Shown piece after piece: positions 1-64,000 of a DNA stretch of 64,000 nt (position 1 is its first letter; each line of letters begins with the position of its first letter). The notes below the pieces were generated by a model that was not told where the DNA came from, did no database searches, and worked only from the letters and a program-made list of their open reading frames with translations. The position numbers were made by a program, and so were the translations under genes. The stretch comes from Pseudoalteromonas sp. '520P1 No. 423' (GTDB taxonomy: Bacteria; Pseudomonadota; Gammaproteobacteria; Enterobacterales; Alteromonadaceae): assembly GCF_001269985.1 (NCBI RefSeq), contig NZ_BBZB01000001.1:1550001-1614000 (forward strand), read 5' to 3'.

Positions 1-19
1 TCATTTTTATTTGTTTCAT
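1..19 (-). CDS. Possible 5' end of dacA (partial)
   Basis: Only six codons of a minus-strand reading frame fit before the window edge, reading M-K-Q-I-K-M. The idea that this is dacA (D-alanyl-D-alanine carboxypeptidase, PBP5) comes only from the common rlpA-dacA gene order in gammaproteobacteria and from the Lys-rich start, which would suit a signal peptide. No Shine-Dalgarno sequence is obvious and the peptide is too short to identify. About 56 bases separate it from the rlpA stop codon. Confidence 0.3.
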
Positions 20-75
20 ATTGCTAATTAGTTACTTTTTAATGAGTTAAAGTGACGCGCTGAAAGAGCATTATC

Positions 76-837
76 CTAAAGCTTGTCTTGAGAGTAAAGT
101 AAGAACGCTTGTTTATGTGAATTTTGTTTTAAACTATTTAATACTTCTTGGGCTTTTGATTGATCTTTTATAGGACCTAAATGAAGTCGATAAATTCCAT
201 TTATTTGGCTTATTTTATGATTTAATTTGTAATTATTGGAAAGAGTTATCGCAAGTGATTGAACATTAACGAGATTTGATGCTGCTAATACCTGAATATA
301 AGTTTTAGGTATTTTGGCGTCGTCAGGTAACAATGCTTTTATTGTTACATTTCCAGTACCTGATTGATAAATACCAAGTTTGTATGCGGCAGAATAAGAT
401 AAATCAATTAATCTATTATCGTGAAATGGGCCACGATCATTAACTTTAACTATCGCTGTTTTACCATTTTTTATATTGGTTACTTCAACAAAGCTAGGTA
501 AAGGTAATGTTTTATGTGCGGCTGTCATATCAAACATATCATAAACTTCACCATTAGAAGTTAGGTGCCCATGAAATTTACGACCATACCAAGATGCAAC
601 ACCAGATGCTTTATAGCCTTTTTCTGACAGCATAGGATAATAACGCTTTCCCCTAATAGTATAAGGGCGTTTTGCGGCCGAGCTTTTATCTACTTGTACA
701 ACTTGTGCGTCTAATTGTTCTAGCAAAGTCGGTTTTCTAAGCGGGGCAGAATCATGGCGCATTTCATAACGACTAGAACTACAGCCTAAAATCATCAGAA
801 TTAAAAGTAGTGAAATACTCTTGTTAATCAGGTTCAT
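76..837 (-). CDS. rlpA: RlpA family septal ring lipoprotein (lytic transglycosylase)
   Basis: A 253-residue outer-membrane lipoprotein. A type II signal peptide ends in a lipobox with Cys19 (LMILGC). A double-psi beta-barrel follows at about residues 78-170, with E97, H108 and D134 in the GEVYD, AAHKT and NDRGPF motifs that mark active RlpA-type transglycosylases. A SPOR domain at about 178-248 would bind glycan stripped of stem peptides at the septum. Family knowledge: RlpA cleaves naked glycan strands in some species. The gene overlaps the rodA stop by 4 nt (ATGA), so the two are probably translationally coupled. It is the last complete gene of the rsfS-rlmH-mrdA-rodA-rlpA operon. Confidence 0.93.
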   Translation of the reverse strand: MNLINKSISLLLILMILGCSSSRYEMRHDSAPLRKPTLLEQLDAQVVQVDKSSAAKRPYTIRGKRYYPMLSEKGYKASGVASWYGRKFHGHLTSNGEVYDMFDMTAAHKTLPLPSFVEVTNIKNGKTAIVKVNDRGPFHDNRLIDLSYSAAYKLGIYQSGTGNVTIKALLPDDAKIPKTYIQVLAASNLVNVQSLAITLSNNYKLNHKISQINGIYRLHLGPIKDQSKAQEVLNSLKQNSHKQAFLLYSQDKL

Positions 838-1943
838 GTATGCACCAATATACGTTTATGGGTTGCGATTGACATTATCATGCCAAACCCTGCTAGTAAT
901 GTAACCATTGAAGTGCCGCCATAACTAATTAATGGTAAAGGTACACCAACGACCGGTAATAAGCCTGAAACCATGCCTATATTTACAAATAAATAAACAA
1001 AAAATGTCAGTGTTAAACTGCCAGCTAATAGCTTGCCAAATGCATCTTGGGCATTAACGGCAATAAATAAGCCTCGCGCTATGATAAATAAATATGCAGC
1101 AAGTAATAATGTGACTCCGACTAAACCAAACTCTTCACTGAGCACTGAAAATATAAAATCAGTATGTCGTTCTGGTAAAAACTCTAATTGAGATTGCGTA
1201 CCATGCAACCAGCCTTTTCCTTCCAATCCACCAGAGCCAATCGCTATTTTTGATTGAATAATATGATAACCAGCACCTAAAGGGTCACTTTCAGGGTTAA
1301 ATAAAGTGAGTACTCTTTGTTTTTGATAAGCGTGCATACCATAAGTCCACAACGGCCAGGCACTTATTGCGCCTACAGCAGTTAAACCACCTATCAGGCG
1401 CCAACTGACACCCGCTAAAAACAATACAAATATGCCTGAACTAGCCACTAAAAGAGAAGTACCTAAATCTGGTTGGCGTTGAATTAAAATAGTTGGTAGC
1501 ATCACTAAAATAAAACCAACAAATAAATGCTTCATTTTTGGTGGTAAGTGATACTTACCTATATACCAAGCAACCATCATAGGTACCATTAATTTCATTA
1601 TTTCTGAAGGTTGAATACGCGTAATACCAATACTTAACCAACGTTGTGAGCCATTAATTGTAATTCCTGAGACTAATACAGCAACAAGTAAAACAAGGCC
1701 AATACAATAAAATGGGATCACAAACCTTTGCAATGTAGAGGGAGGAACTTGTGCTAAAACCAACATGATAATCAGCGCAACACCCATTCGTTTTAATTGG
1801 CGATATACAATTGGCATTTCTTGACCGCCGGCACTAAATACAATTAATACACTGGCTCCTAACAAAACAAGCAAAGCAAGTAGCAAAGGTAAATCAATAT
1901 GTAGTTTATCCCAAAGAGTGGCGCGATGTTTTAGTGGGTTCAT
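834..1943 (-). CDS. mrdB: Rod shape-determining protein RodA (SEDS glycosyltransferase)
   Basis: A 369-residue polytopic membrane protein of the SEDS family, which polymerises lipid II into glycan strands for cylindrical wall growth together with PBP2. The sequence shows many hydrophobic segments, and the SEDS-typical stretch around TDFIFSVLSEEFGLVG with the loop LEFLPERH just before it. Length is normal for RodA. It overlaps mrdA by 4 nt upstream and rlpA by 4 nt downstream, so all three are in one translationally coupled unit. Identity is supported both by the motif and by its partner gene next door; FtsW is the only serious alternative and sits elsewhere, in the dcw cluster. Confidence 0.96.
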   Translation of the reverse strand: MNPLKHRATLWDKLHIDLPLLLALLVLLGASVLIVFSAGGQEMPIVYRQLKRMGVALIIMLVLAQVPPSTLQRFVIPFYCIGLVLLVAVLVSGITINGSQRWLSIGITRIQPSEIMKLMVPMMVAWYIGKYHLPPKMKHLFVGFILVMLPTILIQRQPDLGTSLLVASSGIFVLFLAGVSWRLIGGLTAVGAISAWPLWTYGMHAYQKQRVLTLFNPESDPLGAGYHIIQSKIAIGSGGLEGKGWLHGTQSQLEFLPERHTDFIFSVLSEEFGLVGVTLLLAAYLFIIARGLFIAVNAQDAFGKLLAGSLTLTFFVYLFVNIGMVSGLLPVVGVPLPLISYGGTSMVTLLAGFGMIMSIATHKRILVHT

Positions 1944-3832
1944 GGGTTGCTTGCGACCTCTTTTGCTTTGTTTGCAAAGTAATAATCCATTACTTTTCTT
2001 GCCATAGGTGCACCAACACTACTACCGCCACCTGTATTCTCTACAGTGATCGCGATAACTATTTCAGGATCATCAAAAGGCGCAAAACCAACATACATGG
2101 CATTATCTCTATACTTTTCTTTTAATTTTTTTTCATCATACTTTTCGCCTTGGGCGATTTTTACAACTTGGGCTGTACCAGTCTTGCCTGCTGGGTCGTA
2201 AGTAACGCCTTTAAAAGCTTTATTCGCTGTGCCTCTGAGCTTTGAAACTGTATTGTGCATTGCATCTAAAGCGATATCCCAATGATGCGGATTTTTTACT
2301 ATAATGGGCTCTTTTTCTTCATTATTAATTAATTTAACGGTACTGCCTTGTTTGGTAACAGACGCTAAATGAGGCGGATTATGTACGCCTTTATTCGCTA
2401 ATATGTTAATTGCGTTAGCTATTTGAATTTGTGTAGCTGACCAGTAACCTTGCCCTATACCGACTGAAATTGTATCGCCTACATACCAGCTTTCTTTATA
2501 ACGTTCTTTTTTCCATTCAACAGAAGGTAAAATAGCACTGGTTTCTTCAAAAATATCAATCCCCGATTTTTCACCAAAGCCAAACTTAGCCATAAAATTA
2601 CTTATTTTGGTAATGCCAAGACGATAAGCAAGATCATAAAAGAATACATTACAGGATTCTTCTATTGCCTTATAAACATCTACTTTGTAACCATCTTCTT
2701 TAGTACCATGGCCCCATGGTTTCCAGTCATACCATTTATGCTTAACATTAGGAATTTGAAAAAATCCTGGATCATGAATTTTTGTCGTTTCGGTGATAAT
2801 ACCTTCATTTAAACCTAAAATTGCAAATAAGGGTTTAACAGTAGAGGCGGGTGCATATCTCCCCTGTGTTGCTCGGTTAATAAGTGGTCTATCTGGATTG
2901 AGGAGGGCTTTGTAATTTTTACTGCTAATACCATGTACAAATAAATTAGGGTCGTAGCTAGGGTTCGAATACATAGCTAATACGCCGCCATCTTTGGCAT
3001 CTAAAACAGTAATTGCGCCGCGCATGCCTTTTAAAGCTTCCTGGGCGGCTTTTTGTAACCCTATATCCATGGTTAAAACAAGATCATCACCTGGTATTGG
3101 TGGTGTAAAGCTTAGAGTGCGTAATACACGACCACGATTATTGATTTCTATTTTTTGTGAACCCACAGTGCCGTGTAATGTATCTTCGTAGAATTTTTCT
3201 ATTCCAAGTTTGCCAATATCTCTGGTTGCACGGTAGTTTTTGGTTTTATTTTCGGAATCTAATTTGAGTAATTCTTTTTTGCCTATTTTTGCAACGTACC
3301 CTAAAGCATGGGTTAAAGTATCACCATAAGGGTAGTGACGCGCTAAACGTGCTTCAATACTAAAACCTGGAAACTTATGCTGATTAACAGAAAATAGCGC
3401 TACTTCTTTTTCGCTTAATCTAGATTTTAGAATTTGGCTTTTAAAACGGCGGTTATGTTTTAGATCATTTAAAAAGTTGGTTTGTTGTTGTTCACTAATC
3501 GCGAGTAATTTAGCTAATTTTTCTAATGACTTATCTAAATCTTTGATATTTTCTGAAATACCTTCAAGACTGTAAACAGGTTTGTTTTCAGCTAAAATTA
3601 CGCCATTACGGTCATAAATAATACCACGATTTGGTGCGACAGGAACAATTTTTATACGGTTATCGTTAGAGCGTGTTTGATACGTATCGTGTGAGGTGAC
3701 TTGTAATTGATAAACATTGATAAAAAGAATCGCGACTAGAACAAGTACAAAAACAAAAGCGATAAAGGCCCTACGTGCAAATAAATTTGCTTCAAAGGAG
3801 TGATCTCGAATGGTAGTTGGGCCTTTAAACAT
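1940..3832 (-). CDS. mrdA: Penicillin-binding protein 2 (elongation transpeptidase)
   Basis: A 630-residue class B PBP that cross-links peptidoglycan during cell elongation. One N-terminal membrane anchor lies at about residues 20-45, followed by the PBP dimerisation region and the transpeptidase domain. The three active-site motifs are visible: STVK with the nucleophilic Ser near residue 329, SCN about 60 residues later, and KTGTAQ near 546. It overlaps rodA by 4 nt, matching the obligate PBP2-RodA partnership. rlmH lies 9 nt upstream on the same strand. Length and motif spacing match E. coli PBP2. Confidence 0.97.
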   Translation of the reverse strand: MFKGPTTIRDHSFEANLFARRAFIAFVFVLVLVAILFINVYQLQVTSHDTYQTRSNDNRIKIVPVAPNRGIIYDRNGVILAENKPVYSLEGISENIKDLDKSLEKLAKLLAISEQQQTNFLNDLKHNRRFKSQILKSRLSEKEVALFSVNQHKFPGFSIEARLARHYPYGDTLTHALGYVAKIGKKELLKLDSENKTKNYRATRDIGKLGIEKFYEDTLHGTVGSQKIEINNRGRVLRTLSFTPPIPGDDLVLTMDIGLQKAAQEALKGMRGAITVLDAKDGGVLAMYSNPSYDPNLFVHGISSKNYKALLNPDRPLINRATQGRYAPASTVKPLFAILGLNEGIITETTKIHDPGFFQIPNVKHKWYDWKPWGHGTKEDGYKVDVYKAIEESCNVFFYDLAYRLGITKISNFMAKFGFGEKSGIDIFEETSAILPSVEWKKERYKESWYVGDTISVGIGQGYWSATQIQIANAINILANKGVHNPPHLASVTKQGSTVKLINNEEKEPIIVKNPHHWDIALDAMHNTVSKLRGTANKAFKGVTYDPAGKTGTAQVVKIAQGEKYDEKKLKEKYRDNAMYVGFAPFDDPEIVIAITVENTGGGSSVGAPMARKVMDYYFANKAKEVASNP

Positions 3833-3841
3833 CTAAAAGTG

Positions 3842-4312
3842 CTACTCTCTGTGATAAGGGTGATTTGTATTTAAGCTCCAACCTCGATACAGGCTTTCAG
3901 CTAAAATAATTCGCACTAATGGATGAGGTAAAGTGAGATTTGATAATGACCACTTTTGCTCTGAAGCTGCAATACACTGTGGTGCTAACCCTTCTGGACC
4001 ACCAACTAATAAACTGACATCTCGGCCATCTAGTTGCCACTTAGTCATGTTTTTTGCGAGTTTATGCGTATCCCAAGGTTGACCTGTTACTTCTAGCGTA
4101 ACAATGCGATTACCTTTAGGTACAGCTGCAAGGGTTTTTTCACCCTCTATATGCAAAATACGCTTAATATCTGCGTTTTTTCCACGTTTACCTGCAGGGA
4201 TCTCTATTAACTCTAGCGCCATATCCTTAGGAAAACGACGCTGATACTCTTTGAAGCCGGTTTCAACCCAGCTTGGCATTTTAGTACCGACTGCAACGAG
4301 CTGTATTTTCAT
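3842..4312 (-). CDS. rlmH: 23S rRNA (pseudouridine1915-N3)-methyltransferase RlmH
   Basis: A 156-residue SPOUT-family methyltransferase that methylates pseudouridine 1915 in helix 69 of 23S rRNA on the assembled 70S ribosome. The SAM-binding knot motifs are seen in LLVGGPEGL and in the C-terminal [15 protein letters not shown] segment, with the conserved tail NTNHPYHRE. Length is exactly usual for the family. It lies one base after rsfS, as in most gammaproteobacteria, and 9 nt before mrdA. Confidence 0.97.
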
Positions 4313-4313
4313 A

Positions 4314-4631
4314 CTAGCCCCAAAGTTTTTCTAGTTGATAAAAGTCTCTGCTTTGTTCTTGCATTACATGAACAATAACTTCGCCTAAATCAACAATCAC
4401 CCACTCGCCGCTATCTCGGCCTTCAAAACCTAAAGGGTCAATACCTGCTTTTTTTGCTTCTTTATTCACGTTATCAGCAATTGATAAAACATGACGTTTA
4501 GAGTTACCAGAACAAACAATCATGTAATCAGTAATGCTTGATTTACCGATAACATCAAGTTTAACAATATCTCTGGCTTTCATATCATCAATTTTATCAA
4601 AGGCAAAATCTAATAATTCAGTTGTTTGCAA
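4314..4631 (-). CDS. rsfS: Ribosomal silencing factor RsfS
   Basis: A 105-residue Iojap/RsfS protein that binds L14 (uL14) on the large subunit and blocks subunit joining when nutrients are short. Family motifs visible are [26 protein letters not shown] and the acidic [18 protein letters not shown] core. It is the first gene of the minus-strand operon here. The usual upstream partners (nadD or holA, lptE, leuS) are absent; the chitin cluster begins about 490 bases further on, in divergent orientation. Confidence 0.96.
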
Positions 4632-5122
4632 AATATATACTCACTATTTAAAAAAGGTTTAACATTTAATCTAATAGAGCATTTTATCATGCTAGTTGCA
4701 GATAAGTAACAGCTTAATTAAATCATTATCAATTAGGGTTTAAATTTTTTTATTTATCGTTTTATATAACATGTTTTTTTGTCTTATTTCATTTTGTTAT
4801 ATCTAACGTGGGAAGTTATTTCTACTTCATTCTGTTCCGTAAGTTTATGTATTATAGGGTTAAATAATTGTTAACTAGTAATTTGGTTGTAGCAATATTT
4901 ATCCGTTATAGCATGCCTGTTAAGCATCAATTATCATATTTATTTACACGTTACTTATTTGTGTGTTTTTTATAGGTCGTTGTTTTTTAATGAGTTGCAT
5001 TGAGTGTTGTTGAATTTTATTTTAGTACCTTTATTCTTGACGAATGTAAAAACTATGTTACCTTTATGTTGTCATGTGTTTGTAATGCAAATAAGTTAAT
5101 TAAAATAATAACGGAGGTGACA
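4632..5122. other. AT-rich divergent intergenic region, rsfS to chitinase
   Basis: This 491-base gap separates two divergent transcription units and must hold both promoters. It is very AT-rich with several T-runs. I found no RNA gene, no credible ORF and no clean -35/-10 pair. A TTGACG at 5037-5042 lacks a well-spaced -10. The only firm signal is the strong Shine-Dalgarno sequence ggaggtgac at 5113-5121, which fixes the chitinase start at 5123. Confidence 0.5.
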
Positions 5123-8100
5123 ATGAAACCTGTTAAAAATATAAAAAGTATATTAGCGCTTAGTGCTGTATCACTGGCGATAGTCAGTGTTCAAGCTCAA
5201 GCTGCAACAGTTGACTGTACGAGTTTAGAAACTTGGCAACCGAATACGGCGTATACTAAAGGACAGTTAGTTCAACTTGAGAATCAAGCTTTTGAATCTC
5301 AGTGGTGGAATAAGTCTAATCCTTTAGAAAAATCTGGACCTTGGCAAGAATGGAAAAAAACGGGCGACTGTGACAGCGGTGTCATTGTTAATGTACCTCC
5401 TATTATTTCTTGGAATAGCCCTATAAGTGGAAGTTCTTTTGTTGAAAATGACAGCGTTGTCTTTGATCTTTCTGCATCTGACGAAGACGGTACCGTTGCT
5501 CAAGTAGAAGTATTTATTGATGGTGTTAAATTAACTAGCTTAGCGAATAACCCATACACCTATAATTGGACTGCAGTTAAAGGCGAACATTCACTCACTG
5601 CAATTGCTTATGATGATAAAGGTGAACAAACTCAAAGTAATTCAGTTTTAATTTCTGTTACTGCAAAAGATCAGCCACCAGTCAATAAAGCGCCAGTTGC
5701 AACCTTAATGGCAACGATCCCAAGTAAATTATTAATTGGCGATACAATTAACTTTGAATTTTCAGCAACAGATAGTGATGGCCAAATTGCTTCTTTAGAA
5801 TTATTAGAAGGCAATAGTGTAGTTAGTACAATTTCTTCAGCAAGTGGTAGTTATTTATGGACGGCTTCAGCTTTAGGTTCTGTACAATTTTCGGTTAATG
5901 CAACTGATGATAAAGGTGCGACAGATTTAAGTAATGTAATTAATGTATCTGTAGTGGAAGACGGTCAAGTTGATAATGGTGCAGACGCATGTCGCCCCGA
6001 AGGTTTATATCAAACACCTGGTGTAAATACGCCATATTGTACTATGTATGATGCTGATGGTCGTGAGTTAATGGGTGCAGATCACCCAAGACGTGTAATC
6101 GGTTATTTCACTAGCTGGCGAAATGGTGCAAACAACCAACCTAGTTATTTAGTAAATGATATTCCTTGGGATAAAATTACGCATATAAACTATGCTTTTG
6201 CACATGTTGATAGCAATCAAAAAGTGTCAATTGGCGATCCTAATTCACCTAACAATCCAGCAACAAATATGGAATGGCCTGGTGTTGCAGGTGCAGAGCT
6301 GGATCCTAGTTTACCTTATAAAGGTCACTTCAACTTATTAAACAAATATAAAAAATTATACCCTGATGTTAAAACTCTTGTGTCTGTAGGTGGCTGGGCT
6401 GAAACAGGTGGCCATTTTGGTGAAAATGGACGAATTGCTGATGGTGGTTTTTATACATTAACGACCAATGCTGATGGCAGCGTAAATCATGCTGGTATTG
6501 CAGCATTTAGTGCAAGTGCTGTTGAGTTTATTGAAAAGTATGGCTTTGATGGTGTTGATATAGATTATGAGTACCCTTCATCTATGGCTGATGCAGGTCA
6601 TCCGGATGATTTTGAAATATCTAATGCACGTCGTGCAGGTTTAAATGCTTCTTATCAAGTATTAATGAAATCATTACGTGAGTCACTTGATAAAGCCGGT
6701 GAAGCTGCGGGCAAACATTACATGTTAACAATTGCTTCGCCATCTTCAGGTTATTTATTACGTGGTATGGAAACATTCCAAGCTACGCAATACTTAGATT
6801 ATGTCAATATCATGTCTTATGATTTACATGGTGCATGGAATTCTCATGTTGGCCATAACGCATCATTATTTGATACTGGATTAGATTCTGAATTAAAAGC
6901 GTGGGACGTATACGGTACTAAAGAATTTGAAGGCATTGGTTATTTAAATACTGATTGGGCTGTTAAATACTTTAGAGGCGGACTATCTGCAGGTCGTATC
7001 AATATTGGTTTACCTTATTATACGCGTGGTTTTAAAGATGTAACGGGTGGAACTAATGGTCTGTGGGGTCAAGCAAAACTGCCTGATCAAGCTAGTTGTC
7101 CTAAAGGTACAGGTGAAGGTGATAAAAACTTCTGTGGTAATGGCGCTGTTGGTATAGATAACCTTTGGCATGATACAGAGAATGACCGTGAAGTCCCTGC
7201 TGGTAGTAACCCGCTTTGGCATACTAAAAACTTAGAAAAAGGAATTGTTGGCAGCTATTTAACAGCATATGGTTTAGATCCAGTAACAGATCCAAAAGAT
7301 AAGTTCACAGGCACATATACACGTCATTACGACAGTGTTGCTGTAGCACCTTGGTTATGGAATGACACTAAAAAAGTATTTATCTCTACTGAAGATGAAG
7401 AGTCTATGGCGACTAAGGTTGACTATGTCATTAATAATGGCTTAGGTGGCGTTATGTTTTGGGAGCTAGCTGGTGATTTTGATTTTGATGCAGCTAAAGG
7501 TGAGTACTTCATGGGTTCAACTATGACAACGCTTGCCTATGATAAGTTTAATCAAAGCGGTGTGCCTTATGGCATAGATAAAGGTAATAGTACTTTTGTT
7601 AAGCCTGCTGAAATGGTTGATGTGAGCTTCGTTGCTAAAGATTTCCCTGAAGGTGATAAAAACTATCCTATCAGCCCAACATTTGCATTTACTAATAACT
7701 CAGCAATTGACTTTAGTGGCGCAAAAATATCATTTGATGTACCTGTGTCCACTTCGGCAATTTTCAAATCTAACTGGAGTGCCACTAAAAAACTCAAAAT
7801 GGCGATTGATGCTAATGCTTCAAATGCAGCAGGAAATAATATTGGTGGCTTTGAAAATGAATTCCATAGATTTTCAATCACATTAACAAATGAATGGGGC
7901 GGCGCGGCTGAATCATTTGCTGTAGGCGAAACGATTGATGCGCAAGTGATGTATTACATGCCTATCAGTGGTCCTGTTAACTTTGTAATTGAAAAAGATG
8001 GTAAGTCATTTGCTTTTAAGTCTGAATATCCTAACTTACCTGAAGCAACTACCGGTGGTACAGGTGGTGGCGATGGTGGTGGCACAGGTACTGGCTGTGA

Positions 8101-8281
8101 TGGCGTTGATGTGGCTACTTTACCTATCTATCCTGATTTTCCTCAAAAAGATTGGGCTGGTAATCCAAGTCATGCTAATCAAGGCGATATGATGGTTCAC
8201 AATAGTGCTGTATACAAGGCTAAATGGTGGACAAGTTCTGAACCTGGTGGTGCCGACTGGGAAAAAGTCTGCGCACTTTAA
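5123..8281 (+). CDS. Secreted multimodular GH18 chitinase
   Basis: A 1052-residue exported endo-acting chitinase candidate. The start at 5123 is chosen because it follows ggaggtgac and opens a clean signal peptide (cleavage near AQA-ATV, residue 28). Modules in order: an N-terminal CBM5/12-type domain with a QWW motif (about 30-80); two Ig/PKD-like domains (about 90-185 and 190-285); a GH18 catalytic barrel (about 320-815) with the signature DGVDIDYE and catalytic acid E483; a beta-rich domain (about 815-975); a Gly/Thr/Asp linker; and a C-terminal CBM5/12 with KWW. It is the first gene of a chitin-degrading set with an LPMO and a ChiA-type enzyme. GH18 enzymes cleave beta-1,4-GlcNAc bonds by substrate-assisted retention. 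An in-frame extension to 5000 lacks a ribosome site and is rejected. Confidence 0.93.
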   Translation: MKPVKNIKSILALSAVSLAIVSVQAQAATVDCTSLETWQPNTAYTKGQLVQLENQAFESQWWNKSNPLEKSGPWQEWKKTGDCDSGVIVNVPPIISWNSPISGSSFVENDSVVFDLSASDEDGTVAQVEVFIDGVKLTSLANNPYTYNWTAVKGEHSLTAIAYDDKGEQTQSNSVLISVTAKDQPPVNKAPVATLMATIPSKLLIGDTINFEFSATDSDGQIASLELLEGNSVVSTISSASGSYLWTASALGSVQFSVNATDDKGATDLSNVINVSVVEDGQVDNGADACRPEGLYQTPGVNTPYCTMYDADGRELMGADHPRRVIGYFTSWRNGANNQPSYLVNDIPWDKITHINYAFAHVDSNQKVSIGDPNSPNNPATNMEWPGVAGAELDPSLPYKGHFNLLNKYKKLYPDVKTLVSVGGWAETGGHFGENGRIADGGFYTLTTNADGSVNHAGIAAFSASAVEFIEKYGFDGVDIDYEYPSSMADAGHPDDFEISNARRAGLNASYQVLMKSLRESLDKAGEAAGKHYMLTIASPSSGYLLRGMETFQATQYLDYVNIMSYDLHGAWNSHVGHNASLFDTGLDSELKAWDVYGTKEFEGIGYLNTDWAVKYFRGGLSAGRINIGLPYYTRGFKDVTGGTNGLWGQAKLPDQASCPKGTGEGDKNFCGNGAVGIDNLWHDTENDREVPAGSNPLWHTKNLEKGIVGSYLTAYGLDPVTDPKDKFTGTYTRHYDSVAVAPWLWNDTKKVFISTEDEESMATKVDYVINNGLGGVMFWELAGDFDFDAAKGEYFMGSTMTTLAYDKFNQSGVPYGIDKGNSTFVKPAEMVDVSFVAKDFPEGDKNYPISPTFAFTNNSAIDFSGAKISFDVPVSTSAIFKSNWSATKKLKMAIDANASNAAGNNIGGFENEFHRFSITLTNEWGGAAESFAVGETIDAQVMYYMPISGPVNFVIEKDGKSFAFKSEYPNLPEATTGGTGGGDGGGTGTGCDGVDVATLPIYPDFPQKDWAGNPSHANQGDMMVHNSAVYKAKWWTSSEPGGADWEKVCAL

Positions 8282-8314
8282 TCTAACACCTTCTTTTAAG
8301 TAAATATCAACATA

Positions 8315-8340
8315 AAGCAAAGAGAGTGATCTCTTTGCTT
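8315..8340 (+). promoter_or_regulatory. Intercistronic hairpin directly before the LPMO ribosome site
   Basis: Perfect 11-bp inverted repeat (aagcaaagaga / tctctttgctt) with a four-base gtga loop. It is followed immediately by the Shine-Dalgarno aggag of the LPMO gene, and there is no T-run. That placement suits an mRNA-stabilising or processing hairpin at the 3' end of the chitinase message rather than a terminator. The role is inference. Confidence 0.6.
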
Positions 8341-8351
8341 AGGAGATAACT

Positions 8352-9941
8352 ATGTTTAAAAACCACCAAAAGAGTAAATTATCAGTACTGAGTATTGCAT
8401 TAAGTAGTGCTTTACTTGGTAGCTCGGTAGAAGTCAGTGCTCATGGTTACATGGATAGCCCAAAAGCAAGGCAAGCTATTTGTGAAGAGCAGCAAGGGTA
8501 TTGGTGGCCAGAAGATGGTTCAAATATTCCTAATGCAGCATGTCGTGCAGCATATTTAGATTCAGGCCATGTTCAATTTATTCAAGAGCATGAATTTGCT
8601 GTTAATACGCGAGATTATAATAACCAAGCAGCAGTTGAAGCTAATATTCCTGATGGTACTTTATGTGCTGCAGGTGACGTGAATAAAAAAGGTATGAACT
8701 TAACATCAGCGCATTGGCAAAGAACGGATGTGATTCCAAATGCTAATGGTGATATTAAAGTGCGTTTTAGAGCGACAACACCCCATAACCCCAGCTTTTG
8801 GCAGTTTTATTTAAGTAATGAAACCTATGATGCGACGCAAGCACTTAATTGGTCTGATCTTACTTTAGTGCAATCAATAGGTAATGTTGATTTTATTAAA
8901 GACAGTGATGGTAAGCGTTTTTATGAAATGAATGTAAATCTACCTGTAGATCGTGTTGGTGAAGCAATCCTTTATACTCGCTGGCAGCGTGAAGATGTGG
9001 TGGGAGAAGGCTTTTATAACTGTAGTGACATTACAATAAAACGTGACGATGTTCAGCCTGATACTTGGTTTGACGCCGGCTTTTATGTAAAACAAGGTCA
9101 AACAGCTAAAGTTGGCGAAACAGTTACATTTAGAGTCTTTGATGTCAGTGGTCAAGAGCTTGTTAATCAACAATTAGCGGTAACTCAAAATAATGTATCA
9201 AATTGGCAAACCAACTTTGCACAATCGCTTAATCTTGATTACAGCAATCTAGTTGCTATCGGCATTAAAAATCCTACTGGTGATATTGTTTTTGATGAGC
9301 AAAATATCTTAAGCAATAGTGTATTTGTAACAAATAAAGATCATACCTTTGCTGTTTCTATTAAAGCTGCACCCGTAAATACAGCGCCGATCGTTCATGA
9401 TATTGCTGATATAAATATTGATGAATTAGCAAGTGTTCAAATTCATGTGCATGCATTTGATGATGAACAAACTGCGCTTGAGTTTACTTGGTCTGTTCCA
9501 AGTGAAATCAGTTACACAGGAAGTGATGCAAACATTGTAATTACAGCACCTTCCGTTGAACTTAATACTGACTACCCAATAAGTGTATCTGTTTCTGATG
9601 GCAAGCTTACAACAACAAAATCTTTTGTAGTAAGTGTAAATAACCTAGTAATCGATCCAACTGAACCCCCGTGGACTAGCACTAAAGCGTATTCTGCTGG
9701 TGATAAAGTAGTGTTTGAAGGCAAAGTTTATGAAGCTAAATGGTGGAATAAAAACCAAAAGCCAAATAATAGCAATGCTTGGAAGTTAGCGACACCGAGT
9801 GATGGAGGTGTTGCAATATGGAATGCACAAAATGACTACGCTGGTGGCACTATCGTATCTCATAACACAATTCAATATAAAGCTAAGTGGTGGACTAAGG
9901 GTGAAGAGCCTGGCGTCAATGCTGTTTGGCAAAAGCAATAA
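8352..9941 (+). CDS. AA10 lytic polysaccharide monooxygenase, GbpA-like, with two chitin-binding modules
   Basis: A 529-residue secreted copper enzyme that should oxidatively nick crystalline chitin. The signal peptide ends VSA, leaving His31 as the mature N-terminus (HGYMDSP), the first ligand of the copper histidine brace. The second is probably His145 in TTPHNPSFW, and FYNCSD near the end of the AA10 domain supplies the axial aromatic. Modules: AA10 (31-230), a GbpA domain-2-like beta domain (about 233-340), an Ig/cadherin-like domain (about 345-435), then two CBM5/12 modules, both with AKWW. Start ATG follows aggagataact. It lies between two chitinases, 71 bases after the first and 35 before the second, so the three are probably co-transcribed. 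GbpA homologues also promote adhesion to chitin. Confidence 0.93.
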   Translation: MFKNHQKSKLSVLSIALSSALLGSSVEVSAHGYMDSPKARQAICEEQQGYWWPEDGSNIPNAACRAAYLDSGHVQFIQEHEFAVNTRDYNNQAAVEANIPDGTLCAAGDVNKKGMNLTSAHWQRTDVIPNANGDIKVRFRATTPHNPSFWQFYLSNETYDATQALNWSDLTLVQSIGNVDFIKDSDGKRFYEMNVNLPVDRVGEAILYTRWQREDVVGEGFYNCSDITIKRDDVQPDTWFDAGFYVKQGQTAKVGETVTFRVFDVSGQELVNQQLAVTQNNVSNWQTNFAQSLNLDYSNLVAIGIKNPTGDIVFDEQNILSNSVFVTNKDHTFAVSIKAAPVNTAPIVHDIADINIDELASVQIHVHAFDDEQTALEFTWSVPSEISYTGSDANIVITAPSVELNTDYPISVSVSDGKLTTTKSFVVSVNNLVIDPTEPPWTSTKAYSAGDKVVFEGKVYEAKWWNKNQKPNNSNAWKLATPSDGGVAIWNAQNDYAGGTIVSHNTIQYKAKWWTKGEEPGVNAVWQKQ

Positions 9942-9976
9942 CTATCGATTTAATTAAATAAAAAGAAGAGGAAATT

Positions 9977-12601
9977 ATGTATAAAAAATTACTCACTGCC
10001 TGTGCTGTATCGGCAATACTTTCATCTTGGCAAGTTACAGCTGCTCCAGCTGCACCAAGTATAGATTGGACACCACAAGATTATTCTTTTGTTGAAGTAA
10101 ATCTAGAGTCAAATGGCTCTTATAAAGATTTAGTGAAAGCAAAAGATGTGGTAGATATTAGCATCAAATGGAACTCTTGGAGTGGTACTGGTGGTGATAG
10201 CTATAAAGTATTATTTGATGGTGTTGTTGTAAATGAAGGTGCATTAGCTGCTGGCACTAAAAGTGGTGTGATCACTTTCCCTTATGATAAGTCTGGTCGT
10301 CATGATTTAACAATTGAATTATGTGACTCAACGGGGTGTGCAACAAGTGCAATTAAGCCAATTGTTATTGCAGATACTGATGGTGGTCATTTAGCACCAT
10401 TAGATATGAATATTGATCCTAATAATAAACAATACCCTAAACAAATAGATAATGTAGTGGGTGCTTACTTTGTTGAATGGGGTATCTATGGTCGTAAATA
10501 CGATGTTACTCAGATCCCTGTAGATAACTTAACGCATTTATTATATGGATTTATTCCAATTTGTGGTCCAAACGAATCATTAAAAGAAATCGAAAATGGC
10601 AATAGTTGGCGTGCGTTGCAAACTGCATGTGGTGGTTCAGCTGATTATGAAGTTGTCATTCATGACCCTTGGGCTGCTGTGCAAAAAGCATTGCCGGGTA
10701 TTGATGCAAAAGATCCAATTCGTGGTACATATGCGCAATTAATGGCATTAAAACAACGAAATCCGGATTTGAAAATTTTACCTTCAGTGGGTGGTTGGAC
10801 GTTATCAGACCCGTTTTATGGTTTTACTGAAAAGGCAAACCGAGATGTTTTTGTTGCATCTATGGAAAAATTCTTAAGAACATGGAAGTTCTATGATGGT
10901 GTTGATATTGATTGGGAATTCCCTGGTGGTGATGGCGCAGGTGTTGGTTTAGGCGACCCAATTAAAGATGGTCCAGCTTATGTTGCATTAATGCAAGAGC
11001 TTCGCACTATGTTAGATGCTTTAGAATCTGAGACAGGTCGTAAGTACGAACTTACTTCTGCAATAGGTTCTGGCTATGACAAAATTGAAGATGTTGATTA
11101 TGCAGCTGCTTCACAGTACATGGATTATATTTTTGCCATGACATATGACTTTTTTGGTGGCTGGAATAATGTAACTGGGCATCAAACTGGTTTAAATTGT
11201 GGCAGTCATATCAGTGCTGGAGAGTGTGATGGTACTGGTCTTGATGATGAAGGTAAACCACGTAAAGGTCCTGCTTATACTATTACTAATGCGGTTGATT
11301 TATTACTTGCACAAGGTGTTGCTGCAAAACAAATTGTAGTGGGTACAGCTATGTATGGTCGTGGTTGGGAAGGTGTTTTTCCTGCAAGCGCATCAGATAT
11401 GGATAATCCTATGACTGCGCCAGGTAATGGTAAGTTAAAAGGTTCTACAGCTCAAGGTGTTTGGGAAGACGGTATCATGGACTATAAAGGTATTGCTAAA
11501 TATATCGTAGGTCCAGCAGGTACTGGTCTAAATGGTTTTGAAGTTAGTTATGATGAAGTGGCAGAAGCTGCTTATGTTTGGAATCGTACTTCTGGTCAGT
11601 TAATTACTTATGATAGCCCTCGTTCAGTATTAGCTAAAGGTCAGTATGTGACTAATAATGGACTAGGTGGTTTATTTGCATGGGAAATTGATGCAGATAA
11701 CGGTGATATTTTAAATGCAATGCATGAAGGTTTGGCTGGTGGTCCAACTGATCCTATTAATAAAAAGCCAGTTGTTACTTTAGATGCTAGCTTTAGTGTA
11801 AATGCGGGTGATGTATTAGCAATTTCTGCGACGGCAACAGATGCTGATAATGATGCACTGACATATTCTTGGAATGTTGATGCTGCATTGAATGCGACAG
11901 GTACTGATTCAGCTTCTATCAGCATCACTGCGCCAAATGTAACTACGACAACAGATTATCCAATATCTATCAGTGTGTCAGATGGTAAAGCTGTAGTAAC
12001 TAAATCAGCTGTTGTTACTGTTGTTGCACCAACAACTGGAAATACAGCACCTGTAGTATCGCCAATTAGTGATGTGTCTTTGGAAGAAAATACGCAAGTA
12101 AATCTTTCAGTTTCAGCGTCTGATGCGGATAGCGATGCATTAACTTACACATGGAATGTACCTGCTGGTTTGGTTTTATCAGGTTCAGGTGAAAATGTTT
12201 ATTTAGCAGCAGATGAAGTAACGGCTGATACTAATTACACCGTATCTGTTGATGTTTCAGATGGCACAGTTGTTGTTTCACAAAGCTTTACAGTAACTGT
12301 GACGGATAAAGTAACAGATGGAAATACAACATGGGATAGCACTAAAGTTTATAATACAGGCGATACTGTTGTATTTAATGGTGTGACATATAAAGCAAAA
12401 TGGTGGACTAAAGGTAATCAACCAGATCTTGGTGGTCCATGGGAAGAAGTGATCCCTGATGATGGTCAAGTTCGTGCTTGGCGCTCAGACTTAGTTTATA
12501 ACGGTGGTGATAAAGTTTCACATAATGGCGCAGACTATAGTGCTGGTTGGTGGACTAAAAATGAAGAGCCAGGAAAAGCATCTGTATGGACTAAGCTTTA
12601 A
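9977..12601 (+). CDS. chiA: Secreted ChiA-type GH18 chitinase
   Basis: An 874-residue exported chitinase of the Serratia ChiA type. A signal peptide (about 1-22) is followed by a ChiA N-terminal FnIII-like domain (about 25-140), and a GH18 barrel (about 155-590) with DGVDIDWE and catalytic Glu314, almost the same number as Serratia ChiA E315. The barrel holds the long alpha/beta insertion region typical of processive enzymes. Two Ig/cadherin-like repeats (about 598-680 and 690-775) and two CBM5/12 modules with KWW and GWW follow. Ribosome site aagaggaa lies just before the ATG. It closes the chitin operon; a strong terminator follows at 12630. Its linker and CBM modules closely resemble those of the LPMO upstream, which suggests module sharing by recombination. 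Confidence 0.94.
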   Translation: MYKKLLTACAVSAILSSWQVTAAPAAPSIDWTPQDYSFVEVNLESNGSYKDLVKAKDVVDISIKWNSWSGTGGDSYKVLFDGVVVNEGALAAGTKSGVITFPYDKSGRHDLTIELCDSTGCATSAIKPIVIADTDGGHLAPLDMNIDPNNKQYPKQIDNVVGAYFVEWGIYGRKYDVTQIPVDNLTHLLYGFIPICGPNESLKEIENGNSWRALQTACGGSADYEVVIHDPWAAVQKALPGIDAKDPIRGTYAQLMALKQRNPDLKILPSVGGWTLSDPFYGFTEKANRDVFVASMEKFLRTWKFYDGVDIDWEFPGGDGAGVGLGDPIKDGPAYVALMQELRTMLDALESETGRKYELTSAIGSGYDKIEDVDYAAASQYMDYIFAMTYDFFGGWNNVTGHQTGLNCGSHISAGECDGTGLDDEGKPRKGPAYTITNAVDLLLAQGVAAKQIVVGTAMYGRGWEGVFPASASDMDNPMTAPGNGKLKGSTAQGVWEDGIMDYKGIAKYIVGPAGTGLNGFEVSYDEVAEAAYVWNRTSGQLITYDSPRSVLAKGQYVTNNGLGGLFAWEIDADNGDILNAMHEGLAGGPTDPINKKPVVTLDASFSVNAGDVLAISATATDADNDALTYSWNVDAALNATGTDSASISITAPNVTTTTDYPISISVSDGKAVVTKSAVVTVVAPTTGNTAPVVSPISDVSLEENTQVNLSVSASDADSDALTYTWNVPAGLVLSGSGENVYLAADEVTADTNYTVSVDVSDGTVVVSQSFTVTVTDKVTDGNTTWDSTKVYNTGDTVVFNGVTYKAKWWTKGNQPDLGGPWEEVIPDDGQVRAWRSDLVYNGGDKVSHNGADYSAGWWTKNEEPGKASVWTKL

Positions 12602-12629
12602 AAGCAATTAAAGAAACCCTTAAAGCAAA

Positions 12630-12656
12630 AGAGCAGCTAAATAGCTGCTCTTTTTA
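12630..12656 (+). terminator. Rho-independent terminator of the chitin operon
   Basis: A 10-bp perfect stem (agagcagcta / tagctgctct) with a two-base loop, followed by ttttattt. It lies 28 bases after the chiA stop and before the convergent sstT, and may serve both strands. Confidence 0.88.
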
Positions 12657-12687
12657 TTTCTCAGTTACTATTTTACTGTAACTTTTA

Positions 12688-13890
12688 CTATTTAGTTGCG
12701 TGATGAGAAGCAGCTGCAGAGAATACAACATCCGTAGAGCTATTTAATGCCGTTTCCGCTGAATCTTGGATCACACCAATAATAAAGCCGATAGCAACTA
12801 CTTGCATTGCAATATCAGTATCAATACCAAATAAGCTACAAGCTAAAGGTATTAATAATAAAGAACCGCCTGCAACACCTGATGCACCACAAGCAGATAC
12901 AGATGCAATCACACTTAATAAAATAGCCGTTGCAATATCAACTTCAATATTTAAGGTATTAGCAGCAGCTAAAGTAAGTACAGTAATGGTAATTGCTGCG
13001 CCAGCCATATTAATCGTAGCGCCTAGTGGAATTGATAAAGAGTAAGTATCTTCATGTAAATCTAGTTTTTTACATAAAGCCATATTTACAGGAATGTTTG
13101 CAGCTGAACTTCTTGTAAAGAAAGCAGTAATACCTGAATCTTTTAAACAAGTTAATACTAATGGGTATGGGTTTTTACGTGTCACGATATATACAATTAA
13201 AGGATTAACAATCAGCGCAATAATTAGCATGGAGCTTACTAATACAAATACTAAATGGCTAAACTCAGCTAATGCAGAAAAACCAGTTGTTGCAATTGTA
13301 TTGGCAACTAAACCAAATATACCTAAAGGTGCAAACTTAATAACTGTTTTAACGATACTAGAAACCGCATCAGCTAAGTCATGAACCATTATTTTAGATG
13401 ACTCACTGGCACGTTTTAATGCAAAACCTAACCCTAATCCCCAAGCTAAAATACCAATAAAGTTACCCGTAGCTACGGCATTAATTGGATTATCTACTAC
13501 TTTAAAAGCTAGTGTTGTTAAGACTTCAGATAAGCCTTGCGGTGGGTTTGCTGTTGCGCCTGCTAAATCAAGCGTCAGTTGAGTTGGAAATAAAAAGCTC
13601 ATTACAACAGCTACAAATGCAGCGCTTAATGTACCAATTAAATAAAGACCGACAATAGGCTTTAAATTAGCGTCGCTATCTACTTTTTGATTCGCGATTG
13701 AAGAGGCTACCAATACTAATACTAATATAGGCGCAACGGCTTTTAATGCGCTAACAAATAAACCACCTAACATAGAGAATGATTTAGCGGTTTCGGGTGA
13801 TGCAACAGCCAAAAGACAGCCCAAAATAATAGCGACTATAATTTGACTAACCAGACTGGTTGATTGTAATTTTTTTAAAAAAGCTGTCAT
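12688..13890 (-). CDS. sstT: Serine/threonine:Na+ symporter SstT
   Basis: A 400-residue inner-membrane transporter of the dicarboxylate/amino acid:cation symporter (DAACS) family that imports serine and threonine with sodium. Visible features: hydrophobic segments throughout, the [23 protein letters not shown] segment typical of SstT, the serine-rich reentrant loop [21 protein letters not shown], and [12 protein letters not shown] matching the sodium-binding NMDGT-like region. Length equals the family norm. It stands alone, convergent with the chitin operon and divergent from the RND pump genes. Confidence 0.94.
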
Positions 13891-14225
13891 AACAGACCTT
13901 AATTATTATTATATTTCAATATTAGGTCAGGTTTTTACCACCTAAGCGCGCACTGTGTCCAGTAGTTATTAAAAACCCAGAGTTAAAGTTATTTTACCAT
14001 CAAGCTTATCTTGCCTTTTTGTTTAGTCATCGAAAATAAATTTTATTCTCTTATTCGAAGCCCAGATTAAATATTGTTGCTCAAGATTTCGAGCTGTAAC
14101 AAGGTGTTTCAAAATTCGTTTCTAACGTGAAATTATTGCTGTTTAACGTAAGTTCTCTAGAGGAACTGTGTACAAAGCTTATAATAAAATAAGGGAATCA
14201 ACTGGCTAAAATTGAGAATAAAAAA
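13891..14225. other. Divergent intergenic region, sstT to RND pump
   Basis: 335 bases with both promoters expected. A perfect TATAAT sits at 14180-14185, about 40 bases before the pump start, but no matching -35 is evident. A short inverted repeat (ttaggt / acctaa) lies in the sstT leader near 13921-13945. No ORF or RNA gene was recognised. Confidence 0.4.
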
Positions 14226-17200
14226 ATGAACTTAACGCGTTCGGCCTTAAAAAATCCTGCCGCTATTATCGTAATAGTCGCTTTAGTGATGGTTTTTGGC
14301 GTCATAAGTGTTTTTAAATTACCACTGCAACTTACCCCAGATATAGAGCAACCTCAAATTACCATTTCAACTGGTTGGCGAAGTGCTGCACCCTCTGAAA
14401 TGGAATCGGTGATAATAGAACCTATAGAAAACGTCGTTAAAAATACCCAAAGTGTCACTAAAGTAACAACTAATATTCAACGTGGTTTTGGCAATATTTC
14501 ACTAACATTTGATGTCGGTGCTGATATGCAAAAAGCTATGTTAGATGTGATTAATAATCTAAACCAAGCTCCTCCATTACCATTAGATGCGATAGAGCCT
14601 GTAATTTCAGCTGGTGGTGGACGAGGCGGCCCCAATACTGCATCATTAATGATAAAAACTTTACCTTCAAATCCGGCTCAAGATTTAGGTCAATATCAAA
14701 AGTTGATTGAAGATGTGGTAAAACCACGATTTGCTCGTATCCCTGGTATGGGGCAAGTTAATTTAGCTAGCCATAGACCAAGAGAGCTTAGAATTACCTT
14801 TGATGCGTTAAGAGCAGCCTCCCTAGGGCTAAGCATTGCTGATATTAGCTCAACCATTGCCAGAGCCAGTGACGTATCAGGTGGTATTGCCAATGTTGGT
14901 CGCCGTCAATATACGGTTCGTTTTTCTGGTCAGTACAATATTGGTAATTTAACCGATATGATCATAGGTTATAGTGGTGAGCGTCCTATTTATTTAAAAG
15001 ATGTAGCAACAGTTGAAAATACCTTAGTCGATAAATTTGCTTTTAATTTAAGAAATGGCCAGCCTTCATATTACTTCACTTTAAAGCGCCAAAATGATGC
15101 CAATACAGTTGCCTTATTAGATGAAATTAATATCGCAATAAAAGAGCTCAATGCTGGCCCTATGGCTGCAGCGGGTTTAACCATAGATCTAAGTTTTGAT
15201 GCCTCTGTGCATATTCGAAATGCCTTAAAACTAGTACAAAATAATTTAGGTTTAGGTGTGCTTTTGGCATTGATTATTCTTTGGTTATTTTTAAGGGGTA
15301 TAAAAACAACTTTAATTATTGCTATGACAATACCTGTTTCGCTTATGGTGTCGTTTGCAGCATTAAGTATTTTTGATCGTAGCTTAAATGTAATTTCTTT
15401 AGCTGGCTTAGCTTTCTCTGTGGGTTTGGTACTTGATGCCGCCATTATTGTCCAAGAAAATATCGTAAGGCTTAGAAGTCAGGGGTTAGATACATCGAAA
15501 GCTGTAATGCGCGGTGCACTTCAAGTGACAGGCGCTTTATTTGCCTCAACAGCAACCAGTGTAGCGATATTTTTACCGATCTTGTTTATGGCTGGCATTG
15601 AGGGCCAGTTATTTTCAGATTTAGCTCTTACTTTATCTATCGCGGTAATAGCATCATTTGTATCGGCAGTAACCGTTTTACCTATTGCGAGTAAGTATTG
15701 GTTAAATACAAAAGAAGAAATAGATCCTTATAAAGCTTATTGGCAAAACCTGGCAAGCTTTGTAATGAAAGTTACCAATACAACAGCTAAACGCTTTTCT
15801 TGGATAGCAATCTTATTAGGTGGTTCTGTTGTGGCAAGTGTCATGTTAATGCCAAAAACAGATTTTATGCCAAGGGCACCTACAGATGGTTTTTTTATGA
15901 GTTTTAATATGCCACCGGGTGGCAATGTGGAATCTATTGAAAAAGAAACTGCTTCTTTAGTAAAAGAACGTTTAGCACCTTATTTATCGGGTGAACAAGA
16001 GCCTAAGATTAAAAGTTATAACTTCTTCTCTTACGGTGCTGGCGCAACCGGTGGTTTTATCTATTCTGATGATCCAAGGCGGGTAGAAGAGCTTATGGAT
16101 GTTATTAGAAATAAAGTGCTTGCAGGATTACCTGATACACAAATATTTTTATTTAGAGGCTCTATGATCAATGTCTCGGGCTCAGGTAATGGCCGTACAA
16201 TAGATATTGATATTAATGGTTCTGATATTGAAAGTTTAATGCAAGTGGCACAAACAGGTATAGATGCCATTAATGAAAATATGACAGGCACAACCGCTTT
16301 CCCTATTCCAAGCTTAAATCTTACTGAGCCTGAGCTTAATTTAATACCCAATGATCAAAGGATCACGCAAGCTGGGCTCACAAGAAGAGATGTAGCAAAT
16401 GCAGTGAGAGCTTATACCAGTGGTTTATTTATTAGTGAATACTTTGATGGTAACGATAGGGTTAATGTGATTTTACGCGGTGAAAAATGGAAGACTCCCG
16501 ATGAGCTTGCATCATTCCCTATTTATTCGCCGTTAGCGGGTGTTCAAACAATTGGTGAATTAACAACTTTAACGAGAACAGCAGGTCCAACACAACTTAG
16601 AAGGGTTGATGGTAAACGTACTATTAGTTTACAAGTATCACCGCCGGCTGATATGTCATTAGAAGAAGCACTAGTGATGATCAACGAAAAAATCATTCCA
16701 AAAATGAATGAAAATTTACCAAATGATGCTTCAATTCTATTAAGTGGCAATGCAAATAAAATGGCTAATGCAATTAATGATATGTTGCAAAATTTTGCTT
16801 TAGCTTTATTGATTTTGTTTTTATTAATGACAGCTTTATTTAAGTCTGCAAAAGATAGTTTGCTAGTACTTTTGGTAATGCCTTTAGCGGTTGCTGGTGG
16901 GGTAATTGGTCTATATATATTAAATCTATTTACTTACCAGTCACTAGATTTATTAACTATGATAGGTTTCATTATTTTACTTGGCCTAGTAGTTAATAAT
17001 GCCATTTTATTAGTAGATCAAACACGGGAAGCGCAAAAGCAAGGTTTATCTCGTACAGATGCAGTAGCACAAGCTGTGAGTATTCGTGCAAGACCAGTAT
17101 ACATGAGTACATTAACTAGCTTATTTGGCATGTTGCCACTTATGTTAATGCCAGGTGTTGGAAGTGAAATATACCGCGGGTTAGCTACCGTTATTGTTGG

Positions 17201-17354
17201 CGGTATGAGTATTAGTGCAATTTTCACCTTATTATTATTCCCTTGTTTATTACAGTTAGGGAAAAACTTATCGAGTTCAAATCAAGATAGCTCATTAAAT
17301 AAATCAGATAATAAAGTTGCGGATTTAAATTCGTTACATCAACAGGCTAGCTAG
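14226..17354 (+). CDS. RND family efflux transporter permease
   Basis: A 1042-residue inner-membrane pump of the HAE1/AcrB-like RND superfamily. It has an N-terminal transmembrane helix, two large periplasmic loops (about 40-330 and 555-860) and two six-helix bundles. In transmembrane helix 4 the motif is SVGLVLDAAIIVQEN: D404 matches AcrB D407, but the second acidic residue (AcrB D408) is Ala405. In helix 10 the AcrB K940 position reads VVNNAILLVD, an Asn pair. It therefore belongs to a different RND clade from AcrB and its substrate cannot be named. The adaptor gene follows after 8 bases, the reverse of the usual adaptor-pump order. No outer-membrane TolC-type gene is adjacent. Confidence 0.9.
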   Translation: MNLTRSALKNPAAIIVIVALVMVFGVISVFKLPLQLTPDIEQPQITISTGWRSAAPSEMESVIIEPIENVVKNTQSVTKVTTNIQRGFGNISLTFDVGADMQKAMLDVINNLNQAPPLPLDAIEPVISAGGGRGGPNTASLMIKTLPSNPAQDLGQYQKLIEDVVKPRFARIPGMGQVNLASHRPRELRITFDALRAASLGLSIADISSTIARASDVSGGIANVGRRQYTVRFSGQYNIGNLTDMIIGYSGERPIYLKDVATVENTLVDKFAFNLRNGQPSYYFTLKRQNDANTVALLDEINIAIKELNAGPMAAAGLTIDLSFDASVHIRNALKLVQNNLGLGVLLALIILWLFLRGIKTTLIIAMTIPVSLMVSFAALSIFDRSLNVISLAGLAFSVGLVLDAAIIVQENIVRLRSQGLDTSKAVMRGALQVTGALFASTATSVAIFLPILFMAGIEGQLFSDLALTLSIAVIASFVSAVTVLPIASKYWLNTKEEIDPYKAYWQNLASFVMKVTNTTAKRFSWIAILLGGSVVASVMLMPKTDFMPRAPTDGFFMSFNMPPGGNVESIEKETASLVKERLAPYLSGEQEPKIKSYNFFSYGAGATGGFIYSDDPRRVEELMDVIRNKVLAGLPDTQIFLFRGSMINVSGSGNGRTIDIDINGSDIESLMQVAQTGIDAINENMTGTTAFPIPSLNLTEPELNLIPNDQRITQAGLTRRDVANAVRAYTSGLFISEYFDGNDRVNVILRGEKWKTPDELASFPIYSPLAGVQTIGELTTLTRTAGPTQLRRVDGKRTISLQVSPPADMSLEEALVMINEKIIPKMNENLPNDASILLSGNANKMANAINDMLQNFALALLILFLLMTALFKSAKDSLLVLLVMPLAVAGGVIGLYILNLFTYQSLDLLTMIGFIILLGLVVNNAILLVDQTREAQKQGLSRTDAVAQAVSIRARPVYMSTLTSLFGMLPLMLMPGVGSEIYRGLATVIVGGMSISAIFTLLLFPCLLQLGKNLSSSNQDSSLNKSDNKVADLNSLHQQAS

Positions 17355-17362
17355 GAGTCAGT

Positions 17363-18415
17363 ATGTGTACCAAAAAATTAGTTAAAGGGTTACTAGCCAG
17401 TAGTATAGCGTTATTAGCTATTTCTACAAACGCACAAGATACGCCTGCAAGTCCTGTAAAATTAGATACAGTAACAAGTATTTCATTACCAGCAACGACA
17501 GATTTAATGGGTACTTTGCATAGTCGCTCTCATATTCAGATCACAGCTGGGATCAATGGTCGTTTAGAATGGCTTGCTGAGCCTGGTACGCATGTAAATC
17601 CCGGAGATACTTTAGTCAAAATGGATTTATTGCCATTAAAATTAAAGCTTGCAGAGCAAAAAGCACAAATTAAGCGTGCAAACATCAATTTGGCTTATCT
17701 TAAAAATGAATGGGATAGACTGCAAAAACTACGTAAAACAAATTCGACATCACAATTTCAATTAGATCAAACCCGATCTCAATATGAATTAGCGCAAACC
17801 GATATTGAAATTGCACAATTAAAATTACAGCAAATTGAAGATCAAATTAATCGTGCAACAGTAATAGCACCATTTGAAGGTGTAATTACGCAAAGACTCA
17901 CACGTGCGGGCACAGATGTGAGTAGAAGTGATACTTTGCTTAAATTACTTGATACAGAAAACTTAGAAGTACGCGTTTTTGTACCGATAAAATATTTAGC
18001 GTATATCAGTAAAGGCAATCTTTTAAAAATATTCGCAAACGGTAAAGAAATAGAAGCACCAATTATAGCAAAAATTCCAAGTGCAGATCCTCGCTCACAA
18101 ACATTTGAGGTGAGAATTAAGATCCCACAAGAGATAAATAATTATTGGGCAGCGGGGCAGTTAGTCACTGTGACAGTACCAACTCAAAATAACTTGGCAA
18201 AATTAACAGTTCATAGAGATGCATTAATTTTAAGAAAAGATGGCACTTATGTGATAAAAGTCGACAATGAGAACAAAGCACATAAATTGTTAGTAAAAGT
18301 GGGGTTAGGCAGTTTAGAGCGTGTTGCAATACAAGGTGACTTGATTGAAGGTGATAAAGTGGCTGTTAGAGGTGCTGAACGCTTAACTGATGGTCAGTTT
18401 GTTGTGGTGAACTAA
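17363..18415 (+). CDS. RND efflux periplasmic adaptor (membrane fusion protein)
   Basis: A 350-residue periplasmic adaptor that would link the preceding pump to an outer-membrane channel. A signal peptide ends near residue 24 (TNA-QDT). The first lipoyl half (about 50-85, GRLEWLAEPGTHVNPGDTLV) is followed by an alpha-hairpin coiled coil (about 95-150), the second lipoyl half with IAPFEGVITQRLTRAGTDV, and the beta-barrel and membrane-proximal domains (about 190-345). Start ATG follows taggag. It is translated right after the pump, with a terminator behind it, so the pair form a two-gene operon. Confidence 0.9.
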   Translation: MCTKKLVKGLLASSIALLAISTNAQDTPASPVKLDTVTSISLPATTDLMGTLHSRSHIQITAGINGRLEWLAEPGTHVNPGDTLVKMDLLPLKLKLAEQKAQIKRANINLAYLKNEWDRLQKLRKTNSTSQFQLDQTRSQYELAQTDIEIAQLKLQQIEDQINRATVIAPFEGVITQRLTRAGTDVSRSDTLLKLLDTENLEVRVFVPIKYLAYISKGNLLKIFANGKEIEAPIIAKIPSADPRSQTFEVRIKIPQEINNYWAAGQLVTVTVPTQNNLAKLTVHRDALILRKDGTYVIKVDNENKAHKLLVKVGLGSLERVAIQGDLIEGDKVAVRGAERLTDGQFVVVN

Positions 18416-18436
18416 TACTAATTAGAATCGCATTTT

Positions 18437-18462
18437 AAAAAGGAAGCTTAGCTTCCTTTTTT
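18437..18462. terminator. Bidirectional terminator between the adaptor gene and the small exported protein gene
   Basis: Inverted repeat aaaaaaggaagc / gcttcctttttt with a tta loop, flanked by an A-run and a T-run, so it works on either strand. It lies between two convergent genes. Confidence 0.87.
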
Positions 18463-18496
18463 CATTTTGGTTGGCTGATAAATGCAAATAATTCAT

Positions 18497-18775
18497 TTAT
18501 TCAGATAGTTCTGTTGCTTTAATACCTGTATTTGGTTGCGTTACTGTATTTTTTGCTAATGCCCATTGCATATTAACCTTTCCCAATGTTAATTTAGGTG
18601 CAAAAGATTGCGCATTAAATGAATCGTTTAGTTGTACTACAATAACGTTTTTAATTTGAGCTGTTACTTCATTTTTTAACTGTTCTTTTATTTCACTTTG
18701 TGTTTGTGCTGCAAAAACATTTGCACTAAATAAAGTGATTGCGAGTATTGCGATGCTAGCTGTTAAATTTTTCAT
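18497..18775 (-). CDS. Small exported protein of unknown function
   Basis: A 92-residue protein not recognised by family. The N-terminus is a clear Sec signal peptide, with cleavage likely at VFA-AQT near residue 22. The mature part is about 70 residues, without cysteines, with an amphipathic Lys/Glu-rich start (QSEIKEQLKNEVTAQIKN) followed by a beta-like stretch. A ribosome site (aggta) lies upstream on the minus strand. It stands alone between the RND operon and gcvA. A soluble periplasmic protein is the simplest reading. Confidence 0.7.
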   Translation of the reverse strand: MKNLTASIAILAITLFSANVFAAQTQSEIKEQLKNEVTAQIKNVIVVQLNDSFNAQSFAPKLTLGKVNMQWALAKNTVTQPNTGIKATELSE

Positions 18776-18990
18776 AATATACCTCGGTATTGAATAGAAA
18801 TAGTTATGCAGGTTGAGGGCATAAATATATTCAAAGTTAAAATCAATTTTAAATTCTTACCTTCAGTTCCTTTGGTTGTAAGGTGTTCCTTAAGGTCGGG
18901 TAAATAATAACCGTTTGGTTTGTAATTTAAAAACGATCATTTATAATGCGAATAGATTAGAAAAACTAATGCATCTTTCATAAGGTTGTC

Positions 18991-19884
18991 ATGTCTAGAA
19001 GGTTACCCCCATTAAATGCGTTAAAGGCATTTGAAGCTGCGGCACGAAACCTCAGTTTTACAAAAGCAGCAGATGAGTTATTTGTAACGCAAGCTGCTGT
19101 TAGTCATCAAATAAAAACCTTAGAAGAACACTTAGGTTTAAAGTTATTTCTACGTAAAAATCGCTCTCTATTATTGACCGAAGAAGGTCAAGGTTACTTT
19201 TTAGATATTCGTGATATTTTCACTCAATTAATTGATGCGACAGAAAAGCTATTAGCGCGTGGTGCTAAGGGTTCTTTAACTGTAAGTTTAACTCCTAGTT
19301 TTGCTATTCAATGGTTAGTACCTAGGCTTAATTTATTTAATGAAGCGCATCCCGATATTGATGTAAGGATCAAAGCACAAGATCAAGATGAAAACTCGTT
19401 AACCGATGATGTTGATGTTGCTATTTATTATGGCAGGGGTAATTGGAGCGGCATAGAGACTCATAAGTTACACACTGAGTATATGGTGCCATTATGTAGC
19501 CCTATGCTGTTAAATAGTTCAATCCCTATGAATACCCCAGCAGATTTGCAAAAACATGTACTTTTACATGATATGACACGTAGGAATTGGAAAACCTGGA
19601 TGAAAACAGCAGGTGTACGAGATATCAAAGTGAATCAAGGTCCGATCTTTAGTCATTCATCTATGGTTTTACAAGCGGCTGTTCATGGTCAAGGTGTTGC
19701 TTTAGGTAACAGTGTATTAGCTAAACCAGATATTGATGCAGGCCGTTTAGTGATTCCTTTTAGTCATTATCTAGAAAGTAAAAATGCATTTTATTTGGTT
19801 TTTAGAGAGTCGCAATCAGAGCTCGGTAAAATCGTGTCTTTCAAAGATTGGATGTTAGATTTAGTAGCACAAGAACAAAATTAG
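18991..19884 (+). CDS. gcvA: LysR-type regulator GcvA
   Basis: A 297-residue LysR-family DNA-binding regulator. The winged helix-turn-helix covers residues 1-65 (RLPPLNALKAFEAAARNLSF, then AADELFVTQAAVSHQIKTLE), nearly the E. coli GcvA sequence as I recall it. The effector domain runs from about 92, with the GcvA-typical LTVSLTPSFAIQWLVPRL and HSSMVLQAAVHGQGVALG. GcvA controls the glycine cleavage operon gcvTHP, in E. coli together with GcvR. The order gcvA-DUF423-rlmM downstream matches E. coli gcvA-ygdD-rlmM, with one extra gene between. Confidence 0.92.
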   Translation: MSRRLPPLNALKAFEAAARNLSFTKAADELFVTQAAVSHQIKTLEEHLGLKLFLRKNRSLLLTEEGQGYFLDIRDIFTQLIDATEKLLARGAKGSLTVSLTPSFAIQWLVPRLNLFNEAHPDIDVRIKAQDQDENSLTDDVDVAIYYGRGNWSGIETHKLHTEYMVPLCSPMLLNSSIPMNTPADLQKHVLLHDMTRRNWKTWMKTAGVRDIKVNQGPIFSHSSMVLQAAVHGQGVALGNSVLAKPDIDAGRLVIPFSHYLESKNAFYLVFRESQSELGKIVSFKDWMLDLVAQEQN

Positions 19885-19894
19885 GAAAGTTTTA

Positions 19895-20545
19895 ATGATT
19901 CAATGGTACAAAGCAGATAATGCAAAAGCACAGTTTATATTTGCACACGGTGCCGGTGCAGGTATGGATTCTGAATTTATGCAAAAAATGGCACAAATGC
20001 TGTCTGAAAAAAAAATAAGCGTAGGTTTATTTAATTTTGAATATATGCAAAAAATAAAAGCAGAAGGTAAAAGAAGGCCGCCAGAGCGTGCAGTTAAGTT
20101 ATTAGCTTATTTTGATAAAGTATTAGCTCAAGCCGTTAAAGAAAGTGAATTACCTTTGTTTGTAGGCGGTAAGTCTATGGGTGGGAGAATGGCATCAATG
20201 ATAGTCAGCGATGAAGCTTATTTATCACATGAAGCAATATCTGCTGTTAAAGGTATAATTGCATTTGGTTACCCTTTTCACCCACCTGGTAAACCAGAAA
20301 AATTAAGAACTTCGCATTTTCCTGATTTAAATTGCATATTAAAAGTTATACAAGGACAAAGAGATTCCTTTGGTACTGAAGCTGAGGTGTCGGCAATGGA
20401 TTTATGCGATAATGTGCAGCTAACTTGGATACCAGATGGTGATCACTCTTTGGTTCCAAGAAAAAAGTCAGGTTTTACACAAGAACAAAACTGGGCAAGT
20501 GCAGCCGATATTGCGCTTAGCTTTATTGATGAGCAGCTATCATGA
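19895..20545 (+). CDS. Alpha/beta hydrolase (KANL3/Tex30-like)
   Basis: A 216-residue cytoplasmic alpha/beta-hydrolase-fold protein. It shows the oxyanion strand FIFAHGAGAGMDSEFM, the nucleophile elbow GGKSMGGRM (Ser in GxSxG), a GYPFHPPGKPEKLR segment, the acid region IQGQRDSFG, and the late catalytic His in PDGDHSLVP. These match the KANL3/Tex30 hydrolase-like family of unknown substrate. It follows gcvA by 10 bases and overlaps the DUF423 gene by 4, so it is inside the operon; in E. coli this position is empty. Confidence 0.85.
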   Translation: MIQWYKADNAKAQFIFAHGAGAGMDSEFMQKMAQMLSEKKISVGLFNFEYMQKIKAEGKRRPPERAVKLLAYFDKVLAQAVKESELPLFVGGKSMGGRMASMIVSDEAYLSHEAISAVKGIIAFGYPFHPPGKPEKLRTSHFPDLNCILKVIQGQRDSFGTEAEVSAMDLCDNVQLTWIPDGDHSLVPRKKSGFTQEQNWASAADIALSFIDEQLS

Positions 20546-20904
20546 TTAAAGTATATTTAATGTTAGGTGGTCTTTTTGCTGCGTTAAGCGTAATTTTAGG
20601 TGCATTTGCAGCACATGGTTTAAAAAGTAAAATTTCAGAGCAAGCTATTGTGACTTTTCAAACTGGTGTGACTTATCAGATGTATCATGCTTTAGCTTTG
20701 ATTTTATTTGCAATTGTTGCCAAACAAGGTGTGCCACTTAATTGGGCGTCTGGTTTTTTGGTTATAGGCACACTGCTTTTTAGTGGCAGTTTATATGCTT
20801 TAGCACTAACAGGCGTGAAATGGTTTGGTCCAATAACACCATTAGGTGGATTATGTTTTATAATTGGCTGGATTTTATTTGTTGTTCAAATTTATCGCAC
20901 ATAG
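20542..20904 (+). CDS. DUF423 membrane protein (YgdD-like)
   Basis: A 120-residue inner-membrane protein with four predicted helices. It shows DUF423 hallmarks: an N-terminal LGAFAAHGLKSKIS, then FQTGVTYQMYHALALIL, and a C-terminal ALTGVKWFGPITPLGGLCFIIGW. Function is unknown in the family. It overlaps the hydrolase stop by 4 nt. The gcvA-ygdD-rlmM order is conserved in many gammaproteobacteria. Confidence 0.92.
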   Translation: MIKVYLMLGGLFAALSVILGAFAAHGLKSKISEQAIVTFQTGVTYQMYHALALILFAIVAKQGVPLNWASGFLVIGTLLFSGSLYALALTGVKWFGPITPLGGLCFIIGWILFVVQIYRT

Positions 20905-20931
20905 TTGTTTATTTATTTTATTGAAATATCA

Positions 20932-20964
20932 AAATGCGTTCTTAGTCAAAATAAGAGCGCATTT
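20932..20964 (+). terminator. Hairpin after the DUF423 gene
   Basis: A 13-bp stem with one G-T wobble (aaatgcgttctta / taagagcgcattt) and a seven-base loop. The tail atatttta is only a weak T-run, so partial termination before rlmM is likely. Confidence 0.6.
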
Positions 20965-21075
20965 ATATTTTAATCATAGCGAAGCTATAGTAATAAAAAT
21001 TTCCCAAATATAGATGTTTTTATTGCAGTATTAATTAGTTTTGGGAAAGTTTTATATTTTAGGGTTTAATTTTTA

Positions 21076-22194
21076 ATGAATTGTATTGTTATTTACTGTC
21101 GTATTGGTTTTGAAAGTGATGCCGCAGCCGAGATCACCCATCAAGCAGCACAACAAAATGTCGCAGGCTTTGTAAAAACAAAACCTCAAAGTGGGTTTGT
21201 TATTTTTCAGTGCTTTGAACAAGGTCATGCTGATAAAATAATTAAAAATGTGCCATTTACACAAATGGTATTTGCAAGACAGTGGTTTGCAGCAACTTTA
21301 GTTGAAAATATGCCGGATGAAGATCGTGTAACGCCGCTTGTTGAAGCCACAGAGCAGTTTGCTGCTGACATTAAACTTTGCAGTGAATTACGTGTTGAAA
21401 CCCCTGATACGAATGAAGGCAAAGAATTACTGAGATTCTGTAAAAAACTATCTGTGCCTTTAAAACATAAACTGATCAAAAAGAATCTTTTAATAGATGA
21501 TAAAAAAGGCGCTATAAGCAATTCAGCTAAAAAACGCCCTATAATGCATGTATTGCTTTTATCAAGCTCAGTTGCTTATGTTGGTTATTCTCATACTAAT
21601 AATAACTCTGCATTCTTTATGGGGATTCCTAGATTAAAAATGCCAGGTGCAGCGCCAAGTCGCTCTACTTTAAAATTAGATGAAGCATTTATATTTTTTG
21701 TTCCTGATGATGAAAAAGAAGCGCGTATCAAACCAAGCATGAATGCAGTTGATTTAGGTGCTTGTCCTGGCGGTTGGACATATCAACTGGTTCGTAGGGG
21801 TATGTTTGTTCAAGCAATAGATAACGGCCCTATGGCTGAATCGTTAATGGATACAGGTCAAGTACGCCACTTTACTGAAGATGGCTTTAAGTTTCGCCCA
21901 GAGAAAAAGAATATAGATTGGTTAGTATGTGATATGGTAGAAAAGCCATCTAAAGTTACAAGATTGATGCTAGATTGGGTTGTGAACGGTTATGTAACAG
22001 AACTTATCTTTAACTTAAAACTGCCAATGAAAAAACGCTTTGATAGCGTATATGAAAATTTAAGTTTAATTCGAACTGAACTTAAAAAATATGGCATTGA
22101 ATATAAATTGCAGGCAAAACATTTATACCATGACCGTGAAGAAATCACAGTAAACCTACAAGTAACAGATATACCAAAACATCTAAAACGATAA
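21076..22194 (+). CDS. rlmM: 23S rRNA (cytidine2498-2'-O)-methyltransferase RlmM
   Basis: A 372-residue SAM-dependent methyltransferase that 2'-O-methylates C2498 in the peptidyl transferase centre. An N-terminal THUMP-like region (about 1-160) precedes an RrmJ-fold catalytic domain, with SAM motif DLGACPGGWT near residue 226, WLVCDMVEKPSKV, and the catalytic Lys in NLKLPMKK. Length is typical (E. coli 366). It ends next to a large palindrome shared with the convergent lnt. Confidence 0.95.
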   Translation: MNCIVIYCRIGFESDAAAEITHQAAQQNVAGFVKTKPQSGFVIFQCFEQGHADKIIKNVPFTQMVFARQWFAATLVENMPDEDRVTPLVEATEQFAADIKLCSELRVETPDTNEGKELLRFCKKLSVPLKHKLIKKNLLIDDKKGAISNSAKKRPIMHVLLLSSSVAYVGYSHTNNNSAFFMGIPRLKMPGAAPSRSTLKLDEAFIFFVPDDEKEARIKPSMNAVDLGACPGGWTYQLVRRGMFVQAIDNGPMAESLMDTGQVRHFTEDGFKFRPEKKNIDWLVCDMVEKPSKVTRLMLDWVVNGYVTELIFNLKLPMKKRFDSVYENLSLIRTELKKYGIEYKLQAKHLYHDREEITVNLQVTDIPKHLKR

Positions 22195-22213
22195 ACACAA
22201 TAAAAAAGGGTCT

Positions 22214-22261
22214 AAAAAGGGGTCGGAGTGAATTAAATTTAATTCACTCCGACCCCTTTTT
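22214..22261. repeat. 48-bp perfect palindrome (REP/REPIN-like), also a bidirectional terminator
   Basis: Two 24-base arms with no loop, centred between 22237 and 22238; each arm reads aaaaaggggtcggagtgaat then taaa. The GC-rich core ggggtcggagtg bounded by A- and T-runs makes a strong two-way terminator between convergent rlmM and lnt. A truncated direct copy (aaaaaagggtc) lies at 22202-22212 and a single arm recurs at 22345-22370. This layout resembles REP sequences dispersed by REP-associated (Y1) transposases; the family was not checked. Confidence 0.8.
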
Positions 22262-22344
22262 TATTGTTGATGATAATAGACTGAAATATATAGGTTTTTT
22301 ATTTTAAGTATGTCAGGTTAGGTGTTTTTCAAACTGAATTGAGG

Positions 22345-22370
22345 GTAATTAACTCCGACCCCTTTTTAAG
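22345..22370. repeat. Single REP-like arm overlapping the lnt stop
   Basis: The stretch taattaactccgacccctt with a following T-run repeats the right arm of the 22214-22261 palindrome with small changes. It supplies the last codons and the stop of lnt (K-R-G-R-S-stop on the minus strand), so the element has replaced the original end of that gene. Confidence 0.72.
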
Positions 22371-23923
22371 GTTATGGTTAATGCGCTGATAAATAATGTA
22401 ATGAGGGCTATCCAAAATGGAGTGTTGCCATGCTTTGAATAAAAAGTAGTGCCAGATATCTTGTTAAATTGTGTTTTAAGCACATTAGTTTCGAATTGCT
22501 TTGATGACTCTTGTTTATGGCTTAAAGGGTCGTATACAGCTGTTATGCCATTGTTGGTAACACGTAATAATGGCAAGCCTAATTCTTGTGAGCGCATACG
22601 TGCAATTTGCATATGTTGATGAGGGCCGTGAGAATCACCAAACCAAGCATCATTACTCACTGTTAATAAAACATCTGTATTATCTTGTTGATTGGCTCTC
22701 AGATAGTTTGAAAATACAATTTCAAAACAGTTTGCTGGCAATATATTTAAACCATTAGCTAATAAGTTTTTTTGAATTGGCTCACCTGGGGTAAAAGATG
22801 ACATCGCTAAGTTAAATAATGGTGCGAGTGGCCTTAAAAAATCTTCAAATGGTACAAACTCACCGATAGGCAATAGTTTATGTTTGGTATAGCGGTTTTT
22901 ATGTAAATATTCATACTGGCCAGCTGTGCTATCAGCTTCCTTTTTACCTACAACTATTAGGTTATTAAATACGGTCTTGGTATCTCTTTGATAATCAACA
23001 ATGCCTGTGATCAAAGCTGCATTATTAAATATTGCTGCATTATCAAGATTAGATAAAAATCGGTAAGCATAAGTTTCTATTTCTGGAATCGCCGCCTCTG
23101 GCCAAACAACTAGATCTACATCCCAATTTTTACGTGTAAGATCTTGATACTTTTGCATCGTAGGCCAAGCTTGATCTGGGTTCCATTTGAGGCTTTGTTG
23201 AATATTTCCTTGAACTAGCAGAACTTTTATATCTTCTTCTTGATGTTCGAGTTGGTTGAATAAAGGTGCTGTAAAATATAAACCAGATAAAACACAGCTT
23301 GTGGCAGCGAGTGCTTGCCAGTACTTCTTGTTTATTAATAACAGTAAACTAAATGAAATGATTAACACAATAATGCTTAAACCAAATTCACCAATAATAG
23401 GAGAGAGTGTATTGAATGGGCTATCAGTTAAAATATATCCTAATGATAACCATGGGAAACCAGTGAGCATAGTTGCTCTGAGTGCTTCCATTATAATGAA
23501 TAAAGGTAATAAGCAGCCAAACCATAAATAATCATTTTTTACGTTTGTCTGAATATTTTTAATGTTCCTTTGAAGAAGTTTTGTACTCAGCCCAAATGCT
23601 AAAGCAGGATAAATCGCTAAGTAAGCACATAAAATCAACATGAGTATTAATGAAACAATTAATGGCAAGCCTCCAAAATCAGCGATGGCAACATGTACCC
23701 AACTGATCCCTGCACCAAACCAACCTAAACCAAATAAAAAACCCTGTTTGGTTGAATCTTTAGCTGTTGAGGTTTCAGTTGGTTTTGCATTAAAAAGCAG
23801 GATGGCAATGCAAATAAAAGCCAATGGCCATAAATTATAAGGGGCATAACTTAATGTCATAAGCACACCCGATAAAAATGACAGTGCGCTTTTAACCATT
23901 TGCTTTTTATTGAAGGTGATCAA
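22349..23923 (-). CDS. lnt: Apolipoprotein N-acyltransferase Lnt
   Basis: A 524-residue inner-membrane enzyme that adds the third acyl chain to lipoproteins, using phospholipid as donor. About seven hydrophobic segments fill residues 1-205. The nitrilase domain (about 225-490) shows the Glu-Lys-Cys triad in WPEAAIPEIE, KHKLLPIGE and NCFEI, plus SNDAWFGDS. A last membrane helix is at about 495-515. The final five residues (KRGRS) and stop are encoded by a REP-like repeat, so the C-terminus is not ancestral. It overlaps corC by 4 nt. Confidence 0.95.
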   Translation of the reverse strand: MITFNKKQMVKSALSFLSGVLMTLSYAPYNLWPLAFICIAILLFNAKPTETSTAKDSTKQGFLFGLGWFGAGISWVHVAIADFGGLPLIVSLILMLILCAYLAIYPALAFGLSTKLLQRNIKNIQTNVKNDYLWFGCLLPLFIIMEALRATMLTGFPWLSLGYILTDSPFNTLSPIIGEFGLSIIVLIISFSLLLLINKKYWQALAATSCVLSGLYFTAPLFNQLEHQEEDIKVLLVQGNIQQSLKWNPDQAWPTMQKYQDLTRKNWDVDLVVWPEAAIPEIETYAYRFLSNLDNAAIFNNAALITGIVDYQRDTKTVFNNLIVVGKKEADSTAGQYEYLHKNRYTKHKLLPIGEFVPFEDFLRPLAPLFNLAMSSFTPGEPIQKNLLANGLNILPANCFEIVFSNYLRANQQDNTDVLLTVSNDAWFGDSHGPHQHMQIARMRSQELGLPLLRVTNNGITAVYDPLSHKQESSKQFETNVLKTQFNKISGTTFYSKHGNTPFWIALITLFISALTITLKRGRS

Positions 23924-24792
23924 GAGGTCGCTTCAACTTCCAATTTTTTTGGTACAGTGATCTGTAATTGACCTATACGTCTATTATCAGAATTTGCTAT
24001 TTTAAATTGGATACCATTAACATCAATGGTTTCGCCTTTTTCTGGCATATGACCAAATGCGTGTAATACAATGCCGCCTATGGTATCGGCTTCATCGGTA
24101 TTAAATTCAACACTAAAGTATTCATTAAACTCATCAAGAGGCGTTAATGCTTGGACCAAATAAACATGTTTAGCTAGTTGCTTAATATCTTCTATTTCTT
24201 CTTCATCGTGCTCATCTTCGATTTCGCCAACGATAATTTCTAAAATATCTTCAATGGTAACTAAGCCAGAAACGCCGCCATATTCATCAACCACAATGGC
24301 CATATGATAGCGTTTTTGTCTAAATTCATCTAATAAGGTATCAAGTCTTTTGCTTTCTGGAACTACGATAGCAGGGCGTAAATGATCCGTTAAAGGCGGT
24401 AACTCGTCATGATCTTTTAATATTAAAGGCAATAAATCTTTTGCTAATAAAATGCCTTCAATATGGTCTTTATCTTCAGATATAACCGGGAAGCGTGAAT
24501 GTGATGCTTCAACCATAAGCGGTAATAAATCAGCTAGTGGTTTTTCTACATCTAGAGTGATCATCTGTGAACGCGGTATCATGATGTCACGAACTTTAAG
24601 TTCAGATACACCTAATACACCTTTGATCATTTTTTGAGTGTCAGAATCAATAAGTTCACGATGCTGGGCATCTTCTATTACTTCTACTAATTCTTTTTTA
24701 CTTTGGGGTTCTCCTTGAAACATTTGGGCAATTGCCCCTAACCATGTTTTGCTTGAAGAACCCTGGTTACTCGGCGAGTTGTCGTCGCTCAT
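23920..24792 (-). CDS. corC: CorC/YbeX family CBS-domain protein
   Basis: A 290-residue cytoplasmic protein with two CBS domains (about 70-190; motifs VRDIMIPRSQMITL and DEYGGVSGLVTIEDILE) and a C-terminal CorC/HlyC transporter-associated domain (about 205-285). It lacks the N-terminal membrane domain of full-length HlyC-type exporters, as is normal for YbeX. Family role: magnesium and cobalt efflux, with more recent links to ribosome homeostasis. It overlaps lnt by 4 nt and follows ybeY by 58, in the conserved miaB-ybeZ-ybeY-corC-lnt order. Confidence 0.93.
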   Translation of the reverse strand: MSDDNSPSNQGSSSKTWLGAIAQMFQGEPQSKKELVEVIEDAQHRELIDSDTQKMIKGVLGVSELKVRDIMIPRSQMITLDVEKPLADLLPLMVEASHSRFPVISEDKDHIEGILLAKDLLPLILKDHDELPPLTDHLRPAIVVPESKRLDTLLDEFRQKRYHMAIVVDEYGGVSGLVTIEDILEIIVGEIEDEHDEEEIEDIKQLAKHVYLVQALTPLDEFNEYFSVEFNTDEADTIGGIVLHAFGHMPEKGETIDVNGIQFKIANSDNRRIGQLQITVPKKLEVEATS

Positions 24793-24850
24793 ACGCTTTT
24801 ATTTAGCTCCGTAGTATTAAAATTAATCACTTTTTTATAGTGAAAGTGAA

Positions 24851-25306
24851 TTAAACATCATCTCTATAAGGGTCGTCAATAGCTAGACTCGATAAGATTT
24901 GTTTTTCTAAGCTTTCCATTTCATTCGCTTCATCTTTATCTATATGGTCAAAACCTAATAAATGCAAGCATCCATGAACAACCATATGGGCAAAATGATT
25001 ATGAAATGTTTTTTCTTGTTCAATTGATTCTTTTTTTACGATTTCAGGACAAATGACTAAATCACCTATTAAAGGTAAATCTATACCAGAAGGTGCTTCA
25101 AATTCAAATGATAAAACATTTGTTGGTTTGTCCTTGGAGCGATACTCAGAGTTTAATTGCTGGCTTTCTTGAGCGTCTGAAATACGTATTGTCATTTCAG
25201 CATCAGGCTTTAAGTTTTTTAATGCCGTATTTGCCCAAAGTGAAAATTGTGCTTCACTAGGTAAATCATCAAATTCGCAAGCAATTTGTAAATCCAGATC
25301 AATCAT
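24851..25306 (-). CDS. ybeY: rRNA maturation endoribonuclease YbeY
   Basis: A 151-residue zinc metalloprotein involved in 16S rRNA 3'-end maturation and ribosome quality control. The zinc motif HxxxHxxxxxH is present as [15 protein letters not shown] near residues 112-126, and [11 protein letters not shown] is the other conserved segment. It overlaps the ybeZ gene by 8 nt, matching the known YbeY-YbeZ functional partnership. Confidence 0.96.
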
Positions 25307-26351
25307 TTTTAACTTCTTGTGCTTGTTTAATTATATACTGCTCTTTTTTAGCTAAAGCACGTTTACGTTCAACTTCATCATGTGCTTCATAAGCCATTAC
25401 GATACGGCCAACAACTGGATGACGTACAACATCTTTGGCTTCAAAAAAGTTGAAGCTGATTTCATTTACTTCAGATAATACTTCAATTGAATGACGTAAA
25501 CCTGAGCGCGCACCACGAGGTAAATCAACTTGCGTAATATCACCTGTAATAACTGCTTTAGAATTAAAACCAATACGTGTTAAGAACATTTTCATTTGTT
25601 CAACAGTAGTATTTTGGCTTTCATCTAAAATAATAAACGCATCATTTAAAGTACGACCACGCATATAAGCAAGCGGTGCTATTTCTATGACCTTTTTTTC
25701 TATTAAACGTTCGACTTTTTCAAAGCCTAACATTTCAAAAAGTGCATCATATAATGGGCGTAAATACGGATCTATTTTTTGCGTTAAATCACCAGGCAAA
25801 AAACCTAATTTTTCACCGGCTTCAACAGCCGGGCGCGTTAACAAAATACGACGAATTTCTTGGCGTTCTAATGCATCAACAGCAGCTGCAACAGCTAAAT
25901 AGGTTTTACCCGTACCAGCAGGGCCAATACCAAAACAAATATCATGATTAACAATATTAGAAATATATAAGTTTTGATTTGGATTACGCGGTTTAATAAC
26001 GCCTTTTCTTGTTTTTATATAGGCATCGCTAATGTAATTACTTTTAGCTTGCTCTTGCTCTAAACAGTTCGCTTCTTGTATGCATAAATGTATGAGTTCT
26101 GGTTCAATTTCTTTAACAACACCTTGGATTGGTGCAGTTTCAACATAAAGGTTCTTTAATAAATCTAAACCTGCTTGAACATTTTTATGTTTGCCTGTTA
26201 TGCGAAAATGATTTTCGCGGTGGGCAATTTCAAGGCCTAAACGACGTTCTATTTGCTTTATATTGTCGTCAAAAGGGCCTAAAAGTGAACTGAGTCTTTG
26301 ATTGTCGGAAGGTTCTAAATATATTTCTGAAGTTTTTAATTTGTTGCTCAA
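25299..26351 (-). CDS. ybeZ: PhoH-like ATPase YbeZ
   Basis: A 350-residue PhoH-family P-loop ATPase, a probable RNA helicase-like partner of YbeY. Walker A is GPAGTGKT, Walker [11 protein letters not shown], with the [11 protein letters not shown] motif following. The start is set at a TTG at 26349-26351, preceded by caagga at good spacing; it begins [13 protein letters not shown], which aligns with the E. coli N-terminus. A 13-codon upstream extension to an ATG at 26390 runs through the hairpin behind miaB and is less likely. Confidence 0.93.
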
Positions 26352-26367
26352 AATGCAATCCTTGAAG

Positions 26368-26392
26368 AAAATGCCTGCATTTACAGGCATTT
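26368..26392 (-). terminator. Hairpin between miaB and ybeZ
   Basis: Inverted repeat aaatgcctg / caggcattt with a short loop, 18 bases after the miaB stop. On the minus strand it is followed by a short T-run (ttttc), so it may be a leaky terminator that sets ybeZ-lnt expression below miaB. Confidence 0.55.
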
Positions 26393-26409
26393 CTATATTG
26401 AGTGGTTAA

Positions 26410-27843
26410 TTATGGTGTAAAAGTAGCTACACCTATTTCATTAACTTCTACTGTTGCGGGTGCTTTATTTAAAATATCAGCTGGCGCAACATCTTTACGT
26501 AAATCCATTTCAGCCTCTGTACGTAATAATTCACCACGTAAAGAATTTGGTAATGCTTCTGTAATGCGCACATCTACAAATTGGCCAATTGTAGAGTGTG
26601 GGCCTTCAAAGTTAACTACACGGTTATTTTCAGTACGACCGCGTAATTCCATTGGATTCTTTTTAGAAGGGCCTTCAACCAAAATACGTTGTTCAGTATT
26701 AAACATTTTACGGCTGATATCTTGCGCCATTTGCGTAATACGGTTTTGTAATAAATATAAACGCTCTTTCTTTTCTTTTTCTGTTACGTCATCTGGTAAA
26801 TCTGCAGCAGGTGTACCTGGGCGGGCACTGTAAATAAAACTAAAGCTCATATCGTAACCAATATCACTAATTAGTTTCATTGTTGCTTCAAAGTCAGCTT
26901 GTGTTTCACCAGGGAAACCAATTATGAAATCTGAAGACATACATAAATTAGGGCGAACTTTACGTAGTGCTCTAATTGTTGATTTATATTCAATAGCAGT
27001 ATGGCTCCGCTTCATTAGTGCTAAAATTCTGTCTGACCCACTTTGAACTGGTAAATGTAAGTGATCAACTAATTCTGGTACATCTTTATATGCTTCAATA
27101 ATATCTGGTGTAAACTCTACCGGATGCGAAGTGGTATAACGAATTCTGTCTATGCCATCAATTGCAGCAACGTAACGTAAAAGGTCAGAGAAATAACAAA
27201 TTTCACCATTGTGCGTATCACCACGGTAAGCATTTACATTTTGACCAAGTAAATTAACTTCACGTACGCCTTGCTCAGCAAGTTGTGCAACTTCTAATAA
27301 CACGTCATCTAATGGACGACTAACTTCTTCACCACGCGTATAAGGTACAACACAGAAAGTACAGTATTTAGAACAGCCTTCCATGATAGAAACAAATGCA
27401 CTAGGGCCTTCGGCTACAGGTTCCGGTAAACGGTCAAACTTTTCAACTTCAGGAAATGAAATATCAATAACAGAACCTGCGTCTGTTTGAACTTGTTTAA
27501 TCATTTCAGGTAAACGGTGTAATGTTTGTGGACCAAAAATCACATCAACAAATGGTGCACGTTTGCGAATCGTATCGCCTTCTTGAGAAGCAACACAACC
27601 ACCAACACCAATAACAAGATCAGGTTTGTCGTCTTTTAATAATTTCCAACGACCAAGCTGGTGAAATACTTTTTCTTGCGCTTTTTCACGAATAGAACAA
27701 GTATTAAGTAGAATTACATCGGCTTCTGTTGCTTCATCAGTTAGTGAATAACCGTTTGTTGCATCTAATAATTCAGCCATTTTCTGAGAGTCATATTCGT
27801 TCATCTGACAACCCCAGGTTTTGATATGTAGCTTCTTACCCAT
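26410..27843 (-). CDS. miaB: tRNA-2-methylthio-N6-dimethylallyladenosine synthase MiaB
   Basis: A 477-residue radical-SAM methylthiotransferase that converts i6A37 to ms2i6A37 in tRNAs. The start at 27843 gives [19 protein letters not shown], the family's usual N-terminus; an upstream in-frame ATG adds 17 atypical residues. The auxiliary cluster uses Cys in WGCQ, NTCS and GGCV. The radical-SAM cluster is CSKYCTFC near residues 157-164. A TRAM domain lies at the C-terminal end (about 380-445). It is first in the miaB-ybeZ-ybeY-corC-lnt cluster and divergent from ubiF. Confidence 0.96.
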
Positions 27844-28038
27844 AGTGTTTCTCTTGCCTCGTGCTTTGGTGATTATAGCTGCAATTTGTTGCAACTTTTA
27901 ACGCCCTTATTGTTATGATTTTCAGATCAGGAATAAGAGCAGGGCGCGTATTTTATAATACCAAGTGAATATTAGCTAGTTTCGTATTCTAATTATGAAG
28001 CGTATAATATAAGTAATTGCATTTTTAATTAAAAAGTT

Positions 28039-29208
28039 ATGAAAAATCAGATTGTTATTGTTGGTGGCGGCATGGTGGGTGCTGCAACCGCTGTAAAACT
28101 TGCTAAGCAAGGACATAAAATCACTTTAATTGAGCATCATGCCGTTATATTAAATGATGATAACAGTGATAAAATTCCAGATATTAGAGTATCTGCATTA
28201 AATCGCTTTTCTGAAAAATTATTAGATGAACTGGGTGCGATGCCTATTTTACGTGAAGGGAGAACAGCACCTTATTCACGTTTATCTGTATGTGAATCTT
28301 TAGATTCAAATTTAGAATTTAAAGCCAGTGATATAGGCGAAACCCACTTAGGTCATATTCTTGAAAATAATTTAATACAAGCATCACTTTGGCAACAGTT
28401 TTCAGCGTTAGATATAAATGTAATAGATGATGCAGGTAAATTAAAAAATATCATTCAGGGTAAAACAACTGAAGATAAAATAACCATAGCGTTTGAAAAT
28501 ATCACATTAGAAGCAGACTTAATTGTTGCTGCTGATGGGGGGCAGTCACAGTGTCGAAAATTAGCGGGTATCGGTTCTACAGGTTGGCAATACCAGCAAA
28601 GCTGTATGGGGCTTTTAATTAAATTAGATGCACCACAGCAAGATATTACTTGGCAGCAATTTCAACCAACAGGACCTGTCGCTTTTTTACCTTTACAAGC
28701 GCCTTATGCAAGTTTAGTTTGGTATAACCATACACAAACCTTGGCCGAATTTAATAAATTAACTGAGCAGCAACTTAAAGACAAAGTGCTTGCAACCTTC
28801 CCTGAGCTACCAGGTGACTTTGAAATAGTAAAACAAGCGGTATTTCCATTAACGCGCTCTCATGCGAATAATTATTATAAAGGTCGTTTAGTATTGGTTG
28901 GGGACTCTGCTCATACAATTAACCCATTGGCAGGTCAGGGCGTTAATTTAGGTTTTAAAGATGTTTCCGCTTTGGCTGATGTACTTGATAATATAGATGA
29001 TGTCGGCTGTACTAAATTATTATCCCAATATGAAAACAAGCGTAGAAATGCCAATTTATTAATGATGAGCGTAATGGATGGCTGCTATGGCATTTTTTCT
29101 AATGATATTAAACCATTAAAAATGTTACGCCAATTAGGTTTAAAAGTCGCAAAAAATTCAGGTCCATTAAAAAATCAAATATTGAAATATGCCATAGGTG
29201 GCACTTAA
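28039..29208 (+). CDS. ubiF: FAD-dependent ubiquinone hydroxylase UbiF
   Basis: A 389-residue flavoprotein of the UbiF/UbiH/UbiI family; UbiF hydroxylates C6 of 3-demethoxyubiquinol in ubiquinone synthesis. FAD motifs: GGGMVGAATA near the N-terminus, ADGGQSQCRK mid-protein, and GRLVLVGDSAHTINPLAGQGVNLGFKD near residue 280. The choice of UbiF over UbiH or UbiI rests on position: ubiF is divergent from miaB in E. coli too. The family assignment itself is secure. Confidence 0.85.
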   Translation: MKNQIVIVGGGMVGAATAVKLAKQGHKITLIEHHAVILNDDNSDKIPDIRVSALNRFSEKLLDELGAMPILREGRTAPYSRLSVCESLDSNLEFKASDIGETHLGHILENNLIQASLWQQFSALDINVIDDAGKLKNIIQGKTTEDKITIAFENITLEADLIVAADGGQSQCRKLAGIGSTGWQYQQSCMGLLIKLDAPQQDITWQQFQPTGPVAFLPLQAPYASLVWYNHTQTLAEFNKLTEQQLKDKVLATFPELPGDFEIVKQAVFPLTRSHANNYYKGRLVLVGDSAHTINPLAGQGVNLGFKDVSALADVLDNIDDVGCTKLLSQYENKRRNANLLMMSVMDGCYGIFSNDIKPLKMLRQLGLKVAKNSGPLKNQILKYAIGGT

Positions 29209-29272
29209 TATAAATTGCACAGATTATATTGATTAGCTAAACTCAACACCTTATGTTTTTAACGACCATTAA

Positions 29273-29623
<351 letters not shown>

Positions 29624-29922
29624 TTCTGCTTCGCATTTCTATAAATACCACTTCGTGGAAATAACCTAAAAAATATAATGATAACTACTTTTAGTAATCA
29701 TTATATTTAATCTAATTATTTTAGATCTCTAGACCTAACTCTGTATCTTTAAAGTATAAGACAATATTTTTTAGTCTCTATTGAATATCATCAAAGTAGT
29801 CAAAGTTACTCATCAATTTAATTTTTAGTTTTTATTCGAATTAATAAAACTAGGGTCAATCAATGTGACTATCCCAATATATTGCCACGTAGTGGCTTCA
29901 ATAGAGGTGCGCAGCAGCTCTA
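29624..29922. other. Convergent intergenic region, glnB to dapD, with short palindromes
   Basis: About 300 AT-rich bases without an ORF. It holds a small palindrome ccacttcgtgg at 29648-29658, another (gccacgtagtggc) at 29884-29896, and an inverted repeat aatagag / ctctatt at about 29899-29923 next to the dapD stop. The last two could form the dapD terminator region although T-runs are poor. The ccacttcgtgg motif also occurs between lpxA and lpxB. Confidence 0.5.
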
Positions 29923-30750
29923 TTAGGCGTCTACTGAACGAAGTAGTGCATTTATGCCCACTTTATCACGTGTTTGCTTATCTACTTTTTTAACTATGAT
30001 TGCAGCGTATAGGCTGTGAGTTCCATCTTTTGATGGAATTGAACCTGGCACAACAACTGCGCCAGCTGGTACTCTGCCGTAATGTGTTTCGCCTGTTTCA
30101 CGGTCGTAAATACGTGTACTTTGGCTGATATAAACGCCCATTGAAATGACAGCACCTTGCTCTACTACAACACCTTCTACAATTTCAGAACGTGCGCCAA
30201 TAAAACAGTCATCTTCGATGATAGTTGGATTCGCTTGTAATGGCTCTAATACGCCACCTATGCCAACACCGCCAGATAAATGTACGTTTTTACCTATTTG
30301 TGCACATGAACCAACCGTCGCCCATGTATCAACCATAGTACCCTCATCTACATATGCACCAATGTTTACATATGAAGGCATCAATACAACATTCTTACCA
30401 ACAAAGCTGCCTTTACGTGCTACTGCATTTGGTACTACACGCATACCTTCTTGTTTAAATTGCTCAGGCGTATAATCGGTAAATTTAAGCGGCACTTTAT
30501 CCCAGTATTGATTTACACCATCGTTTAATGCTTGGTTGTCATTTATTCTAAAAGATAATAAAACCGCTTTTTTAAGCCATTGGTGAACGACCCATTCACC
30601 AGAAATCTTCTCTGCAACACGCGCTTTGCCAGAATCTAACTGTGAAAGGGCGTCTAATATAGCGTCTTTAATATCGCTTGCTACTGTATCTGGTGTAATG
30701 TTATCGCGGTTATCCCACGCACTTTCAATTATGCTTTTTAAATCTGACAT
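29923..30750 (-). CDS. dapD: 2,3,4,5-tetrahydropyridine-2,6-dicarboxylate N-succinyltransferase
   Basis: A 275-residue left-handed beta-helix acyltransferase. It transfers succinyl from succinyl-CoA to tetrahydrodipicolinate in the lysine/meso-diaminopimelate pathway, which also feeds peptidoglycan. Hexapeptide repeats run from about residue 105 to 230 ([57 protein letters not shown]). The N-terminal helical domain begins [15 protein letters not shown]. It lies 10 bases after glnD, as in many gammaproteobacteria. Confidence 0.97.
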
Positions 30751-30760
30751 TATCTGTCCT

Positions 30761-33382
30761 TTATTCAGTTTCTTTATTTAAATTGTCTGATAGTACTTGG
30801 CTTACTTTCGCTTGCATATCAGCATCTAATGCTTGGTAATGTTCATCTGAAACCACAAAAAAATCTTCAGCGCGTTCGCCTACGGTTGTGATCCTAGCTG
30901 CATGAATATGTAATTTGGTTTTTTGAAATACATTGGCAATTCTTGTCAATAAACCAGGTATATCGACACCTTGTATTTCTATTAATGTTCTATCTTTACG
31001 CCCATGAGGTCTAATGATAACTTGAGGTTTAATATTAAACCCTTTAAAACGCTTAGAACGACTCTTTTTAATTCTAATCTTTTTATGGGGGTCACTGAGA
31101 GAATGTTCAATACCTCGCCTAATAGAGTTTAGTCTACTTGTTGATTCAATGGCTTTGCCATCTTGTTCTAAAATAACAAAGCTTTCGATGGCATAACCAT
31201 CTTTAGTCATCATAACTTGTGCGTAATGAATATGGGTTTTTTTATTACTTAATGCACTGACTATACGCGCAAATAAATTTATTTGATCTGGGCTGTATAC
31301 AAATAGTTGTGTACCGCCATGCATGGCTTTTTCTGATATAACAACCATAGGTTGCGATAAGTCTTTTGATTTAAGGAAGTTTTCGCTATGCCAAGCAATT
31401 TGCTGTGTACTAAAGCGACTGAAATAATCTGGTTTAAATCGATTCCATAAAAAATCGATTTGTGCTTCATTATAATCAAGATTAATTAACTTTTGTCTTG
31501 CTTGTTGCTTTTTATCCCTAATTTGATCACGTAAATCCATCGGATTTTCAAGTCCCAAACGTAATGCGCGTTGCGTTGATAAAAATAATTCACGTAAAAG
31601 GGTATTCTTCCAACTATTCCAAAGGTTATCGTTTGTTGCACGAATATCTGCAAGGGTTAAACAATAGAGGTAGTTTAAGCGTTTTTCATTTTTGACGCGT
31701 TTTGCAAACTCACTGATCACATCAGGATCTGAAATATCTTTACGTTGTGCTGTGATCGACATTAATAAATGATTTTCAACTAGCCAAGCTATGAATTTAC
31801 CTTCAAAGTCTGATAACTGATGTAGTTTAGCAAATTCAATGGTATCTAATGCACCAAGTTCGGAGTGATCGCCGCCTCTGCCTTTGGCAATATCATGAAA
31901 TATACCTGCTAAATACAGCAGCTCTGGTTTTTCCATTCGGATCACAATTTCACGACATAAAGGGAATTCTTGTACACTTTCGCTTTGAAAGTAGCGATAA
32001 ATATTTTGAATCACTTTATGAGTATGTTCATCAACTGTATAAGCGTGAAATAAATCAAATTGCATTTGACCAAAAATATTGCGCCATTGTGGTAAATAAG
32101 CGGCTAAAATACCGTGTTTATGCATTAAGGTAAATGCACGACCCATACCGTTGGGGTGGCGGAGCAATCTTAAAAAGGCTGACCGACAGCCCTCATAATC
32201 TTGTAAATCACCTAATAGCCTACGACGAACTTGTCGTAAAGTTCTCAAGGTACTTGGATATATATGGGTGATTTCAGGATTATCGGCGACATGCTCAAAT
32301 AGCTCAAATATTTTTTCTCGATTAAAAAATACTAATGCATCTTTAACTTTTATTTGATGATCTATGCGAATAAAATCATCATTCAGTTGTGTTATTTTAT
32401 GGGAGTTCCTATCAGGTAAAATATTGTCATCAAAATATCTTAATAACATCTGATTTAACTCTCTAACACGACTCATGATCCTAAATAATCGCTTCATCAT
32501 TCGCTCAACCGAAGCTTTACCATCGGTACCAAACCCTAACAATTCAGCTGCTAAAGGTTGATGGTCAAATAGCAATCTATTTTCTTGGCGACCAGCAGCT
32601 AAATGTAGGGCAAATCGTATATTCCATAAATTTAGTAAACACTCTAATAATTCTTGATGTTCTTCATGCGTTAAATAACCGTCAGTAATCAAATCTCTGA
32701 GTAAAGTCGATTTGAAGTGCTTTTTTGCGACCCAAATAATGGTTTGAATATCGCGAAGACCACCAGGATTTTCTTTTAGGTTAGGCTCTAGATTATAAGT
32801 TGTGCCATGGCATTTTTTATGTCGTAAGTCTTGTTCTTCTACTTTAGCTAAAAAAAAGGCTTCAGAGCTCCAAGTTTGGGTTTTAACTAGTGAATTTTGT
32901 AGTATTTTAAATTCATCATCATCGCCAATGACTAATCTGCTTTCTAATAAGCTAGTCGCAAAACACACATCCTTTGCTTTGTATTCAATCGTTTGCGCTA
33001 AGGTGCGAACACTGTGGCCAATATCTAGGTTTAAATCCCACAACATAGTGACAAACTCACCGATTTTTTCACATTCTTGTTTTGTCGGTTCGTTATGCGC
33101 TATTAATAAAAAGTCGATATCTGAGTAAGGGTGTAGCTCTCCACGACCATAACCTCCAACGGCAATCAGGTTAAAGTTATTATTTTCATTAAGGTTAAAG
33201 TGCAGGAATAACTGAGATAATAACTGATCAATAAAATCAGCACGTGCATTTATTAGTTTTTCTACAGGTTGGAAAGCAAACTCACCTTTTAGCCAAGTAT
33301 AAAAATTGGATATAGCATCTTTATAATCTTCAAGTATTGTGCATTGTGCTAATTGTTTTAGTTGTTCTTTAGGTACAGCCAT
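30761..33382 (-). CDS. glnD: PII uridylyltransferase/uridylyl-removing enzyme GlnD
   Basis: An 873-residue bifunctional enzyme that uridylylates PII when glutamine is low and deuridylylates it when glutamine is high. Domains: nucleotidyltransferase with [18 protein letters not shown] near residues 75-95; an HD hydrolase domain with [16 protein letters not shown] near 490-505; and two C-terminal ACT domains (about 690-770 and 795-865) that bind glutamine. Length is normal. The substrate gene glnB sits only one gene away, which is unusually close. Confidence 0.97.
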
Positions 33383-33548
33383 AAATTTTATATCCGTATC
33401 TCTTTAAAATGCAGGATCTACAACGGTTTTTAAAGCATTGATTGTACACAATGGATTGGTCTTATCAAATTTAATCTAAGATTTTAGATTGAAATTAACT
33501 CAACAGGGAGGGTGACTTTAATTTGGAAGATTTATTGATAAGGGTGAG

Positions 33549-33577
33549 AAAAATGACTTAGAAACTAAGCCATTTTT
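33549..33577 (-). terminator. Terminator of map
   Basis: A 13-base stem with one A-C mismatch (aaaaatgacttag / ctaagccattttt) and an aaa loop, ending in a T-run when read on the minus strand. It is just downstream of the map stop. Confidence 0.75.
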
Positions 33578-33589
33578 ACAAATTAGAAA

Positions 33590-34375
33590 TTAATGCTCAA
33601 TCACACGATCAATTTTATCATCATTTCTGAGTGTTAATATCTCAACACCATTGTCAGTCACTAGTAGGGTATGCTCCCACTGAGCAGATAAACTTCTGTC
33701 TTTAGTTACCACTGTCCAGTTATCTTTAAGTACTTTACATTGGCGTTTACCTGCATTAACCATAGGTTCAATGGTAAAACACATACCTGCTTTTAATACT
33801 TCGCCAGTGCCTGCTTTACCATAATGCATCACTTGAGGCTCTTCATGGAAACCTGCGCCGATACCGTGACCACAATATTCTCGAACAATTGAATATTTAA
33901 AGCTTTCAGCATATTTTTGAATTGCTGCGCCAATATCACCTAAGCGGGCACCGGGTTTTACCATTTTAATTGCCAGATATAAGCTTTCTTGTGCAACTTC
34001 AGATAAGCGTTTACCTTGGACGTTAGGCGTACCGATATAAAACATTTTAGAAGTATCGCCGTGGTAACCATCTTTAATAACGGTAATATCAATATTAATG
34101 ATGTCACCATCTTTTAGTGGTTTATCATTTGGAATGCCATGACAAATTACGTGATTTACCGAAGTGCATATCGACTTAGGAAAACCATGGTAGTTTAAAG
34201 GTGCAGGAATCGCTTCTTGCACATCAACGATATAGTTGTGGCAAATTGTATCTAATTCTTGTGTAGTAACACCTTCTTTAACATGCGGTACTATCATTTC
34301 TAATACATCAGCAGCCAAACGGCCAGCGATACGCATTTTTTCTATTTCAGCAGGTGTTTTTATGACTGCGCTCAT
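33590..34375 (-). CDS. map: Methionine aminopeptidase type I
   Basis: A 261-residue metalloprotease that removes the initiator Met from nascent proteins. The five metal ligands are visible: Asp in NIDITVIKDGYHGD (two Asp), His in GHGIGAGFHEEP, Glu in FTIEPM, and Glu in WEHTLLV. Length matches E. coli (264). It is divergent from rpsB, the conserved map/rpsB arrangement, with the S2 leader between them. Confidence 0.97.
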   Translation of the reverse strand: MSAVIKTPAEIEKMRIAGRLAADVLEMIVPHVKEGVTTQELDTICHNYIVDVQEAIPAPLNYHGFPKSICTSVNHVICHGIPNDKPLKDGDIINIDITVIKDGYHGDTSKMFYIGTPNVQGKRLSEVAQESLYLAIKMVKPGARLGDIGAAIQKYAESFKYSIVREYCGHGIGAGFHEEPQVMHYGKAGTGEVLKAGMCFTIEPMVNAGKRQCKVLKDNWTVVTKDRSLSAQWEHTLLVTDNGVEILTLRNDDKIDRVIEH

Positions 34376-34584
34376 TTATGCTCCGAAGCAAATTATTGTT
34401 CAAAAATTGAATAACAAAATCAAGAAAGATTGGAATTATACATCAGTTCATGGTATAAAGCGCGCGTCCTTTTTACAATTAAAATCTAAAATTTAAGTTT
34501 TCACTCTGAAAGCTACTATAAATTGGTTGGTTTTGTTGTATTTAAGAGACACTAAACCGATATATTAATAATTAATATATTAAC

Positions 34585-34685
34585 TAAAATCACACACACG
34601 TCGACACATACACTTGGGTGCACGTTTATTTTTATTCAATAAAAGTGTTAGTGATATGGGATGTGTGGAGGCCTAACCCAAAATT
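34585..34685 (+). ncRNA. t44-type rpsB leader (S2 autoregulatory element)
   Basis: In the map-rpsB gap, just before rpsB. Two interleaved pairings form a pseudoknot: acacat (34604-34609) with atgtgt (34661-34666), and ttgggt (34614-34619) with acccaa (34676-34681). The segment gtgtggaggcctaaccc is also the conserved part I recall from the t44 RNA / rpsB leader of gammaproteobacteria, where S2 binds and represses its own operon. Boundaries are approximate. The rest of this 327-base gap (34376-34584) is AT-rich and shows no gene. Confidence 0.7.
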
Positions 34686-34702
34686 AAATTAAGGAATTAA
34701 AA

Positions 34703-35431
34703 ATGGCAAACGTTTCAATGCGCGATATGCTTCAAGCTGGTGTTCACTTTGGTCACCAAGCACGTTACTGGAATCCAAAAATGAAGCCTTTCATTTTTGG
34801 CGCTCGTAACAAAGTTCATATCATCAACTTAGAACAAACTGTTCCAATGTTCAATGATGCACTTTCTTTCATCGGTAAGACTGCATCAAACAAAGGTAAA
34901 ATCCTTTTTGTTGGTACTAAGCGCGCAGCAAGCGAAGCGGTTAAAGAAGCTGCACTTCGCTCTGACCAGTTCTACGTAAATCACCGTTGGTTAGGTGGTA
35001 TGCTTACTAACTGGAAAACAGTTCGTCAGTCTATCAAGCGTTTAAAAGACCTTGAAACAATGAGCCAAGACGGTACTTTTGAAAAGCTTTCTAAGAAAGA
35101 AGTATTAATGCTTACTCGTCAAATGGAAAAGCTAGACAAGAGCCTTGGTGGTATCAAAGATATGGGCGGTTTACCGGACGCTATCTTTGTAATAGATGCT
35201 GATCACGAGCACATCGCTATTCGCGAAGCAAACAATCTAGGTATCCCAGTAGTATCTATTGTTGATACTAACTCTAATCCAGATGGCGTTGATTTCGTTG
35301 TTCCTGGTAACGATGATGCAATCCGTGCTATCCAGTTATACACTGGTGCAATGGCTGACGCTGTTGTTGAAGGCCGTGAAAGCAACATTGCTGTTCAAGC
35401 TGAAAAAGACGACTTCGTAGAAGTTGAATAA
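34703..35431 (+). CDS. rpsB: 30S ribosomal protein S2
   Basis: A 242-residue ribosomal protein uS2. Family hallmarks: [22 protein letters not shown] at the N-terminus, [34 protein letters not shown], and the nucleotide-fold-like [35 protein letters not shown]. Ribosome site aaggaattaaaa precedes the ATG. First gene of a long plus-strand block; S2 probably represses rpsB-tsf through the upstream leader. Confidence 0.98.
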
Positions 35432-35460
35432 GTATTAAGTAACTACTTTTTACTTCAATA

Positions 35461-35502
35461 GGGGCCGAATTTATAATGTAAATTATGATTGGCCCCTGTT
35501 TA
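35461..35502 (+). terminator. rpsB-tsf intercistronic hairpin
   Basis: A strong outer stem ggggcc / ggcccc (35461-35466 and 35491-35496) plus an internal AT-rich pairing (aattta / taaatt), followed by tgtttatttaattttattg. In E. coli a partial terminator in the same place adjusts the S2:EF-Ts ratio; the same is inferred here. Confidence 0.72.
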
Positions 35503-35532
35503 TTTAATTTTATTGTTTTAAGGAATTTTCTA

Positions 35533-36381
35533 ATGGCTGTAACTGCTGCCCAAGTTAAAGAATTACGCGAGCGCACTGGCGCTGGCATGATGGATTGTAA
35601 AAAAGCGTTAACTGAAACCGCTGGTGACATCGAGTTAGCGATTGAAAACATGCGTAAAAGTGGCGCTGCTAAAGCTGCTAAAAAAGCAGGTAACATCGCT
35701 GCTGAAGGTACTATCCTTATCAAGAAAGGCGAAGGTTTCGCTGCACTTCTTGAAGTTAACTGCCAAACTGACTTCGTAGCTAAAGATGAAAGCTTCTTAG
35801 CTTTTGCTAACTCAGTATTAGACGTTGCTGCAGCTGGTAAAGTAACAATCGAAGCACTTCAAGCACAGTTTGAAGAAGCACGTGTTGCTCTAGTTGCTAA
35901 AATTGGTGAAAACATCAATGTTCGTCGTGTTCAATACATCGACGGTGCAACACTTTCTACTTACCGTCACGGTGAGCGTATTGGTGTTGTTGTTGCTGGT
36001 GAAGCTGACGAAGAAACACTTAAGCATGTTGCAATGCACGTTGCTGCATCTAACCCAGAGTTTGTTAACCCTGAAGATGTACCAGCTGACGTAGTTGAGA
36101 AAGAAAAAGCAGTTCAAATCGATATCGCTATGAACGAAGGCAAGCCAGCTGAAATCGCTGAAAAAATGGTTGTAGGCCGTATGAAGAAATTTACTGGTGA
36201 GATCTCTCTTACTGGTCAAGCTTTCATCATGGAACCTAAGAAAACTGTTGGTGCTATTCTTAAAGAAAAAGGCGCAACTGTATCTAACTTCGTACGTTTA
36301 GAAGTTGGCGCTGGTATCGAAAAGAAAGAAGAAGATTTTGCTGCTGAAGTTGCTGCTCAAATAGCTGCTGCTAAAGCTTAA
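35533..36381 (+). CDS. tsf: Translation elongation factor Ts
   Basis: A 282-residue guanine-nucleotide exchange factor for EF-Tu. The start at 35533 gives [26 protein letters not shown], the family N-terminus, with aagga upstream; an earlier in-frame ATG at 35485 lies inside the rpsB-tsf hairpin and is rejected. The EF-Tu-contact TDFV motif is present as [10 protein letters not shown] near residue 80. Both dimerisation and core subdomains are complete. Confidence 0.98.
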
Positions 36382-36442
36382 TCTCTTAATTTGTCTATAA
36401 GCAGGGCGTTTTTGCTTTGCTTCATCTGATAAAATTATTTAG

Positions 36443-36486
36443 AATAACCGCGTTGTCATTATATTAATGAACGCGGTTATTTTTTG
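36443..36486 (+). terminator. Terminator between tsf and pyrH
   Basis: A 12-bp stem (aataaccgcgtt / aacgcggttatt) around an AT-rich loop, followed by six T. Strong enough to end most rpsB-tsf transcripts before pyrH. Confidence 0.88.
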
Positions 36487-36520
36487 CCCGTTTTTATCCC
36501 TATTTCTAGCCAGGTAACTT

Positions 36521-37270
36521 ATGAATACAAATCGAAAACCAATTTTTAGACGAGTTTTATTAAAACTTAGTGGTGAAGCTTTAATGGGCGATGAAGGTTT
36601 TGGTATTGATCCAAAAGTTCTCGATCGTATGGCGCAAGAGATTAAAGAATTAGTAGAATTAGGAATAGAAGTTGGCTTAGTGATTGGTGGTGGTAACTTT
36701 CTTCGTGGTGGTACATTAGCTGAAACGGGTATGAACCGTGTAGTTGGCGATCATATGGGTATGTTAGCAACCGTAATGAATGGCCTAGCAATGCGTGATG
36801 CATTACACCGTGCATTTGTAAATGCGCGTTTAATGTCAGCAATTCCATTAAATGGTGTCTGTGAAGCTTATAACTGGTCTGAAGCAATCAGTTTATTAAA
36901 AACAGGCCGCGTTGTAATTTTTGCAGCCGGTACCGGCAACCCATTCTTCACTACAGATTCAGCTGCATGTCTACGTGGCATTGAAATTGAAGCTGATACT
37001 GTGATTAAAGCGACTAAAGTAGATGGCGTATATAATGATGATCCAGCAAAAAACCCAGATGCTACGTTATTTAGTCACTTAAGCTATGATGAAATCATTG
37101 AAAAAGAACTAAAGGTAATGGATTTAGCGGCATTTACTTTGGCGCGAGATCATAAAATGCCAATCAGTGTATTTAACATGAATAAGCCTGGTGCATTAAA
37201 AAGTGTGATCATGGGTGAAGATGAAGGTACACTTATTTCATCTCAAAGTTCGGTTGATACCACAGAATAA
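36521..37270 (+). CDS. pyrH: UMP kinase
   Basis: A 249-residue hexameric kinase of the amino-acid-kinase fold that phosphorylates UMP to UDP; bacterial PyrH is activated by GTP and inhibited by UTP. Motifs: [41 protein letters not shown], and [20 protein letters not shown]. Fits the conserved rpsB-tsf-pyrH-frr order. Confidence 0.98.
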
Positions 37271-37323
37271 ATAAAGTCCAGAATAGATATTTTGGTTATT
37301 AAAAAAAATATAGGAATAATACT

Positions 37324-37881
37324 GTGATTAATGAAATTAAAAATGATGCTAAAACACGTATGCAAAAAAGTGTTGATGCACTAGCAAATCAATTAGTTAA
37401 AATCCGTACAGGGCGTGCACATCCAAGCCTTTTAGACAGCATTATGGTTCCATACTATGGCGCTAATACGCCGCTTAAACAGCTTGCTAATATTGTTGCT
37501 GAAGATGCACGTACACTTGCTATCACTGTTTTTGATAAAGAGTTAACTAAAGCGGTTGATAAAGCAATTATGACTTCAGATTTAGGCTTAAACCCTATGT
37601 CTGCAGGTACTGTAATTCGTGTACCATTACCGCCATTAACTGAAGAACGTCGTAAAGATTTCATTAAGATGGTACGTGGTGAAGTTGAAAGTGGCCGTGT
37701 TGCTATCAGAAATATTCGTCGTGATGCAAACAGTGATTTCAAAGCTTTATTAAAAGATAAAGAAATTTCTGAAGATGAGCAACATCAAGCTGAAGATGAA
37801 ATCCAAAAGCTAACTAACTTATTCATTAAAGAAATGGATGAGCAATTAGCAGCCAAAGAAAAAGAATTAATGGAATTTTAA
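37324..37881 (+). CDS. frr: Ribosome recycling factor
   Basis: A 185-residue factor that splits post-termination ribosomes with EF-G. The long three-helix-bundle domain and the conserved [32 protein letters not shown] and [18 protein letters not shown] segments are clear. The start in the track is GTG (37324), preceded by ataggaataat. Length is exactly standard. Confidence 0.98.
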
Positions 37882-37912
37882 TTCCTGCTCTGCAGTAAAA
37901 TGTTAGAGATTA

Positions 37913-37949
37913 AACGCCGGCTAGGGTATACTAGTCGGCGTTTTTTTAT
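37913..37949 (+). terminator. Terminator after frr
   Basis: Stem aacgccg-ctag / ctag-cggcgtt with a small bulge and a ggtata loop, followed by seven T, 32 bases after the frr stop and 28 before uppS. Confidence 0.88.
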
Positions 37950-37976
37950 GGAATATAAACAGTTAATGGTTCTAGA

Positions 37977-38720
37977 ATGAGTGAAATAACACAACAAACT
38001 TTACCTAAGCATATAGCTATTATCATGGATGGAAATGGTCGATGGGCGCAAGCTCAGGGTAAACCGCGTGTTTTTGGCCATAAAAAAGGGGTAGATGCGG
38101 TTAGAAACGCAGTTACTTTTTGTCAAAAATTAGAAATTTCATCTCTTACTTTATTTGCTTTTAGTAGTGAAAATTGGCAACGACCGGAACAAGAGGTTAG
38201 TACGCTAATGGAGCTATTTATGTTTGTGCTTACCAAGGAAGTTAAAAAACTCCATAAAAATAATGTGAAATTAAGAATTATGGGGGAGTTATCCCGTTTT
38301 TCTGACAAGCTTCAAAAGCGTGTAATCGAAGCTGAAGCACTTACAAAAAACAATACAGGTTTATGTCTTAATATTGCTGCAAATTACGGTGGTCGTTGGG
38401 ATATTACTCAAGCAACACAGAAAGTTGCTACTTTAGTATCTGAAGGGGAAATCAAAAATGAAGATATTAATGAGGACCTGATTTCCCAACATATTATGAT
38501 GGCAGATCAACCCGATTTAGATTTATTGATCAGAACGGGTGGCGATCTTCGTATTAGTAACTTTTTGCTTTGGCAAGCTGCCTATGCAGAATTATATTTT
38601 ACTGATATTTTATGGCCTGACTTTAATGATGAAGCATTTGCAGATTCAATTGCGTGTTATGTGTCTCGAGAGCGACGTTTCGGTTGTACCGGCGAACAAA
38701 TAAAACAATTACTCGCTTAA
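37977..38720 (+). CDS. uppS: (2E,6E)-farnesyl-diphosphate-specific undecaprenyl diphosphate synthase
   Basis: A 247-residue cis-prenyltransferase that makes the C55 carrier lipid for peptidoglycan and O-antigen. Signature regions: [14 protein letters not shown] with the catalytic Asp, [28 protein letters not shown], and [27 protein letters not shown]. Also called ispU. A terminator separates it from frr, so its expression probably depends on read-through or its own promoter. Confidence 0.98.
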
Positions 38721-38771
38721 ATTCTCATACATTTTTTTACGCAAAAATTTAAATTTATAAGGTAAAACAGT

Positions 38772-39638
38772 TTGCTCAAACATAGAATAATGACTTCTCT
38801 TGTATTAGCGCCAGCGGCTTTAGCGCTTGTATTTTATACACCATTGATGGTTTTTAGTTATATTGCTGCTTTGATAGTCTTAGTTGGCGCGTGGGAATGG
38901 TCTGGTTTTATGGGCCTTAAAAAAATAATACACAGATCCCTGTATGTTGTTTTGATTGGGGCCATCTTGTCTGCATTACATTTACATTGGCCTATTCAAA
39001 CGTTATGGCAAGATAATAAACTATTATCTGATGCCAATTATTTATTTACAGTTTCTGTTGCTTGGTGGTTAGTCGCTACAGCTTTAGTTTGGCAATATCC
39101 TTCAATGTCAAAATCATGGAATAAAGGTATTTTGATGCGTGCAATCGCAGGTTTTTTAACGCTTATTCCTTTGTGGTTAGCGTTAAATGCATTGAGAAGC
39201 GCATCTTATAATGAGTCTACTTTACATGGCTCTATTTTAATTATGATTGTACTTGGCATCGTATGGAGTGCAGATGTTGGCGCTTATTTTTCTGGTAAAA
39301 ACTTTGGCAAACATAAGTTAATGCCCAACGTAAGCCCAAATAAAACCATTGAAGGTTTAGCTGGCGGCGTTATTGCTAGCACGTTATTCATTTTGATTTT
39401 TTGTTATTTTGCTGACGTAGCAAAAGACAAATGGTTTTTATATGCCTGTGTGACAGTCTTTATTGCAATTTTCTCTGCAGTGGGCGATTTATTAGAAAGC
39501 ATGTTTAAACGTGAAGCGGGATTAAAAGATAGTGGTCGTTGTTTGCCTGGTCATGGTGGTATTTTAGATCGTATTGATAGCTTAACTGCAGCTGCACCTA
39601 TATTCGTAGCCTTTTACGCATGGACAATCAGTTCATGA
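38772..39638 (+). CDS. cdsA: Phosphatidate cytidylyltransferase CdsA
   Basis: A 288-residue inner-membrane enzyme that makes CDP-diacylglycerol from phosphatidic acid and CTP. Start is TTG (38772), with aaggt upstream; the product begins MLKHRIMTSLVLAPA, as in E. coli. About eight hydrophobic segments are seen. The CDS signature is complete near the C-terminus: KREAGLKDSGRCLPGHGG followed by ILDRIDS. It overlaps dxr by 19 nt. Confidence 0.96.
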   Translation: MLKHRIMTSLVLAPAALALVFYTPLMVFSYIAALIVLVGAWEWSGFMGLKKIIHRSLYVVLIGAILSALHLHWPIQTLWQDNKLLSDANYLFTVSVAWWLVATALVWQYPSMSKSWNKGILMRAIAGFLTLIPLWLALNALRSASYNESTLHGSILIMIVLGIVWSADVGAYFSGKNFGKHKLMPNVSPNKTIEGLAGGVIASTLFILIFCYFADVAKDKWFLYACVTVFIAIFSAVGDLLESMFKREAGLKDSGRCLPGHGGILDRIDSLTAAAPIFVAFYAWTISS

Positions 39639-40861
39639 TTTTGAATGCATCAGATGTAAACGAGGCCCCTCAACAGGTTTGTATTTTAGGATCTACCGGT
39701 TCTATTGGTCTGAGTACATTAGACGTGATCCGTCAAAATACTCAATTCACTGTTTTTGCATTAACCGCAGGTCAAAATGATGCACAAATGTTAGCCCAGT
39801 GTATTGAGTTTAAACCTCAATTTGCAGTGATGCATGATGAACACAGTGCTGTGCGCTTAAAAGCAGCCTTGAGTAGCCACAACGCTAAAACACAAGTATT
39901 ATCAGGCACACAAGCTATGTGTGACTTGGTTAAAGCTGATGACGTAGATGTAGTTATGTCTGCCATTGTTGGTGCTGCAGGCTTATTACCTACTTTATCT
40001 GCGGTTGAAGCTGGAAAAAAAGTTCTATTAGCAAATAAAGAATCTTTGGTCATGTCAGGCCAATTATTTATTGATAAAGTTAAAAAGCATGGCGCAGCTT
40101 TATTACCAATTGATAGTGAACATAACGCTATATTTCAATGTTTACCTACGAAAATGCAGCAAGATATAAATAATGGCAACTTATTAGAGCAAGGTATTAG
40201 TAAGATTTTACTCACCGGCTCAGGTGGTCCTTTCTTAAAACGCGATTTAAATACTTTAGCGCAAGTTACTGTTGATGAAGCGGTTGCACATCCTAATTGG
40301 AGTATGGGCAGAAAAATATCTGTTGATTCTGCCACTATGATGAATAAAGGTTTAGAGTTTATAGAGGCTAAATGGCTTTTTAATGCCCAAGTAGATGATA
40401 TTGAAGTTGTAATACATCCACAAAGTATTATTCATTCAATGGTGCAATACCGAGATGGCTCAGTATTGGCGCAAATGGGTAACCCTGATATGCGTACACC
40501 TATTGCACATGCACTTGCTTATCCAAATCGTATAGATTCTGGTGTGAAACCATTAGATTTCAAGGCAATGGCAGACTTTACATTTACTGCACCTGATTTT
40601 TCTCGTTATCCTAATTTAAAATTAGCGATGGATGCTTGTCGTTTAGGGCAAGGCGCAACAACAGCAATTAACGCAGCGAATGAAGTGGCTGTAAATGCAT
40701 TTTTATCAAATAAAGTCGGCTTTACTGATATCTATAAAATTAATGCAGAAGTGTTAAATAAAATGCAAAATGGGCAAGCAATTACTTTAGATGATATTTT
40801 AAATGTAGATAAAGTGGCACGTGCTTATGCCTGTGAAATAATCAATAAGGCACTAAATTAA
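39620..40861 (+). CDS. dxr: 1-deoxy-D-xylulose 5-phosphate reductoisomerase
   Basis: A 413-residue NADPH enzyme that forms 2-C-methyl-D-erythritol 4-phosphate in the MEP isoprenoid pathway. Motifs: NADPH site CILGSTGSIGLSTLDVI, LLANKESLVMSG, PIDSEHNAIFQCL (metal-binding Asp and Glu), and SVDSATMMNKGLEFIEAKWLF. The N-terminus before the nucleotide fold is about 15 residues longer than in E. coli; an ATG at 39635 is an alternative start. It overlaps both cdsA and rseP. Confidence 0.97.
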   Translation: MDNQFMILNASDVNEAPQQVCILGSTGSIGLSTLDVIRQNTQFTVFALTAGQNDAQMLAQCIEFKPQFAVMHDEHSAVRLKAALSSHNAKTQVLSGTQAMCDLVKADDVDVVMSAIVGAAGLLPTLSAVEAGKKVLLANKESLVMSGQLFIDKVKKHGAALLPIDSEHNAIFQCLPTKMQQDINNGNLLEQGISKILLTGSGGPFLKRDLNTLAQVTVDEAVAHPNWSMGRKISVDSATMMNKGLEFIEAKWLFNAQVDDIEVVIHPQSIIHSMVQYRDGSVLAQMGNPDMRTPIAHALAYPNRIDSGVKPLDFKAMADFTFTAPDFSRYPNLKLAMDACRLGQGATTAINAANEVAVNAFLSNKVGFTDIYKINAEVLNKMQNGQAITLDDILNVDKVARAYACEIINKALN

Positions 40862-42213
40862 TGTTTGATTTTATTTGGAACTTAGCTTCATTTATCTTGG
40901 CATTAGGTATTTTAGTGACTGTACATGAGTATGGTCATTTTTGGGTTGCTCGAAAAGCAGGCGTTAAAGTACAGAGATTCTCAATCGGTTTTGGCAAACC
41001 ATTAATCACTTGGTATGACAAACTAGGCACTGAATATGTTATCGCAGCCATTCCTTTAGGTGGTTATGTGAAAATGCTTGATGAACGTGTTGAAGAAGTG
41101 CCTGCGGATGAAAAACACCTATCATTTAATAGTAAGTCGGTGCAATCTCGAATTGCTATTGTAGCGGCTGGACCGTTAGCTAATTTTGCATTTGCAATCG
41201 TTCTTTTATGGGCCATGTATATGCTAGGTGTGCAAACAGTTAAGCCAGTAATCGGTAGCATAGAAACAAGCAGTCGGGCTCAAATTGCAGGCATTAAAGC
41301 AGATCAAACACTTATTTCAATTGGCAATGAAACAGTATTTGACTGGAGAGAAACCACTTTTGCATTGATGCAAAATATGGGGGAATCTAAAGTTAAAGTC
41401 GTGGTTCAAGATCCGGTTGAAGGTCAAGTTGTTAAAAACTTAAACCTTGAAGGTTGGACCTTAGGTAATGATGTTAAATCGCCATTACATTCAGTGGGTA
41501 TTACACCATTTAGACCACAAATCACCACAGAGTTAGCGCATATAGCCGAAGATTCAGCCGCTAAAAAATATGGCTTACAAGTTGGCGATAAAATTTATTT
41601 AGTTGATGGCGAAAAAATCTCGAGTTGGGCTCAGTTAGTCGGTATTATTCAAGCTTCAGCAGATAAATCTTTGTTAATGACTATTAGTCGTGGTGATGAA
41701 AAATTAAACATAAATGTCGTGCCTGATAATAAGCCAACTAAAGATGGGTTTAGCCAAGGCTATTTAGGTGTGGTACCTTTAGCATCAAAGTGGCCAGATG
41801 GTTATATAACAACAAGAAAATATGGCCCAATTGATGGGTTTGTTCAAGGTGTTGATAAAACTTGGCAAATGATATCTTTAAGTTTTGAGATGATTGGAAA
41901 TCTGTTAACAGGGCAGATTTCAGTTAATAATTTAAGTGGACCAATTGGCATAGCACAAGGCGCTGGTGCCAGTGTAAGCTATGGTTTAGTCGCTTTTTTG
42001 AGCTTCTTAGCATTAATTAGTGTTAATTTGGGTGTTTTTAACTTATTGCCCTTGCCAATTCTTGATGGCGGGCATTTAATGTATTACATAATTGAACTTA
42101 TCAGAAAAAAACCAGTCTCTGAAAGGACACAGGAATTTGGTTTTAGAATTGGTGCATTAGTTTTATTATTGTTGACTGGCTTTGCGCTATTCAATGATTT
42201 TATGCGGTTGTAA
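40861..42213 (+). CDS. rseP: Site-2 protease RseP
   Basis: A 450-residue intramembrane zinc metalloprotease that cleaves RseA to release sigma-E and also clears signal peptides. Zinc motif HEYGH near residue 22 in the first helix; the second active-site motif LDGGH near residue 401. Two periplasmic PDZ domains lie between (about 115-220 and 225-305). It shares one base with the dxr stop and is followed by bamA, a sigma-E-linked neighbourhood. Confidence 0.97.
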   Translation: MFDFIWNLASFILALGILVTVHEYGHFWVARKAGVKVQRFSIGFGKPLITWYDKLGTEYVIAAIPLGGYVKMLDERVEEVPADEKHLSFNSKSVQSRIAIVAAGPLANFAFAIVLLWAMYMLGVQTVKPVIGSIETSSRAQIAGIKADQTLISIGNETVFDWRETTFALMQNMGESKVKVVVQDPVEGQVVKNLNLEGWTLGNDVKSPLHSVGITPFRPQITTELAHIAEDSAAKKYGLQVGDKIYLVDGEKISSWAQLVGIIQASADKSLLMTISRGDEKLNINVVPDNKPTKDGFSQGYLGVVPLASKWPDGYITTRKYGPIDGFVQGVDKTWQMISLSFEMIGNLLTGQISVNNLSGPIGIAQGAGASVSYGLVAFLSFLALISVNLGVFNLLPLPILDGGHLMYYIIELIRKKPVSERTQEFGFRIGALVLLLLTGFALFNDFMRL

Positions 42214-42231
42214 AGGGTAAAAGATAATAAA

Positions 42232-44700
42232 ATGGCTATAAAAAAATATTTGGCTGCAACAAGTTTAATAGGAGCAAGTTTTGCTTCATTAGGCCAAACC
42301 GCTTTTATCGTAGAAGATTTAAAAGTTGAAGGGCTGCAAAGGGTTGCGCTTGGTGCTGCATTAACACATATCCCTATCAATGTGGGTGATAACCTAGATG
42401 ACTATACAATATCAAAAACGATAAAGTCATTATATGGTTCAGGTCACTTTGATAACATCAAAGCTTATAGAGATGGACAAACACTTATTTTTAAAGTGAA
42501 AGAGCGTCCTACAATTAGTTTTATCGAATTTGATGGCAATAAAGATATCAAAGATGAGCAACTTAACGAGTCTCTTGAAGGTCAAGATATTCGTCAAGGT
42601 GAGCCTCTAGATAAAACGGTTATTGATAATATCGAAAAAGGTTTAGTTGAGTTTTTCCATAGTATTGGTAAATACAATGCGACAGTTGATATCAGCGTTA
42701 CTAACTTACCGCGTAACCGCGTTAAGTTAAAACTTAAATTTGATGAAGGTGATGCTGCATCGGTTCGTCAAATTAATTTAGTGGGTAATAACCTTTTTTC
42801 TGATGAAGAATTATTACAGCAAGTGGAGTCACAACAAGATTTATCTTGGTTTGACTTCATGGGCAGTGATAGATATCAAAAACAAACGATACAAGGCGAT
42901 TTAGAAAAAGTACGTAGTTACTACTTAGATCGTGGTTATTTACAATTTAATATCGACTCTACTCAAGTATCAGTGAGCCCAGATAAAGAATCAGTTTATG
43001 TATCTGTTAATTTAACTGAAGGCGAAAAATTTAAAGTAAGTGGCTTTGACTTTATAGGCGACTTATTAGGCCGTGAAGAACTGATCCGTTCGGTTATCCC
43101 GCTTAAAGCCGGTGAGCTTTATAATGGCTCAGTAGTTACTTCATCTGAAGAGTTCATTAAAAGCTATTTAGCGCGTTTTGGTTATGCAAATGCTGAAGTA
43201 AGAACAATTCCTGAAGTTGACGAAGAGAATAAAGAAGTAAAGTTAACGTTATCAGTTAATCCTGGTAAGCGAGTTTACGTTCGTCGTATCAATGTTGCAG
43301 GTAATGCAAATACAGCTGATGAAGTTGTACGACGTGAAATGACACAGCTAGAAGGTGGTTGGTTATCAAATCAATCATTAGAGCGCTCAAAAATTCAAAT
43401 TCAACGCTTAATGTATATGGAAAGTGTTGAATTTGATGTTGCACCAGTACCTGGTAAAGATGATCAAGTTGATGTTGATTTTTCAGTAAAAGAGCAATCA
43501 GCAGGTAGCTTTAATGCAGGTCTTGCATATGGTTCATACTATGGTCTGCAATTTAATATTGGTATTAGTGAATCAAACTTCTTAGGTTCAGGTAACCAAG
43601 TTGCGTTTAACATCAATACATCAACAGGTTCTGAAGCTGTTAGCTTATCTCATACAGACCCTTACTTTACGCCTGATGGTGTGAGTTTAGGCAACCGTAT
43701 TTTCTACCGTAACTATGATGCAAGTAAATTTAGTCTAGTAGAATATAAGAGCACTTCATACGGTGTTGGTAGTAACTTGGGATTCCCTATTAATGCAATT
43801 AACCGTATTAATTTTGGTGTGACCTTAAGTAAAGAAGAACTTTCTCAGTTATCAGAATACGAACAAACACGTATCATGCGTGAAACTTTCTTAGACCCAG
43901 AAGATCCAGATGCAGGTTTTGATTTTACAAAGCTTGAATTAAGTGTGGGTTGGTCAAGAATGACGTTAAACCGTGGTTTATTCCCTACAGCGGGTTCTAA
44001 ACAAACGTTAACGCTTAAAGGTACAACACCGGGATCTGATTTAACATACTTTAAAGTTAACTATGATTCTAAGTTCTACTGGCCAATCAGTAATGATCAT
44101 AAGTGGTCATTTATGACACGTGCGGCATTTGGTTACGGTAATGGTTTTGGTACAACCAATGGTTATGACCAAATCCTACCAGTTCAAGAGTTCTTTAGAA
44201 TTCAAGAAACAGAATTACGTGGTTTTGATAGAAATACTATCTTACCAAGAGCGGTTGTTCGTGGACCAAGCCCATTACCTGGTACGCCATCTCCAGATGG
44301 TAACGTAAGTAATATTGGTGGCGATCCAGAGTTTGACCAAATTAGCATGGCTGGTCGTATTGGTGGTAATGCCAAAGCGGTTGCAGGTCTAGAGCTAATT
44401 GTACCAACACCATTTTTAGATGATGACAATACCAGCTCTGTAAGAACTAGCTTCTTTGTTGATGCTGCAAATGTTTGGGATACTGAATTTGATGTAGACC
44501 GCTTCTCTAATTTATCACCAGATGAAAAGGCTAAACTTGATGACTTCTCAGATCCTGCAAGGTTCCGTGTAGCAACAGGTATGTCAGTTCAATGGATATC
44601 TCCTATGGGGCCGATGATTATTAGTTTCGCTTATCCACTTAAAAAAGAAGAAGACGACGATACTAAATCTATTAGCTTTAATATAAGTAATACTTTTTAA
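42232..44700 (+). CDS. bamA: Outer membrane protein assembly factor BamA
   Basis: An 822-residue Omp85 protein, the core of the BAM complex that inserts beta-barrels. A signal peptide (about 1-22) is followed by five POTRA domains (about 24-420), visible as repeated beta-alpha-alpha-beta-beta units such as FIVEDLKVEGLQRVALGAAL and KVSGFDFIGDLLGREELIRS. The 16-strand barrel follows, with the lid-loop region, and the C-terminal residue is Phe (SISFNISNTF), the BAM recognition signal. Confidence 0.97.
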   Translation: MAIKKYLAATSLIGASFASLGQTAFIVEDLKVEGLQRVALGAALTHIPINVGDNLDDYTISKTIKSLYGSGHFDNIKAYRDGQTLIFKVKERPTISFIEFDGNKDIKDEQLNESLEGQDIRQGEPLDKTVIDNIEKGLVEFFHSIGKYNATVDISVTNLPRNRVKLKLKFDEGDAASVRQINLVGNNLFSDEELLQQVESQQDLSWFDFMGSDRYQKQTIQGDLEKVRSYYLDRGYLQFNIDSTQVSVSPDKESVYVSVNLTEGEKFKVSGFDFIGDLLGREELIRSVIPLKAGELYNGSVVTSSEEFIKSYLARFGYANAEVRTIPEVDEENKEVKLTLSVNPGKRVYVRRINVAGNANTADEVVRREMTQLEGGWLSNQSLERSKIQIQRLMYMESVEFDVAPVPGKDDQVDVDFSVKEQSAGSFNAGLAYGSYYGLQFNIGISESNFLGSGNQVAFNINTSTGSEAVSLSHTDPYFTPDGVSLGNRIFYRNYDASKFSLVEYKSTSYGVGSNLGFPINAINRINFGVTLSKEELSQLSEYEQTRIMRETFLDPEDPDAGFDFTKLELSVGWSRMTLNRGLFPTAGSKQTLTLKGTTPGSDLTYFKVNYDSKFYWPISNDHKWSFMTRAAFGYGNGFGTTNGYDQILPVQEFFRIQETELRGFDRNTILPRAVVRGPSPLPGTPSPDGNVSNIGGDPEFDQISMAGRIGGNAKAVAGLELIVPTPFLDDDNTSSVRTSFFVDAANVWDTEFDVDRFSNLSPDEKAKLDDFSDPARFRVATGMSVQWISPMGPMIISFAYPLKKEEDDDTKSISFNISNTF

Positions 44701-44723
44701 CAGAATTTTTAAAGGAATTTATT

Positions 44724-45236
44724 GTGAACAAAATAATTAAATCAAGCATATTCGCAACTATGATGTTAAGCGCTTCATCAGCTGTGATGGCGCATAATGT
44801 AGCAGTAATCGATATGCAGCAAATTTTCAGTCAGTTACCTCAAATGAGCACTATTGAGCAAACGCTACAAACTGAATTTTCAGAACGTCGTCAAGAAATT
44901 GAAAAATTACAAGGCGATATTCGTTTTGAAGCTGAAAAATTTAAGCGTGAAAGCGCAACGATGAGCAAAGCACAAAAAGATGCTTTGACTGAAAAATTAC
45001 AAAATATGCAAAAAGACTTTGCTGCTAAAGCACGTCCTTTAGAGCAAGAAATTAAATTACGTCAAAATCAAGAATTAGCTAAAGTTCAAGCGCTTGTTTT
45101 ACAAGCAGTAGAGTCAGAAGCAAAAGCAAGCAAAATCGACGAAGTAAAAAATAAAGCTGCGTTAGTTTATTTTGATGCTAAAAAGATTAAAGACATTTCT
45201 TCTAAAATTATTGAAAGAGTAAGCAAACTTAAATAA
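44724..45236 (+). CDS. skp: Periplasmic chaperone Skp (OmpH)
   Basis: A 170-residue holdase that carries unfolded outer-membrane proteins to BamA. Start GTG at 44724 follows aaaggaattt. The signal peptide ends VMA-HNV near residue 23. The rest is the Skp body domain plus a long charged coiled-coil (about 45-140) that forms the trimer's tentacles. Between bamA and lpxD as in most gammaproteobacteria; its stop overlaps the lpxD start by one base. Confidence 0.95.
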   Translation: MNKIIKSSIFATMMLSASSAVMAHNVAVIDMQQIFSQLPQMSTIEQTLQTEFSERRQEIEKLQGDIRFEAEKFKRESATMSKAQKDALTEKLQNMQKDFAAKARPLEQEIKLRQNQELAKVQALVLQAVESEAKASKIDEVKNKAALVYFDAKKIKDISSKIIERVSKLK

Positions 45237-46297
45237 TGCAAGATTTCACACTAGCCTACTTGGCTGAATATTTAGGCGCAGAACTCGTTTGTGCTCATAA
45301 TGAAAAAGACACTAAAGCTGTGAGTGAGTTAGTAATAACACGCATCGCAACTTTAGAGTCTGCTCAAAGTGGACAGATTAGTTTTTTAGCGAATAAAAAA
45401 TACCGAAAACAACTTGATATGACTCAAGCAAGTGCAGTTATTTTAACTGATGCTGACACTAAGTACTTTGAAGGTACTAAGCTTGTGTTAGCAAATCCCT
45501 ATTTAGCATATGCGAAACTTGCACAGCTAATGGATACCACGCCAGAGTCTGCTAATGGTGTGCATGCTTCTGCGGTGATACACCCTGATGCAGTTGTAAG
45601 CTCAACTGCTTCAGTTGCCGCTAATGCAGTAATCGAAGCGGGTGCTATAATCGGCGATGACTGTCAAATTGGTCCTGGTTGTTTTATTGGTGAAAGAGCT
45701 AAAATTGGCGCTAATTGTAAAATTTGGGCTAATGCAACTATTTATCATGAAGTAGAGCTAGGTGATAACTGTATTATTCATTCAAATACGGTTTTAGGTT
45801 CTGATGGCTTTGGTTTTGCGAATGAGCAAGGCAAATGGGTTAAAATCCCTCAGCTAGGTTCTGTCATTATAGGTTCCGATGTAGAAATTGGTTCAAGCAC
45901 AACGGTTGATCGTGGTGCGTTAGGTAATACTGAAATACATTCTAATGTGATTATCGATAACCAATGTCAAATTGCACATAATGTTGTGATTGGACAAGGT
46001 ACCGCTATGGCGGCATGTTCGGTTATTGCAGGTAGTACTAAGGTCGGCCAGTATTGTCAAATTGCAGGTTTATGTGGCATAAATGGTCATATTGTAATTT
46101 GTGATAGTGTAATATTAACTGGTATGGCTATGGTAACTTCGTCAATCACTGAGCCTGGGGTTTATTCTTCGGGTATACCACATGGTAAAAATAGAGATTG
46201 GCGTAAACAAATGACGCATTTACGTCATATTGGTGATATGAATAAAAAAATTAAAGAGTTAGAAAAAATCACAGCTACTTTAGTTAAAGTTGAATAA
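45236..46297 (+). CDS. lpxD: UDP-3-O-(3-hydroxyacyl)glucosamine N-acyltransferase
   Basis: A 353-residue lipid A enzyme that adds the N-linked hydroxyacyl chain in the third step. An N-terminal uridine-binding domain (about 1-105) precedes the left-handed beta-helix (about 110-320, hexapeptide repeats) and a C-terminal helix. The catalytic His is in [27 protein letters not shown] is a family motif. One-base overlap with skp suggests coupled translation. Confidence 0.97.
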
Positions 46298-46310
46298 AAG
46301 GAATCGTATT

Positions 46311-46763
46311 TTGGCTAATGAATTAAATGGCTTTAATATTCAAGAAATAATGGCTTTATTACCACATCGTTACCCAATGTTATTGGTTGATAAAGTGGTG
46401 GATTATGAAGCTGGTAAATATTTACATGCAATCAAAAATGTAACAGCTAATGAGCCTATTTTTACTGGTCACTTCCCAGATCAGCCTATTTTCCCAGGCG
46501 TGATGATTTTAGAAGCGATGGCTCAAGCAACTGGTTTATTAGGTTTTAAAACGACTGAAGGTCGTGCTGATAATGAACTATACTTATTTGCTGCAATTGA
46601 TAATGCAAGATTTAAGCAACCAGTTTACCCTGGTGATACGATGCATTTGCATGTAGATTTTATAAAAGAACGTCGTAATTTATGGAAGTTTTATGGTGAA
46701 GCAAAAGTAGACGGCAAGGTTGTTTGTACTGCTGAATTAATGTGTGCTAGAAGAGAGTTATAA
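46311..46763 (+). CDS. fabZ: 3-hydroxyacyl-[acyl-carrier-protein] dehydratase FabZ
   Basis: A 150-residue hot-dog-fold dehydratase of type II fatty acid synthesis. Start is taken as TTG at 46311, with aaaggaa 8 bases before it. A TTG at 46290 inside lpxD would add seven residues without a ribosome site. Catalytic His and Glu lie in [20 protein letters not shown]. It sits between lpxD and lpxA, all competing for or using 3-hydroxyacyl-ACP. Confidence 0.96.
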
Positions 46764-46765
46764 GC

Positions 46766-47536
46766 GTGATCCATTCCTCTGCGATTATTGAGCCTGGTGC
46801 TCAAATTGGTAAAAATGTAAAAGTAGGTCCTTGGAGCTACATAGGTAATGATGTTGTGATTGGTGATGATTGTATTATTGAGTCACATGTTGTTATTAAG
46901 GGCCCATCTGTAATTGGTTCTGGCAATCATATATTTCAATTTGCGTCAGTAGGTGAAGCCTGCCAAGACAAAAAATATGATAATGAACCAACAAAGCTAA
47001 TTATTGGCGATAATAATATTATTCGTGAATGTGCAACGATTCATCGTGGTACAATACAAGATGAAGGTATAACAAAAATAGGTAGTGATAACTTATTTAT
47101 GGCTTATACCCATGTAGCTCATGATTGTGTTATTGGTGACAATTGTATATTTGCTAATAATGCAAGTGCAGCGGGTCATGTGCATATTGGTGACTGGGTG
47201 ATCCTAGCGGGTAATTCAGGGATACATCAGTTTTGTCATGTTGGTTCACATGCTTTTGTTGGCATGTATTCAGGCATTAATAAAGATGTACCACCATTTG
47301 TTACAACGATTGGCACACCAGCTAAAACTGTTTCAATTAATTCTGAAGGCATGAAACGCAGAGGTTTTGAGTCAGATGAAATCATGGCAACTCGACGTGC
47401 TTATAAAACAGTTTATAGAAAAGGCTTAATGGTTGATGAAGCAATTGAGCAAATGGCTGATGATATTGCAAAATACCCTGCTGTGAAAATGTTTGCTGAC
47501 TTTATTAAAAATTCAGGCCGAGGCATTACACGATAG
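46766..47536 (+). CDS. lpxA: UDP-N-acetylglucosamine acyltransferase LpxA
   Basis: A 256-residue left-handed beta-helix enzyme for the first lipid A step. Start GTG at 46766, two bases after the fabZ stop. Hexapeptide repeats run to about residue 190; the catalytic His is in THVAHDCVIGDN; the C-terminal helical domain follows (RRGFESDEIMATRRAYK). Length equals E. coli (262) within a few residues. Confidence 0.97.
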   Translation: MIHSSAIIEPGAQIGKNVKVGPWSYIGNDVVIGDDCIIESHVVIKGPSVIGSGNHIFQFASVGEACQDKKYDNEPTKLIIGDNNIIRECATIHRGTIQDEGITKIGSDNLFMAYTHVAHDCVIGDNCIFANNASAAGHVHIGDWVILAGNSGIHQFCHVGSHAFVGMYSGINKDVPPFVTTIGTPAKTVSINSEGMKRRGFESDEIMATRRAYKTVYRKGLMVDEAIEQMADDIAKYPAVKMFADFIKNSGRGITR

Positions 47537-47564
47537 TATTTTTTATTATCCACATAAAGCCCAC

Positions 47565-47621
47565 TTCGTGGCAATTTTCTAGCTTGATGTTGTGAGGGCC
47601 ATCCTCACAACAAGCCACGAA
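47565..47621. repeat. Nested palindrome between lpxA and lpxB
   Basis: An outer inverted repeat ttcgtggc (47565-47572) / gccacgaa (47614-47621) encloses an inner 9-bp stem gttgtgagg / cctcacaac with a gccat loop. It fills the 122-base lpxA-lpxB gap and has no T-run. The ccacttcgtgg at its left edge recurs at 29648, so it may be a dispersed intergenic element rather than a one-off. Confidence 0.6.
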
Positions 47622-47659
47622 ATGATTCATTTTAGTCCAATATATAAGAACTCAAAACA

Positions 47660-48814
47660 GTGACAAAACCATTACGTATCGGCATTATTGCCGGAGAACA
47701 TTCAGGCGATATTTTAGGCGCAGGTTTAATTAAAGCCATTAAAGCAATAAACCCCAATGTAGAATTTGAGGGGATTGCTGGTCCAAGAATGAAAGCCCTT
47801 GGATGCCATTCTCATTTTGCGATGGAAGAGTTAGCTGTAATGGGGATTTTTGAAGTCCTACCAAAACTAAAGCGCTTACTTAAAATAAAAAAAGAAATTG
47901 TTCAGCATTTTACTGATAATCCACCGGATGTATTTATTGGCGTAGATGCACCTGACTTTAACTTAAGAGTTGAAAAACCTTTAAAAGAAGCAGGTATCAA
48001 AACAGTGCAGTATGTGAGTCCTTCAGTTTGGGCATGGCGTAAAAAACGCATATTTAAAATTGCCGACGCAACAAACTTAGTACTAGCTTTATTACCATTT
48101 GAAAAATCATTTTATGATGAACATCAGGTACCTTGTCAATTTGTAGGTCATACTCTGGCCGATGAGTTACCGCTAGAAGTTGATCAAAGCGGAGCGAGAG
48201 ACAAACTAGGTTTATCTCAAACTGACAAAGTATTGGCTTTATTACCGGGTAGCCGAAGCTCTGAAGTTAAAGTGCTAAGCGAACCTTATATTCAAGTGGT
48301 CAAATTATTAAAGCAAAAAGTACCAGAGCTAAAAATTGTAGTGCCATTTGTAAATGATAAAAGAAAAGCTGAATTCTCAGAATTTGCATTAAATATCGCG
48401 CCTGAAATTGATTTTATTCTGTTAGATGGACAATCAAGAGAAGCAATGCAATCTGCTGATGCCATATTATTAGCATCAGGCACGGCTACATTAGAGGCGA
48501 TGTTCTTCAAGAAACCTATGGTTGTCGGTTATAGGCTAAAACCGCTGACATATCATTTATTAAATACCTTTTTTACTTTTGATATTAAGCATTTTTCATT
48601 ACCAAACTTATTAGCTGATAAAGCTTTGGTTCCTGAGTTATTTCAAAAAGATTTAACAGCACAGAATTTAGTTGAAAAATTAACGCCTTATTTAATGGAA
48701 GATCAGAGCGAGCTTAAAGAAACATTTATGACCATGCATAAAGCCTTAAGACTTGATGCAAGTAATGAGGCTGCAAAAGCAGTGCTAAATTTAATTAATA
48801 ACGGTGATCACTAA
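47660..48814 (+). CDS. lpxB: Lipid-A-disaccharide synthase LpxB
   Basis: A 384-residue GT19 glycosyltransferase that joins UDP-2,3-diacylglucosamine and lipid X. Start is GTG (47660). Motifs: [41 protein letters not shown], and [21 protein letters not shown]. The gene shares one base with rnhB. It is set off from lpxA by a nested palindrome instead of being tightly packed. Confidence 0.97.
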
Positions 48815-49410
48815 TGGAAATAATACGTCCAAATACACATTTAATAGCTGGTGTAGATGAAGTCGGTAGAGGACCTTTAGTAGGTGACGTTGTAACTGCC
48901 GCTGTTATTTTAGATCCAAATAAACCGATTGCAGGCTTAGCTGATTCAAAAAAATTAACTGATAAAAAGCGCCAAGCATTAGCGATTGAAATTAAAGAAA
49001 AAGCATTATGTTATTGCATTGAACGTGCAAATATTCAAGAGATAGATGAGCTTAATATATTACATGCTACTATGCTTGCAATGAAACGCGCAGTTGAGGG
49101 ATTAGCGATACCAGCTGAATTTGTATTTATTGATGGTAATCGCTTGCCTGATATTAGTATTCCAGCACAAGCGATTGTAAAAGGTGATAGCTTAGTTGCA
49201 GAGATAAGTGCGGCATCAATTTTAGCTAAAGTGGCCCGTGATAATGAAATGATTGAGCTTGATAAAGAATTTCCACAATATGGCTTTGCAGGCCACAAAG
49301 GCTACCCAACGAAAGCGCACTTAGCTGCACTTGAAGAATACGGTATTACTGAGCATCATAGAAAAAGCTTTAAACCCGTTAAAAAAATAATAGAAATGCA
49401 GGCTAAATAG
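48814..49410 (+). CDS. rnhB: Ribonuclease HII
   Basis: A 198-residue endonuclease that cuts at ribonucleotides embedded in DNA. The catalytic acidic set is seen in [10 protein letters not shown] (Asp, Glu), in FIDGN (Asp) and in [12 protein letters not shown] (Asp at the end). Conserved lpxB-rnhB-dnaE order; it overlaps lpxB by one base. Confidence 0.97.
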
Positions 49411-49425
49411 GATCATTATTCGATT

Positions 49426-52400
49426 ATGACTCAACCCAATTTTGTTCATTTACGTGTCCATAGTGATTTTTCATTAGTTGATGGGTTAGGTAAAACAAAA
49501 CCTATTGTAGCTAAAGCTGCTGAAATGAATATGCCGGCTTTGGCTATTACAGATCAAATGAACTTATGTGGTTTAGTTCGTTTTTATGGTGCAGCACATG
49601 GTGCTGGCATAAAACCCCTTGTAGGTGCTGATTTCTGGTTACAATCACCAGAATTTGATGATGAAGTTTGTAGAATAACCGTTTTAGCGAAAAATAATGT
49701 TGGCTATAAAAATTTAACGGTTCTGATTTCTGAGGCTTTTTTACGAGGTCATGTTCAAAATCGTGCCATGATCGATAGAGAATGGTTGGTTGAACATAAA
49801 GAAGGCTTAATCTTATTATCTGGGGCTAAAGATGGTGACTTAGGTAAAGCGCTACTTAAAAATCAAGTTGAGAGTATTGAGTCTATCACTGATTTTTATC
49901 AAACCCATTTTCCAGATCATTATTATATAGAGCTAGTTAGAACCTCAAGAGCACAAGAAGAAGAGTATTTACATAAAGCTGTTCATCATGCCAATCAAAC
50001 AGACTTGCCAGTTGTAGCGACAAATGAAGTGGTATTTATTGAACCATCAAAATTTGATGCTCATGAAGTGCGCGTTGCTATTCACGATGGTTTTACCATA
50101 GATGATAAACGTAGGCCAAAACGATTCTCCCAACAGCAATACTTCAAAACAGCTGAAGAAATGGCTGAACTATTTTCTGATATTCCAGAAGCACTCGAAA
50201 ATACAGTAGAAATTGCAAAACGCTGTAATGTAACAATTCAATTAGGTACCTACTTCTTGCCGGATTATCCAACGGGAGGTCTCTCAATTGAAGACTTTTT
50301 AGTTCGTGTATCGATAGATGGTCTAGAAGAGCGTTTAGCGACGCTTTTTCCTGATGAAGAAGATAGAAAAGAAAAACGCGGTATATATGACGATAGACTA
50401 AAAGTTGAGCTTGATGTTGTAAATAAAATGGGATTCCCAGGTTACTTCCTGATCGTAATGGAGTTCATCCAGTGGAGTAAGGATAATAATATTCCTGTAG
50501 GGCCAGGACGTGGTTCAGGTGCAGGTTCATTAGTTGCTTATGCACTAAAAATTACCGATCTAGACCCATTAGAGTTTGACTTACTTTTCGAGCGATTCCT
50601 GAACCCTGAACGTGTTTCTATGCCGGATTTTGATATCGATTTCTGTATGGATAGGCGTGATGAAGTAATTGATCATGTTGCTGCACTATATGGTCGAGAT
50701 GCTGTATCTCAGATCATCACCTTTGGTACTATGGCGGCAAAAGCGGTAATACGAGATGTAGGTCGTGTATTAGGTCACCCTTACGGTTTTGTTGATCGGA
50801 TCTCAAAATTAGTACCGGGTGACCCTGGTATGACTTTAACAAAAGCATTTGAAGTAGAGCCAAGATTACCAGAAGCATACGATGGCGATGATGAAGTTAA
50901 AGAGCTTATCGACATGTGTCGTATTCTTGAAGGGTGTAACAGAAATGCCGGTAAACATGCCGGTGGTGTTGTTATATCGCCTACAACAATTACTGACTTT
51001 GCAGCACTGTATTGTGATGACGAAGGTAAGTTTCCAGTTACACAATTTGATAAAAATGATGTAGAAACAGCTGGTTTGGTAAAATTCGATTTCTTAGGTC
51101 TAAGAACACTGACAATTCTGCAGTGGGCTTTGGATATGACCAATGAAAGATTAACTCGAGAAAATAAAGAGTTAGTTGATATTGCTACTATCCCATTAGA
51201 TGATCAAAAAAGCATAGATTTATTACTAAGGGCTGAAACAACCGCGGTATTCCAATTGGAATCTCGTGGTATGAAAGACTTAGTACGCAGGCTTCAGCCA
51301 GATTGTTTTGAAGATATGATTGCCTTGGTAGCACTATTTAGACCAGGACCATTGCAATCAGGCATGGTAGATAACTTCATTGAGCGTAAGCATGGTCGTG
51401 AAGCAGTTTCTTACCCTGATGAAACTTGGCAACATGAGTCATTACAGCCAATTCTAGAGCCTACTTACGGTATCATCTTATACCAAGAACAAGTAATGCA
51501 AATTGCACAGGTATTATCTGGATACTCTCTAGGTGGTGCAGATATGCTGCGTCGTGCTATGGGTAAGAAAAAACCTGAAGAAATGGCAAAGCAACGTGCA
51601 ACGTTTGAAGAAGGCGCTGTTAATAATGGTGTAGATGGCGAGTTGGCCATGAAGATATTCGATTTGGTAGAGAAATTTGCCGGATACGGATTTAATAAAT
51701 CTCACTCAGCTGCATATGCACTTGTTTCTTATCAAACACTTTGGATGAAAACCCATCATCCTGCAGAATTTATGGCCGCAGTAATGTCGGCCGATATGGA
51801 TAATACAGATAAAATAGTCACACTAGTAGATGAGTGTGAAAATATGGACATGCCTTTATTACCACCTGATGTAAATTGTGGTTTATATAAATTCACTGTT
51901 AATTCACAAGGTCAAATTGTATATGGTTTAGGTGCCATAAAAGGTGTAGGTGAAGGCCCTGTAGATACAATTTTAGAAGCCAGATCCAGAATCGGTCAAT
52001 TCAAAGATTTATTTGATTTTTGTGCCAATATAGACCAAAAAAGACTGAATAAACGTGTTATTGAAAAATTAATCATGGCAGGTGCTTTAGATAGTTTAGG
52101 TCCAAAATTACCTGAGTCTAAAGATAAAAGTGCAATACAAGGTGCCCGCGCGACTTTAATAGCCAGTTTACCTGATGCAATTAAGTCTGCGACGCAACAC
52201 AATAAAGCGCAAGCTTTAGGACAAGATGACTTATTTGGTTTATTAGCAACTGAACCTGAAGATGTTGCACAAGCATTTGTACATGTCCCACGCTTTTCTG
52301 ATAATGAATGGTTAGAAGGTGAAAAAGAAACTTTAGGCCTTTATTTAACAGGGCACCCAATTAATCAATATAGAAAAGAGTTAAAACACTATATTAGCGG

Positions 52401-52941
52401 TAGATTAGTTGATTTGCAGCCAACTGAACGTGATGTGATGACAACTACGGCTGGTTTAGTGATAAGCACCCGAGTTTTGATTAATAAAAAAGGAAAACGT
52501 TGGGGCTTAATCACCTTAGATGATAAAAGTGCGCGCATGGATGTACGTTTTTTTCCTGAACAGTTTGAAACTTACGAAGAATTGTTACAAAATAACAATA
52601 TCTTGGTGATATCTGGACAGGTCAGCTTTGATAACTTCTCCGGAGGCCTTACAATGACTGCTCGGGAAGTGTGCAAGATAGAACAGGTGCGTGAAAAGCG
52701 CATTAGAAATATAAAAATGAAAGTTAAAATGCAGGATATTGATGGTAAGTTCTTCGATAAGTTGCAAAATGTACTTGAACCTTATAAATACGGCACCTGT
52801 CCTATCATTATAGAATATGAACGACCGGATATAATTTCGGAGCTTTCATTAGGAACGCAATGGTGTGTTACGCCAAGTGACGACTTATTACATAAGTTAG
52901 GTCAATTGGCGGCGCAAGATATAGATTTAGAATTTAACTAG
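49426..52941 (+). CDS. dnaE: DNA polymerase III subunit alpha
   Basis: A 1171-residue replicative polymerase. Domains: N-terminal PHP (about 1-270, beginning [15 protein letters not shown]); polymerase palm with catalytic acids in [12 protein letters not shown] (near residue 405) and in [11 protein letters not shown] (near 550); fingers with AGKHAGGVV; a helix-hairpin-helix region near 830; an OB fold near 995-1075; and a C-terminal tau-binding region. The beta-clamp motif region QDDLFGL is present near 930. Length is normal. Confidence 0.98.
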
Positions 52942-52957
52942 TTAGGTCTTTTAGAGC

Positions 52958-53914
52958 ATGAGTCTCAATTATCTGGATTTCGAACTTCCAATTGCAGAAT
53001 TGGAAGCAAAAATTGAAGAATTACGTAGTATTGGTAACGTTGGTGAGTTAGATCTAAGTCTTGAAGACGAAGTAGGTCGCTTAAAAGACAAAAGTACAGA
53101 GCTAACTCAAAAAATATTTTCTGAGTTAGGCGCGTGGCAAGTGCAGCAATTAGCACGTCACCCGTTACGTCCTTATACACGTGATTATATTAATCATATA
53201 TTTACTGAGTTTGATGAATTGTGTGGTGATCGTGCTTTTGCAAATGATCCTGCAATTATCGGTGGTATTGCGCGTTTAGATGGCGAACCAGTTATGGTTA
53301 TTGGTCATCAAAAAGGTCGTGATACAGCTGAAAAAATTAAACGCAACTTTGGTATGCCAAAGCCAGAAGGTTACCGTAAAGCATTACGCTTAATGGAAAT
53401 GGCTGAACGTTTTAATATGCCAATTATTACTTTTATTGATACGCCAGGTGCATACCCAGGTGTCGGCGCTGAAGAGCGCGGTCAAAGTGAAGCAATTGCG
53501 AAAAACCTTAAAGTAATGGCTGGCCTTAAAGTGCCAACTATTTGTACTGTTATTGGTGAAGGTGGTTCTGGTGGTGCATTAGCAATTGGTGTGGGTGATC
53601 GTGTAAACATGCTGCAATATAGCACTTACTCGGTAATTTCTCCTGAAGGTTGTGCGTCAATTCTTTGGAAAAGCGCTGAAAAAGCATTTTTAGCTGCAGA
53701 AGCTATGGGTGTAACCGCAGATCGTGTTAAAGAATTAGACCTAATCAACAATATTGTTGATGAACCTATGGGCGGCGCACATCGCAACCATGAAGGCATG
53801 GCTAAAAACTTAAAGGCACAATTAAAGCGTGATTTATCTGATCTTAAAGCGCTTTCTACTGATGAAATGCTTGAGCAAAGATATGATCGTTTAATGTCAT
53901 TTGGTTATTGCTAA
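52958..53914 (+). CDS. accA: Acetyl-CoA carboxylase carboxyltransferase subunit alpha
   Basis: A 318-residue subunit that, with AccD, transfers CO2 from biotin to acetyl-CoA. The N-terminal [18 protein letters not shown] helix and the crotonase-like core with [20 protein letters not shown] and [15 protein letters not shown] (oxyanion-hole glycines) are clear. Conserved dnaE-accA-tilS order. A terminator hairpin follows only 5 bases after the stop codon. Confidence 0.98.
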
Positions 53915-53919
53915 TGAAT

Positions 53920-53943
53920 AGACTGCTTAGGGCAGTCTTTTTA
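53920..53943 (+). terminator. accA terminator abutting the tilS start
   Basis: A 7-bp stem agactgc / gcagtct with a short loop, then five T. The tilS ATG begins right after the T-run, so the terminator occupies the place where a tilS ribosome site would be. Confidence 0.75.
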
Positions 53944-55295
53944 TGAAAGCTTCTAAAATATATAAAATATTCAGCAATGTTGTTTTTAAAAAGCTGAAAA
54001 CTATAAAGCCACATTCAAACTCTTTGACTGTGGCTTTGTCTGGTGGAGTAGACTCAGTTGTTTTGCTTCATTTAGCCAATACCTTTCAAAAAGACAATCC
54101 CGATATATCCGTAAGTGCGATTCATGTTGATCATGGCCTAAGTAATAATGCTAAAGATTGGCAGCTATTTTGCGCTCAACTGTGTGAAAAACTAAATATA
54201 CCACTGAAAACTTCCCAAGTTGAAGTTAATAAAAAGACTAGGCAAAGTTTAGAAGCCGTTGCCAGAGAACAAAGATATCTCGCTTTATTTGAGCTATCAG
54301 ATGCCAGTAGTGTTATTTTATTAGGACAACATCAAGACGATCAGGTTGAGACTTTTTTACTGCAATTAAAAAGAGGTTCGGGTTTAGCGGGTTTAAGTGC
54401 CATGGCAAGCTTAAGCACACAACAAGGGCGTTATTTATTAAGACCATTATTGAATATATCCCGAGCCCAGATAGAAAGCTTTGCAACCGATTTTGCTATT
54501 AAACATATTAATGATGAATCAAATGATAATAAAAGCTTTGACCGTAATTACTTGCGTCATGATATTGTGCCGCAATTAAATGAGCGATTTAGGGGTTTTA
54601 ATTCATGTGTATCGCGCAGTGTAGAGTTATTACAGCAGCAGCAAAGTTTAATAGATGAAATATCACAATCAGATTTAGACCAAGCTTATAACGTATCTCA
54701 AGCAAAAGGTGATAGGGCATTACCTGTTTGCTTTTTATCCTCGCTGTCTTTTGCAAGGCAAGCAAATTTAGTGAGGTTTTGGCTTGGTAAACATAATTTA
54801 TTAATGCCATCAAAAGTCATTTTAGAGCAAATTTTAAATCAAGCCGCCAATGCTAAAATTGATGCCAAAATTAATATCGCACTAGGTAATCACTCAATAC
54901 AAAGGTTTCGAAATGAGCTTTATATTGTTGCTGAATATGAACCCATTTTAGATGTGTACGACTGTGATTCAGATACCATTTTATTAGGTAATGGCAATTC
55001 ATTGGCTAAATACCAAGGGAAAGGCATTAGAGATATTAAACCTGATGAAAAATTGAGTGTGCGTTTTTCTAACTTGAAAGTACGGATTAAACCGAGCAAT
55101 AAACCGGGTAGCAATACCGTAAAGCATTGGCTTAAAGATGCAAAAGTGCCGCCTTGGCAGCGTGCTGCTGTGCCACAGATTTACTATAATGACACTTTGG
55201 TGCAAGTAGTTGGCTATTTTATTAATGATGATTATGCACAAGATCAAGGTGTATTCTGGCAATTAAAAGAAGATATTTTAAATGAGAACAAATGA
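53943..55295 (+). CDS. tilS: tRNA(Ile)-lysidine synthase TilS
   Basis: A 450-residue ATP-dependent enzyme that converts C34 of tRNA-Ile(CAU) to lysidine. PP-loop motif ALSGGVDSVVLLHLA near residues 31-45; HVDHGLS and LLGQHQDDQVETFLLQLKRGSGLAGL follow; the C-terminal TilS-specific domains end near 445. No Shine-Dalgarno is visible, because the ATG directly follows a terminator T-run; the N-terminus is some 16 residues longer than in E. coli before the P-loop, so a later non-ATG start is possible. Confidence 0.95.
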   Translation: MKASKIYKIFSNVVFKKLKTIKPHSNSLTVALSGGVDSVVLLHLANTFQKDNPDISVSAIHVDHGLSNNAKDWQLFCAQLCEKLNIPLKTSQVEVNKKTRQSLEAVAREQRYLALFELSDASSVILLGQHQDDQVETFLLQLKRGSGLAGLSAMASLSTQQGRYLLRPLLNISRAQIESFATDFAIKHINDESNDNKSFDRNYLRHDIVPQLNERFRGFNSCVSRSVELLQQQQSLIDEISQSDLDQAYNVSQAKGDRALPVCFLSSLSFARQANLVRFWLGKHNLLMPSKVILEQILNQAANAKIDAKINIALGNHSIQRFRNELYIVAEYEPILDVYDCDSDTILLGNGNSLAKYQGKGIRDIKPDEKLSVRFSNLKVRIKPSNKPGSNTVKHWLKDAKVPPWQRAAVPQIYYNDTLVQVVGYFINDDYAQDQGVFWQLKEDILNENK

Positions 55296-55620
55296 TCAAG
55301 TCGGAAAATCAATAATTTCAAAAGCTTATATAGGATTAATAATATCATTAATTATTATTTGTATTTTATGTTTTTCAAGTGAAGTATTTTTATTTGCCAT
55401 TATAAATGGTGTGATTGCAGGCAAACTGACATCTCTATTTTTATTATTTTATTGGCGAGGTAAGGGTGGCAGCTTTTTTATCATCGCTTTGTTGAGCCCA
55501 CTAGTTGCTATAATAATGACAAGTCTGCCTAATTTTATTTCTTTATTTCAATTAGTCAGCGCTTATTTTATCGGTGCTTCAGCATTGTTAATGCTTTATG
55601 GTTTTACTGAGAAAAAATAA
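55282..55620 (+). CDS. Small integral membrane protein, unknown function
   Basis: A 112-residue protein with about four hydrophobic helices separated by short polar turns (RGKGG, then a charged FTEKK end). I do not recognise a family; the size and topology recall ATP synthase subunit I-like proteins but no specific motif supports this. It overlaps the end of tilS by 14 nt in another frame, and the convergent GGDEF gene lies 30 bases on. Translational coupling to tilS is likely. Confidence 0.7.
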   Translation: MRTNDQVGKSIISKAYIGLIISLIIICILCFSSEVFLFAIINGVIAGKLTSLFLLFYWRGKGGSFFIIALLSPLVAIIMTSLPNFISLFQLVSAYFIGASALLMLYGFTEKK

Positions 55621-55635
55621 AATTTTATATGGAAG

Positions 55636-55652
55636 AAAGGACAAGCTCCTTT
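55636..55652. terminator. Weak hairpin between convergent genes
   Basis: Stem aaagga / tccttt with a caagc loop, touching the stop of the GGDEF gene. T-runs are short, so efficiency is doubtful. Confidence 0.4.
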
Positions 55653-56550
55653 ATTTCATAATTTCAAAGCAATCTCGACCATTTTTTTTAGCCTTATATA
55701 ACGCTTTATCAGCACGTTCAAACACAGACACTTGGTCATCACTGACCTTAGCTAAAGTGAAACCTATGCTAGTTGTTACTTGATGTTTTGCTAAAAGCGC
55801 ATCTTGATGAACTAGTATCTGCATTCTATTTGCAATAATATTGCACGCATTTTCTTGGTTATCATCAACTAAAATAGCAAATTCATCACCTCCAAATCGA
55901 AATACGGTATCAATGCCACGAATACTTTGAAGTAACAGCTTTGAAAATTGTACTAAAACGCGATCGCCAAATAAATGCCCATGGGTATCATTTACTTGTT
56001 TGAAGTTATCTAAATCTAATAGCATTAAACCAAAATGTCTATGATGTCGGCGACAGCGGTCTAATTTTTTACATAAGTAGTCATTAAAATGACTGCGATT
56101 GCTTAAGCCTGTTAATATGTCTTTTGTTGCTAACTTTTTAACACGGTAAAACATAAGCGCATTTCTAAGAGGGTAAACAAGTACACTATGCAGTCTTTGG
56201 AGTTTCTCTTTAAGGAAAATACTGATCGGTTTTTTAGTAAAATAAACTAATTGCCCCAATCTCTCATTTTCAATTTCTAAATCAAAAGAAACAGTTTGGC
56301 CTAAATTTTTACTCCCTGTCATTTCAACAACGCCATCAATACTATGAAACTGTAGGCCGTCTATCGGTAATAACTTTGCCGCTTCGAATGAAAAAATATT
56401 GATAAGTTTATCCAGCTCTAAGGTTTTTTGAAGTTGAGCGACTAAACTATGAATATTCCCATCATTAGTAGAGCGGTAAGAATTAGCCGTAGGAGGCAAA
56501 TATTGTCCTCTAGTTGAAGAAGCGTGTGTTAAAACATGTACATTTTCCAC
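55651..56550 (-). CDS. GGDEF-domain diguanylate cyclase
   Basis: A 299-residue cytoplasmic protein. The C-terminal GGDEF domain (about 138-299) starts at ATKDILTGLSNRSHFNDYL and has the active-site motif FGGDEFAI. The allosteric inhibitory I-site RxxD is intact (RGID) five residues before GGDEF, so product inhibition by c-di-GMP is expected. The N-terminal 130 residues hold no membrane helix and look like a diverged GAF-type sensor (LDKLINIFSFEAAKLLPIDGLQF). No EAL domain. It should make c-di-GMP and so favour attached growth. Confidence 0.9.
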   Translation of the reverse strand: MENVHVLTHASSTRGQYLPPTANSYRSTNDGNIHSLVAQLQKTLELDKLINIFSFEAAKLLPIDGLQFHSIDGVVEMTGSKNLGQTVSFDLEIENERLGQLVYFTKKPISIFLKEKLQRLHSVLVYPLRNALMFYRVKKLATKDILTGLSNRSHFNDYLCKKLDRCRRHHRHFGLMLLDLDNFKQVNDTHGHLFGDRVLVQFSKLLLQSIRGIDTVFRFGGDEFAILVDDNQENACNIIANRMQILVHQDALLAKHQVTTSIGFTLAKVSDDQVSVFERADKALYKAKKNGRDCFEIMK

Positions 56551-56745
56551 TTGTATTCTCCGTTAATGGAATTGCGATAAGGGTCTAATTAGTACAAAAT
56601 CATGTTTGCAGGTATTGTGCCAAATATCACAATAATTAAATATTTTGATAAAAATAATATGATAACTAGAATTAAAACAATTACTTGCTATATTTGATAA
56701 ATAAAAGCGATATTTAGATTAATAAAAATATAAGGGATTTAATAA

Positions 56746-58716
56746 TTGCAGAGTGTTTTTACTGAAATTTTTAGTTTATTAGTTATTGCGGCATTGCTCG
56801 TATGGGTTTTTAAAAGAATTAATTTACCTCCTATTTTAGCCTATCTTGCGACGGGTATTTTTGCAGGCCCTCATGCTTTAGGTTGGATCACAGATTATCA
56901 AGAAATTCATTTGGTTGCAGAGTTTGGCATCGTGTTTTTATTGTTTTCGCTAGGCTTAGAATTTTCAATTCCTAAACTAGTCGCCATGAGGCATATCGTA
57001 TTCGGATTAGGCTCGGCACAAGTCGGGATCTCTACTTTTTTAATTATGTTAGTTGCGATAATTTTTGGCACTAATTGGCTCAGTGCATTCAGTATCGCCA
57101 GTTTATTGGCACTTTCATCAACAGCTATAGTTGTTAAACAATTAAGTGAATCGGGTGAATTACATACTCGCAGAGGGCAATTAGCCATTGGCATATTGTT
57201 ATTTCAAGATATAGCGGTTGTGCCTTTATTAATCGCATTACCTTTATTAGCAGGTGAAGGAGAGCAGTTATTAGTTGTTGCACTTTTAATTGCGCTTGCT
57301 AAAGGCGCATTAGTGTGTGGACTGTTGTGGGCAATTGGTAAATGGGTTTTACCGCGGGTATTTAATGCGGTTGCTCAAGTGAGAACTGATGAGTTATTTG
57401 TTTTAACGACTTTATTAGTGACATTATTTGCCAGCGCATTGACACACTTCTTTGGCTTATCTATGGCATTAGGTGCATTTTTAGCTGGAATTATGCTTGG
57501 AGAAAGTCAATATCGGCATCAGTTAGAAGCGGATATCAGACCGTTTCGTGATATTTTAATGGGATTATTTTTTGTAACTGTAGGTATGCAACTTGATATG
57601 GCATTCGTATTTATGAATGCTAATTGGGTGATTTTAGGTTTAGTAGGGCTCATTTTAATTAAGTGTTTAGTGATTAAACTGCTTGCTCGCATGATGGGCG
57701 AAAGTCAAAAGGATGCGTGGTCTACTGGGTTAATGTTATGCCAAATGGGTGAGTTTGGTTTTGTTTTAATTGCATTGGCTTTACAGAATCAAATTATAGC
57801 CTCGTCATATGCGTCTTTATTAATTGCTGTAGGTGTATTATCAATGGCAATTACCCCTAATTTAATTGATAACAATCAAAAAATAGCTAAGGTTTTGTCG
57901 AGTAAAGAAAAGGACAAAAATAAACATGATGAAAAGCCGACCTTTAAATCTGAATTAGAACAGCATGTTGTAATTTGTGGTTTTGGTCGAGTAGGGCAAA
58001 CAGTTGCACGTTTTTTAAAAACAGAAGCAATCCCCTATATTGCATTAGATTTAGATCCTGTTCGTATAAGGGAAGCGCAAGCAGCCGGAGAAAACGTACA
58101 TTTTGGTCATGTTAAACATAAAGAAGTGTTAAATGCCGCAGGGGTTAAAAATAGCCGGTTAGTTATCATCACCTTTGCTGATTATGATAAGTCGACTGCA
58201 ATTGTAAGTGTACTAAAAAGTATAAGTGAGACTGTTAAAATATTAGTAAGGATGAAAGATGATAGTCGTTTAGACGAATTAAAAGATGCCGGTGTTACTG
58301 AGGTAGTACCTGAGTCTTTAGAGGGCAGTTTAATGCTGGTCTCTCATGTATTGTTTATGTCAGGAGTTCCCGTTAAACGTATTCTACGTAGGGTGCAACA
58401 AGAGCGTAAAAATAGGTATGGCATACTACATGGCTATTTTCCGGGAGAGAATTCAGATTTACCACCTAGCTCAATAGAAAGGTTAGAACATTTACATGCA
58501 GTCGCACTCTCAGATGATGCTTTTGCTATTAATAAAAGTCTAGAAGAGTTAGCGCTAGATAAAAAACGCGTCGATATAATGGGTTTACGCAGAGAAGGTA
58601 AAGAAATATCAAAACCGGCTCTTGATATGATTTTACAAAGCCAAGATATTTTGGTGATCAGAGGAAAACCAAGAAAAGTAGAAAGAGTCGAAAGATATTT
58701 ACTTGAAGGGGATTAA
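56746..58716 (+). CDS. CPA2 monovalent cation:proton antiporter (KefB-like)
   Basis: A 656-residue transporter: an Na+/H+-exchanger domain of about 12 helices (residues 1-380), then an RCK/TrkA-N NAD-binding domain (about 405-520; GFGRVGQTVARFL) and a TrkA-C domain (about 570-650). This is the KefB/KefC/YbaL architecture, K+ or Na+ efflux gated by a nucleotide-binding domain. Start is TTG at 56746 with aaggga upstream; no closer ATG fits the first helix. No kefF/kefG ancillary gene is adjacent, so glutathione gating cannot be inferred. Confidence 0.9.
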   Translation: MQSVFTEIFSLLVIAALLVWVFKRINLPPILAYLATGIFAGPHALGWITDYQEIHLVAEFGIVFLLFSLGLEFSIPKLVAMRHIVFGLGSAQVGISTFLIMLVAIIFGTNWLSAFSIASLLALSSTAIVVKQLSESGELHTRRGQLAIGILLFQDIAVVPLLIALPLLAGEGEQLLVVALLIALAKGALVCGLLWAIGKWVLPRVFNAVAQVRTDELFVLTTLLVTLFASALTHFFGLSMALGAFLAGIMLGESQYRHQLEADIRPFRDILMGLFFVTVGMQLDMAFVFMNANWVILGLVGLILIKCLVIKLLARMMGESQKDAWSTGLMLCQMGEFGFVLIALALQNQIIASSYASLLIAVGVLSMAITPNLIDNNQKIAKVLSSKEKDKNKHDEKPTFKSELEQHVVICGFGRVGQTVARFLKTEAIPYIALDLDPVRIREAQAAGENVHFGHVKHKEVLNAAGVKNSRLVIITFADYDKSTAIVSVLKSISETVKILVRMKDDSRLDELKDAGVTEVVPESLEGSLMLVSHVLFMSGVPVKRILRRVQQERKNRYGILHGYFPGENSDLPPSSIERLEHLHAVALSDDAFAINKSLEELALDKKRVDIMGLRREGKEISKPALDMILQSQDILVIRGKPRKVERVERYLLEGD

Positions 58717-58726
58717 CATTGCTAGC

Positions 58727-59887
58727 CTAATCACACTTTATATCTAAAAACTCTAAAATTTCATCAATTTGATTTAATCCATCTTCATATCCGATCTCAA
58801 TTAAATGTCGAGTATAAGATTTTTCAAATAATAAATAACTGGTTAAACTTGATTCAGAATGCGCTTTCACCCCAATTAATCTCAAAATCATTTTTATAGC
58901 AAAAGGCATTCTATCGTAATGTTCACACGCAATTGCATTAAAGTTTTTAGAGGGATTAATTACAAAAGTTTCTACTCGCTTTAACTCTTGATGTTTATCT
59001 TTGGCAGGTAATAAAGAGACTGTGCGATTAACACGTTCTAGCCTTTCAATGTCAGAATGTAAAGTATCAGAAAATATCGTATCTAATAAGTGACCTGCAA
59101 TACTAGAAATACCCGGGTAGTGAGGCTGAAAACCCAAGTATTTATTATCTTTAGGTTGATCGACACCTATGATAAATATTTTATTGGCACCTAAATGAAT
59201 CGGTGGACTTAATGGTGAGAGTTGATGAATTGACCCATCACCAAAATAAGCCTGGTTGATTTTAATACTAGGAAAAACCATAGGAATTGCGCTTGAAGCC
59301 ATTAAATGCTCAATATTAATTTGAGATTGCTCTCCACAGCGTTTAGCTCTTTTCCACGGCACAGTGTTTTTAGCTTGATAAAAAGCGACAGATTCTCCAC
59401 TGGTATAGCTTGAAGCTGTGACAGAAAGCGCTCTTAAATAACCATTGGCAATATTTTTATCTATTCTTTTTAGCTCCATGACACTTTTTAAATATGCTCT
59501 TAAAGGTTGGTTATCAAGCAGACTTGCTGGTGAATGATTTAAATGATCAGACTGAAAACTACCTAGGATATTTGAAAATAAATGGCAAAAAACATGGCGT
59601 AAGTCACTATGATAAACTTGGTTTGTGCTAAAGTTTTTCCATACCCACTCTAGTTTTTTTACGCCTAGGTGAAAACAAGAAGCATAACTGGCAAGAGCCG
59701 TTGCATTGATTGCACCTGCTGACGTTCCGTTTATAATACCAAAAGGGGATGGGCAGTTACGTGGTAACTTTGTTGCTATAGCTTTGAGCACGCCAACTTG
59801 ATAAGCTGCTCGTGCGCCACCTCCGGTCAATAACAAGGCCGTTTTATTTGCTGGCACAATATTATGCTTAGTTGCTTTTTTTATCAT
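58727..59887 (-). CDS. Patatin-like phospholipase
   Basis: A 386-residue protein with the patatin catalytic dyad. The oxyanion loop is GGGARAAYQVGVL (about residues 22-34), the nucleophile Ser is in GTSAG near 55, and the catalytic Asp is in FGDGSIHQ near 215. No signal peptide is seen, so it is probably cytoplasmic or membrane-associated. The C-terminal 130 residues match the extension of bacterial patatins often annotated DUF3336-less RssA-like proteins, without a clear motif. Substrate is unknown. Confidence 0.88.
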   Translation of the reverse strand: MIKKATKHNIVPANKTALLLTGGGARAAYQVGVLKAIATKLPRNCPSPFGIINGTSAGAINATALASYASCFHLGVKKLEWVWKNFSTNQVYHSDLRHVFCHLFSNILGSFQSDHLNHSPASLLDNQPLRAYLKSVMELKRIDKNIANGYLRALSVTASSYTSGESVAFYQAKNTVPWKRAKRCGEQSQINIEHLMASSAIPMVFPSIKINQAYFGDGSIHQLSPLSPPIHLGANKIFIIGVDQPKDNKYLGFQPHYPGISSIAGHLLDTIFSDTLHSDIERLERVNRTVSLLPAKDKHQELKRVETFVINPSKNFNAIACEHYDRMPFAIKMILRLIGVKAHSESSLTSYLLFEKSYTRHLIEIGYEDGLNQIDEILEFLDIKCD

Positions 59888-59977
59888 ATAGGCATAATCA
59901 GCTTTTGTTAGGGTATTTTCTTTAATTTAGAAGATATTGAATTAAAAAGAAATTGTTTATTTGTATATGAGTGAAAT

Positions 59978-60868
59978 ATGACAGAAAAAAATGTAGAACA
60001 AGACTCTAACGTAACTAAAAAACGCATTTACATGTTTGCCTTAATAATCATGTTAATTGTTATTATTGGTGCGAGCTTTAAATTATTTACATCGTTAAAT
60101 TCAAAAGATGTTACAGAACCTGTTGCCGTTGCGCTGCCAGTTGTGGAAGTTGAAGAAATAAAAGTTGTTGAACATGTAGAAGAGCAGCAGCAAGAGCAAA
60201 GTAATCAAGGTTTGACTGAACACATTGAGCCTGAATTAACACAAACACCAGACTTGCCTTTAGTTGAAGTTGAACCTGTAAAAACATTGCCGCAATTAAA
60301 TGATAGTGACTTAAGTGTTAAAACTCAGTTATCTCAATACTTTGCTAAACAAACTCTAAAACTGGTTGTACAAGATGACATGATCAGACGTTTTGTAGTT
60401 TATGTTGATAATATTGGTAAAGGTAAAATTGCTAAAAAACACAGCCCTATTATTGAGCCACAAGCGAGTTTTACTGTTGTAGAAGGTGATATTTTAACTA
60501 TCGCGCCACAAAGTTATGAGCGTTATACGCCTTTTGTTGAGCTATTTACCAGTATGACACCACAGCAAGCTGTGAACTTTTATAAAGAATATAAACCACT
60601 ATTTGATGAAGCGTATGAAGAGATAGGTTATCAAGAACGAGATTTTGACGATGCGGTTTTTGATGCGATAGATATGGTATTAACAACACCGATAGTAACA
60701 GGTAATGTACCATTATTAAGTGAAAGCGTAGCATATAAATATGCTTATTCAGAGTGGGAGCAACTTCCTGAGGCGCAAAAGCAATTATTAAGAATGGGCG
60801 CTAAAAATGTTAAAAAAGTAAAAAGTGCTTTAAAAGGCATTAAAACGTTTTTAGAAACTTCAGAATAA
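59978..60868 (+). CDS. DUF3014 domain membrane-anchored protein
   Basis: A 296-residue protein with a short cytoplasmic N-terminus, one membrane helix (about residues 16-40), an acidic Glu/Val/Pro-rich linker (about 45-105) and a DUF3014 domain (about 110-290; motifs DDMIRRFVVYVDNIGKGKIAKK, YERYTPFVE, YKPLFDEAYEEIGYQ). Function is unknown in the family. It faces the periplasm by topology. A hairpin follows and then ffs. Confidence 0.82.
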   Translation: MTEKNVEQDSNVTKKRIYMFALIIMLIVIIGASFKLFTSLNSKDVTEPVAVALPVVEVEEIKVVEHVEEQQQEQSNQGLTEHIEPELTQTPDLPLVEVEPVKTLPQLNDSDLSVKTQLSQYFAKQTLKLVVQDDMIRRFVVYVDNIGKGKIAKKHSPIIEPQASFTVVEGDILTIAPQSYERYTPFVELFTSMTPQQAVNFYKEYKPLFDEAYEEIGYQERDFDDAVFDAIDMVLTTPIVTGNVPLLSESVAYKYAYSEWEQLPEAQKQLLRMGAKNVKKVKSALKGIKTFLETSE

Positions 60869-60889
60869 TAATTCTCCAATACTTCAAAT

Positions 60890-60912
60890 TCAGCTGAGTT
60901 TTATACTCAGCT
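60890..60912 (+). terminator. Hairpin after the DUF3014 gene
   Basis: Stem tcagctgagt / actcagctga with a short T-rich loop. No T-run follows, so it may stabilise the 3' end rather than terminate. Confidence 0.5.
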
Positions 60913-60965
60913 GACTCATTATTGTATGTTTACCATGCAAACAAACATATTTTTAAAGTTTTAAC

Positions 60966-60994
60966 TTGATATACCCGCTATAAATAGTGATAAT
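60966..60994 (+). promoter_or_regulatory. Promoter of ffs
   Basis: TTGATA (60966-60971) and GATAAT (60989-60994) with 17-bp spacing, a good sigma-70 match. Transcription would begin near 61001, leaving a 5' leader of about 20 nt that must be trimmed, as for E. coli 4.5S RNA. Confidence 0.7.
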
Positions 60995-61021
60995 CACCCC
61001 GCGTCTAACAAGACCCTCTAT

Positions 61022-61135
61022 GGTAGTCTTATTGGTCCTCTCGCAACAATAGTTCGTGAACCTGGTCAGGCCCGGAAGGGAGCAGCCACAGCGGATGATT
61101 TGTGTGCCGGGATGTGGCTGGTAAGACTGCCACCC
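61022..61135 (+). ncRNA. ffs: 4.5S (SRP) RNA
   Basis: The RNA component of the signal recognition particle, which binds Ffh and targets membrane proteins co-translationally. The ends pair as ggtagtctta / taagactgcc, giving the long hairpin of about 114 nt. The Ffh-binding core is conserved: aggcccggaagggagcagcc on one side and gtgccgggatgtggctgg on the other. A T-run at 61146-61152 after the helix would end transcription. It is intact, and it is the attachment site of the transposon that starts just behind it. Confidence 0.96.
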
Positions 61136-61151
61136 AATATTCCACTTTTTT

Positions 61152-61177
61152 TGTCGTTTTCACCATAAGTTGGCATA
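61152..61177 (+). repeat. Transposon end with a TnsB-binding-like site
   Basis: Reads TGTcgtttt then caccataagttggcata. I-F3 ends, from memory, start TGT and carry repeated sites close to ACCATAAxxTGATA, so this is a recognisable but diverged terminal site. I found no clear second or third copy before tnsA, only about 70 bases away, so the end is short or degenerate. Confidence 0.65.
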
Positions 61178-61220
61178 GTCTATTTTTAAATACATTCATT
61201 GTATGAAAATAAGCAATGTT

Positions 61221-61878
61221 ATGTATCGCCGAAATCTAAAACACTCTCGCGTAAATAATATTTTTAAGTTTGCCAGTCAAAAAATGAAAACTGTTTTTTA
61301 CAGTCGAGTCATTTTTAGAATTTGATACCTGCTTTCATTTTGAATATTCCCCTGATGTAATTAGTTTTGAATATTCCCCTGATGTAATTAGTTTTGAAGC
61401 TCAACCTTTAACTTTTAAATATCAATTTGATGATAAAGTCCGAAGGTATACACCAGATTTTTTAGTTACTGATAAAAAATATGGCGAACGCTTCATTGAA
61501 GTTAAACCCTCAAATAGAACGATTAATGAAGAATTTAGACTTAGGTTTTCAGCAAAGCAGCAGCAATCTATGTTATTAGGCAAACCGCTTATTTTGGTTA
61601 CAGAACAGCAAATCCGTATAAACCCAATTTTAAACAACCTGAAATTATTACATCGCTATTCAGGCTTTCAATCTTTAGCGCCATTGCAATACAAGTTACT
61701 AGAATTAATTAAATCATTAGGCATGGTACGTATTATACAGATTGTGCAATCCCAAAATTTACCTGAAGGAGAAGTGTTAGCGTCTGTTTTAGGACTGATT
61801 TCGCATGGATTTATTGATACTGATTTAATTAATTCAAACTTTGGTATTCAATCAAATGTTTGGCTAGCAAATGAGTAA
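61221..61878 (+). pseudogene. tnsA: TnsA endonuclease, frameshifted, with an internal 27-bp duplication
   Basis: TnsA cuts the 5' strands at the transposon ends. The N-terminus (MYRRNLKHSRVNNIFKFASQKM) is in one frame up to the T6 run at 61294-61299; the rest (from TVESFLEFDTCFHFEY) is in the next. Removing one T restores a 218-residue protein. Catalytic residues are present after repair: Glu in VESFLEFD (29/33), D79 in YTPDF and K95 in FIEVK, the restriction-enzyme-like E-D-ExK set. A 27-bp tandem copy (61338-61391) duplicates nine residues FEYSPDVIS just before them. An in-frame ATG at 61203 is an alternative start. The C-terminal part (LILVTEQQIRINPILNNLKLLHRYSGF) is normal. Sequencing error in the T-run cannot be excluded. 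Confidence 0.82.
61338..61391 (+). repeat. 27-bp in-frame tandem duplication in tnsA
   Basis: Two identical adjacent copies (61338-61364 and 61365-61391) beginning ttttgaatattcccctgatg, each encoding nine residues. A further ttttgaa follows, the original sequence at which slippage or unequal exchange could have started. Confidence 0.95.
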
Positions 61879-63724
61879 AGATAGCTTAGAACAAAGCGGG
61901 TTTTCAGATGAATTATTGAATTTACCACAAATAAAACATGAAGATGCATCTGATTTTCGTGAAAGAGATTTAGCGAGTTATCCTAAAAAAATCCAATATG
62001 AAGTTTCCAAACGTTATGATTATATCAAATGGATAGAAAGTCACTTAATAGGGGGCTGGACAAAGAAAAATTTAATGCCTCTAATAAACACAGAACCAAA
62101 GCATAACACAAGTACTCGACCATACTGGCGAACAGTAGCTAGATGGTGGCAGAGTTTCAATAAGTCAGAAAGAGATATGCTTTCTTTGATCCCAAAACAC
62201 GCTAAAAAAGGTAATTGTAATACAGTATCTTCTTCAGATAAATTTTACGAGCAAGCAGTTGAACGATACCTGGTAAAAGAAAGGCCATCAATAGCAAAGG
62301 TTTATCAGTACTATAGTGATATTATTCGATTAGAAAATGAAACTATAGTTGGCGAAAAAATTAAAGCGCTTTCATATAAAGGTTTTTATAAAAGAATTAA
62401 AAAACTCCCTAAATATGATGTTATGGTTGCAAGATATGGTAAATATTTAGCTGATATGGAGTTTCAAGCCATTTATGGCCATCGCCCTCCAACTCGAATA
62501 CTAGAGCGTGTTGAAATTGACCATACACCTTTGGATTTGATTTTATTAGATGATGAGCTATTAATCCCTTTAGGTAGACCATTTTTAACGCTATTAATTG
62601 ATAGTTATAGCCGATGCATTGTTGGCTTTCACTTAGGGTTTAAAGAGCCAAGTAACTACTCTGTTTTAAAAGCACTACTAAATGCGATAAAACCAAAAAG
62701 CTATATTAGAGAACAGTTTCCATGCATTGAAAATGAGTGGCCATGTCATGGTAAGTTTGAAACTTTAGTAGTTGATAATTGCGCTGAATTTTGGAGTAAT
62801 AGTTTAGAACAGTCATGTTTAGAAATTGGTATCAATGTTCAATACAATCCAGTAAGAAAACCTTGGCTAAAGCCTATGGTAGAACGTATTTTTGGTACAA
62901 TTAACCGAGAACTATTAGTAGATATTCCAGGCAAAACATTTTCAAATATCCTAAAGCGAGCAGAATATAACTCAGCTAAAGATGCGATTATGCGTTTTTC
63001 TACTTTTAATGATCTTTTACATCAATGGATAATTGATGTTTATCATCAAGATAAAGATGCACGAGCACGTTTTATTCCGATTTTGTCATGGAAAACAGGT
63101 TATCAACAACTCCCACCATTAAAAGCATCATTAGAAGATTTAACTAAATTAGATATTGTATTAGGTCTTAGTGAATATAAGCAGCATAGGCGCGGTGGAA
63201 TTCATATACATAACCTTAGGTATGATAGTGATGAACTATCTGATTATCGAAAAATGTATGGTGAAAAAAGTGGCGAGACTGATAAATATTTAATAAAAAC
63301 AAACCCAGATGATTTATCTTCAGTTTACGTTTATTTAAATAAGTTAAGCCAATATCTAAAAGTGCCATGCATAGACCCTACTGGTTACACTCAAAAGCTA
63401 AGCTTGTTAGAACATCAAATAAACCTTAGATTACAACGTAATTATATTAATAATAGTGTCGATTTGGTTAGTTTAGCCCGTGTAAGAATAGCGATAAATA
63501 ATCGTATTGAGCAAGAAATCAAAGTTATTAAAAAAATGGCCTCAAAGCGAAGCGTACGCGGTGGTGCTGCATTGGCAAAACATCAAGGGATCAGTAGTGA
63601 CAATAGCACAAGCATTGTAATGGAGAGAGAGGAAGTTAAAGGTGAATTTAATACCATAGCTGAAAAACCGTCAGTAGAAGATGATTGGAATAACCTTATT
63701 TCAGACCTGAAACCTTATTCATGA
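61871..63724 (+). CDS. tnsB: Tn7-like transposase TnsB (DDE)
   Basis: A 617-residue DDE transposase that binds the transposon ends and does 3'-strand cleavage and joining. N-terminal DNA-binding helices (about 30-190) precede the RNase-H-like core. Catalytic residues D217 (EIDHTPLD), D302 (VVDNCAEFW) and E338 (KPMVERIFG) have 85- and 35-residue spacings, the latter the D-35-E pattern. A C-terminal beta domain follows (about 410-480), and a tail that may contact TnsC. The frame is intact. It overlaps tnsA by 8 nt and tnsC by 4. The region RVEIDHTPLDLILLDDELLI closely resembles the I-F3 (Tn6677-like) TnsB sequence I remember; unchecked. Confidence 0.93.
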   Translation: MSKDSLEQSGFSDELLNLPQIKHEDASDFRERDLASYPKKIQYEVSKRYDYIKWIESHLIGGWTKKNLMPLINTEPKHNTSTRPYWRTVARWWQSFNKSERDMLSLIPKHAKKGNCNTVSSSDKFYEQAVERYLVKERPSIAKVYQYYSDIIRLENETIVGEKIKALSYKGFYKRIKKLPKYDVMVARYGKYLADMEFQAIYGHRPPTRILERVEIDHTPLDLILLDDELLIPLGRPFLTLLIDSYSRCIVGFHLGFKEPSNYSVLKALLNAIKPKSYIREQFPCIENEWPCHGKFETLVVDNCAEFWSNSLEQSCLEIGINVQYNPVRKPWLKPMVERIFGTINRELLVDIPGKTFSNILKRAEYNSAKDAIMRFSTFNDLLHQWIIDVYHQDKDARARFIPILSWKTGYQQLPPLKASLEDLTKLDIVLGLSEYKQHRRGGIHIHNLRYDSDELSDYRKMYGEKSGETDKYLIKTNPDDLSSVYVYLNKLSQYLKVPCIDPTGYTQKLSLLEHQINLRLQRNYINNSVDLVSLARVRIAINNRIEQEIKVIKKMASKRSVRGGAALAKHQGISSDNSTSIVMEREEVKGEFNTIAEKPSVEDDWNNLISDLKPYS

Positions 63725-64000
63725 AAACACTTAATCACAATCAAGAAGAAAAGCTAAATAGCTTTATTACTTCGTTTATTGCTCATCCAATACTTAATAC
63801 AATCTTAAATGATTTTGACAGGCTCAGATATAATCATAAATTAGGTGGTGAGCAGCAATGCATGTTGCTTACAGGTGATACTGGAACGGGAAAATCGTCA
63901 GTAATTAGTCACTACCAATCATTAGTTAAATCACAGTTCATAAATGATAAATTGCATAAACCATTATTAGTCAGTCGAATTCCAAGTAAACCCACCTTAG
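63721..64000 (+). CDS. tnsC: Tn7-like AAA+ regulator TnsC (partial, runs off the window)
   Basis: 93 codons of an AAA+ ATPase. ATG at 63721 overlaps the tnsB stop (ATGA). Walker A is GDTGTGKS beginning at residue 52. In Tn7-like systems TnsC forms a ring on DNA, links the target selector (TnsD/TniQ or Cascade-TniQ) to TnsAB, and gives target immunity. The frame is open to the last base. Identification rests on position and the P-loop. Confidence 0.88.
   Translation, partial: MKTLNHNQEEKLNSFITSFIAHPILNTILNDFDRLRYNHKLGGEQQCMLLTGDTGTGKSSVISHYQSLVKSQFINDKLHKPLLVSRIPSKPTL

Follow-up and report, generated by a model that had tools for sequence, protein, structure and literature searches.

Directly behind an intact ffs gene, Pseudoalteromonas sp. 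'520P1 No. 423' carries what we read, with a probability of roughly 90%, as a type I-F3 CRISPR-associated transposon (CAST), I-F3b by its nearest relatives, that was brought to ffs by guide RNA targeting, has since decayed, and now heads a row of older copies. What the sequence shows is its anatomy, the match between guide and target, the insertion distance, the lesions, and the row of remnants; the loss of activity and the order of events are inferred. The element is an additional type I-F3 CAST, of a known kind and at a known site. At the sequence level it confirms ffs as the seat of a guided transposon, and it contributes a Pseudoalteromonas lineage in which guide and target can be read as a pair. 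The window, the whole stretch of 64,000 nucleotides that was analyzed, corresponds to G000:C1:1550001-1614000 (genome position = window position + 1,550,000); for sequence beyond it we used 80 kb of the same contig from position 1608000.

The attachment-site gene ffs, a small SRP RNA gene, occupies window positions 61030..61126 on the + strand and is intact, scoring 75.9 bits against Rfam model RF00169 (gathering score, 40). The left end of the element (61152..61178, + strand) consists of a TGT terminus at 61152, 26 bp beyond the end of ffs, and a TnsB-like site at 61158-61178, and the tnsA start codon lies at 61221, 95 bp past ffs. The earlier note had described just such an end behind an intact ffs, with tnsA-tnsB-tnsC starting within 100 bases, and both descriptions held. 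The 617-aa DDE transposase gene tnsB (61871..63724, + strand) is open, and tnsC, encoding an AAA ATPase of the TniB family, starts at 63721 on the + strand and is cut by the window end at 64000 (whole gene, G000:C1:1613721-1614731). The element measures about 21 kb and runs to G000:C1:1632108, where its right terminus, ACA, ends; both termini, TGT and ACA, are present.

Past tnsC the order is cargo, xre, tniQ, cas8, cas5, cas7, cas6, array, and insertion sequence, with the tniQ-cas module and the short array about 10 to 16 kb past the window end. An xre-like gene at 1621910 and a gene for an ORC-CDC6-like ATPase at 1622358 are followed by tniQ (1624423-1625652; 409 aa, open), cas8 (to 1626781), cas5 (1626783-1627751), cas7 (1627757-1628794, open), cas6 (1628794-1629411, open), a CRISPR array with three 32-nt spacers (∼1629528-1629735), and an IS3-like transposase gene (1631057-1631896). 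The Csy2, Csy3, and Csy4 models are matched by the cas module, and for the Cas8 part there are matches among the PDB Cas8/5 chains. A general Pfam scan identified neither cas1 nor cas2-3 among the 20 ORFs that it covered. The earlier guess of an I-F3 CAST was thus borne out by tniQ, cas8, cas5, cas7, cas6, and an array on the same contig. It had also named a tnsD gene in place of tniQ and cas as an outcome that would refute it. A TnsD-guided Tn7-like transposon lying at ffs by chance would indeed show the common tnsA-tnsB-tnsC, but nothing beyond these genes speaks for it: tnsD was not seen among the ORFs scanned, the sole selector found between tnsC and the array is the 409-aa TniQ, which fits the PADLOC model TniQ_IF over its full length (E=2.6e-141), and cas genes are present together with a spacer that matches ffs. 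The downstream sequence refutes this alternative, and we give it next to no chance.

The cargo behind tnsC comprises genes for an MscS-like protein, a MaoP-like DUF413 protein, an HdfR-like LysR regulator, a glutathione-synthetase-like ATP-grasp protein, and a MATCAP protein; the names MaoP and HdfR are our presumptive assignments. The genome has no other close copy of the HdfR-like gene, the next best being 28% identical, and in three other Pseudoalteromonas examined, hdfR lies beside maoP and far from ffs. The element may have picked up core-type genes as cargo (G000:C1:1616128-1620965, the same as L005:8129-12966).

The nearest PDB matches of TnsB are I-F3 transposases, in line with the earlier expectation that this protein would be of the I-F3 and not the TnsD-guided kind: an artificial PseTnsAB fusion comes first (E=6e-179), then TnsB of the I-F3a element Tn6677 (3.5e-87), with Tn7 TnsB far behind (only 1.7e-18). 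For TniQ and Cas8/5, the nearest structures are 7u5d and 30ga (TniQ: 7u5d, 3.3e-111; 30ga, 9.2e-98; then Tn6677, 7.7e-41), and 7u5d is also nearest to the N-terminal 81 aa of Cas7. We take 7u5d to be Tn6900/AsCAST, PseCAST to be Tn7016, and the nearest matches of our element to belong to the I-F3b branch. On these matches, the element would fall within I-F3b, and it has two traits expected of I-F3b, namely one of the sites of that branch (ffs or rsmJ), here ffs, and diverged guide repeats. It shares with I-F3b ffs CASTs the genes tnsABC, xre (whose usual place in such elements is the same as here), tniQ, cas8/5, cas7, and cas6, the array, the diverged guide repeats, the TC PAM, the ffs target, and insertion about 50 bp past the protospacer. 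In the literature, ffs is described as an I-F3b site (PMC11406308), AsCAST is mentioned among the elements that use it (PMC12774636), and the occurrence of I-F3 elements at ffs, their diverged guide repeats, and their tolerance of mismatches are established (PMC11406308, PMC12774636).

PseCAST, represented by the PDB chains PseTnsAB, TniQ.1, Cas8, and Cas7.1, is highly similar in TnsB, TniQ, Cas8/5, and Cas7, but its Cas8 chain is a single 695-aa protein. Tn6677/VchCAST (I-F3a) has the same module set and is clearly more distant (TnsB, 3.5e-87; TniQ, ∼1e-40). The nearest named relative is Pseudoalteromonas sp. NBT06-2, whose I-F3 element (L009/L163, L093) shares the ffs site, a tniQ-cas-array region 92 to 93% identical, and a TnsC 94% identical, whereas the NBT06-2 tnsA and cas8-cas5 are each in one frame, its left end has three sites, its first two spacers are different, and the DNA upstream of tniQ is different.

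The guide is the last of the three spacers; it starts at 1629676, with a changed repeat before it and a strongly diverged repeat after it. Its protospacer is a 32-nt stretch of ffs (61068..61099, + strand) preceded by the PAM TC at 61066-61067, and the left end of the element lies 52 bp after this protospacer, versus 49 bp in NBT06-2. The earlier note had suggested looking for a last spacer, often atypical, that matches ffs, and the last spacer of this array does match it. Guide and ffs match at 22 of 32 positions, with mismatches at 6, 7, 12, 13, 18, 20, 24, 27, 30, and 32. As a control, an unrelated 32-mer within these 80 kb reaches 21 of 32, so similarity alone is weak proof; we call this spacer the guide because of its position in the array, the periodicity of its mismatches, and its conservation. 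All five sixth positions of the guide are mismatched to ffs (hypergeometric p=0.0013).

The same periodicity recurs among relatives. We found ffs guides in 20 fetched elements, one per genome and the resident included; three were left unpaired with their own ffs, and 15 of the 17 tried were paired. The G030 element was paired by hand and shows the same periodicity; G498, missed by the script's repeat filter, was left out. Across the 15 element/ffs pairs, again with the resident included, mismatches fill 65 of 75 sixth-position cells but 63 of 405 others, the pairs being related and not independent. At positions 6, 12, 18, and 24, 58 of 60 cells are mismatched. Selection for mismatch at these four positions is not needed as an explanation: judged by eye there were few independent changes, and drift at flipped-out bases suffices. 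The NBT06-2 guide departs from that of the resident at position 12 only. Of the 15 pairs, 14 (the resident among them) have TC as the PAM and one, G175, has CC; TC is the PAM reported for ffs elements in PMC12774636. Spacers 1 and 2 had no match in viral contigs when every sixth base was left open.

Together, these features suggest how the element would have come to its present place. Cas6 would cleave the array transcript, and the last crRNA, with its diverged repeats, would load into TniQ-Cascade and pair with ffs despite the mismatch at each sixth base. With TnsC and TnsA/TnsB, insertion would follow at about 50 bp past the protospacer. This point lies outside ffs, so the gene would stay intact and could be hit again.

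Set against I-F3b ffs CASTs, the resident copy stands out by a frameshifted tnsA, only one TnsB-like site at the left end, a Cas8 and a Cas5 encoded in separate frames, and the remnants behind it. The N-terminal reading frame of tnsA (MYRR... / MYRRNLKHSRVNNIFKFASQKMKTV...; 61221..61325, + strand) crosses a T6 run at 61294-61299 and ends at a TGA; the remainder, with the endonuclease part (Pfam PF08722), lies in another frame at 61288..61878 on the + strand and contains a 27-bp in-frame tandem duplication (61343-61396). Because tnsA lies in two frames, an ORF listing shows only a 102-aa TnsA piece. The earlier claim of a tnsA in front of tnsB-tnsC therefore stands as to the presence of the gene but not as to its integrity, since it is frameshifted around the T6 run. 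All 21 related tnsA genes tested have a single frame that spans 190 aa or more, these being the relatives' loci with a tnsA match, minus the window's own and the remnant in G030. In PMC8188705, a TnsA active-site mutant is described as yielding cointegrates.

At the left end, only the site at 61158-61178 was detected (24.5 bits), using a TnsB-site model seeded by eye from other ends, for which the 99.99% quantile over the + strand positions of the 80 kb is 11.8. NBT06-2 has three left-end sites, one of them weak. For VchCAST, efficient integration is reported to require three left-end TnsB sites (PMC10201428).

The third lesion separates cas8 from cas5 at the domain border, between the Cas8 and Cas5 parts and inside neither. 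The split is marked by a run of nine A residues and three copies of an octamer, a repeat expansion, and a TTG codon lies one base after the Cas8 stop. In the nearest solved structures Cas8/5 is one protein of about 700 aa, and NBT06-2 reads through the border in one frame. Over the stretch covered, 23 of the 25 relatives have cas8-cas5 as a single open frame (L172, counted among the 23, is only partial), and the two exceptions are an internal Cas8 frameshift in L178 (G445) and a stop in the Cas5 part in L106 (G498); a break at the Cas8-Cas5 border occurs in none of the 25. L178 and L106 are other ffs elements with damaged guide modules, and such decay is not unique to the resident copy. A natural split at the domain border would offer a direct test of whether guided transposition needs the fusion.

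Given the frameshifted tnsA, the single left-end TnsB site, and the cas8/cas5 split, the resident copy probably no longer transposes itself, to judge from its sequence. One could suppose instead that the element is still active, making TnsA by slippage and using Cas8 and Cas5 as two separate subunits, much as Csy1 and Csy2 work separately in type I-F1. Slippage is conceivable at the T6 run where tnsA breaks, the split falls neatly between the Cas8 and Cas5 parts with the TTG codon just past the Cas8 stop, and tnsB, tnsC, tniQ, cas7, and cas6 are all open. Yet no tested relative shares either break, and only one TnsB-like site is left at the left end. Nor would slippage at the A9 run rejoin Cas8 and Cas5, because the repeat gives a stop in all three frames. 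Moreover, L032 (G164), a more distant relative outside the 21, has its tnsA in two frames elsewhere in the gene and a tnsB match with a stop, so such elements do decay. We consider continued activity very unlikely.

The lesions lie at short repeats and were read from one assembly, which raises the thought that they are assembly errors in an intact element. This we regard as very unlikely, since the identical tnsA lesion and the 27-bp duplication recur in a second copy 21 kb away, and the cas8/cas5 change is a repeat expansion and not a single-base slip.

That second copy belongs to the first of two element remnants, B and C, which lie head-to-tail behind the resident copy, A. The left end of remnant B, from 1632116, has two TnsB-like sites above threshold, and at the A-B junction the ACA terminus is separated by 7 nt from the TGT terminus. 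B contains the tnsA copy with the same two lesions, an apparent short tnsB start after it, then genes for a YafO toxin and a Phd/YefM-like partner, the second of which scores under the Pfam cut-off, and lastly a presumably Rhs-like fragment. Right-end sites at 1634979-1635053 are joined to a third left-end/tnsA piece, C, and similarity stops at 1635266. Because C lacks its own TGT terminus, the case for a third insertion is weaker than that for a second. Behind the row, the region G000:C1:1635799-1639864 has only short matches of 66 to 81% in 13 other genus genomes, and no homologue of it in the ffs regions compared.

From these remnants in a row behind ffs we infer that the site was probably hit repeatedly, at least three times, with each newer copy landing between ffs and the older copy. 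Newer copies would then lie nearer to ffs, so the row would read from young to old away from the gene, and neighboring copies would later have been altered by mutual recombination. The tnsA genes of A and B show 69 differences over 681 columns, with none in columns 6-262 (257 identical columns), and the identical stretch in these broken genes is probably the product of gene conversion, in which one copy overwrote the other.

Could the row instead stem from a single insertion that was duplicated or underwent unequal recombination? An exact 5-bp target duplication is absent (TTTTT stands before the left end and CCTTT after the right end), which would allow recombination to be the cause, either instead or in addition; A and B have the long identical stretch in common; and at the B-C junction the left-end/tnsA piece joined to the right-end sites lacks a TGT terminus. 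However, the A-B junction is what a new copy inserting just upstream of an old one would leave, and beyond their shared stretch A and B show 69 differences in 424 columns. In addition, G030, which belongs to another family, has the same layout behind its ffs-guided element (L044:5230-5610: ACA terminus, 6 nt, TGT terminus, broken tnsA). We find duplication unlikely, albeit worth keeping in view, and the simplest reading remains repeated guided insertion at a site spared by insertion.

Under repeated guided insertion, a reusable site would have a particular fate: copies stack, and older ones are pushed outward and eroded. Neighboring copies may also overwrite each other and so spread a broken tnsA. 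In the literature covered, which included the available parts of PMC10293859, PMC12452197, and PMC8649781, neither a frameshifted tnsA nor stacked copies came up for I-F3 elements, although this is not proof of absence. It is a long shot that the RNA-guided DNA-binding half (TniQ, Cas7, Cas6, array, Xre, and separate Cas8 and Cas5) was retained after the loss of self-transposition; if it was, a programmable DNA-binding complex would persist, working without moving or mobilizing related elements in trans.

A single-protein TnsB scan of genome contigs yielded one locus, and relatives were therefore taken from whole-genome searches. The tniQ-cas region has DNA matches in 29 of 108 genus genomes, weak or short ones counted, whereas ffs has a match in all 108. 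Besides the window's own, 14 genomes have tniQ-cas matches no more than about 26 kb from ffs and on one contig with it (G398, G401, G411, G414, G415 [by a tniQ fragment only], G418, G448, G455, G461, G474, G490, G492, G496, and G498), making ffs a common site in the genus. The module lies far from ffs in G399, G429, and G488 and on another contig in G440, and no ffs guide was seen in the stretches examined of these Pseudoalteromonas I-F3 modules (L109-L112, from G440, G429, G488, and G399). In G407 (L164), a TGT terminus and several TnsB-like sites, right-end-like by eye, lie directly behind ffs, perhaps an inverted or shrunken element. The genome of our strain also has a second, distant Tn7-like tnsA/tnsB pair at G000:C1:1831996-1834462, and a t44 RNA lies within the window at 34573-34677 (Rfam RF00127, 74.9 bits).
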